DNA from: Candidatus Mediterraneibacter intestinigallinarum
GTDB taxonomy: Bacteria > Bacillota > Clostridia > Lachnospirales > Lachnospiraceae
Assembly: GCA_019119265.1 (NCBI GenBank)
Contig: DWXI01000190.1
Span: 1 to 33,676, forward strand
DNA: 33,676 nt
Direction: 5' to 3'
Under the pieces are notes generated by a model that ran no database searches, was not told the origin of the DNA, and was given only the letters and a program-made list of their open reading frames with translations. How positions within the stretch are numbered: the stretch's first letter is position 1; every line of letters starts with the position of its first letter. The position numbers and the translations under genes are program-made. Positions 1 to 33,676 of this stretch are shown here, piece after piece.

Positions 1-276
1 AGCCTGAGCATAAATCCAATTCGTATTATTACAGGGAGTGGTGCAGTGATTTCTTTGATTGCATTTGCGTTAATTATTTATGCCTTGATTTCTTATTTTA
101 CCGGCAATGCTGTTTCGGGATGGTCCAGTACCTTAATTGCAACAAGTTTTATCGGAGGAATTCAACTGATTTCTCTTGGAATCATTGGTGAGTATATAGG
201 AAAAATTTACATGGAAACAAAACAGCGGCCACGGTTCATTATAGAAGAGCGTACCTATGCAGAGGAAGAAAAATGA
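1..276 (+). CDS. Glycosyltransferase family 2, C-terminal end only (bactoprenol-sugar synthase type)
   Basis: The reading frame is already open at base 1 and runs to TGA at 274-276, so only the last 91 residues of a longer protein are present. The first residues read SLSINPIRIITGSG, followed by two hydrophobic segments and a charged tail rich in Lys and Glu. Family-2 glycosyltransferases of the GtrB/DPM1-like type, which load a sugar onto undecaprenyl phosphate at the membrane, end in this way with two C-terminal membrane helices. The next gene is a GtrA family protein that overlaps by four bases (ATGA), the usual partner of such enzymes. The catalytic domain lies outside the window, so sugar specificity cannot be judged. 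A GTG at 46 is internal and is not a start. Confidence 0.75.
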   Translation, partial: SLSINPIRIITGSGAVISLIAFALIIYALISYFTGNAVSGWSSTLIATSFIGGIQLISLGIIGEYIGKIYMETKQRPRFIIEERTYAEEEK

Positions 277-710
277 TTAAGAAATTGTTGGATAAAACAT
301 TCATAAAATTCATTGCAGTAGGAATTGTGAACACTCTGATCGGAACAGCAGTAATGTTTTCATTTTATAACTGTTTTCATTTTAATTATTGGATATCGTC
401 GGCTGCGAACTATATTGTTGGGAGTGTTGTAAGCTATGTCTTAAATAAACATTTTACCTTTTGTAATAATGAAAGAAGCTGGAAGATTCTTATCAAATTT
501 ATTATCAATATTGTATTCTGTTATATTATAGCATATGGTATAGCGAAACCTTCGGTATTTTGGCTGTTATCCGCTGCGTCAATTAGTGCACAGGAAAATA
601 GCGCGATGCTTATAGGAATGATTCTTTTTGTAGGATTAAATTATGTAGGGCAACGCTGCTTCGCTTTTAAAAAGAACAATGAAGAGTATGAACCAGAAAA
701 AATTAAGTAA
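273..710 (+). CDS. GtrA family membrane protein (probable lipid-linked sugar flippase)
   Basis: This is a 145-residue, very hydrophobic protein with about four predicted membrane helices (roughly residues 12-32, 37-57, 70-90 and 108-128). It carries the GtrA-like pattern FIKFIAVGIVNTLIGT near the N-terminus and a LNKHFTF motif after the second helix. Family members are thought to flip undecaprenyl-phosphate-linked sugars for cell-wall or O-antigen decoration. Its ATG overlaps the stop of the preceding glycosyltransferase, so the two are probably translationally coupled and work on the same lipid-linked sugar. The DNA is clearly more AT-rich than the genes that follow. The C-terminal codons overlap the next ORF by 32 bases. 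Confidence 0.82.
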   Translation: MIKKLLDKTFIKFIAVGIVNTLIGTAVMFSFYNCFHFNYWISSAANYIVGSVVSYVLNKHFTFCNNERSWKILIKFIINIVFCYIIAYGIAKPSVFWLLSAASISAQENSAMLIGMILFVGLNYVGQRCFAFKKNNEEYEPEKIK

Positions 711-1566
711 AATAATTCTTATTACTTTATCCCTCTTTCTCCTCTACATCCTTGCCAGTCTCTGGATCTCTACAAATCATCTTTCTATCCACAGCTACAA
801 CTTCCCTACCGCCAAGACAGACCAGCAGGTCACTCTGGCGGTAATTTCCGACCTTCATGGCCACGAGTTCAGCCGTGACAATGAGGAGCTGGCAGAACGG
901 ATCAAAGGTCAGTCTCCAGATCTGATCTTAATGGACGGCGATTTTCTAAATGCCGATTCTGACAATGCCGACATACCATGTGATCTGATCCGCAGACTGA
1001 TCAAAACGGCGCCTGTCTATTATGCATTGGGAAACCATGAACTTTCTTATATCGAGAATGGTCATCCGGAGTTGGTGGATGAATTGCAGGAATCCGGAGC
1101 TGTCGTTCTGGATAAGTCTTATAAGGACCTTCAAGTACGCGGAACCGCGATCCGACTGGGCGGTATGTATGATTATGCGTTCGGTCTTGATGGAAGCAAC
1201 AGTGCAGCTGCAGCACCGGAAGATGCCAAGGTATTCATGGAAGACTTTCAGGATACAGAACGGCTGAAGATTATGATGTCTCACCGGCCGGACAGTTTTA
1301 TATTTGGTGACGCTTCTTCTTATTGGGATGTGGATCTGGTTATCAGCGGACATGATCACGGAGGCCAGGTTGTTATCCCTTTCCTTGGGGGTATATATGG
1401 CGGTGACCAGGGATGGTTCCCGGAGTATGTGCATGGCATGTATCAGAAAGATGAGATGCATCTGTTTGTGACCAGCGGTCTTGGGAGTCATGATCAGATG
1501 CTGAAGCGGTTTAACAACTTTCCGGAGATTGCAATCATAAAGATAGAGCCGTTATCCACAGAATGA
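679..1566 (+). CDS. Membrane-anchored metallophosphoesterase (YaeI/YkuE-like)
   Basis: This 295-residue protein has one N-terminal membrane helix (about residues 10-30) followed by a calcineurin-like phosphoesterase domain. All metal-binding blocks are visible: DLH at 58-60, GD in MDGDFLN at 85-91, GNHE at 118-121, a later SHRPDSF, and SGHDHGGQ. Relatives such as YaeI and YkuE are membrane-attached phosphodiesterases, some acting on lipid or cell-envelope substrates; the substrate here is unknown. The start at 679 lies inside gtrA; ATG at 688 is an equally possible start, and neither has a strong ribosome site. Base composition becomes more balanced than in gtrA, so this gene may not share the history of its upstream neighbours. 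Confidence 0.85.
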   Translation: MKSMNQKKLSKIILITLSLFLLYILASLWISTNHLSIHSYNFPTAKTDQQVTLAVISDLHGHEFSRDNEELAERIKGQSPDLILMDGDFLNADSDNADIPCDLIRRLIKTAPVYYALGNHELSYIENGHPELVDELQESGAVVLDKSYKDLQVRGTAIRLGGMYDYAFGLDGSNSAAAAPEDAKVFMEDFQDTERLKIMMSHRPDSFIFGDASSYWDVDLVISGHDHGGQVVIPFLGGIYGGDQGWFPEYVHGMYQKDEMHLFVTSGLGSHDQMLKRFNNFPEIAIIKIEPLSTE

Positions 1567-1586
1567 CTTATACGCTTTATATATGT

Positions 1587-1616
1587 CTGGCATTTTCATC
1601 CCGCCTATGGTATCAT
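1587..1616 (+). promoter_or_regulatory. Probable promoter of the Rpn-like gene
   Basis: CTGGCA at 1587-1592 is followed 18 bases later by TATCAT at 1611-1616, preceded by TG (extended -10, TGGTATCAT). The same ATGGTAT-ATGA context recurs at other promoters in the window. It would leave an untranslated leader of about 200 bases before the gene at 1829, in which no clear structure was found. Confidence 0.45.
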
Positions 1617-1828
1617 GAACAAAAGCATTACATTTCCAGCATGTTCTATTCTTAGGCGGCGTCACTGTCTGCATCAACAGTTCTATTACATTCAGGAAAA
1701 TCTCGATGCTTTTCATTCCCTATTAACAGCAGAGAGACCTTGGATGCAAAAGAACAGCGGGCAGAAAATATTGTCTTGCCGCCGGCATCGCCAGTCTCTT
1801 TGCACTACATTTCAAAGGAGGCTGAAAT

Positions 1829-2797
1829 ATGGCGAACGAAATAAAGACGACAAACTCGGAAAACACAGTAAACTCAGCAAACACAGCAGTCACTGTGCCG
1901 GTCAACCGGACGTACAAGTCCACCTTGTTCATCATGCTGTTTCAGGACAAGAAAAACCTGCTGGAACTGTACAATGCAGTAAGCGGAAAACATTATACCG
2001 ATCCGGAAGTCCTGGAGATCAACACCCTGGAAAACGCGATCTATATGACAGTCAAGAACGATATCTCTTTCCTGATTGACGGGCGGATCTCCCTGTATGA
2101 GCACCAGTCCACCTACAACCCCAACCTGCCTTTGCGGTTCCTGCTTTATATCGCAAAGCTGTACTCAAGGATGACGCGGAACGCGAACCTGTACGGAACA
2201 AAAGTGATCCGGATCCCGCCGCCGGAGTTCCTGATCTTCTACAATGGAAAGGAAGAACTCCCGGAGCGGACAGTTCTGAAACTGTCAGACATGTATGAAA
2301 AGGAAGATCCCCGTGCAGGATTGGAACTAGAAGCAGTGATGCTGAATATTTCAGGAAGGCATAACCAGAAGTTGAAAGATGCCTGCAGGACACTCAAGGA
2401 TTACGCAATCTATACGGACAAAGTCCGGGAGTATGCGGAAGAGATGGAACTTGCGGACGCAGTGGAGCGGGCAATCCGGGAGTGTATCGCGGAGGATGTG
2501 CTGAAGGACTTTCTGGAGAAGCATAGAGCGGAGGCGAAAGAAATGAGTATATTCGAATATGATCAGGAAAAGCATATGAGACAGGAACGGGAAGAAGCCT
2601 GGACGGAGGGGCATAGCGCCGGATTGGAAGAGGGCGTGGAAAAAGGAATTGCCAGAGGAGAAGAGCAGATGCTCATGACGCAGATACGCAAAAAGCTATC
2701 CAGGGGAAAGAATGCCTCGGTGATCGCAGAGGAGTTGGAGGAGACAGAAGAGCGCGTCAGAAAGCTGATCGATAAGATTGATGAAGGAGAGTCATAA
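1829..2797 (+). CDS. Rpn family recombination-promoting nuclease / putative transposase (PD-(D/E)XK)
   Basis: This 322-residue protein looks like the Rpn/YhgA-type nucleases. The nuclease core is visible as NDISFLIDGRISLYEHQS (residues 77-94), where D84, E91 and Q93 fit the D...ExQ active site. It is followed by LPLRFLLYIAKLY and EFLIFYNGKEE, both typical of the family. The C-terminal third is charged and helical, with a glycine-spaced stretch (about residues 255-280) common in these proteins. Family members in E. coli are Mg/Ca-dependent DNA endonucleases that stimulate RecA-independent recombination; a role in this cell is inferred only. AAAGGAGG lies about ten bases before the ATG. Such genes occur in many scattered copies in Clostridia, so it may be a mobile or domesticated gene. 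Confidence 0.85.
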   Translation: MANEIKTTNSENTVNSANTAVTVPVNRTYKSTLFIMLFQDKKNLLELYNAVSGKHYTDPEVLEINTLENAIYMTVKNDISFLIDGRISLYEHQSTYNPNLPLRFLLYIAKLYSRMTRNANLYGTKVIRIPPPEFLIFYNGKEELPERTVLKLSDMYEKEDPRAGLELEAVMLNISGRHNQKLKDACRTLKDYAIYTDKVREYAEEMELADAVERAIRECIAEDVLKDFLEKHRAEAKEMSIFEYDQEKHMRQEREEAWTEGHSAGLEEGVEKGIARGEEQMLMTQIRKKLSRGKNASVIAEELEETEERVRKLIDKIDEGES

Positions 2798-2810
2798 GCA
2801 GATTATAATG

Positions 2811-2885
2811 CATGCACAGAGCGGAGACGAAGGAAAGAAGATATCTCCCTTGTGGCAGAAGCATCAATGGAAGAGATAAGAAAAG
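2811..2885 (+). pseudogene. Short degraded remnant resembling the 3' part of the Rpn gene
   Basis: About 27 bases starting near 2816 match the Rpn gene around 2521 with few differences; both can be read as HRAE-KE. The match fades beyond that and there is no open frame of useful length. It is read as a leftover of a partial duplication or of an older copy. The match is short, so this is a weak call. Confidence 0.3.
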
Positions 2886-2945
2886 CAAAGAGTCTGTCCT
2901 GAACACAGGAACGCAGGATCAACGCTGAATCGGCAGGGAAACCTC

Positions 2946-2974
2946 TTGACGAACTCTGCCTTATTCTATATAAT
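2946..2974 (+). promoter_or_regulatory. Promoter of the ileS T-box transcript
   Basis: TTGACG at 2946-2951 and TATAAT at 2969-2974 are separated by 17 bases. The predicted start of transcription is near 2981, immediately before the T-box leader. Confidence 0.8.
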
Positions 2975-2980
2975 TACCTT

Positions 2981-3315
2981 TGTATGAATTTCAACAGCAA
3001 AGGTGATGACGGAGACAGTAGGTCATATCCGAACATTCCAGCGAGCCGGGAAGGGTGCGAGCCCGGTATCAGTAGAATATTTCCGAATATCACTCCCGAA
3101 CCGCAGCCCCCAACGCATACAGAAGAAGCATGAATGCATGAGAGAGTAAGGGCTGACGCGGATCCCGCGTTAGAGGATACCATATGCGAACTGAATTGCT
3201 TTTATCACGGAATCAGACAGTGTGTATACGGGTGAAGGAAGTTCAAGTATGTTGTAACAGGTGGTTAAAACGAGAGAAATGGCTTTCGTCCTTTTACAGG
3301 ACGGGAGCCTTTTTT
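2981..3315 (+). ncRNA. T-box riboswitch (leader of ileS, isoleucine specifier)
   Basis: The leader shows the standard T-box parts in order. The Stem I 5' side contains GGAGACAGTAGG (AGTA at 3017-3020). The distal Stem I loop is GCGAGCCGGG...GTGCGAGCCCGG (3041-3066). A specifier-loop candidate, GAATATCAC, offers ATC (Ile) at 3089-3091 followed by a purine. The T-box sequence AACAGGTGGTTAAAACG lies at 3256-3272. TGGT in that box can pair with the ACCA end of uncharged tRNA-Ile. A terminator at 3281-3315 competes with the antiterminator. Low charged tRNA-Ile should therefore allow read-through into ileS. The ATC specifier agrees with the downstream gene. The unusual point is that the coding region begins 515 bases after the terminator. 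Confidence 0.88.
3281..3315 (+). terminator. T-box terminator of the ileS leader
   Basis: GGCTTTCGTCCT (3281-3292) pairs with AGGACGGGAGCC (3298-3309) as a 12-bp stem with two G-U pairs and a five-base loop, followed by six T at 3310-3315. Confidence 0.88.
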
Positions 3316-3350
3316 GTCAGATCTTAGAAAACAAGATTTGGACACCGCCA

Positions 3351-3480
3351 GACCGATCGATATGTCCATTGCGGACGCGCTTTCGCTCGGGCCGTAACGC
3401 AGCGGACACATATGGCTGCAAAGGACGCAGCCTTAGTGCCGGCGTTACTCTACGGTCCTTAATAGACATATCAATCGGTC
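3351..3480. repeat. Palindromic element A1 (90-nt structured core between pairing arms)
   Basis: Arms of 20 bases (3351-3370 and 3461-3480) are inverted copies with two mismatches and enclose a core of exactly 90 bases (3371-3460). The core can fold into nested helices: GTAACGC with GCGTTAC, CGG-CAC with GTGCCG, and an inner hairpin GGCTGC/GCAGCC. An element of the same design lies in the opposite orientation at 3667-3808; the two cores are about 81% identical by eye (17 differences). Several differences are compensatory within helices. Short ORFs crossing the element are not supported as genes. Confidence 0.8.
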
Positions 3481-3666
3481 CGACTCCGCGAAATCAGCAG
3501 TTTTTTAAAATCCGACAGAAAAAAGGGTTCCCGGGATGTCGGCTCAGGCCGGCAGGTGCTTCAGATCCGTTGGAAAACATATATGCTTCCAGGACAAGAA
3601 AGCGCTCCAATAAAAGGTAAGAAAGCCCCCACCTCTCCCGGTTTTGATTCAAGTACCGTTCTGGAC

Positions 3667-3808
3667 AGGCCCGATGCCGCAATATATCCATTAAGGGCCG
3701 TAAAGGAACGCCGGCACTTAGATCGCGTCTTTTGCGATCTTACGTGTCCGCTGCGTTCCGTCCCGAGCGAGAGCGCGCCCGCAATGGATATATTGCGGCA
3801 TCGGGCCT
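3667..3808. repeat. Palindromic element A2 (inverted relative of A1)
   Basis: The arms 3667-3692 and 3783-3808 are a perfect 26-bp inverted repeat, again around a 90-base core (3693-3782). Read on the minus strand, the core aligns without gaps to A1. The inner hairpin is AGATCGC/GCGATCT in place of GGCTGC/GCAGCC, with a similar loop (AAAAGAC against AAAGGAC). The element ends 21 bases before the ileS start, so it lies inside the ileS message and would form a very stable structure just before the ribosome site. Confidence 0.82.
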
Positions 3809-3829
3809 ATGACAGAAAGGAAATAAGAA

Positions 3830-6800
3830 ATGTATAAGAAAGTTCCCACAGATATGAATTTTGTCGGCAGGGAAAAGGAAGTCGAGAAGTTCTGGGATGA
3901 GAACCACATCTTTGAGAAGAGTATCGAAGAGCGTGAGGGATGTCCGGACTACATCTTCTACGACGGCCCGCCGACCGCAAACGGCAAACCGCACATCGGA
4001 CATGTGCTCACACGTGTCATCAAGGACATGATCCCGCGTTACCGCACAATGAAAGGCTACATGGTTCCGAGAAAGGCAGGATGGGATACCCACGGACTGC
4101 CGGTCGAGCTTGAGGTAGAGAAAGCCCTCGGACTGGACGGAAAGGATCAGATCGAGGAGTACGGCCTGGAGCCGTTCATCGACAAATGTAAGGAAAGCGT
4201 ATGGAAATACAAGGGGATGTGGGAGGATTTCTCCGGCACAGTCGGCTTCTGGGCTGATATGGAGCACCCCTATGTAACATACCATAACAGCTTCATCGAG
4301 TCCGAGTGGTGGGCATTGAAAAAGATCTGGGAGAAAGATCTTCTCTACAAAGGGTTCAAGATCGTTCCCTACTGTCCGAGATGTGGTACGCCGCTGTCCG
4401 CCCAGGAAGTGGCTCAGGGCTACAAGGACGTGAAAGAACGTTCCGCAGTTGTAAGATTTAAAGTAAAGGACGAGGATGCATACATCCTTGCATGGACGAC
4501 CACACCGTGGACACTTCCGTCCAACCTCGCCCTCTGTGTAAACCCGAACGAGGATTATGCGAAAGTAAAGGCAGCAGACGGATACACTTATTATATGGCA
4601 TGTGCTCTTCTTGACACAGTATTGGGAAGACTGGCTGAGGAAGGTAAGCCGGCATACGAGATCCTCGAGACATACAAAGGAACAGACCTTGAGGGCAAAG
4701 AGTATGAGCCGCTGTACCAGTGCGCGGCCGACGCAGCTGCAAAGCAGAATAAAAAGGCATTTTATGTGACATGCGACACATATGTTACACTGACAGACGG
4801 TACGGGAGTTGTTCACATCGCGCCGGCATTCGGTGAAGATGATGCGAATGTGGGAAGAAAATATGGTCTTCCGTTCGTACAGCTTGTAGATGAAAAAGGA
4901 AACATGGCGGAGTCTACTCCGTTCGCAGGTCTTTTCGTGAAGAAAGCGGATCCGGAAGTGTTGAAGGATCTGGACAGCAGAGGACTGCTCTTCGATGCAC
5001 CGAAGTTCGAGCACAGCTACCCGCACTGCTGGAGATGTGACACACCGCTGATCTACTATGCGCGTGAGTCATGGTTCATCAAGATGACAGCAGTAAGAGA
5101 CGACCTGATCGCAAATAACAACACGATCAACTGGATTCCGGAGAGCATCGGTAAAGGCCGTTTCGGCGACTGGATCGAGAACGTTCAGGACTGGGGCATC
5201 AGCCGTAACCGCTACTGGGGTACTCCGCTCAATATCTGGGAATGTGAGTGCGGACACATGCATTCCATTGGAAGTATTGCGGAGCTGAAAGAAATGTCCG
5301 ACAACTGTCCGGATGATATCGAACTGCACCGTCCGTACATCGACGCCGTGACGATCAAGTGCCCGAAGTGCGGTAAAGAGATGCACCGTGTTCCGGAAGT
5401 TATCGACTGCTGGTTCGACAGCGGATCCATGCCGTTTGCACAGCACCACTATCCGTTCGAGAATCAGGAACTCTTTGAGAAACAGTTCCCGGCAGACTTT
5501 ATTTCCGAGGCGGTAGACCAGACAAGAGGATGGTTTTACTCCCTGCTGGCGATCTCCACGCTGATCTTCAACAAGGCGCCATACAAGAATGTCATTGTCC
5601 TCGGACATGTGCAGGATGAGAACGGCCAGAAGATGAGCAAATCCAAGGGGAATGCGGTAGATCCGTTCGATGCCCTTGAGAAATACGGAGCCGATGCGAT
5701 CCGCTGGTACTTCTATGTCAACAGCGCTCCGTGGCTGCCGAACCGTTTCCACGGGAAAGCAGTGACAGAAGGACAGAGAAAATTCATGGGTACACTGTGG
5801 AATACTTATGCATTCTTTGTTCTCTATGCGAATATCGACGAGTTCGACGCGACAAAATATACACTGGAATATGATAAACTTTCCGTAATGGACAAATGGC
5901 TTTTGTCCAAGATGAATACGATGGTGAAGACCGTTGACAACAATCTTGAGAATTACCGCATTCCGGAGGCTGCCCGCGCGCTTCAGGAGTTCGTGGATGA
6001 CATGAGCAACTGGTACGTAAGAAGAAGCCGTGAGCGTTTCTGGGCGAAAGGAATGGAGCAGGATAAGATCAATGCATATATGACATTGTATACAGCACTT
6101 GTAACTGTTTCTAAGGCTGCAGCTCCGATGATCCCGTTCATGACAGAAGAGATTTACCAGAACCTTGTGCGCAGCATTGACAAAGATGCGCCGGAGAGTA
6201 TCCATCTCTGTCTGTTCCCGGAAGTGAATGAGGACCAGATCGACGCAGAACTGGAACAGAACATGGACAATGTCCTGAAGCTTGTTGTTATGGGGCGTGC
6301 CTGCAGAAATACATCCAATATCAAGAACCGCCAGCCGATCGGACAGATGTTCGTAAAAGCCTCATTTACCCTTCCGGAGTTCTATCAGGAGATCGTGGCT
6401 GACGAGCTGAATGTGAAGAATGTTAAATTTACGGAAGATGTAAGAGACATTACTTCATACAATTTTAAACCTCAGTTAAAGACAGTGGGACCGAAATATG
6501 GTAAAATGTTAGGTGGCATTAAGGCTGCCCTTGATTCTGTGGACGGTAACGCCGCAATGGATGAGGTCAATGAAACAGGCGCTCTCAAACTCGATGTAAA
6601 CGGACAGGAGATTACGCTGTTCCGTGAGGATCTTTTGATCGAGACGGCACAGATCGAAGGCTATGTGTCAGAAAATGATAATGGTATCACGGTAGTACTT
6701 GACACGAACCTGACACCTGAACTCCTCGAAGAAGGATTCGTCCGTGAGATCATCAGCAAGGTACAGACCATGAGAAAAGAGGCAGACTTTGAAGTGATGG

Positions 6801-6985
6801 ACCGTATCCGCGTAACTTATGACGGCAGTGAAAAGGCAGAGACGATCTTCGCAAAATATGCCGATGAGATCGCCGGGGAAGTGCTCGCCAACGAAGTGGC
6901 GAAGGCAGAGCCGGCAGGCTATGTAAAGGAGTGGAAGATCAACGGTGAAGCAGTTACAATGGGTGTGGAAAAGGAAGGAAAATAA
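3830..6985 (+). CDS. ileS: Isoleucyl-tRNA synthetase, eukaryotic-like (type 2) form
   Basis: This 1051-residue cytoplasmic class-I synthetase charges tRNA-Ile. The ATP-binding HIGH sequence is at 55-58 within DGPPTANGKPHIGH, and KMSKS is at 601-605 in GQKMSKSKGN. Cys-pair knuckles appear as CPRCG (about 184-188), CWRCD and CPKCG. The editing domain contains TTTPWTLPSN. The PPTANGKPHIGH and KMSKSKGN forms and the length above 1030 residues match the type-2 group that includes mupirocin-resistant enzymes, rather than the E. coli type (PPYANG, KMSKSIGN). The start has GAAAGGAAAT upstream. A T-box leader about 850 bases upstream controls it. glgP follows after four bases, so the two are probably co-transcribed. 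Confidence 0.96.
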   Translation: MYKKVPTDMNFVGREKEVEKFWDENHIFEKSIEEREGCPDYIFYDGPPTANGKPHIGHVLTRVIKDMIPRYRTMKGYMVPRKAGWDTHGLPVELEVEKALGLDGKDQIEEYGLEPFIDKCKESVWKYKGMWEDFSGTVGFWADMEHPYVTYHNSFIESEWWALKKIWEKDLLYKGFKIVPYCPRCGTPLSAQEVAQGYKDVKERSAVVRFKVKDEDAYILAWTTTPWTLPSNLALCVNPNEDYAKVKAADGYTYYMACALLDTVLGRLAEEGKPAYEILETYKGTDLEGKEYEPLYQCAADAAAKQNKKAFYVTCDTYVTLTDGTGVVHIAPAFGEDDANVGRKYGLPFVQLVDEKGNMAESTPFAGLFVKKADPEVLKDLDSRGLLFDAPKFEHSYPHCWRCDTPLIYYARESWFIKMTAVRDDLIANNNTINWIPESIGKGRFGDWIENVQDWGISRNRYWGTPLNIWECECGHMHSIGSIAELKEMSDNCPDDIELHRPYIDAVTIKCPKCGKEMHRVPEVIDCWFDSGSMPFAQHHYPFENQELFEKQFPADFISEAVDQTRGWFYSLLAISTLIFNKAPYKNVIVLGHVQDENGQKMSKSKGNAVDPFDALEKYGADAIRWYFYVNSAPWLPNRFHGKAVTEGQRKFMGTLWNTYAFFVLYANIDEFDATKYTLEYDKLSVMDKWLLSKMNTMVKTVDNNLENYRIPEAARALQEFVDDMSNWYVRRSRERFWAKGMEQDKINAYMTLYTALVTVSKAAAPMIPFMTEEIYQNLVRSIDKDAPESIHLCLFPEVNEDQIDAELEQNMDNVLKLVVMGRACRNTSNIKNRQPIGQMFVKASFTLPEFYQEIVADELNVKNVKFTEDVRDITSYNFKPQLKTVGPKYGKMLGGIKAALDSVDGNAAMDEVNETGALKLDVNGQEITLFREDLLIETAQIEGYVSENDNGITVVLDTNLTPELLEEGFVREIISKVQTMRKEADFEVMDRIRVTYDGSEKAETIFAKYADEIAGEVLANEVAKAEPAGYVKEWKINGEAVTMGVEKEGK

Positions 6986-6989
6986 AACA

Positions 6990-9464
6990 ATGTTCAGCAA
7001 AAGATTTGAGAAAGAAACATTCAAGCAGACGGTAAAGGACAATGTCAGAAACCTTTACAGAAAAACAATCGAGGAAGCGACTGAGCAGCAGGTATTCCAG
7101 GCGGTTTCTTATGCAGTAAAAGACGTTATCTTTGACGACTGGTTTGCTACTCAGAAAGCATATGATGAGGCGGACGCAAAGACAGTTTATTATATGTCCA
7201 TGGAGTTCCTGATGGGGCGCGCGCTTGGAAATAACCTTATCAATATGACGGTATACAAGGAAGTAAAGGAGGCTCTTGACGAACTGGGACTTGATCTGAA
7301 CGTGATCGAGGATCAGGAGCCGGATGCAGCTCTCGGAAACGGCGGTCTGGGAAGACTTGCAGCATGTTTCCTCGACTCACTGGCAACCCTGAATTATCCG
7401 GCATACGGATGTGGTATCCGTTATCGCTACGGTATGTTCAAACAGAAGATTGAGAACGGATACCAGAAAGAGGTTCCGGACGACTGGTTAAGAGAGGGAA
7501 ATCCGTTTGAGCTTCGCAGAGAAGAGTATGCGAAAGAAGTCCGTTTCGGCGGAAATATCCGTTTTGAGAAAGATCCTGCAACGGGAAAAGATATCTTTAT
7601 CCAGGAAAATTATGAGTCCGTACTCGCGATCCCCTATGATATGCCGATCGTAGGATACGGCAACCACGTAGTAAATACACTGCGTGTATGGGATGCAAAG
7701 GCGATCACGGACTTTAAGCTGGATGAGTTTGACAGAGGAAACTATCACAAAGCGGTAGAGCAGGAGAACCTTGCAAAACTGATCGTCGATGTACTCTATC
7801 CGAACGATAATCACTATTCAGGAAAAGAGCTTCGTCTGAAACAGCAGTATTTCTTCATCTCTGCGAGCCTTCAGGCGCTGATCGCAAAATACAAAAAGAA
7901 ACACAGCGATATTCGCAAGCTGTATGAAAAAGTAGTCATCCAGATGAACGATACTCACCCGACGGTGGCAGTTCCGGAGCTGATGAGGCTGCTCATTGAT
8001 GAAGAGGGGCTGACATGGGAAGAGGCATGGGATGTGACCACAAAGACCTGTGCGTACACGAACCATACGATCATGGCAGAGGCTCTTGAGAAATGGCCGA
8101 TCGACCTGTTCTCACGTCTCCTGCCGCGTATCTACCAGATTGTTCAGGAGATCGACCGCCGGTTCCTTATCAAAGTCCGCGAGATGTATCCGGGCAACGA
8201 GGATAAAGTGAAGAAGATGGCGATCCTCATGGACGGCCAGGTGCGCATGGCAAATATGGCGATCATTGCAGGATTCTCTGTAAACGGTGTGGCGAAGCTT
8301 CATACGGAAATCCTGAAACATCAGGAGCTGAAAGACTTCTATGAGATGATGCCGGAGAAGTTCAATAACAAGACAAACGGTATCACACAGAGACGTTTCC
8401 TTGCACATGGAAATCCGCTTCTCGCTGACTGGATCACAGATAAGATCGGAGACGGCTGGATCACCGATCTTTCCCAGATCGCGAAGCTGAAACCGTATGT
8501 AGACGATGACAGCGCAAGACGCGAATTTATGGAGATCAAGTATAAGAACAAAGTCCGCCTTGCAAAATATATCAAAGAGCATAACGGCATCGATGTGGAT
8601 CCGCGCTCTATTTTCGATGTACAGGTAAAACGTCTGCATGAGTATAAACGTCAGTTCCTGAACATCCTGCATATCATGTATCTGTACAATCAGATCAAAG
8701 AGCATCCGGAACGGAGCTTCTATCCGAGAACATTTATCTTCGGCGCGAAAGCGGCAGCAGGATATTTAAGAGCCAAAGAGACGATCAAGCTGATCAATTC
8801 TGTGGCTGATGTGGTAAATAACGACCGCAGCATCAACGGAAAACTGAAAGTCGTGTTTATCGAAGACTACCGCGTGTCCAACGCAGAGATCATTTTTGCG
8901 GCAGCAGATGTCAGCGAGCAGATATCCACAGCGTCTAAAGAGGCGTCAGGCACGGGTAACATGAAGTTCATGCTGAACGGCGCTCCGACACTGGGAACAA
9001 TGGACGGCGCGAACGTGGAGATCGTACAGGAAGTCGGCGCGGAGAATGCATTTATCTTCGGCCTGAGCTCAGAAGAAGTTATCAATTACGAGAACAACGG
9101 CGGATACAATCCGCAGGATATCTACTTCAACGACTGGGAACTGAAACGTGTGGTAGACCAGCTTATGGACGGTACTTATTCACACGGCGACCACAACATG
9201 TATAAGAACCTTTATAACTCACTTCTCAATACACAGTCTACGGACAAAGCGGATATGTATTTTATCCTGAAGGATTTCCGCTCCTACGCAGACGCGCAGA
9301 AGAGAGTAGAAGAGGCTTACAGAGACCAGCAGAGATGGTCCAGGATGGCAATGATGCAGACGGCATGCAGCGGAAAGTTCTCATCTGACCGTACGATCGA
9401 GGAGTATGTAAATGATATCTGGCATCTTGAAAAAGTAGAGGTTCCGTCCGGAGAGGATGAATAG
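6990..9464 (+). CDS. glgP: Glycogen/maltodextrin phosphorylase
   Basis: This 824-residue enzyme phosphorolyses alpha-1,4-glucan to glucose-1-phosphate. Family blocks are clear: YYMSMEFLMGRALGNNLIN, ALGNGGLGRLAACFLDS, VKRLHEYKRQFLN, and the pyridoxal-phosphate site EASGTGNMKFMLNGA near the C-terminus. Length is normal for bacterial phosphorylases. The open frame extends upstream to an ATG at 6945 inside ileS, but the ATG at 6990 is preferred: it follows the AAGGAAGG sequence near 6972-6979, it falls after the ileS stop, and it begins MFSKRFEKETF. The gene lies four bases after ileS and likely shares its transcript, which would place a glycogen enzyme partly under T-box control. Confidence 0.95.
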   Translation: MFSKRFEKETFKQTVKDNVRNLYRKTIEEATEQQVFQAVSYAVKDVIFDDWFATQKAYDEADAKTVYYMSMEFLMGRALGNNLINMTVYKEVKEALDELGLDLNVIEDQEPDAALGNGGLGRLAACFLDSLATLNYPAYGCGIRYRYGMFKQKIENGYQKEVPDDWLREGNPFELRREEYAKEVRFGGNIRFEKDPATGKDIFIQENYESVLAIPYDMPIVGYGNHVVNTLRVWDAKAITDFKLDEFDRGNYHKAVEQENLAKLIVDVLYPNDNHYSGKELRLKQQYFFISASLQALIAKYKKKHSDIRKLYEKVVIQMNDTHPTVAVPELMRLLIDEEGLTWEEAWDVTTKTCAYTNHTIMAEALEKWPIDLFSRLLPRIYQIVQEIDRRFLIKVREMYPGNEDKVKKMAILMDGQVRMANMAIIAGFSVNGVAKLHTEILKHQELKDFYEMMPEKFNNKTNGITQRRFLAHGNPLLADWITDKIGDGWITDLSQIAKLKPYVDDDSARREFMEIKYKNKVRLAKYIKEHNGIDVDPRSIFDVQVKRLHEYKRQFLNILHIMYLYNQIKEHPERSFYPRTFIFGAKAAAGYLRAKETIKLINSVADVVNNDRSINGKLKVVFIEDYRVSNAEIIFAAADVSEQISTASKEASGTGNMKFMLNGAPTLGTMDGANVEIVQEVGAENAFIFGLSSEEVINYENNGGYNPQDIYFNDWELKRVVDQLMDGTYSHGDHNMYKNLYNSLLNTQSTDKADMYFILKDFRSYADAQKRVEEAYRDQQRWSRMAMMQTACSGKFSSDRTIEEYVNDIWHLEKVEVPSGEDE

Positions 9465-9474
9465 GAGGAGTCTT

Positions 9475-10302
9475 ATGGATTTTGGCTATAATTACGGATA
9501 TGAATACAATTATGATTATCCTGTACACATGAACAGTACTGGTTCGCTGTTTACCGCACTGATGTATATTTATCTGATCATATTGACAGTGATCGTTATT
9601 TTTGCGCTTGCAAGTTATATCTTTCATTCGGTTGGGATGTATACCATTGGAAAGCGGATGGGAAGAGAATACGCATGGCTCGCTTTTATACCGTTTGCAA
9701 GAGATTATTTCCACGGGGAACTTGCCGGAGCAATACCGCTGAAGAGCAGGAAGATTAAAAATCCGGGGATATGGAATCTGGTACTGCCGATTATCTATAA
9801 TGCCATAGCAGGCATATTGATCGTGATCGTTGTGATCGCCGGAATTGGAGCGGGAGTTGCATCAGAAATGAACCGTGGGGTGACAGGCATTTCCGCATTC
9901 ATATCAGCTCTGATCGGTGTATATGTACTGATTCTGATATTAGCTGTTGCATATACGGCAATACATTCTGTGCTGAGAGTTCTGATCGACATTCAGATTT
10001 ACGAAAGATTTACCTCGCGGAATATGGCGGTGGTACATTCTGTACTTTCGGCTATTTTGCCGCTCTATGAGTCCATCTGCTTCTTTGTTATGAGGAACAG
10101 AGATTTTAATCCGGGGATGGAACCGCACATCGCTCCGCCGGTACCTCCTGTACCGCCGATGCCGCCCGTACCGCCGGTATCTCATGTAGAGTCTGGGAAT
10201 ATGGAGATGACTTCTGAGAAGCCGCAGGATCAGGCTGCAGATCGTAAGGAGGATACATTACAGCCTCCGATTGGAGAACAAACAGATCATAAACCAGAAT
10301 AA
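9475..10302 (+). CDS. Membrane protein of unknown function with proline-rich tail
   Basis: This 275-residue protein starts with a Tyr/Asn-rich segment (DFGYNYGYEYNYDYP). It then has about four hydrophobic helices (near residues 25-50, 100-125, 135-165 and 185-205), between which lies the motif YAWLAFIPFARDYFHGELAG. The C-terminal tail from about residue 215 is soluble and carries repeated PPVPP units, then an acidic Gln-rich end. The motif AWLAFIPFA with several helices resembles small uncharacterised Firmicute membrane proteins; no function can be assigned. AGGAGGAG at 9463-9470 sets the ATG at 9475 rather than the in-frame ATG at 9457, which overlaps glgP. It sits between glgP and spoIID on the same strand. 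Confidence 0.8.
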   Translation: MDFGYNYGYEYNYDYPVHMNSTGSLFTALMYIYLIILTVIVIFALASYIFHSVGMYTIGKRMGREYAWLAFIPFARDYFHGELAGAIPLKSRKIKNPGIWNLVLPIIYNAIAGILIVIVVIAGIGAGVASEMNRGVTGISAFISALIGVYVLILILAVAYTAIHSVLRVLIDIQIYERFTSRNMAVVHSVLSAILPLYESICFFVMRNRDFNPGMEPHIAPPVPPVPPMPPVPPVSHVESGNMEMTSEKPQDQAADRKEDTLQPPIGEQTDHKPE

Positions 10303-10311
10303 AATGACGGG

Positions 10312-10345
10312 AGCCCTTCATATATTTATTGATATATGGAGGGCT
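10312..10345 (+). promoter_or_regulatory. Stem-loop that buries the spoIID ribosome site
   Basis: AGCCCTTCATATAT (10312-10325) pairs over 14 bp, with one G-T pair, with ATATATGGAGGGCT (10332-10345) around a six-base loop. The GGAGGG ribosome site of spoIID is inside the 3' arm, seven bases before ATG 10352. The stem is followed by GTTCTT, so it may also act as a weak terminator of the preceding gene. A comparable hairpin precedes cwlD at 28881-28930. Confidence 0.7.
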
Positions 10346-10351
10346 GTTCTT

Positions 10352-11341
10352 ATGAACCGGTATGCGATTGAACAGAAATTTAAATCTGCAGCAGCATTTC
10401 TCATAATCCTTATTCTGCTGCCCTATATTGTCTCTGTATTTGTAAACGGAACCGACTTAAGAGAAGTGGATGACGGGGTGTTTTATGTAAAAGTGAAAAT
10501 ACCCGAGACGGAAGAAGCAGACGGAGTGACAGAACTCAACTGGACCGATTATCTGGCCGGAATCCTGGCGAAAGAAATATCAAAAGACAGTGAGCCGGAA
10601 GCCATGAAAGCCCAGGCAATCCTGATCCGGACCAAGATATACAGAGCAGCGGAAAACTCGGAAGATAAAATACTCACGGAGAGCTATCTGTCGCGGGAGG
10701 AGATGGAAGATGAATGGGGATCTGAAAACTACCGGAAATATTATGAAAAATATATCCGAGCTGTAGAAGAGACAGATGATACTGTGCTTATGTACAATGA
10801 CACATATGCGTGGACCCCGTTCCATCAGTCAAGTTGTGGAAAAACAAGGAGCGCGTCTGAAGTGATGGGAAGCGAAGACTACCCATATATAGCGGTTCGG
10901 GAATGCCCGGCTGATAAAGAAGCGGAGAATGAGATACAGACGTTTGTATTTTCGTATTCCGAAATACAGACATTATGCAGGGATTTTCTTGTGGCAGCAG
11001 AGAACGGTGAGAAGGCCGCTCAGGGATATACTTTCAACGATTTTGAAATAAAATCAAAAGATTCAGCAGGATATGTGAGCGAGCTGAAGATCGGTGAAAC
11101 AGTATGTACAGGAGATCAGTTCCGGGATGCGCTGTCGCTGCCGTCAAGCGCTTTTTCGCTGAACGAAAGCGGAAAAGACGATATAAAAATCACAACGACC
11201 GGGAAAGGTCACGGACTTGGAATGAGTTTGTGGACAGCGGAACAGATGGCAGAGGAAGGGAAGGACTGCGAGGAAATCCTTTCCTTCTTTTTTGAAGGAA
11301 CAGAATTAAGGAAAGATATTCAGGAGACAGAAATCTTCTGA
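10352..11341 (+). CDS. spoIID: Stage II sporulation protein D (SpoIID/LytB family)
   Basis: This 329-residue protein has one N-terminal membrane helix (about 12-32) and an extracytoplasmic SpoIID domain. In B. subtilis SpoIID is a lytic transglycosylase that degrades peptidoglycan during engulfment, working with SpoIIM and SpoIIP. The catalytic glutamate region is YLAGILAKEISKDSEPEAMKAQA, with E75 as the expected acid, and the C-terminal signature is GKGHGLGMSLW. The middle region (HQSSCGKTRSASEVMGSEDYPYIA) also matches the family. The start is taken at 10352 because GGAGGG lies seven bases upstream and the protein then begins with a normal signal-anchor; the frame stays open back to 10271. 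A SpoIIQ-like gene follows, as in Bacillus. Confidence 0.9.
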   Translation: MNRYAIEQKFKSAAAFLIILILLPYIVSVFVNGTDLREVDDGVFYVKVKIPETEEADGVTELNWTDYLAGILAKEISKDSEPEAMKAQAILIRTKIYRAAENSEDKILTESYLSREEMEDEWGSENYRKYYEKYIRAVEETDDTVLMYNDTYAWTPFHQSSCGKTRSASEVMGSEDYPYIAVRECPADKEAENEIQTFVFSYSEIQTLCRDFLVAAENGEKAAQGYTFNDFEIKSKDSAGYVSELKIGETVCTGDQFRDALSLPSSAFSLNESGKDDIKITTTGKGHGLGMSLWTAEQMAEEGKDCEEILSFFFEGTELRKDIQETEIF

Positions 11342-11361
11342 AAAGAAAGGCACGTATTTTT

Positions 11362-11390
11362 CATAAATCTTTTAAAAGGCCCGGAATAAT
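11362..11390 (+). promoter_or_regulatory. Possible sigma-F type forespore promoter for the spoIIQ-like gene
   Basis: CATAA at 11362-11366 is followed after 16 bases by GGAATAAT at 11383-11390, which resembles the GGNNANANT -10 of forespore sigma factors. SpoIIQ is made in the forespore under sigma-F in Bacillus, so the match is expected by function, but the -35 is weak. Confidence 0.35.
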
Positions 11391-11431
11391 ACAGTCGTTT
11401 TCTGGCAAAAATATAGCCAGAGGTGATGACA

Positions 11432-12250
11432 ATGAATAAGAATGAAAGACAGTCTTTCCTGAAAGGAAAGGGCGCTGCCGTCGGCATTGTGATCTGCTTT
11501 GTAGCTGTCATAGCACTGGTTGGGGCATATACGTTCAGCAATTACCAGAGGGATATTGATGAGCAGATGGCAAAAGCTGAAGAACAGGCAGAGGAACTTA
11601 CAGAAGATATGGGAACAGATACAGAGGATACAACAGAGAGTACTACAGAGGAAACGACAACAGACGATATCGTCCTGCCGGAAACAGATGATGATCTGAC
11701 AGAAGATCCTGAAGACGGGCAGCAGGGCCGGTCAGACGAAGGCGGAGCCGGTATGGGCTCGCAGGACAGTACGGGTGAAAATGCCGGAACAGATGGCAGC
11801 TCTGCAGCTGCAACCGGAGATACATCAGGCATATGGTTCAGCGAAGACAGTATTCTTACGTGGCCTGCCAGTGGTGCGGTGATCATGAGCTATAGTATGG
11901 ATCAGACGGTATTCTTCCAGACACTGGAGCAGTATAAGTATAATCCGGCAATGATCATCGGCGGAGAAGTGGGAGAGACGATCGGTGCATCGGCAGCAGG
12001 GATTGTGACCAATATCGAGGAGACTGCGCAGACAGGTACTACTGTCACCCTTGATATGGGGAACGGTTACAGTGCCGTGTACGGGCAACTCAGTGATGTG
12101 CCTGTAGCTGTCGGTGATTACGTCGGAGCGGGAGAATCACTTGGCACATTGAGCGAACCTACAAAATACTACAGCGTAGAAGGACCGAATCTTTACTTTG
12201 AAGTGCTCAAAGACGGCGAGCCGGTCGATCCGATGAACTTTATGGAGTAG
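11432..12250 (+). CDS. spoIIQ: SpoIIQ-like M23/LytM-fold protein lacking zinc ligands
   Basis: The 272-residue protein has an N-terminal cytoplasmic stub, one membrane helix (about 15-35), an acidic Thr/Glu/Asp/Gly-rich linker (about 45-130), and a C-terminal LytM/M23 fold. In engulfment SpoIIQ in the forespore membrane docks with SpoIIIAH from the mother cell. Identification rests on the layout, the LytM-like block (GASAAGIVTNIEE, TVTLDMGNGYSAVYGQL, GDYVGAGESLGT, NLYFEVLKDG) and the position after spoIID. Active M23 enzymes have HxxxD and HxH; here the first region reads MIIGGEVGETIG and the second NLYFEV, so no zinc ligand remains. It is therefore a structural, not enzymatic, member. AGGTGAT just upstream favours ATG 11432 over 11423 or 11426. 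Confidence 0.8.
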   Translation: MNKNERQSFLKGKGAAVGIVICFVAVIALVGAYTFSNYQRDIDEQMAKAEEQAEELTEDMGTDTEDTTESTTEETTTDDIVLPETDDDLTEDPEDGQQGRSDEGGAGMGSQDSTGENAGTDGSSAAATGDTSGIWFSEDSILTWPASGAVIMSYSMDQTVFFQTLEQYKYNPAMIIGGEVGETIGASAAGIVTNIEETAQTGTTVTLDMGNGYSAVYGQLSDVPVAVGDYVGAGESLGTLSEPTKYYSVEGPNLYFEVLKDGEPVDPMNFME

Positions 12251-12251
12251 A

Positions 12252-12941
12252 GGAATTCGTGTTTGTTGTATAGATTGTTCTGCTAAAAGACAGAAAAGCG
12301 AACTAATTTGAATTGCGGACGCTGTGAAAAGCGGATACTGTAACGCCATGCCGGCCCGCTCCTCCTCATCCCCTGGAATCCCTGTAACGAAAAAGAAAAT
12401 ACTCGTCCATTGTAACTCGTATTTCTTTTTCTAACAGGGAGAACCAGGTGTATTCGGAACGCTCCTGCCTTAATGCATGACTTATACAGTATCCGCTTCT
12501 CACAGCTGGCGCATCAGACGTCAGATTTTCTGGTTATCCGCAGTACATCCTATAAACAAACATTCATAAAAGCAGGAAGAAAAGGACGCTTTCTCGATTA
12601 AGCTCTGCTCTCGTCTTGTTTTTATGAGTATTTGTTTAGAAATCTTTGTAAGGACCGGACAGAAAAATGTTCAGACTGGATGGAATAGCAGAAAAAAGGG
12701 GAACTGTGTGAGCCATGCATCAAGGCAGGAGCGTTCCGAAAAGCATTTGTTCTGGATGTTAGGGGAAAGGAGATGGGAGTTACAATGAACGAGCATTTTC
12801 TTTCCCCGTTACATCCATTCAAATCTTTGAGGTAGAGCGGGCCGGCATGGCGATGCAGTTCCCCTTTTTTCTGCGTCCGCTTTACATCTGACATTTTTTG
12901 TTCGAATTATTACATGATCTCTGGAACAAACACGAATTTCC
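12252..12941. repeat. Giant imperfect palindrome B (690 bp)
   Basis: Almost the whole interval is a single inverted repeat centred near 12595. The ends GGAATTCGTGTTTGTT (12252-12267) and its counterpart at 12923-12941 match. Inside, GTAACGCCATGCCGGCCCGCT matches the inverse at about 12836-12855, and TCGGAACGCTCCTGCCTTA matches the inverse at about 12720-12739. Near the tip, 12553-12577 pairs with 12613-12637 around a 35-base loop. The arms are diverged, with mismatched patches and small insertions between paired blocks. It begins two bases after the spoIIQ-like stop codon. Minus-strand ORFs in it are not convincing genes. Confidence 0.85.
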
Positions 12942-12971
12942 ATTGCCAAACCGGAAAAAACAGGAAAGGCG

Positions 12972-13086
12972 AATCTCACGGAATAAAAATACAAAATCAT
13001 ACGGAATGAAAATAGAGAATTGCTCGGAATAGAAATTAAAAATCTCACGGAATGAAATTGCAAAATCTCACGGAATGGATTATAAT
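12972..13086 (+). repeat. Five tandem 23-bp repeats forming the promoter of the ATPase gene
   Basis: Five units of exactly 23 bases begin at 12972, 12995, 13018, 13041 and 13064. Each holds CGGAAT at the same place (12979, 13002, 13025, 13048, 13071); the consensus is about AATCTCACGGAATGAAAAT. The last six bases of unit 4 are TTGCAA (13058-13063) and of unit 5 TATAAT (13081-13086), which makes the -35 and -10 of the promoter. The design suggests an array of protein-binding sites overlapping the promoter. Confidence 0.88.
13058..13086 (+). promoter_or_regulatory. Promoter of the DUF4143 ATPase gene
   Basis: TTGCAA (13058-13063) and TATAAT (13081-13086) are 17 bases apart and are embedded in repeat units 4 and 5. 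Transcription would start near 13093, leaving only about 14 bases before the ATG at 13107, just enough for the AGGAGG ribosome site. Confidence 0.75.
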
Positions 13087-13106
13087 ATACACAGGAGGAT
13101 CGTGTC

Positions 13107-14384
13107 ATGGAGAAGAAAGGATATAGACCGCGCATTATTGATAATAAGATTGAAGAGTATCTGGGTGTGTTCGGTGCACTCTGTATAGAGGGGCCCAAGT
13201 GGTGCGGGAAGACGTGGACGTCATCCTTTCACAGCAGAAGTGAGATCTATCTGGGAGATCCGGCGGGCAATTTTCAGAACAGGAACCTTGCCGAATTAAG
13301 TCCGGATCTGGTGTTGCAGGGAGAGACCCCCCGTCTGATCGATGAGTGGCAGGAAGTGCCGCCGCTGTGGGACGCCGTGAGATTTCATGTGGATCAGAGC
13401 AGTGAGAAAGGACTTTTTATCTTAACGGGATCATCAACCCCGAATCACAAAGGGATACTTCACAGTGGCGCAGGGCGCATTGCAAGGATTCGAATGCGCC
13501 CTATGTCTCTGTATGAGTCCGGGAACTCAAGCGGCATGGTTTCTCTGGGCGATTTATGTGCAGACAGGATGGAGTCTGTGATGACAGGGGAAGTCCGGCT
13601 GACAGACCTGATCGGGTACATCCTGCGCGGAGGATGGCCGGCAAGCCTCGGACTTTCGATAAAAGAAGTGTCGCTTCTGCCCCAGCAGTATCTTGACGCT
13701 ATTGTCGATGATGACGTGTACAGGATTGACGGAGTGAAGCGCGATACTACAAAGATCCGGCTACTTCTTCGCTCCCTGGCGCGAAACGAGAGCACCACGG
13801 CGACGAACCGCTCGTTGAAAAATGATGTAAAAGAAAAAGACGATGAAGATATCGATGTGGATACGATCGCATCCTATCTGGATATATTTTCCCGGCTGTT
13901 CCTGATCGAGAATCAGCAGCCCTTTTCCTCGAAGATCCGTTCGTCAGTCAGAGTAAAACAGGCGGAGAAGCGGCATTTTGCAGATCCGTCCCTTGCAGCG
14001 GCTCTCTTAGGTGCGACAGAGGAGAAACTTCTGGGAGATCTTAATACACTCGGATTCCTATTTGAGGCATTGTGCGAGAGAGATCTGAGGATTTACGCCG
14101 ATGCATTTGGGGGCCAGCTTTATCACTATCAGGATTATCAGAACCGTGAAGTTGACGCGGTGATACAGCTTCCGGGCGGAGAATGGTGCGCATTTGAGAT
14201 AAAGCTTGGCGCGAACCAGATTGATGAGGCGGCGGCAGTTCTGGTGAAATTGAAAAATGATATTGCAAAAGAGCCGGGAGGCATACCGCCGAAGGTCCTC
14301 TGTGTAGTGTGCGGGATGAGCAATGCGGCCTACAAACGCGCTGACGGGGTATATGTAGTTCCGATAACGGCGCTTCGCGAGTAA
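13107..14384 (+). CDS. AAA-type ATP-binding protein with DUF4143 domain
   Basis: This 425-residue protein has an N-terminal P-loop ATPase domain with Walker A GPKWCGKT (29-36), Walker B PRLIDEWQ (D79, E80) and a sensor-like FILTGSSTP. A C-terminal DUF4143 region follows, with a nuclease-like end (REVDAVIQLPGGEWCAFEIKLG) that resembles a PD-(D/E)XK fold (D...E-K). Many bacteria and archaea have several such proteins. Their function is not established; links to mobile DNA or toxin-antitoxin-like behaviour have been suggested from context. AGGAGG precedes ATG 13107. The gene lies between a giant palindrome plus 23-bp repeat array and a GIY-YIG gene 15 bases downstream, so it looks like an accessory insertion next to the sporulation genes. 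Confidence 0.88.
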   Translation: MEKKGYRPRIIDNKIEEYLGVFGALCIEGPKWCGKTWTSSFHSRSEIYLGDPAGNFQNRNLAELSPDLVLQGETPRLIDEWQEVPPLWDAVRFHVDQSSEKGLFILTGSSTPNHKGILHSGAGRIARIRMRPMSLYESGNSSGMVSLGDLCADRMESVMTGEVRLTDLIGYILRGGWPASLGLSIKEVSLLPQQYLDAIVDDDVYRIDGVKRDTTKIRLLLRSLARNESTTATNRSLKNDVKEKDDEDIDVDTIASYLDIFSRLFLIENQQPFSSKIRSSVRVKQAEKRHFADPSLAAALLGATEEKLLGDLNTLGFLFEALCERDLRIYADAFGGQLYHYQDYQNREVDAVIQLPGGEWCAFEIKLGANQIDEAAAVLVKLKNDIAKEPGGIPPKVLCVVCGMSNAAYKRADGVYVVPITALRE

Positions 14385-14399
14385 GAAGAGGTGGCGGAT

Positions 14400-14645
14400 G
14401 TGAATTATACATATATTGTCAAATGCAGTGACGGTTCGCTCTACACCGGATGGACGAATGATCTGGAGAAGCGGATCAAAGCCCACAATGATGGAAAAGG
14501 TGCGAAATATACAAAATCCCGCAGACCGGTGGTTCTGGCGTATTATGAGGAATTTCACACGAGAGAAGAGGCGATGCGCCGGGAGTGGGAGATCAAGCAG
14601 ATGACGAGAGAGCAGAAAATGAAAATGATCCGGGAAGATATCTGA
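14400..14645 (+). CDS. GIY-YIG domain protein (YhbQ/UPF0213 family)
   Basis: An 81-residue single-domain GIY-YIG protein. The first strand reads YTYIVKCSDGSLYTGWTNDLEKRIKAH; the GIY-YIG pair appears as YIV...YTG, followed by the conserved Arg and His and a later Glu (REWEIKQM). Small stand-alone members of this family are nuclease-like, but their role is largely unknown. The GTG at 14400 is chosen because the protein then begins MNYTYIVKC, as is usual for the family, with GAGGTGG just upstream; a GTG at 14391 would add three residues. It follows the ATPase gene by 15 bases and is probably in the same transcript. Confidence 0.87.
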   Translation: MNYTYIVKCSDGSLYTGWTNDLEKRIKAHNDGKGAKYTKSRRPVVLAYYEEFHTREEAMRREWEIKQMTREQKMKMIREDI

Positions 14646-14668
14646 GCCGATATCCCCCGGATCATTTT
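14622..14668. terminator. Bidirectional terminator spanning the end of the GIY-YIG gene
   Basis: AAAATGATCCGGG (14622-14634) pairs with CCCGGATCATTTT (14656-14668), and GATATC (14637-14642) pairs with GATATC (14649-14654), with a small internal loop. A-runs on the left and T-runs on the right let it work on both strands; the next gene is convergent. The stop codon of the GIY-YIG gene lies in the apical loop. Confidence 0.85.
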
Positions 14669-14697
14669 GCGTGATATGACCGGAGAAAATATTTTAA

Positions 14698-15792
14698 TTA
14701 CAGCAGTCCAAGTCCTTTTGCAACAATCATAATGAAGTCCTGTACATTCGTGACGATCGTAGTTGCGGCAAGGCTTCCGCGGTCCAGAAGCTTATTGACC
14801 ACAAATTCATCGGCGTCTACTGTATAGAGAAATACAGGGCGTACCGTACCGTCTTCAAGCACACGGTAGGACGGCGTCATATTTCCCGTAGCAATGGTGT
14901 GGAGCATGGTGGCAAGGCAGATGACCGTGGTAGATTTTTTGATCATGCTGCGCATTGCGGTCTGTCCGTCATAAGCGTTTCCGATGACCTCGGGGAGCGG
15001 TCCGTCGTCGCGGATGGAGCCGGTAAGGACGAAAGGAACGTTATTTTTGACACAGCTGTACATGATCCCGTTATCAATCTTGTAGTCGTCAATAAACTGT
15101 GCGATGGAACCGCTTTTTCTCACGCGGTTGATGACGTCAAGATGATTGTAATGTCCGTTGGGCTGGGATTTCTGTGTATAGATATCCTGTCCGAGGGCAG
15201 TGTGGAACATAGCGCCTTCCAGATCGTGGGTCGCCAGTGCATTTCCGGCCATCAGACCATCTACATAGCCGTTTTCAACCATGGCCTGCATGGCACGTCT
15301 TGCATCCGCGTCAAAAGAGAACGCAGGTCCCATGACCCATATGATATTACCGTGGTCTTTCTCATATTTTAAAAGCTCAAAGAGCCGGTCGTAGTCTCTG
15401 GCATAGGACGTCTCGCGGCTCCTGCCCTGGCGGAAGACGAACTGGTCGCCCTCGGCATCTTCCGGATCTTCAAAACCGGCGGAGTGCAGATAGATGCCCT
15501 CTTCGGCGTTTTCCGAGCGGCCCAGTATGACCTTGTCGCCAATCTCAAGATTGCGGTTCTCCACGACTTTTAAAGTCCCGTCATCGCAGAGCACGACGCT
15601 TGAGTCCATACGGCTCTCTTCGGCCAGCGTCCATTTCCCGTTTATTTTGAAGTATTCAGGATACATGGAAGTGCTGTGGTAATTTTCGGGAGCAACTCCT
15701 TTGATGGTTACTTTCTCCCATGCTGCATCCGGAGCATTGACAAAACGCTCCTGTGTGAAATCAGGCTCTCTGTATTCTGGTAAATGAAACAT
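14698..15792 (-). CDS. LOR/SDH-type (archaeal-like) ornithine cyclodeaminase-related protein
   Basis: The 364-residue protein resembles the TIGR00300/LOR-SDH family that includes archaeal ornithine cyclodeaminase and the C-terminal domain of cyanobacterial AgrE/ArgZ. Recognisable blocks are WVMGPAFSFDADARRAMQ, GYVDGLMAGNALATHDLEGA, SIRDDGPLPEVIGNAYDGQ and HTIATGNMTPSY. Characterised relatives convert ornithine to proline and ammonia with bound NAD; they are unrelated to mu-crystallin-type cyclodeaminases. The activity here is inferred. AAAAGGAGGAG precedes the ATG at 15792. It lies 64 bases downstream of the amidohydrolase gene on the same strand and ends at a bidirectional terminator, so the two form an operon. 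It could instead act on a related diamino acid. Confidence 0.75.
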   Translation of the reverse strand: MFHLPEYREPDFTQERFVNAPDAAWEKVTIKGVAPENYHSTSMYPEYFKINGKWTLAEESRMDSSVVLCDDGTLKVVENRNLEIGDKVILGRSENAEEGIYLHSAGFEDPEDAEGDQFVFRQGRSRETSYARDYDRLFELLKYEKDHGNIIWVMGPAFSFDADARRAMQAMVENGYVDGLMAGNALATHDLEGAMFHTALGQDIYTQKSQPNGHYNHLDVINRVRKSGSIAQFIDDYKIDNGIMYSCVKNNVPFVLTGSIRDDGPLPEVIGNAYDGQTAMRSMIKKSTTVICLATMLHTIATGNMTPSYRVLEDGTVRPVFLYTVDADEFVVNKLLDRGSLAATTIVTNVQDFIMIVAKGLGLL

Positions 15793-15856
15793 AGTTTAAA
15801 ACTCCTCTTTTCTGTTAATGTAATGTCGATGAAATATCGAGTCAGCAGAATCCGCA

Positions 15857-17503
15857 TCAGCGCTCATATACACACTGACCATCTACATAGGTCTGAATGA
15901 CTTTGATTTTATCGATATCTTCAGCCGGAATATTCAGGATATCGTCGCTCAGCACGGCGAAATCTGCATGGTATCCGGGGGCGAGCATTCCTGTATCAGG
16001 AAAACCTGCAGCCTGTGCGGAACCTGTTGTATAGAGTCTGATCGCTGTCTCGATATCTACAGCCTGGTCTTTTCCGCAGTCTGTCCCGTCGGCAGCAGTA
16101 CGTGTCACTGCAAGCTTCAGGCCGGGAAAAGGATCAGAAGGATCTGACCAGAAAGTAGCCGGGGCGTCAGTTGAGAAGCCCAGGGAAACACCTGCATCCA
16201 GCATATCCTTATAAGGATAGCACTGTTTTAACCAGTCTGCACCGAGATTGGAGAGATAGCTTTTGCTCTCCGCATACGGGAAGATTGGCTGAGACACAAA
16301 GGAAATGCCGTGTTCGGCGGCTTTTGTGATACTGTCTTTGGAGGGATCTGTGACATGCTCCACCCGCACATATGGAATATCACCTGTTGTCCATGGCTCT
16401 TCCTGACATGCCCGGTCGATCATTCTTGCGATAGCCCTGCCGCCCATAGCGTGCATGGAGAGCTGGCAGTGGTTTTCTTTACAGAAAGCAATGGCAGTTT
16501 CCACAAGGTGATCGCTGCATACGGAGATGCCGTATTCATCTTCGGAGCCGTAATAAGGACGGTTCATCCATGCAGTCCGTCCGGAGATGCTGCCGTCTCC
16601 GATAAGCTTTAAGCCTGCCGCGAAGATCTGACGGTTCCGGTCGTATCTTTCTTCCGGAATATGGAAACCTTTATCATCTGCGAAGAAATCCCACATATAG
16701 TAAACACCGACCCTCTGATGGAAGCCTCGCTTTGCGGCTGCCTCATAGACCGGTATATTATCGCTTTCGTCCAGATTGCCCATATCACAGATCGTAGTGA
16801 TGCCCTGGGAGGTGAGAACCCCGCCCAGCTCCAGCAGATTGTCCACATGCTGTTCGACAGATTCCTGCGGCATCAGAGGTACGATCAGGTTACGGGCATT
16901 CTCCTTGAGGACCCCCGTGGGTTCTCCGTTTTCATCACGCTCGATCTCCCCGCCCGGCGGATCAGGTGTATTCCTGTCAATGCCAGCCAGCTTGAGAGCC
17001 ATACTGTTCACGCAGCGGATATGTGCGCATGTGCGCATAATGGATACGGGCGAATCACTGCATCCACGATCCAGATCATAGCGGGTGGGAGAGCGCTTTT
17101 CGAGAAGTCCCTGTTCATCATACCCCCATCCTTCGATCCACTCTCCGGCTGTCTGCTGTTCCCGCCGTTCTCTGACTGCCTTGACAAGATCTTCTATAGA
17201 ATTGATCTCCGGCGGCATTGCCGTGATCTTCTTGCGGAAATCCGCAAGCATGACGGGATGCATATGAGCGTCCACAAATCCCGGGATCACACGTCTGCCC
17301 TGCAGGTCCGTTACAGAAGAACAGCCGTCTCCTGTACACGGCTGTCCAGCAATTATTTCTGCATACTCCTTTGGCATATCTGATTTTGTTCCGATCCAGA
17401 TGATCCGTCCTTCTTCAACGATCATGCTGCCTGCATAAGGATGGCTGTCATCGGATGTAAAGATTTTTCCGTTGATAAAGATATGTTTTTCAGATTTTTT
17501 CAT
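15857..17503 (-). CDS. YtcJ-like metal-dependent amidohydrolase
   Basis: This 548-residue protein belongs to amidohydrolase family 3. It opens with a short beta domain (FINGKIFTSDD), followed by GFVDAHMHP with metal ligands H80 and H82, LSMHAMGGRAIARMID and VRVEHVTDP for later histidines, and a C-terminal LGFSTDAPATFW with the conserved Asp, before a closing beta strand (HADFAVLSDD). YtcJ-type enzymes hydrolyse amide or related bonds of mostly unknown substrates in the cytosol. AAAGGAGT lies before ATG 17503. It is the first gene of the leftward operon and diverges from the M20 hydrolase gene. Linked genes suggest a substrate that releases an amino acid such as ornithine, but this is inference. 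Confidence 0.88.
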   Translation of the reverse strand: MKKSEKHIFINGKIFTSDDSHPYAGSMIVEEGRIIWIGTKSDMPKEYAEIIAGQPCTGDGCSSVTDLQGRRVIPGFVDAHMHPVMLADFRKKITAMPPEINSIEDLVKAVRERREQQTAGEWIEGWGYDEQGLLEKRSPTRYDLDRGCSDSPVSIMRTCAHIRCVNSMALKLAGIDRNTPDPPGGEIERDENGEPTGVLKENARNLIVPLMPQESVEQHVDNLLELGGVLTSQGITTICDMGNLDESDNIPVYEAAAKRGFHQRVGVYYMWDFFADDKGFHIPEERYDRNRQIFAAGLKLIGDGSISGRTAWMNRPYYGSEDEYGISVCSDHLVETAIAFCKENHCQLSMHAMGGRAIARMIDRACQEEPWTTGDIPYVRVEHVTDPSKDSITKAAEHGISFVSQPIFPYAESKSYLSNLGADWLKQCYPYKDMLDAGVSLGFSTDAPATFWSDPSDPFPGLKLAVTRTAADGTDCGKDQAVDIETAIRLYTTGSAQAAGFPDTGMLAPGYHADFAVLSDDILNIPAEDIDKIKVIQTYVDGQCVYER

Positions 17504-17528
17504 GCTGTTTTACACTCCTTTAGTGTCT

Positions 17529-17557
17529 ATGATAGCAGAATGGCATGTTTTTGTCAG
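17529..17557 (-). promoter_or_regulatory. Promoter of the amidohydrolase / cyclodeaminase-like operon
   Basis: On the minus strand CTGACA (17552-17557) and TATCAT (17529-17534) are 17 bases apart, about 25 bases upstream of the 17503 start. Confidence 0.65.
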
Positions 17558-17646
17558 GGAAAATCTTTAAAAACCTTGTAAAATGGAGCGAAAAATGTTA
17601 GCATATAGAATATTTATGCAGACAGATATTATAATTATGAACTGAT

Positions 17647-17685
17647 GACTCCGAGGCTGGAACAAGAAGATGTCCGGAGTCTTTT
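17647..17685 (+). terminator. Stem-loop with T-run in the leader of the M20 hydrolase gene
   Basis: GACTCCG (17647-17653) pairs with CGGAGTC (17675-17681) around a 21-base loop, followed by TTTTCGTTT. It lies upstream of the M20 gene, so it may be an attenuator or simply the end of another short transcript. The loop was not recognised as a known riboswitch. Confidence 0.5.
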
Positions 17686-17731
17686 CGTTTCATAAGGAGA
17701 TATGTGGAGAAGGCGGGAAGGGGCAGAAGAT

Positions 17732-18976
17732 ATGGAGATATCAGCGGAAGAGATAAAGAAGAGGGCGTATGCGTTAAAGGATCAGATTACCCGGGACAGA
17801 AGACATCTGCATCAGATTCCGGAGATTGGAACGGATCTGCCGGAGACGAGCTCATACATTAAAAAGCGTCTGGATGAAATGGGGATTCTGTGGAAAGACT
17901 GCGGAGGTCCGCTTCCGGCTAAAATGACAGACGACTTCGTGGAAGCAGGATTCCCAAGGATGGAAAAGGAGACCGGTGTGACAGCAGTGATCGGACATGG
18001 GAGCCCATGTATCCTTCTGAGGGCAGATATGGATGCGCTGCCGGTCAGGGAGGACAATGATCTGGAATATAAGTCGTGCAATGGCGCCGGCCATATGTGC
18101 GGACATGACAGCCATGCAGCTATGCTCCTTGGAGCCGCACAGATCTTAAAGGATATGGAAGACGAGTTAAAGGGTTCGGTTAAGCTTATGTTCCAGCCGG
18201 GCGAGGAGACCGGAGCGGGCGCCCGGATCATGGTGGAAAACGGGGCTCTGACCCATCCTCAGGTGGATGCGGCATTCGGACTGCATGTCCAGTCTACAGA
18301 CGAGACCGGGAAGGTCGGATATGCAGTGGGAGTAAATTCCGCATCGCTGGATACATTTATCCTGAAGATCCATGGAAGGGGAGGGCACAGCTCCCAGCCC
18401 CAGCTCTGTACAGACCCGCTGATGATCATGAATCAGGTCTATCAGGCGGTCAACCTGCTGGTAACACGTGAGGCAGACCCCGCAGCAATGGTTGCCCTGA
18501 CCTGCGGCGTGGCAAAGGGTGGCACAGCAGTTAATATCATTCCGGACGAGGCGGAACTCCACATCGGACTGCGCACGCTGGATGTAGAGGCTGCAGAGCA
18601 TTTAAAAAAGCGTATTCCTGAGGTGATCGATCACTACGTAAAAGCTTGGAACGGTGAATACGATCTGACTATATTTCACACGCCATGCACATTTTCAAAT
18701 GAAGAACTGTGCAGAGAAGCCGTTCCGCATATCGGGGAGATCGTCGGAGAAGAGAAGGTGCATCAGATTCCGCCAATGACAGGTACGGAAGATTTTGGAT
18801 ATGTGACAACAGAAGTTCCGGGGATGTTTGCATTTATCGGCGCCGGAAAGCCGGGCAATGCACCGCTTCACAGCCCGAAGATGATACTGGACGAAGAAGT
18901 GCTGCCTCTCGGAGCAGCCATCCATGCTAATGTGGCGGTCACATGGCTTGAGGAACATGGAAAGGAGAAACATTAA
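17732..18976 (+). CDS. M20D family amidohydrolase (N-acyl amino acid hydrolase type)
   Basis: The 414-residue protein fits the M20D peptidase/aminoacylase group (HipO, YtnL, AbgB-like), zinc enzymes that remove acyl or aminoacyl groups from amino acids. It has RRHLHQIPEIG at the N-terminus, ILLRADMDALPV, the metal site HMCGHDSHAAMLLGAA (C123, H125), FQPGEETGAGARIM (E158, E159), IHGRGGHSSQP in the lid domain, and TGTEDFGY with a final LHSPKM histidine. The start at 17732 has GGAAGGGG about ten bases upstream; ATG 17702 also has an AAGGAG but too close to it. A YfcC-like transporter gene begins two bases after the stop, suggesting import and deacylation of one substrate. Confidence 0.88.
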   Translation: MEISAEEIKKRAYALKDQITRDRRHLHQIPEIGTDLPETSSYIKKRLDEMGILWKDCGGPLPAKMTDDFVEAGFPRMEKETGVTAVIGHGSPCILLRADMDALPVREDNDLEYKSCNGAGHMCGHDSHAAMLLGAAQILKDMEDELKGSVKLMFQPGEETGAGARIMVENGALTHPQVDAAFGLHVQSTDETGKVGYAVGVNSASLDTFILKIHGRGGHSSQPQLCTDPLMIMNQVYQAVNLLVTREADPAAMVALTCGVAKGGTAVNIIPDEAELHIGLRTLDVEAAEHLKKRIPEVIDHYVKAWNGEYDLTIFHTPCTFSNEELCREAVPHIGEIVGEEKVHQIPPMTGTEDFGYVTTEVPGMFAFIGAGKPGNAPLHSPKMILDEEVLPLGAAIHANVAVTWLEEHGKEKH

Positions 18977-18977
18977 A

Positions 18978-20375
18978 ATGAACGGAAAAACACAGAAGAA
19001 AGGCTTTCACATGCCTCATGTCTTCATTATATTACTTGTCATCATGTTGTTTGTCGTCCTTCTCTCGTATGTGATCCCCAGCGGATCATATGAGCGGATC
19101 GAGGACAGTTCCGGTATCACTGTGATCAATCCGGATACATTCCAATATGTGGAAAATGAAACTCCCATTACATTTATGGATTATTTTGAGGCCATTTATA
19201 CTGGATTTGTCAACGGCGCAACGATCATGGGTACGCTTTTTATCAGCTCCGGCGTTATCTATCTGCTGGAAGTCAGCGGAGCGTTTGGCGCGGGGATCAA
19301 TATGATCCTGAAAAAGACAAAAGGCAGAGAATTCTCTGTCGTATGTATCTTCTATACTATCTTTGTCGTGTTCGGAGTGCTCGGATATGGAGAAGCGGCT
19401 TATCCGTTCTATCCTCTTGCGGTGACTATCGGATTTGCGCTGGGATATGACCGTATGGTAGGAACGGCGCTTGCCATTGTCGGAAGTACAGTCGGATTTA
19501 CGTCCGGCCTCATGAATACATTTACGACCGGAGTGGCGCAGCAGATCGTCGGACTTCCGCTGTTTTCCGGTATCGGGTTCCGTGCGGTCGGCCTGATCGT
19601 ATTCTATATTATCGGTCTCATCGGATTATATACATACTGCCGGAAGATCAAGAAAAATCCCACTCTCAGTCTGATGAGTGAAGAATATATGAACCAGAAG
19701 CAGGAAGACCATACAGAAGGTATGGAAGAGATGAATATCAGAAGAGCCCTTGGGCTTCTTGTATTCCTTGGGATCATCATTGTACAGGGATTTGGCTGCA
19801 TCAGGCTGGGATGGTCATTCGCACAGATTGCGGCGATCTATGTGATCATGGGTATCCTGCTCTCCATTATCTTCCGCTTCGGGCCAAGCGAGGCATGTCA
19901 GCTTTTCTGTAAAGGCGCTGTCCGTGTGTTTGCAGCTGCTTTCGCGGTAGGACTTGCCCAGTCAGTCGTAGTGCTGATGAATCAGGCTTGTATCATGGAT
20001 ACGATCGTGCACGGCATGTCACAGCTCCTTGAAAACAGAAGCGCAATCCTCGCGCTTCTGATCATCTTTGTGTTTGTGACACTGTTTAACTTCCTGGTGG
20101 TTTCGGGAAGTGGAAAGGCAGTCATCATCATGCCGATACTGCAGCCTCTCGGAAAGATACTGAACATCAATCAGCAGGTGCTCGTGCTTACTTACCAGTA
20201 TGGCGACGGCATCACAAACAGCTTCTGGCCGGGAAGCTCCCTCGTCCAGCTGTCCATGTGTGGAGTGGACTACGGTTCGTGGATCAAATTCTGCTGGAAG
20301 ATATATCTTGGATTTATCGTCAGCGCGTTTGTACTTGTCATGATCGCATACGGGATCGGGTATGGGCCGTTTTAA
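18978..20375 (+). CDS. YfcC-type transporter (DcuC/ArcD-like ion transporter superfamily)
   Basis: This 465-residue integral membrane protein has about eleven to twelve helices. The N-terminus is KGFHMPHVFIILLVIMLF and an early periplasmic loop carries YVIPSGSYERIEDSSG, typical of YfcC proteins, followed by GVLGYGEAAYPFYPL, VGSTVGFTSGLMNTFTTGVAQ, LVVSGSGKAVIIMPI and DGITNSFWPGSS. Relatives carry C4-dicarboxylates, basic amino acids or short peptides; which applies here is unknown. AAAGGAG lies before ATG 18978; the frame is open further upstream into the M20 gene but those starts overlap it. With the M20 hydrolase and the divergent cyclodeaminase-like gene, an acyl-amino-acid or peptide substrate is plausible. 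Palindrome C begins five bases after the stop. Confidence 0.87.
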   Translation: MNGKTQKKGFHMPHVFIILLVIMLFVVLLSYVIPSGSYERIEDSSGITVINPDTFQYVENETPITFMDYFEAIYTGFVNGATIMGTLFISSGVIYLLEVSGAFGAGINMILKKTKGREFSVVCIFYTIFVVFGVLGYGEAAYPFYPLAVTIGFALGYDRMVGTALAIVGSTVGFTSGLMNTFTTGVAQQIVGLPLFSGIGFRAVGLIVFYIIGLIGLYTYCRKIKKNPTLSLMSEEYMNQKQEDHTEGMEEMNIRRALGLLVFLGIIIVQGFGCIRLGWSFAQIAAIYVIMGILLSIIFRFGPSEACQLFCKGAVRVFAAAFAVGLAQSVVVLMNQACIMDTIVHGMSQLLENRSAILALLIIFVFVTLFNFLVVSGSGKAVIIMPILQPLGKILNINQQVLVLTYQYGDGITNSFWPGSSLVQLSMCGVDYGSWIKFCWKIYLGFIVSAFVLVMIAYGIGYGPF

Positions 20376-20380
20376 AGTAA

Positions 20381-20744
20381 GATTCGTGTTTGTCGGACTG
20401 AATGCCGATGGGGATGAGGTCCGAAAACAGGCGAAGATGAGGCACTGAAATACCTTTTTGAGATGACCGGCATGTGCTTCAGGCTCCGCTCCGTAATTCG
20501 GGAAAAATTAAAGGTTCCGAAAGATGATTAAATACAAAGCCTGCAAATGGAGAACTCGGCTTCGCCTCAAACACTCCACTTGCAGGCTTAACATCATCTT
20601 CCGGAGCCTTAACTTTTTCCGGCGAATTACTTCGAAGTCGCCTTCCTCACATACCGGCCATCTCTTTTAAGTCTTCCTGCGCCTCATCTCCGTCCGTTTT
20701 CTGCTTTATCGAATTCGGCAGTCACTCCGACGAAACTGAAAATC
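20381..20744. repeat. Giant imperfect palindrome C (364 bp)
   Basis: The interval folds back on itself. The left end GATTCGTGTTTGTCGGACTGA pairs with the right end at about 20722-20744. In the middle, AGATGACCGGCATGTG faces its inverse CACATACCGGCCATCT, and the tip AAGCCTGCAAATGGAG (20537-20552) faces CTCCACTTGCAGGCTT (20574-20589) around a 21-base loop. The arms contain mismatched patches of a few bases. It starts five bases after the stop of the transporter gene, and its left terminus is like that of palindrome B. No gene is seen inside. Confidence 0.85.
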
Positions 20745-20746
20745 AA

Positions 20747-20803
20747 AGAAACCGGTTGAAATGGGGATGTAGTCTATAAAGCTTACCCGTTTAACTGGTT
20801 TCT
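20747..20803. repeat. Hairpin between palindromes C and D
   Basis: AGAAACCGGTTGAAATGGG (20747-20765) is the imperfect inverse of CCCGTTTAACTGGTTTCT (20786-20803). It fills the gap between the two giant palindromes almost exactly. It is followed by an AT-rich run and could terminate transcription, but its role is unknown. Confidence 0.65.
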
Positions 20804-20805
20804 AT

Positions 20806-21183
20806 AAATTTTGTGATTATCGGGGAGACACTTCCGATTGGGTGAACGCAGAAAATCAGGCGGATACAGCCCTTTTGATGAACCTTTCGGGACGGGCGGG
20901 GATGGGATGCTGACGGTGACTGTGGAGGAATATTAGGCAAAGTTAAAGCCTGCGATGCGGCGTTAATCAGGCAAATGAAGTTGTCTGAGCGAAGTGAGTT
21001 CTTCATTTGCCTGATTGCTTTTTAGCCGTATCACAGGCTTGTTACTTTGCCTTATGTTCCGTAACCGGAGCCGGAAGCATCCCATCCCCGCCCGTTCCGG
21101 ATACGTGAGTCAACCCACTGTATCCGATTGATTTTCGGACGATTTATTATTCATAGAATGTCTCTCCGACAACCACAAAATTT
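20806..21183. repeat. Giant imperfect palindrome D (378 bp)
   Basis: Both ends carry AAATTTTGTG..TT.TCGG.GAGAC in inverted orientation (20806- and -21183). GACGGGCGGGGATGGGATGC on the left faces its inverse near 21083-21100, and AATCAGGCAAATGAAG (20965-20980) pairs perfectly with CTTCATTTGCCTGATT (21001-21016) around a 20-base loop. The right end runs into the TTA that is the stop codon of the minus-strand rubrerythrin gene. The loop TGAGCGAAGTGAGTT resembles the loop of palindrome C read in reverse (TGAGGCGAAGCCGAGTT). Confidence 0.87.
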
Positions 21184-21718
21184 AATAGTTCTCAGCCTTT
21201 CTTTCGAAGTAAGCCTTCGGATGTGCGCATACCGGGCAAACTTCCGGGGCTTCGTCTCCTTCATAAATATATCCGCAGTTGTTGCACTTCCAGCCAAGCG
21301 GAGCCTCATCTTTGAATGTTTTCCCTTCACGATAGTGGTCGAGCAGTTTCTGGTAACGTTTTTCGTGAGCAGCTTCTACCTGGGCTACGCCGCGGAATTT
21401 TGCGGCCAGTTCAGCAAAACCTTCAGCTTCAGCTTCTTCAGCCATACGTTTGTACATATCTGTCCATTCATAATTCTCGCCTGCAGCGGCATCTGCAAGG
21501 TTTTCCTCGACAGTACCGATGCCATGGAATTCCTTAAACCACATTTTTGCGTGCTCTTTTTCCTGATTTGCAGTTTCTTCGAAGATGTTAGCCATCTGGA
21601 CGAATCCTGCTTTTCTTGCAGCAGATGCATAGTATGTATATTTATTGCGTGCCTGTGATTCACCCGAAAAAGCTTCCATCAGGTTCTGTTCTGTTTTAGT
21701 TCCTGCATATTTTGACAT
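21182..21718 (-). CDS. rbr: Rubrerythrin
   Basis: The 178-residue protein has an N-terminal ferritin-like di-iron domain followed by a C-terminal rubredoxin domain. Iron ligands lie in [28 protein letters not shown], and [12 protein letters not shown], and the rubredoxin site is [20 protein letters not shown]. Rubrerythrin reduces hydrogen peroxide in the cytosol of anaerobes using electrons from reduced rubredoxin. AAAGGAGAG precedes ATG 21718. It follows the reverse rubrerythrin gene on the same strand after a terminator, so it may depend on read-through or have its own weak promoter. Palindrome D touches the stop codon. Confidence 0.96.
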
Positions 21719-21768
21719 AATTTATCTCTCCTTTTTAATCTGTTATTGGACTACTTTTAGTTAGAAAA

Positions 21769-21836
21769 AGACTGCCTCTGAATAGAGTATTTAATTTGCA
21801 ACAATCTGCTGTTGCTGGAATCTCCAAAGGCAGTCT
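21769..21836 (-). terminator. Terminator after the reverse rubrerythrin gene
   Basis: On the minus strand AGACTGCCTTTGG pairs with the distal CAGAGGCAGTCT, enclosing a second small hairpin (GCAACAGCAGATTGTTGC), and ends in a run TTTTTC. It separates the reverse rubrerythrin and rubrerythrin genes. Confidence 0.75.
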
Positions 21837-21883
21837 AATGTTTTATATGTTACTTATTCTACAGTTGTAATTATATTTCCGGA

Positions 21884-22426
21884 TTAGCCGAAGTATCTCT
21901 TCAGAAGTCCTGCAAATGCTTTTCCGTGGCGAGCCTCGTCTCTTGCCATCTCATGAACTGTGTCATGGATTGCGTCAAGGTTAGCAGCTTTAGCACGTTT
22001 TGCAAGATCAAATTTACCAGCTGTAGCACCATTTTCAGCCTCTACACGCATTTCAAGGTTCTTCTTTGTGCTGTCTGTTACGACTTCACCGAGCAGTTCA
22101 GCAAATTTAGCAGCGTGCTCAGCCTCTTCGTAAGCAGCTTTCTCCCAGTAGAGTCCGATTTCCGGATATCCCTCTCTGTGAGCAACTCTTGCCATTGCAA
22201 GATACATACCAACCTCAGAGCACTCGCCCTCGAAGTTAGCTCTCAGATCAGCAAGGATGTCCTCGCTTACGCCCTGAGCAACACCTACAACGTGCTCAGC
22301 AGCCCATGTCATCTCTCCTGACTGCTCCTGAAATTTCTCGGCCGGTGCATGGCATACCGGACATTCAGCCGGTGCAGCTTCTCCTTCATAAACATAACCA
22401 CATACTGTACATACCCATTTTTTCAT
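21884..22426 (-). CDS. Reverse rubrerythrin
   Basis: This 180-residue protein has the reversed domain order: an N-terminal rubredoxin domain ([23 protein letters not shown], residues 6-28) followed by a ferritin-like di-iron domain with ligands in [33 protein letters not shown] and [14 protein letters not shown]. Reverse rubrerythrins of Clostridia act as NADH-linked peroxidases and oxygen reductases and are strongly induced by air. AAAAGGAGA precedes the ATG. The gene lies about 35 bases downstream of the perR-like gene, so it is the likely regulated partner in a two-gene operon. Confidence 0.95.
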
Positions 22427-22461
22427 AATTTCTGTCTCCTTTTCTTAGAAAAATAATATTG

Positions 22462-22857
22462 TTAAGACTTTTTAATGCAGTCACTGCATTCACCATAAAA
22501 TAATGTAGAACTTGACTCGATCAGCCCGTCAAAATTTTCCGCCGCCAGACGGTTGACTTCTTCAATGCTCTTCATGTCGAGATCAAGATCCAGTAATCGT
22601 CCGCACCTGGTACATAAAAAATGATTGTGCGGTTCTGTCCTTCCATCAAACCGATCTCCGCCGTCAGGTGTTGAAATCTTGATAGCTTCACCGATATCGG
22701 TCAGCAGATTTAAATTTCTATACACGGTTCCAAGACTGATATTTGGAAAGTCTTTTTTTACATGCATATAAACCTCATCGGCTGTAGGGTGTTCTTTGGT
22801 TGTCATCAGGAAATGTTTGATGGATTCTCGTTGTCTACTATATTTTAAAGCTGCCAA
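22462..22857 (-). CDS. perR: Fur family peroxide/metal regulator (PerR-like)
   Basis: This 131-residue winged-helix regulator has the recognition region TADEVYMHVKKDFPNISLGTVYRNLNLL, a metal-sensing HNHFLCTRCGRLLDL and a second zinc pair GECSDC at the C-terminus. PerR proteins repress peroxide-defence genes and lose DNA binding when peroxide oxidises a metal-site histidine. The start is taken as TTG at 22857 (MAALKYSRQRESI) because AAAGGGGGA lies just upstream; an ATG at 22875 has no ribosome site and would add six residues. The adjacent rubrerythrins and a Fur-like box in its own leader support PerR over Fur, but Zur cannot be excluded by sequence alone. Confidence 0.85.
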   Translation of the reverse strand: MAALKYSRQRESIKHFLMTTKEHPTADEVYMHVKKDFPNISLGTVYRNLNLLTDIGEAIKISTPDGGDRFDGRTEPHNHFLCTRCGRLLDLDLDMKSIEEVNRLAAENFDGLIESSSTLFYGECSDCIKKS

Positions 22858-22889
22858 TGGGAATCCCCCTTTCATTACTAAATGAGAAC

Positions 22890-22925
22890 CGTTATTAAAA
22901 TAATAATGATAACGATTACTGTAAT
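22890..22925. promoter_or_regulatory. Fur/PerR-type operator in front of perR
   Basis: The AT-rich stretch contains CGTTATTA...ATGATAACG as an inverted repeat, plus ATGATAACGATTACTGTAAT. This resembles the A/T-rich dyads bound by Fur family regulators and lies just downstream of the perR -10, which suggests self-repression. Confidence 0.6.
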
Positions 22926-22928
22926 TAG

Positions 22929-22957
22929 AATATAATACATTTTGATGTGATTGTCAA
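22929..22957 (-). promoter_or_regulatory. Promoter of perR and the reverse rubrerythrin gene
   Basis: On the minus strand TTGACA (22952-22957) and TATATT (22929-22934) are 17 bases apart. Between this promoter and the one at 23135 lies about 175 bases of AT-rich DNA in which nothing else was recognised. Confidence 0.8.
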
Positions 22958-23134
22958 CACATATTTTATAAAATAAATGTAAACTAGTAATCGTTTTATT
23001 AATTTTATAATAGGGTAGGATAATTTAAACAAAATATTACAAAATAATTAACACCATAAAGCAAACAGACAGAAGATGACAAACTTAGAAAAGGTATATG
23101 TCGATTACTGTCCAGCAAAATGTAGACAAATTAG

Positions 23135-23163
23135 TTGACACATAGTAATAGAGTTGCTATAAT
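23135..23163 (+). promoter_or_regulatory. Consensus promoter of the NlpC/P60 gene
   Basis: TTGACA (23135-23140), 17 bases, TATAAT (23158-23163): a full consensus vegetative promoter. It leaves an AT-rich leader of about 75 bases. Confidence 0.88.
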
Positions 23164-23245
23164 ACTAGCGTAACAAATTTAATAATTGTGTAACATTTAG
23201 AACTTCCTACAAAAGATAAAGACACAGATATCAAGGAGGTTTTAT

Positions 23246-24364
23246 ATGGATAAAATACACATACGGCAAAAAGTGATCCTTTCTGCAGTAGCAGGAGTGA
23301 TCATGATCCCGGGGAGTGCGATTAATGTATGTGCGGCTGAGAATAATGAAGAACAGCCGTTTATACAGACGTCAGGGATCGAATCGGTACTGGAAGAATG
23401 TTATGAGACAGAAGTTAAGGATAATATTAATCTCTATCTGGTGCCAACGGAAGAGGGAGAGTATTTGAATATGGCATTTTCTGATACAGGAGATTATACC
23501 TATATCAGAAGTGCCCCGGATGAGGACAGTGACTGGGTTGGAAAGCTTTACAAGGACTCGGCGGCCCAGGTGCTGGAATATCTGGACGGTTGGACAAAGA
23601 TTCGTTCGGGCTCAGCTGAAGGATATGTTCCGGAGGATACACTAATCACGGGAAATGAAGCCCAGGAACATGCTGATGAGTATGAAAATAATACAGTTAC
23701 AGTCACGGCATCTGTTCTTAATGTCAGAGACAGTCAGGGAACGGATGCGAATATTCTGACTCAGATTGAAATGGACGAGCAGTATAAGGTGACCGGAGAA
23801 CCGGTTGATGGCTGGTTTCCGGTAAAAGTCGGTGACATTGACGGCTGGGTATCAGGGAATTATGTGACTGAAGAAACTTCTTATTCCTATGGGGAGACTA
23901 AAGAGGAAGAAGAGGAACGGATCGCAGAGGAGAAAGCGGAAGAGGAACGAAAGGAACAGGAGGCAGCCAGGCAGCAGGAGGCAGCTGAATCATCAGCATC
24001 GCCCGGCAGTACGGGAGTATCAGGCCAGGCTGTGATCGATTATGCTTGTCAGTTTGTAGGAAATCCTTATGTATGGGGCGGAACAAGTCTTACAAATGGT
24101 GCTGACTGCTCCGGCTTTGTTCAATCGGTATACGCGCATTTTGGGGTTAGTCTTCCGAGAACGACATATGACATGGTACATTCAGGATATGCTGTCAGCT
24201 ATGAGGAAGCACAGCCGGGAGATCTGATTCTATATGGAGACTGCAGCCACGTAGGAATATACATGGGCGACGGAAATATTGTAAACGCCCTTAATTCTGA
24301 CAAAGGAATCTGCATCTGCAGTGCAACATATACAAATATTTATGCGGTCAGACGTGTACTCTGA
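23246..24364 (+). CDS. Secreted SH3 / NlpC-P60 cell-wall hydrolase
   Basis: The 372-residue protein has a signal peptide ending near the ANVCAA-like site at about residue 30. Two bacterial SH3 domains follow (about 85-135 with GDYTYIRSAPDEDS, and 150-210 with VTASVLNVRDSQG and GWVSGNYV). Next is a charged Glu/Lys/Arg/Gln-rich coiled-coil linker (about 215-250) and a C-terminal NlpC/P60 domain. The catalytic cysteine is C288 in GADCSGFVQ and the histidine is H335 in CSHVGIYMG, with N347 as the third residue. Such enzymes cut D-Glu to diamino acid bonds in peptidoglycan stem peptides during growth or cell separation. AAGGAGG precedes the ATG, and a consensus promoter and terminator make it a single-gene unit. 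Confidence 0.93.
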   Translation: MDKIHIRQKVILSAVAGVIMIPGSAINVCAAENNEEQPFIQTSGIESVLEECYETEVKDNINLYLVPTEEGEYLNMAFSDTGDYTYIRSAPDEDSDWVGKLYKDSAAQVLEYLDGWTKIRSGSAEGYVPEDTLITGNEAQEHADEYENNTVTVTASVLNVRDSQGTDANILTQIEMDEQYKVTGEPVDGWFPVKVGDIDGWVSGNYVTEETSYSYGETKEEEEERIAEEKAEEERKEQEAARQQEAAESSASPGSTGVSGQAVIDYACQFVGNPYVWGGTSLTNGADCSGFVQSVYAHFGVSLPRTTYDMVHSGYAVSYEEAQPGDLILYGDCSHVGIYMGDGNIVNALNSDKGICICSATYTNIYAVRRVL

Positions 24365-24405
24365 TCCGGATTATAGTACAGAGAGAAAATATATTATTAT
24401 TTAAG

Positions 24406-24449
24406 AACGGGAAGATTGTATTTTATTGAAAATGCAGTTTTCCCGTTTT
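24406..24449 (+). terminator. Terminator of the NlpC/P60 gene
   Basis: A 19-bp stem (24406-24424 with 24429-24447, counting three G-T pairs; AACGGGAA...TTCCCGTT) has a four-base loop and a short T-run. Confidence 0.85.
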
Positions 24450-24539
24450 CGACATATGAGTCGATAAAATAAGCAAAATGCACAAAAATGTTTTTATTTG
24501 TAAAAAAGCGTCGAAATTGAAAATCGGGAAGTTTTCAAC

Positions 24540-24825
24540 TTATCCACACTTCAGGCAATGAAAAACGTGGAAAAAGCGAGGTTTTTTACAGAGTTATCCA
24601 CATTATCCACATAAAAACATATGTTTTTGGTGAATTACTCAGCAGTAAAAAAAGAACGAACGTTTTGGTGAGTTGTTATGAAAATGTAAAATTGTCGAAA
24701 AAAATCAGTTTGATTCTTGACTTTTAAGTATTCAAAAAAACAAAAAAATAAAAAGAAACCTGTCAGAAAATTCAGAAAAAGATTATCAACTTCCGGCTGT
24801 ATAAAATGGAAAACAGTGTTGATAA
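24540..24825. promoter_or_regulatory. Cluster of DnaA-box-like sites in an AT-rich intergenic region
   Basis: Three perfect TTATCCACA sequences occur at 24540-24548, 24594-24602 and 24603-24611, the last two directly abutting. Two near matches form an inverted pair: TTATCAACT at 24783-24791 and TGTTGATAA at 24817-24825. The DNA between them is very A/T-rich. No dnaA or dnaN gene is in the window. Apart from the terminator at 24406-24449 and the promoter at 24819-24847, nothing else was recognised in the 530-base gap. Confidence 0.6.
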
Positions 24826-24847
24826 TTTAATTGACAGGGATTATAAT
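24819..24847 (+). promoter_or_regulatory. Promoter of the DUF1858 gene
   Basis: TTGATA (24819-24824), 17 bases, TATAAT (24842-24847). The -35 overlaps one of the DnaA-box-like sites. Confidence 0.65.
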
Positions 24848-24895
24848 AAAAGCCATTGAAAGTATTTCATTAATTTGAATAAGGAGGAAATAGAA

Positions 24896-25105
24896 ATGGC
24901 ACAGATTTCTAAAGATACAAAAATCGGAGAGCTTCTCAATATCTTTCCGGATTCCGCCCCGATCCTCATGGAAATTGGAATGCATTGCCTTGGATGCCCG
25001 GCATCTCAGATGGAAACACTTGAGGAAGCGGCTATGGTACACGGCATTGACAGTTCACTCCTTGTAGAGAAGATCAATGCAGCGATGGCAGCAGCAGAGA
25101 AATAA
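24896..25105 (+). CDS. DUF1858 small redox-disulfide protein
   Basis: A 69-residue protein made of one DUF1858 domain: [40 protein letters not shown]. The CLGC pair is the family's redox-active disulfide or metal-binding motif. The domain occurs as small proteins near hybrid-cluster proteins and as the N-terminus of ScdA/RIC iron-sulfur repair proteins; a redox or iron-sulfur role is likely, not proven. AAGGAGG lies eight or so bases before ATG 24896, which is preferred to an upstream ATG at 24875. It has its own promoter and a strong terminator. Confidence 0.88.
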
Positions 25106-25123
25106 ACAGGTGGAATATAAAAA

Positions 25124-25178
25124 CCCCGGAATCGTGACGACCTTTACCGGTTGTCGCATGTTCCGGGGCTTTGTTTTA
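25124..25178 (+). terminator. Terminator between the DUF1858 gene and mecA
   Basis: CCCCGGAA (25124-25131) pairs with TTCCGGGG (25161-25168), and GTGACGACC pairs with GGTTGTCGC inside it, followed by CTTTGTTTT. It lies between convergent genes. Confidence 0.88.
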
Positions 25179-25181
25179 TCC

Positions 25182-25904
25182 CTACAATGTGGATAAGTTT
25201 TGTACGGCATCCGCTGACACAATGATCTCACAGTGCTCTTCCAGAAAAGCAAGGACTGCAGAATCAGCTTTTTCAGGTGACCCATATTCAGAAAGCATAT
25301 TACAGATTTTGTTAAATTCATTTGTGGAATGATCTGAAGGTGCAAGGGCGAGAAGAAAAACTTCTTCGGCAGGATCCTTATACAGAGTATTGGATCCCCT
25401 ATAAACCGGCGCGATAAGGCGAGAGGCCTGTATTACTCCGTCCAGTGTCTCAAAAGAAAATATTCTGACGGAAAATGCCGGTGCAGGCTGTGTTCCCTCA
25501 TTACTATTTGTATGAGTGCCTGCTGCCGCTTCTTTTACCTTATTTAGCAGGTTCAGAAATTCGTCAGCCCCTTCAAGCTTTTCCAATGTTTCTAAATTGA
25601 GAGGATCGTTTTCCTCTGCCGGAGTAAATTTGGAAAAACGCGTGTCAAGTTCCTCGGGATCTTCAACTTTTGTGATGATAAGTACAATAGAATCCGACGA
25701 GGAAGGGATAGCTTCTATCATCAAAGGGATATTCTCTGCTTCAAAACCAAAGTCGAAAGAAGCCTGTTGCATCATATCACGAAATAAAGATTTTGCTTTC
25801 TCAGTGCCATAGGCAAGCTCGCTCAGTTTCAGGTGGCGTGCGGCCAGATCGGCATGTGTCAACGTACAACGAATCTGATTTTCATTGAGTTTTTCAATCT
25901 TCAT
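25182..25904 (-). CDS. mecA: MecA-like adaptor protein for ClpC
   Basis: The 240-residue protein has the MecA layout: an N-terminal substrate-binding domain (MKIEKLNENQIRCTLTHADL), a variable Asn/Thr/Glu-rich linker (about 125-142), and a C-terminal ClpC-binding domain (SVRIFSFETLDGVIQASRLI and the YRGSNTLYKDPAEEVFLLAL block). MecA delivers proteins to the ClpCP protease and promotes assembly of the ClpC hexamer. Length is normal. AAGGATGTGAT precedes ATG 25904. The gene stands alone, convergent with the DUF1858 gene. The nearby phosphatase-like sua5 fusion is of interest because YwlE-type arginine phosphatases act on the same ClpC pathway, but that link is only inference. Confidence 0.88.
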   Translation of the reverse strand: MKIEKLNENQIRCTLTHADLAARHLKLSELAYGTEKAKSLFRDMMQQASFDFGFEAENIPLMIEAIPSSSDSIVLIITKVEDPEELDTRFSKFTPAEENDPLNLETLEKLEGADEFLNLLNKVKEAAAGTHTNSNEGTQPAPAFSVRIFSFETLDGVIQASRLIAPVYRGSNTLYKDPAEEVFLLALAPSDHSTNEFNKICNMLSEYGSPEKADSAVLAFLEEHCEIIVSADAVQNLSTL

Positions 25905-26064
25905 ATAATCACATCCTTATACTATATAAGATAATATGCACATCAAACTGATTTAGATACATATTCTCACGCTTAGTATAAACAAAAAATATAACAATGT
26001 AAAGAAAAATTATCGGATTACAGACTTATCAACAAATCTACACAGGTTATGAACAATAAACACA

Positions 26065-26093
26065 TTGCAAAGGACATAAGCACCCCATATAAT
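26065..26093 (+). promoter_or_regulatory. Promoter upstream of the two small unknown ORFs
   Basis: TTGCAA (26065-26070), 17 bases, TATAAT (26088-26093). Transcription would begin near 26100, and AAAGGAGAGG follows at 26138-26147. The 150 bases between mecA and this promoter are AT-rich with no recognised feature. Confidence 0.75.
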
Positions 26094-26151
26094 GGCACTT
26101 ACAAAAGGCGGCAGCACCCGATAAATAAATAAACAGGAAAGGAGAGGAACG

Positions 26152-26316
26152 ATAACATTTCTGTGGTTTCCGATATTTTTGGATCTAATGCCGGAGATCC
26201 CGGCGGTTATTTCATTAAGCAGGAAGAATATTATTATAGAAAGACCCGATGCAGACCTGCTGTCTTTTGCGCTGTCAGATTACCGACTGTATGTCACAGA
26301 TACTTTCTTATGGTAA
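26152..26316 (+). CDS. Candidate 54-residue ORF with a non-standard start
   Basis: A well-placed ribosome site (AAAGGAGAGG) is followed about seven bases later by ATA, then an open frame of 54 codons ending at TAA 26314-26316. The peptide begins with a hydrophobic stretch (TFLWFPIFLDLMPEIPAV) and ends RPDADLLSFALSDYRLYVTDTFLW. There is no ATG, GTG or TTG at the expected distance; a TTG and the ATG at 26188 lie inside the frame without ribosome sites. Either ATA is used as a rare start, the gene has lost its start codon, or the ORF is chance. It ends nine bases before the next ORF, which suggests coupling. Confidence 0.35.
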   Translation: MTFLWFPIFLDLMPEIPAVISLSRKNIIIERPDADLLSFALSDYRLYVTDTFLW

Positions 26317-26325
26317 TTTAAAACG

Positions 26326-26613
26326 GTGTTCTATATTTATCGTGATCAGCATGGGAAGAGGAGTATACGACGGATGAAAATGGATGAAACAGCTTACCGG
26401 AATTTGTTTACGGAGCTGGAACAATACGAACGGAAAGGAATCGATATTTCTATCGACGGGTATCGGGCAAGTCCGCTGCAAATTGTGACAGCTTATATGA
26501 CAAAAGAAGAGGGAACTTATATGCGCGATTATGTTCTAAGCCGTGAGGGATATATAGAAGCGCTTGCATTTACTGATATTAATGACTGTCAGCAGGCGGA
26601 GAATACCCCTTGA
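26326..26613 (+). CDS. Small hypothetical protein
   Basis: A 95-residue ORF with a GTG start, no membrane segment and a balanced, soluble composition (FYIYRDQHGKRSIRRMKMD at the start; a charged middle; YMRDYVLSREGYIEALAF near the end). I do not recognise the family. A strong ribosome site is absent at the GTG; translation could be coupled to the ORF ending at 26316. Codon use resembles neighbouring genes and there is no competing ORF of better quality, so it is probably real. Confidence 0.55.
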   Translation: MFYIYRDQHGKRSIRRMKMDETAYRNLFTELEQYERKGIDISIDGYRASPLQIVTAYMTKEEGTYMRDYVLSREGYIEALAFTDINDCQQAENTP

Positions 26614-26708
26614 TCTGCCGGACATCTCAAGAAGATATATGTATATTGTTATAGGACTGTTTAAAATCTCCCGAAACAGACAAATTATTAATGACTCATA
26701 ATAAAAAT

Positions 26709-26852
26709 ATGGTATAATGATTGCACAGCGTGCAATCAGGACCGCTGAAACGGTCTGCCCTGCTACGCAGGGATTATACCGCAGCCCATGGCTTGAAAAG
26801 TAAATGCCGCTTTGCGGCGCTTCCTTTTCTGCGCACATGGTATAATGATTGC
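26709..26852. repeat. 16-bp direct repeats flanking a structured 112-bp segment, with tandem extended -10 sites
   Basis: ATGGTATAATGATTGC occurs twice, at 26709-26724 and 26837-26852. Each copy contains TGGTATAAT, an extended -10 promoter element, so two promoters may drive the GH18 gene. The interval 26711-26780 can form a compact four-way junction: GGTATAAT pairs with ATTATACC and encloses hairpins GATTGCAC/GTGCAATC, GACCG/CGGTC and CCCTGC/GCAGGG separated by zero to two bases. A further hairpin (GCCGC/GCGGC inside GAAAAG/CTTTTC) fills 26795-26829. Confidence 0.7.
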
Positions 26853-26868
26853 TGATAGGAGGTACGGC

Positions 26869-28839
26869 ATGGACGAAAGAGAAAGAACGGGCGCGGAGAG
26901 AAGGCGGACTGGATCAGACAGATCCCGCAGGCAGCGCCCCGACAGATACGCCCACAGACCGTCAGGCGGCGGTTCGAGTCAGAGAAAGCCAAGATCAGGG
27001 AGAACGGAGCCGGACAGACCAAGGTCAGGCAAGTGGAGCAGCAGGGCCAGACGTAGACGACGCAACGCAGTGATAAGATGGCTTATTTTTGTTATATTGA
27101 TATTAGGTGCGATCGGAGGCTTTTTGATCTGGCAGAGATATGGTGCATCAAATGAGAAAGCTAATCTTGAACAATATTATGGAATAGATCAGGAAGGTGA
27201 AATTGCAGTTGTTGTCAATGAAGAAGTAATCAAAGAAGATGATGAAGCGTCGGCGGAAGATACGGAGACGGCACCCGCAGCGGGAAGAATTTACGACGGA
27301 CAGTATTATGTCGAGTATTCCGTTGTGAGAGACCGGATTAATAAGCGGTTTTACTGGGATTCGAATGAGAATATCCTGCTGTATACATTGCCCGATGGTA
27401 ATGTTTCGGTAGAGGTTGGAAGTAACGAATATACAGATATAACAGAGAAAAAGAGCGTGGATTATACTATCCTGAAAACGGAGGGCAGAACTGCATATAT
27501 CGCGTTGCCATTCATCCAGGAGTATACCAATATGGAGTATGAGGTGTATGATGATCCGGGCAGGGTTGTAATTACATCTGCCTGGGGGGATATCCAGACG
27601 GCAGAGATAAGGCGGGATACACAGGTTCGATATCAGGGCGGCGTAAAGAGTCCGATTCTTACGGAGATATCCGCAGATAGTAAGGTTGTTGTACTGGAAG
27701 ATGAAAATGATTGGATGAAGGTCGCTACTGAAGACGGATTTATTGGGTATGTCAAAACGAATACGCTGAAAAACAATACTACCGAGACGCGATCACGTGA
27801 CTTTGATGAGCCTGTGTATACAAATATTACCAGGAATTATACGATTAACATGGCGTGGCATAATGTTTCCAACAGCGATGCAAACAGCTATATTCTTGAG
27901 ACTATAGCGGGAACAAAAGGGCTGACTACGATTGCTCCGACTTGGTTTAGTCTCGCGGATACAGAAGGTAATATATCTTCACTGGCTGATTCAAATTATG
28001 TCAATTACGCACATCAGTCTAATCTGGAAGTGTGGGCTGTACTGAGGGATTTTCATGGGGGAATTAATTCCTATGATGAAACATATGAAGTGCTCAGCTA
28101 TACTTCCAAGAGAACTAAGATCATAAATCAGGTAATTGCTGAAGCGATTGAAAAAGGCATAGACGGGATCAATCTGGACTTTGAGCTGGTATCTTCGGAG
28201 TGCGGGGCGCATTATATTCAGTTTGTACGTGAACTTTCAGTCCGATGCAGACAGAATGGACTGGTATTTTCGGTGGATAATTATGTGCCGCAGCCATATA
28301 ATGAACACTATGATATTGGAGAACAGGGCACCGTTGCTGACTATGTTGTGATAATGGGATATGATGAACATACAGATGGTTCATATGAAGCTGGTTCAGT
28401 GGCGTCTATCGGATATCTCGAAAATGGCATTGCAGATGCACTGGAATCTGTTTCGGCCGACAAACTGATCGCAGGAGTACCGTTCTTTACCAGACTTTGG
28501 TTTGAAACGCCAAAGACGGAGGAAGAGCTTTCAAAGGAGGCGGGAACGGAAGCGGCAGATTATCCGAATAAGATAAGCAGTTCGGCATATGGCATGGACG
28601 AAGCGGCCCAGGTAGTAGAGGATGCAGGCGTACAGGCGCAGTGGGATGAGGAAACAGGACAAAATTATGCGGAATGGGAAGCTGATGGAGGCACATATAA
28701 GATATGGCTGGAAGATAATCAGTCTTTGGAGGAAAAGCTGAAAGTGATTAAGGCAAACAATCTGGCCGGGGTTGCAGAATGGAGTCTCGGCATGGAAAGC
28801 TCAAGCATATGGGACCTGATCTTGCAGTATGTGAATTAA
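26869..28839 (+). CDS. Membrane-anchored GH18 protein with SH3 domain (cortex-hydrolase-like)
   Basis: This 656-residue protein begins with a cytoplasmic tail of about 65 residues that is extremely rich in Arg, Ser and Gly, then a single membrane helix (WLIFVILILGAIGGFLIW). Outside are a copper-amine-oxidase-N-like region (about 145-240), a bacterial SH3 domain (about 245-305) and a C-terminal family-18 glycosidase domain (about 325-650). The active-site motif is DGINLDFE with E439 as the proton donor, the form found in YaaH/SleL spore cortex glucosaminidases. It likely cuts peptidoglycan. AGGAGG at 26857-26862 fixes ATG 26869. cwlD follows, supporting a role in spore cortex or germination, although a vegetative role is possible. 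Confidence 0.9.
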   Translation: MDERERTGAERRRTGSDRSRRQRPDRYAHRPSGGGSSQRKPRSGRTEPDRPRSGKWSSRARRRRRNAVIRWLIFVILILGAIGGFLIWQRYGASNEKANLEQYYGIDQEGEIAVVVNEEVIKEDDEASAEDTETAPAAGRIYDGQYYVEYSVVRDRINKRFYWDSNENILLYTLPDGNVSVEVGSNEYTDITEKKSVDYTILKTEGRTAYIALPFIQEYTNMEYEVYDDPGRVVITSAWGDIQTAEIRRDTQVRYQGGVKSPILTEISADSKVVVLEDENDWMKVATEDGFIGYVKTNTLKNNTTETRSRDFDEPVYTNITRNYTINMAWHNVSNSDANSYILETIAGTKGLTTIAPTWFSLADTEGNISSLADSNYVNYAHQSNLEVWAVLRDFHGGINSYDETYEVLSYTSKRTKIINQVIAEAIEKGIDGINLDFELVSSECGAHYIQFVRELSVRCRQNGLVFSVDNYVPQPYNEHYDIGEQGTVADYVVIMGYDEHTDGSYEAGSVASIGYLENGIADALESVSADKLIAGVPFFTRLWFETPKTEEELSKEAGTEAADYPNKISSSAYGMDEAAQVVEDAGVQAQWDEETGQNYAEWEADGGTYKIWLEDNQSLEEKLKVIKANNLAGVAEWSLGMESSSIWDLILQYVN

Positions 28840-28880
28840 CCAGAATGCAGTGCCTGTAAATTGCAGACATCTCAGAAAGA

Positions 28881-28930
28881 AACATCTCCTTTTTGCATAT
28901 ACATTTTATATATGTAGAAAAGGGGATGTT
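28881..28930 (+). promoter_or_regulatory. Stem-loop that buries the cwlD ribosome site
   Basis: AACATCTCCTTTT (28881-28893) pairs with AAAAGGGGATGTT (28918-28930), continued by an AT-rich upper stem (CATATA/TATATG). The AAAAGGGGA ribosome site of cwlD lies in the 3' arm, and TTTTT follows directly before ATG 28934. It may end transcription from the GH18 gene, block translation, or both. Confidence 0.7.
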
Positions 28931-28933
28931 TTT

Positions 28934-29623
28934 ATGCGTGGAAAAGCGGGAACGGTAGTTCTCATTATAGTGTTGCTGGTAATGATCATAGCCTGTCAGA
29001 GTTTGTCGAAAGAACTGCAGGAACATATTGCTCAGAACAGGGAAGCATCAGCGGCTGTCTCTAATGACAGGGGAACAGTGGTTCTGGATCCCGGACATGG
29101 TGGAATTGATGCAGGAAAGATTGGAATAAACAATGCTGAAGAGAAAGAAATAAATTTGAACATAGCTTTAAAAATAAAAAAGTTGCTTGAAGATAATAAA
29201 ATCTCTGTAATAATGACGAGAACAGCCGATGAGAGACTGGCTGATACGCATAAGGGGGATTTGGAAGAACGAGTCAGGATCATGAATGAAGAGCAGCCTT
29301 CGATTGTGGTAAGTATTCATCAGAACAGCTATCAGAGCCCGGAGGTTAAAGGACCGCAGGTGTTTTATTATACGAATTCAGTGGAAGGCAGAAAAGCTGC
29401 GAAGATTCTTCAATCTGCACTTAACGAGATTAATACCTCGCATTCAAGGGAAGCAAAAGAGAATGCTTCTTATTACATATTAAAACGGGCTGAGGTTCCG
29501 GTGGTTATTGCAGAATGTGGATTTTTGAGCAACGCGGAAGAAGCTGCTAAACTGGTCAGCGATGAGTATCAGGACATACTTGCAGGAGCCATTGCTGCAG
29601 GAGTCGAAGAATATATGGATTAG
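28934..29623 (+). CDS. cwlD: N-acetylmuramoyl-L-alanine amidase, CwlD-like
   Basis: This 229-residue protein has an N-terminal membrane helix (residues about 6-22) and an amidase-3 domain. Zinc ligands appear in VVLDPGHGGIDAG (His) and EKEINLNIAL (Glu), then SIHQNSY (His), and the catalytic Glu is in VVIAECGFLSN. CwlD removes stem peptides from muramic acid so that PdaA can make the muramic-delta-lactam of spore cortex. The start at 28934 fits the ribosome site AAAAGGGGA and gives a normal signal anchor; the frame is open to 28850 but begins in the terminator-like hairpin. It follows the GH18 gene by 94 bases. Confidence 0.88.
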   Translation: MRGKAGTVVLIIVLLVMIIACQSLSKELQEHIAQNREASAAVSNDRGTVVLDPGHGGIDAGKIGINNAEEKEINLNIALKIKKLLEDNKISVIMTRTADERLADTHKGDLEERVRIMNEEQPSIVVSIHQNSYQSPEVKGPQVFYYTNSVEGRKAAKILQSALNEINTSHSREAKENASYYILKRAEVPVVIAECGFLSNAEEAAKLVSDEYQDILAGAIAAGVEEYMD

Positions 29624-29707
29624 ATATACGTTACAATCTATCGACGCCTTATTCATTGACAGGAGATTAGCACATCTGACAAAATAGTTTTTTTTTAATG
29701 TGATTAA

Positions 29708-29716
29708 TGGTATAAT
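29708..29716 (+). promoter_or_regulatory. Extended -10 promoter immediately before sua5
   Basis: TGGTATAAT at 29708-29716 has no good -35 (a T-run lies there). Transcription from it would start at about 29723-29724, that is, at or next to the ATG of sua5. Confidence 0.5.
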
Positions 29717-29723
29717 GAATTTT

Positions 29724-31250
29724 ATGGAGACACTAATCAGAAAAATAGATAAAAATAAAATAGATGAAAAAGTCATAGCTGAAGCGGGAAAGTTCTTGAG
29801 GGAAGGGAAACTGGTGGCATTTCCGACGGAGACGGTGTATGGACTTGGTGCAGACGCGCTGAAAGAGGAGGCGGCAAGGAAAACTTATGCAGCGAAAGGC
29901 AGGCCTTCCGATAATCCGCTTATTGTACACATAGCAGATTATGAAGATTTGAAAAAAATTGCGGTAAATATTCCGCCGGAGACGGATATGCTGGCAGCGC
30001 ATTTCTGGCCTGGCCCTTTGACTATGATATTTGAAAAGAGCGATATTGTTCCTTATGGAACTACCGGAGGACTTGATACAGTTGCAGTAAGGATGCCTGC
30101 CGATCCGGTAGCCCGGGCTTTGATCAGGGCAGCAGGCGGCTTTGTTTCCGCTCCCAGCGCGAATACGTCGGGGAGACCCAGTCCTACAACGGCACAGCAT
30201 GTAGAAGAGGACCTGAACGGGAAGATTGATATGATTCTTGACGGAGGAACGGTAGATATAGGATTGGAGTCAACGATACTGGATATGACGGTTATTCCGC
30301 CTATGATTCTGAGACCTGGCGCGATCACAACGGAGATGTTCGAAGAAGTGATCGGTCCGGTAGGCGTAGATGAGACACTTTTAAGTGATAAGAGTACGCA
30401 GGCTCCTAAAGCTCCGGGAATGAAATACAGACATTACGCCCCGAAAGCAAAACTGATGATTGTGGAAGGAGACTTGCGGGAGGAAATTCTTGCGATACGT
30501 CAATTAGCATATGAGGCCGACAGGAAAGGCCATCCTGTCGGCGTTATTGCGACAAATGAGACGCTTCCTTTTTATAATCATGGTATTATTAAAAACATTG
30601 GTACCAGAGAAAATGAGAAAACGATTGCAAGAAATCTTTATAGCATATTGAGAGAGTTCGATGAAGAAAATGTAGACACGATTTACAGCGAATCCTTTGC
30701 GATTCAGGGGATAGGAACCGCGATCATGAATCGTCTGGAAAAGGCTGCCGGACATCTCAGGATTCCCGCGAAAGATATCGTTAAATTGCAGAAATACAGA
30801 AGAATTACATTTGTGAGCGGTACAGATTCGGCGCGCGGACCTATGGCAGCAGAACTTCTCAGGCATTGTGATCTGAAGCAGGAGTACGTGATCAACTCGA
30901 GGGGGATGGTCGTGCTGTTCCCGGAGCCGGCGAACCAAAAAGCCGAAGCAATCATGAAAAGTGCACAGATGACGCTGGAAAATCACAGTTCGCTTCAGTT
31001 TGACGGCGATAATATTCAGGAAGATACGCTGATACTTACTATAGATGCAAATCAGAAAGAAAAGATACTTGCAGAATATCAGCTTTCGGAAAACGTGTAT
31101 ACTTTGAATGAGTTCATTGACGACAACACAGAGATTCCGGATCCATATGGAAAACCCCTGACTGCATATGGGGAATGTTACGAAGTGCTGGACAGGCTGA
31201 TAAAAAAGCTGGCAGATAAATTAAATTCATTAACGGAGGAGAAAGAATGA
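29724..31250 (+). CDS. sua5: Sua5/YrdC threonylcarbamoyl-AMP synthase fused to a cysteine-less LMW phosphatase-like domain
   Basis: This 508-residue protein has two parts. Residues 1-350 are a full Sua5 protein: the YrdC domain ([13 protein letters not shown] at 33-45, KGRPSDNPL at 58-66, [14 protein letters not shown]) and the Sua5 C-terminal domain ([11 protein letters not shown]-like [13 protein letters not shown]). It makes threonylcarbamoyl-AMP for the t6A37 tRNA modification. Residues about 361-508 resemble a low-molecular-weight phosphatase of the YwlE type, but the P-loop reads [13 protein letters not shown]: the nucleophile cysteine is Ser365, while Arg371 and the acid DPYG (D473) remain. 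The domain is thus predicted not to hydrolyse phosphate. The chosen ATG lacks a ribosome site. upp overlaps the stop by four bases. Confidence 0.9.
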
Positions 31251-31879
31251 CAGGAAGAACAATTGTAATGGACCATCCACTGATCGCACATAAGATCAGT
31301 TATATTCGCCAGGAGGATGTGGGAACAAAAGAATTTCGTGAGGTGATAGGAGAAATTGCCCAACTTATGTGTTATGAGGCGACAAGGGATCTCAAAACGA
31401 AGGATGTGAAGATCAAGACTCCTATTGCAGAGATGACGGGAAAGGTTCTTGCAGGGAAAAAACTGGCGATCGTTCCGATCCTGAGAGCGGGTCTCGGGAT
31501 GGTAGATGGAATGTTATCCATGATTCCAGCTGCAAAAGTGGGGCATATTGGACTTTACAGAGATCCGGAAACGCTGGAGCCGGTAGAGTATTATTGTAAG
31601 CTTCCGGCCGACTGCGAAGACAGAGAAGTATTTGTAGTTGATCCGATGCTTGCTACAGGAGGATCCAGTGCGGCTGCGATTCGTATGCTGAAAGAAAAGG
31701 GCGTGAAAAATATCCGTTTTCTCTGTATTATAGCGGCGCCTGAAGGCCTGAAACGTATGCGGGATGAACATCCGGATGTGGATATTTATATAGGAGCTCT
31801 GGATGAAAAACTTAATGATCATGGATATATCGTTCCTGGACTCGGAGACGCTGGTGACCGTATATTCGGTACAAAATAA
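31247..31879 (+). CDS. upp: Uracil phosphoribosyltransferase
   Basis: This 210-residue enzyme salvages uracil to UMP with PRPP. The PRPP loop is [29 protein letters not shown] and the C-terminal uracil-binding [12 protein letters not shown] are also present. Length is standard. The ATG overlaps the sua5 stop (ATGA), with GGAGGAG upstream inside sua5, so the two are coupled. The order sua5-phosphatase-like-upp resembles the ywlC, ywlE, upp neighbourhood in Bacillus. Confidence 0.97.
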
Positions 31880-31933
31880 AGATGCTGTGCCAGACTGAAT
31901 CTTACGAAGTCTGATTGTGAAGGAGATAGTGAA

Positions 31934-32422
31934 ATGTCAGGAAAAAGAACAGATTATCTGTCATGGGATGAGTATTTTATGGGTGTTGCAATGCTGTCTG
32001 GTATGCGGTCCAAAGATCCGAATACGCAGGTTGGGTGCTGCATTGTAAGTCAGGACAACAAGATTCTGTCTATGGGTTACAATGGTTTTCCTATTGGCTG
32101 CTCGGACGATGAATTCCCCTGGGCAAGGGAAGGGGATGATCCGTTGGAAACAAAATATGTATACTCGACTCACAGTGAGTTAAATGCAATATTAAATTAT
32201 AGCGGCGGAAGTCTCGCCGGCGCCAAATTGTATGTTACCCTTTTTCCGTGCAATGAATGTGCAAAGGCTATTATACAGTCGGGTATCCGGGAAGTGATTT
32301 ATGACTGTGACAAATATGCCGAGACTGCAGGCGTGCAGGCTTCCAAACGGATGATGGACGCTGCAGGTGTGAGATATCATCAATATCACCGGACAGGCCG
32401 GAAGATTGAGATTAAGTTATAA
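31934..32422 (+). CDS. Deoxycytidylate (dCMP) deaminase, ComEB-like
   Basis: This 162-residue zinc enzyme of the cytidine-deaminase fold has the catalytic HSE (H80, E82) and zinc cysteines in PCNEC (C106, C109). It also has the substrate region DPNTQVGCCIVSQDNKILSMGYNGFP. dCMP deaminases supply dUMP for dTMP synthesis; ComEB of Bacillus is a close relative. GAAGGAGAT precedes the ATG. It lies 54 bases after upp on the same strand, so a pyrimidine-salvage operon is likely. A hairpin terminator follows. Confidence 0.93.
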   Translation: MSGKRTDYLSWDEYFMGVAMLSGMRSKDPNTQVGCCIVSQDNKILSMGYNGFPIGCSDDEFPWAREGDDPLETKYVYSTHSELNAILNYSGGSLAGAKLYVTLFPCNECAKAIIQSGIREVIYDCDKYAETAGVQASKRMMDAAGVRYHQYHRTGRKIEIKL

Positions 32423-32429
32423 TAAACAG

Positions 32430-32455
32430 ATGTGCTCCCCTGTGAGGGAGCATTT
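32430..32455 (+). terminator. Terminator after the dCMP deaminase gene
   Basis: TGCTCCC (32433-32439) pairs with GGGAGCA (32446-32452) around a six-base loop, followed by TTT. The T-run is short. Confidence 0.7.
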
Positions 32456-32497
32456 CTGCGCAATATTAGGAATACCAAAGAATGAGGAGTATATATC

Positions 32498-33217
32498 ATG
32501 AAACGCATTTTAATGATGGTTCTGAGAAATCTGGTTATGGTTCCGTATGCCTGGATTCGCCTGTGCTATAGGGCAGCGCATGTAGACAAATATAGTGAAG
32601 AAGATATGTATTCATTTTTGAAGTGGATTGATCTTCATGCCAACAGGGGCGGGAATGTTCATATTGATGTACATGGCGCAGAAAATCTTCCGAAGAAAAG
32701 CGGATTCATGTTTTTTCCGAATCATCAAGGGTTGTACGATGTTTTGGCTATTATTGAAGCCTCACCAAGACCGTTTGCGGTCGTGGCAAAAAAAGAGATT
32801 GCGAATATTCCATTTTTAAAACAGGTATTTGCCTGCATGAAGGCATATATGATAGATCGTGAAGATGTGCGGCAGGCGATGCAGGTTATCATTAATGTAA
32901 CGAAAGAAGTAAAAAAGGGAAGAAACTATCTGATCTTCGCTGAAGGAACACGGTCAAAAAACGGAAATCGCGTAGGAACATTTAAAGGCGGCAGTTTTAA
33001 ATCCGCAACAAAGGCACAGTGCCCGATTGTACCGGTAGCTTTGATTGATTCCTTTAAACCATTTGATACAAATACGATCAGGCCGGTGACTGTACAAGTG
33101 CATTTTCTTGAGCCTATTTGCTATGATGAGTATAAAGATATGAAAACGACAGAGATAGCGGAAATAGTTCAGAATAGAATACAAAAAGTAATAGATGATA
33201 ATGTACCGTCTGCATGA
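32498..33217 (+). CDS. plsC: 1-acyl-sn-glycerol-3-phosphate acyltransferase
   Basis: This 239-residue membrane-associated acyltransferase has the PlsC signature NHQGLYD (H76, D81) and EGTRSKNG (149-156). The N-terminal segment RILMMVLRNLVMVPYAWI is hydrophobic and probably anchors it. It adds the second acyl chain to lysophosphatidic acid in phospholipid synthesis. Length is normal. AATGAGGAG precedes the ATG, and it follows the deaminase terminator by about 40 bases. Confidence 0.94.
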   Translation: MKRILMMVLRNLVMVPYAWIRLCYRAAHVDKYSEEDMYSFLKWIDLHANRGGNVHIDVHGAENLPKKSGFMFFPNHQGLYDVLAIIEASPRPFAVVAKKEIANIPFLKQVFACMKAYMIDREDVRQAMQVIINVTKEVKKGRNYLIFAEGTRSKNGNRVGTFKGGSFKSATKAQCPIVPVALIDSFKPFDTNTIRPVTVQVHFLEPICYDEYKDMKTTEIAEIVQNRIQKVIDDNVPSA

Positions 33218-33240
33218 TGCAATTTTTTTAAAAAATTCCG

Positions 33241-33269
33241 TTGACATTACGGCGTGCGTTTAGTATAAT
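33241..33269 (+). promoter_or_regulatory. Consensus promoter of the tRNA-Ser gene
   Basis: TTGACA (33241-33246), 17 bases, TATAAT (33264-33269): a perfect consensus promoter, as expected for a stable RNA gene. Confidence 0.92.
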
Positions 33270-33293
33270 GAATTTCGTCCTATTAGTGTAGAA

Positions 33294-33334
33294 CTGAATA
33301 AATTGCTGCGGTCTGTGACTGCAGTCTCATTCAG
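33294..33334 (+). other. Hairpin in the 5' leader of pre-tRNA-Ser
   Basis: CTGAAT (33294-33299) pairs with ATTCAG (33329-33334) and encloses CTGCGGTC/GACTGCAG with a three-base loop. It sits five bases before the mature 5' end and may affect RNase P processing or stability. Confidence 0.6.
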
Positions 33335-33339
33335 AATCA

Positions 33340-33427
33340 GGAGAAATACTCAAGAGGCTGAAGAGGCGCCCCTGCTAAGGGTGTAGGTCGGGAAACCGGC
33401 GCGAGGGTTCAAATCCCTCTTTCTCCG
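33340..33427 (+). tRNA. tRNA-Ser (anticodon GCT)
   Basis: An 88-nt tRNA with a seven-base acceptor stem (GGAGAAA with TTTCTCC), anticodon loop CTGCTAA giving GCT for AGC/AGU codons, a long variable arm (GTAGGTCGGGAAACCGGCGC) and T-arm GAGGGTTCAAATCCCTC. The discriminator base is G, as for serine. The 3' CCA is not encoded. It has its own promoter and terminator. Confidence 0.97.
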
Positions 33428-33442
33428 CTCGATATTATCCAC

Positions 33443-33473
33443 AAAAACTACTGGATCTTTCCGGTAGTTTTTT
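33443..33473 (+). terminator. Terminator of the tRNA-Ser gene
   Basis: AAAAACTACTGG (33443-33454) pairs with CCGGTAGTTTTT (33461-33472) with one G-T pair and a six-base loop, running into T residues. Confidence 0.9.
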
Positions 33474-33616
33474 AAACCTCAGATATGAGCTGAAAGCGAT
33501 TGGGAAATCTGCACAGTGAAATAGGGGGAAATAGTAGGATAATATCATGTAAAAACACCACATATAGTGCCGGCAAGCGGACTGCGAGAAAAGTAAAAAA
33601 AACTTGTAAAAAATGG

Positions 33617-33645
33617 TTGACAGATGGCAATGCAAGTGGTACTAT
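33617..33645 (+). promoter_or_regulatory. Promoter pointing out of the right edge
   Basis: TTGACA (33617-33622), 17 bases, TACTAT (33640-33645). No coding start is visible before the window ends; the gene it drives lies beyond. Between the tRNA terminator and here no gene was recognised. Confidence 0.7.
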
Positions 33646-33676
33646 GGTTAAGCTGACTCGTGAGGGGAAGCGAAAG

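Follow-up and report, generated by a model that had tools for sequence, protein, structure and literature searches.

BOX and RUP are MITE-like structured repeats, and repeats of this kind are short, dispersed and intergenic, with a conserved fold and a mover that is often unknown. BIMEs, in turn, are doublets of REPs. The bcr1 and ERIC repeats, from Gram-positives and enterobacteria, have likewise been described as MITE-like and structured (PMC2267715). REPs measure 20–40 bp according to the GTAG/CGTC survey (PMC3733652), the main text of which contains neither Clostridi-, nor Lachnospira-, nor Firmicutes, and the REPIN, an inverted REP doublet, has been presented as a replicative unit with predicted folding in single-stranded DNA or mRNA (Bertels & Rainey, 2011; PMC3116915). 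A different kind of candidate is the TwoAYGGAY motif, which was listed in 2010 as probably RNA, with the human gut, gamma-Proteobacteria and Clostridiales given as its range (Weinberg et al., 2010; PMC2864571); the next column of that listing, which we read as the cis-regulatory column, holds an "n" (PMC2864571).

The window analyzed here is a 33,676-nucleotide stretch of DNA from Candidatus Mediterraneibacter intestinigallinarum (contig DWXI01000190.1). A preliminary description, made from its letters alone, had noted two oppositely oriented structured elements ahead of ileS and proposed that they represent either a structured RNA or a fold-back mobile element, with REP-like DNA as an example. 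Our follow-up favors the fold-back mobile repeat as the better of the two, whereas the lead to a Y1 transposase was not supported. We conclude that a non-autonomous mobile element without coding capacity, of the MITE- or REPIN-like fold-back type, probably inserted here long ago, and that the two hairpins mark its two ends.

Results

Two outward-facing hairpins upstream of ileS

The elements had been placed correctly between the T-box terminator and ileS: the order of the locus is T-box terminator, left copy, right copy, and then ileS from position 3830 (Table 1). We take this ORF to be ileS by recognition, as the preliminary description also did, and its first 300 amino acids found a match in 58/58 genomes of the genus (E ≤ 0.001), some of these matches being weaker and paralogue-like. 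The T-box match itself (2997–3296) scored 59.6 bits (E 3e-12), under the Rfam gathering score of 93 for RF00230, and the terminator scan placed a terminator at 3281–3309, followed by T's.

Table 1. Coordinates of the features discussed in the text; positions refer to the window, except for the TwoAYGGAY matches, which are given by locus (L).
Feature	Position	Strand	Basis
T-box leader and intrinsic terminator (context, outside the element)	2997..3316	+	Rfam RF00230, terminator scan
Left copy of the structured repeat	3346..3487	-	Covariance model R1, 140.5 bits, E 3.2e-28 in genome
P5 (small GNRA hairpin), left copy, GCGAAAGC on the - strand	3379..3386	-	Sequence; GNRA count of copies
Interior between the two outward-facing copies	3488..3665	.	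Sequence
Right copy of the structured repeat, folded strand sense to ileS	3666..3807	+	R1, 148.4 bits, E 5.1e-30
P5 (small GNRA hairpin), right copy, GCGAGAGC	3767..3774	+	Sequence; GNRA count of copies
Presumed ileS (context)	3830..6985	+	ORF of 1051 aa
TwoAYGGAY	L143 7009-7175; L144 6650-6828; L145 6531-6694; L146 7232-7398	-	Rfam match

As described previously, the two elements have cores of 90 nt each (3371–3460 on the + strand and 3693–3782 on the − strand), which align without gaps and with 17 differences. The arms, which had been reported to pair, do so by Watson–Crick rules at 18/20 positions in element 1 and 26/26 in element 2. The remaining two pairs in the arms of element 1 read as C.A on the + strand and as G.U on the − strand, the first sign that this element folds on its minus strand. 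Both of the compensatory changes claimed earlier are present in the sequence, i.e., the swap in the inner hairpin (GGCTGC/GCAGCC versus GATCGC/GCGATC) and the change of a single helix pair (GTAACGC/GCGTTAC versus GGAACGC/GCGTTCC). A repeat finder reported a 112-nt inverted repeat at 82%. When compared with dinucleotide shuffles, element 1 gave folding z-scores of −5.7 (+) and −7.8 (−), and element 2 about −11.5 on each strand, with 0/200 shuffles equalling the real fold for all four strands. In the left copy, the folded strand is antisense to ileS, and the − strand folds better than the + strand.

A search of positions 2900–3900 against Rfam at E ≤ 5 produced no convincing match on a copy; the only match to enter one was GlmZ_SraJ, at 17.4 bits with a gathering score of 60. 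More broadly, no Rfam 15 family reached its gathering score on the hairpin in 59 distinct sources (two of which, L348 and L371, hold no hairpin), and we found no description of the repeat in the open-access PMC literature.

A dispersed repeat with a strongly covarying fold

A DNA search found 11 copies of the structured repeat, which is ~141 nt long, in the Mediterraneibacter genome that contains the window. R1, the covariance model built from these 11 copies, gave 18 matches in the same genome at 14 distinct places; the additional four arise where a palindromic copy is matched on its reverse strand as well. Among 61 genomes, 25 were positive with R1, comprising 25/37 members of the genus (our own included) and 0/24 genomes from other families. 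Searching Lachnospiraceae with a covariance model had been suggested in the preliminary description, and further copies proved to be abundant: with one genome per genus, 79/200 genomes of the family were positive with R1 at E ≤ 0.01, a threshold at which a few matches lie near 1e-3 and the best 16 matches per genome were scored. In a survey of the phylum, a second covariance model (R2) was positive in 4/5 genomes listed as belonging to the same family and in 1/393 others, where the sole match scored 61.6 bits (L201; genome G639, contig C14, 12296–12430). A pattern scan of named genomes yielded at least 80 loci with mostly Lachnospiraceae titles, and among the pattern matches listed were Candidatus Mediterraneibacter species, M. 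glycyrrhizinilyticus An427, Acetatifactor, Kineothrix and Herbinix; a few MAG titles naming Muribaculaceae or Gastranaerophilales we take as mislabelled. With regard to phage carriage, one pattern had 0 exact matches in viral_contigs. Two genomes, G002 and G097, each hold near-identical copies between unrelated genes, and in another (G170, C21, 12412–12928), three copies of the module lie in direct tandem with a constant period of 187 bp.

The folded strand runs, in order, through P1, P2, a three-way junction, P3/P4 and P5, and then back through P2 and P1. P1 is a long outer helix of about 20 pairs, with a sequence that is almost freely variable and arms that are often perfect. P2 is short, and P3/P4 forms a long hairpin with conserved internal loops, for which the family consensus reads CGyCGGtACTTAG ... 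CTTATGTACCGCTrCG. Overall, 18/51 unpaired columns are at least 90% conserved. The P5 loop is GNRA in 192/197 distinct eight-base readings (out of 199 distinct readings, 2 that were not eight bases long were dropped, and the opposite-strand readings of the palindromic copies L038 and L025 had been removed beforehand); position 3 is a pyrimidine in 0/197, and the closing pairs covary.

Among the 11 copies of our own genome, double-sided changes occur in 33/45 pairs, and 97.2% of cells are paired, compared with 74.3% after shuffling. In 104 copies from named contigs, which were recruited with R2 and had no part in building it, 42/45 pairs are double-changed and the covariation score is 0.767, versus 0.178 after shuffling and no more than 0.107 when the partners are slid. 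The earlier claim that the fold is kept rather than the sequence is supported; further copies are abundant, the covariation lies far above the controls, and neither a lack of copies in other genomes nor covariation at the level of background was seen.

Outward orientation, element ends and the filling of spacers

On named contigs, neighboring copies on opposite strands within 700 bp of each other faced outward, i.e., (−,+), in 12/12 cases, with gaps of 47–317 bp between the copies. One further pair of neighbors was direct, and single copies are also common. Among these 12, the pair at L274 belongs to an ileS leader, and the one at L253 is flanked by just 118 bp of sequence; the remaining ten have no ileS within the stretch examined. 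The preliminary description missed this general rule of divergent orientation, as well as the strand dependence, with a GNRA loop on one strand. We infer that a (−,+) pair is an element with a module at each end, and a lone copy a module at one end.

In Mediterraneibacter, the hairpin is located just inside the terminal repeats of non-coding elements of ~600 bp. The terminal repeat measures 22 nt, and five inward-facing pairs in this genus span 596–666 bp. With 3 mismatches allowed, there were 31 sites in G020, 14 in G002, 10 in G264 and 6 in G000, compared with 0 in G001, 0 in G018 and 1 in G028, where R1 gave no hairpin; the backward-pattern control gave 0 in all seven genomes. Since the terminal repeat is defined in Mediterraneibacter only, it is the hairpins and their orientation, rather than the element ends, that are known elsewhere. 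Inspection of 56 TIR junctions for a target-site duplication gave no clean rule, and many of the junctions adjoin stop codons.

The near-identical copies in G002 and G097 share a common right boundary, mostly 18–50 bp beyond the hairpin (once 6), and have a variable left boundary. In ten spacers examined in these two genomes, the repeat spans almost from stop codon to stop codon, and convergent genes flank the copy in 8/11 of their enlarged loci. A function related to convergent genes or termination was considered on the latter basis and rejected, as the family-wide set disagrees: of 104 hits, 26 were at an edge, and the other 78 had neighboring genes (oriented by simple ORF calls) that were both antisense in 29 cases, both sense in 22, convergent in 14 and divergent in 13. 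Within four of the five enlarged G097 spacers (L143–L146), there is also a TwoAYGGAY RNA (RF01731; Table 1), which is absent from the shorter fifth (L147); elsewhere, TwoAYGGAY was present in 3/19 named contigs scanned. The nesting in G097 suggests that the TwoAYGGAY motif likewise travels in mobile repeats.

Two gene pairs were traced across congeners, in six and four spacers, respectively, while two further loci had one flank only and gave no spacer. The fill differs among species: at the same locus there may be a complete hairpin, part of one, none at all, or one in the reverse direction, the last through inversion or an independent insertion. Most traced fills begin, as judged by eye, with a related terminal repeat. 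Nested palindromes that differ between species, and are sometimes oppositely oriented, occupy the convergent-pair spacers L340, L341, L344, L345, L346, L348, L370, L371, L372 and L374. In view of how strongly the orthologous convergent spacers diverge, some of the spread may be due to recombination among repeats.

It is possible, although we consider it doubtful, that the module is instead a genuine structured RNA (a ribozyme, or a protein-binding or regulatory RNA) expressed from each copy, so that the repeats would be its genes and their mobility secondary. Such an RNA would be in keeping with the GNRA loop (R at position 3 in the 192/197 readings) and its covarying closing pairs, the conserved unpaired columns, the excess of G-U over A-C pairs described below, and the nesting of a known RNA candidate in the same G097 spacers. 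It is harder to reconcile with the promoter scan of 2900–3900, which found 2 promoters versus 1.2 expected, neither of them in the interior between the copies, with the lack of a fixed neighbor-gene orientation among the 78 scored hits, and with the 12/37 genomes of the genus that had no R1 match.

Candidate movers

We found no autonomous copy or mover, nor was a gene-bearing element with the same ends seen in the loci read; on five contigs, the genes between widely spaced copies appeared by eye to be ordinary chromosomal genes. The Y1 transposase to which the preliminary description had pointed is not associated with the repeat, as PF01797 occurs in 42/79 carriers and 74/121 element-free genomes (Fisher p 0.31), and Y1_Tnp is absent from 16/28 genomes with 10 or more matches. 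A REP/REPIN system moved by a Y1 tyrosine transposase (RAYT) is therefore decidedly unlikely, even though inverted doublets, an intergenic location and a strand-specific imperfect hairpin would all be expected of one. CCGTAG does precede the inner hairpin in 9/11 own-genome copies (CCGTAA in the other two), but GTAG is not kept across the family, whose consensus holds one T of the region at 90%, and the reading of CCGTAG as a GTAG tag was dropped on that account. Furthermore, the module is far larger than the 20–40 bp quoted for REPs in the survey cited above (PMC3733652).

IS630, considered in view of the TA at some junctions, was also rejected: DDE_3 occurs in 7/79 carriers versus 13/121 element-free genomes (p 0.81), and a TA rule fails on the 56 junctions. 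Genes for Rpn nucleases, in contrast, co-occur with the repeat (66/79 carriers versus 73/121 element-free genomes, p 5e-4). The Rpn nuclease was nevertheless set aside as the sole mover, because 13/79 carriers have no Rpn match, including five that gave 10 or more hits of the repeat (G068, G071, G170, G226, G227), and because it is rarely adjacent, with an Rpn-like ORF on 2/118 loci when searched with two Mediterraneibacter queries that may miss distant relatives. The hints of Rpn proximity are an ORF between two direct copies (L069) and the window ORF at 1829–2797. The latter is directly upstream of the T-box and resembles the Rpn family, with TIGR01784 below its cut-off; its relatives are also found at the ileS locus of other congeners. 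An Rpn nuclease could still have some part in the movement of the element.

Strand preference and the ileS leaders of congeners

Across all copies, G-U pairs outnumber A-C pairs by 114 to 13, a count that includes two opposite-strand rows of palindromic copies (L038, L025). In a wider set the figures are 125 and 43, although the copies were recruited by models of the same fold, which favors paired matches and may lower the A-C counts. The excess of G-U over A-C implies that one strand is the folded strand. It also makes it very unlikely that perfect pairing is kept by arm-to-arm correction at the DNA level (template switching) instead of selection: the often perfect P1 arms, with their almost freely variable sequence, would suit such correction, but correction is strand-blind, and the internal helices with conserved bulges covary too.

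From 58 genomes searched, we took 50 ileS leaders, in which R1 detected both copies in 20, the sense copy alone in 7, the antisense copy alone in 2, and no copy in 21. Read by eye, about eight leaders look clean and several hold remnants (one, L187, is interrupted at a contig end). The 27 sense (right) copies have double changes in 27/45 pairs, with 45 G-U and 4 A-C, and the antisense (left) copies (18 distinct, 20 in total) have double changes in 22/45 pairs, with 32 G-U and 2 A-C; columns with any G-U versus any A-C number 16 to 2 and 11 to 2, respectively, the pair cells of these orthologues being non-independent owing to the relatedness of the species. Selection on the ileS transcript would predict reversed counts for the antisense copy, whereas the left copy shows its G-U excess on the antisense strand. 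Since the strand on which the left copy has preserved its fold runs antisense to ileS, the fold appears to serve the element and not the ileS leader. In two congeners, G007 and G265 (leaders L172 and L174, respectively), tandem repeats ahead of ileS are made up of the right hairpin's 3′ half, with the GNRA hairpin, a P1 arm and a CAGAA(A/G)GG box.

Placement in the leader thus does not account for the retention of the fold, and a cis-regulatory fold of the ileS leader RNA (for mRNA stability, translation or attenuation) is highly improbable: the right copy is indeed sense and lies 22 nt ahead of the ileS start codon, and a sense copy is present in 27/50 leaders, but in the left copy it is the antisense strand that is under constraint, 21/50 leaders have no detected copy, several are clean or eroded by eye, and most copies lie at other loci, the pair at ileS representing two of the 14 copies in its own genome.

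Discussion

We consider the observation to be real and strong, and regard the locus as a dispersed structured repeat of a known kind with an unusual, RNA-like end module. On the reading we favor, that of an old fold-back insertion, the element would have entered the ileS leader downstream of the T-box terminator and ahead of the ribosome-binding site. Its ~141-nt hairpin would be an end module near the terminus of the element, with the folded strand directed outward, and a trans-encoded protein may recognize this strand, either as RNA or as single-stranded DNA, and move the element. Selection or turnover among the copies would presumably keep the fold, and the pair at ileS would be passively co-transcribed upon T-box read-through. 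The best reading of the leaders is that the insertion at ileS is old, and absent or eroded in other congeners.

The evidence on whether the folded strand would be recognized in the form of RNA or of single-stranded DNA points both ways: the GNRA loop and the conserved unpaired bases favor RNA; the outward doublets and the finding of no promoter in the interior favor single-stranded DNA. A bolder version, which we think unlikely, would have the end module transcribed into a tertiary-folded RNA and recognized by an enzyme that mobilizes the element as an RNA-dependent or reverse-transcribed, SINE-like repeat, with two outward RNA ends per element.

The structured repeat is multicopy and strongly covarying, and roughly two fifths of the genera sampled from one family carry it (79/200). 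The sources scanned against Rfam 15 gave no match to it, and none of the open-access papers listed by our literature searches appears to describe it. In two Lachnospiraceae genera, its module is part of repeats that fill whole intergenic spacers. The repeat provides a system for asking what moves or maintains bacterial fold-back repeats that have no linked Y1 transposase. It also raises the question of whether TwoAYGGAY and other orphan RNA motifs might likewise belong to mobile repeats instead of acting as regulators.

How does the repeat compare with known systems? It resembles TwoAYGGAY in that both are orphan structured RNA candidates with a long, variable outer helix, and the two have spacers of G097 in common; TwoAYGGAY differs in its AYGGAY loops, as opposed to the GNRA loop of the module, and no RF01731 match falls at the hairpin. 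The likeness to MITEs lies in the terminal inverted repeats, which are defined in Mediterraneibacter only. Closest in working, as far as the descriptions cited go, are REPINs (PMC3116915) and TnpA-REP (PMC8266576). With REPINs and BIMEs, the repeat shares its intergenic, non-coding, multicopy nature and its occurrence as an inverted doublet, but a 141-nt three-way-junction module takes the place of the short hairpin, and there is neither a family-wide GTAG nor an association with Y1. Finally, the likeness to bcr1, ERIC, BOX and RUP is one of kind only, drawn from their descriptions and not their sequences, and the repeat described here is set apart from them by its spread over a family, its end-module architecture and its fixed outward strand.
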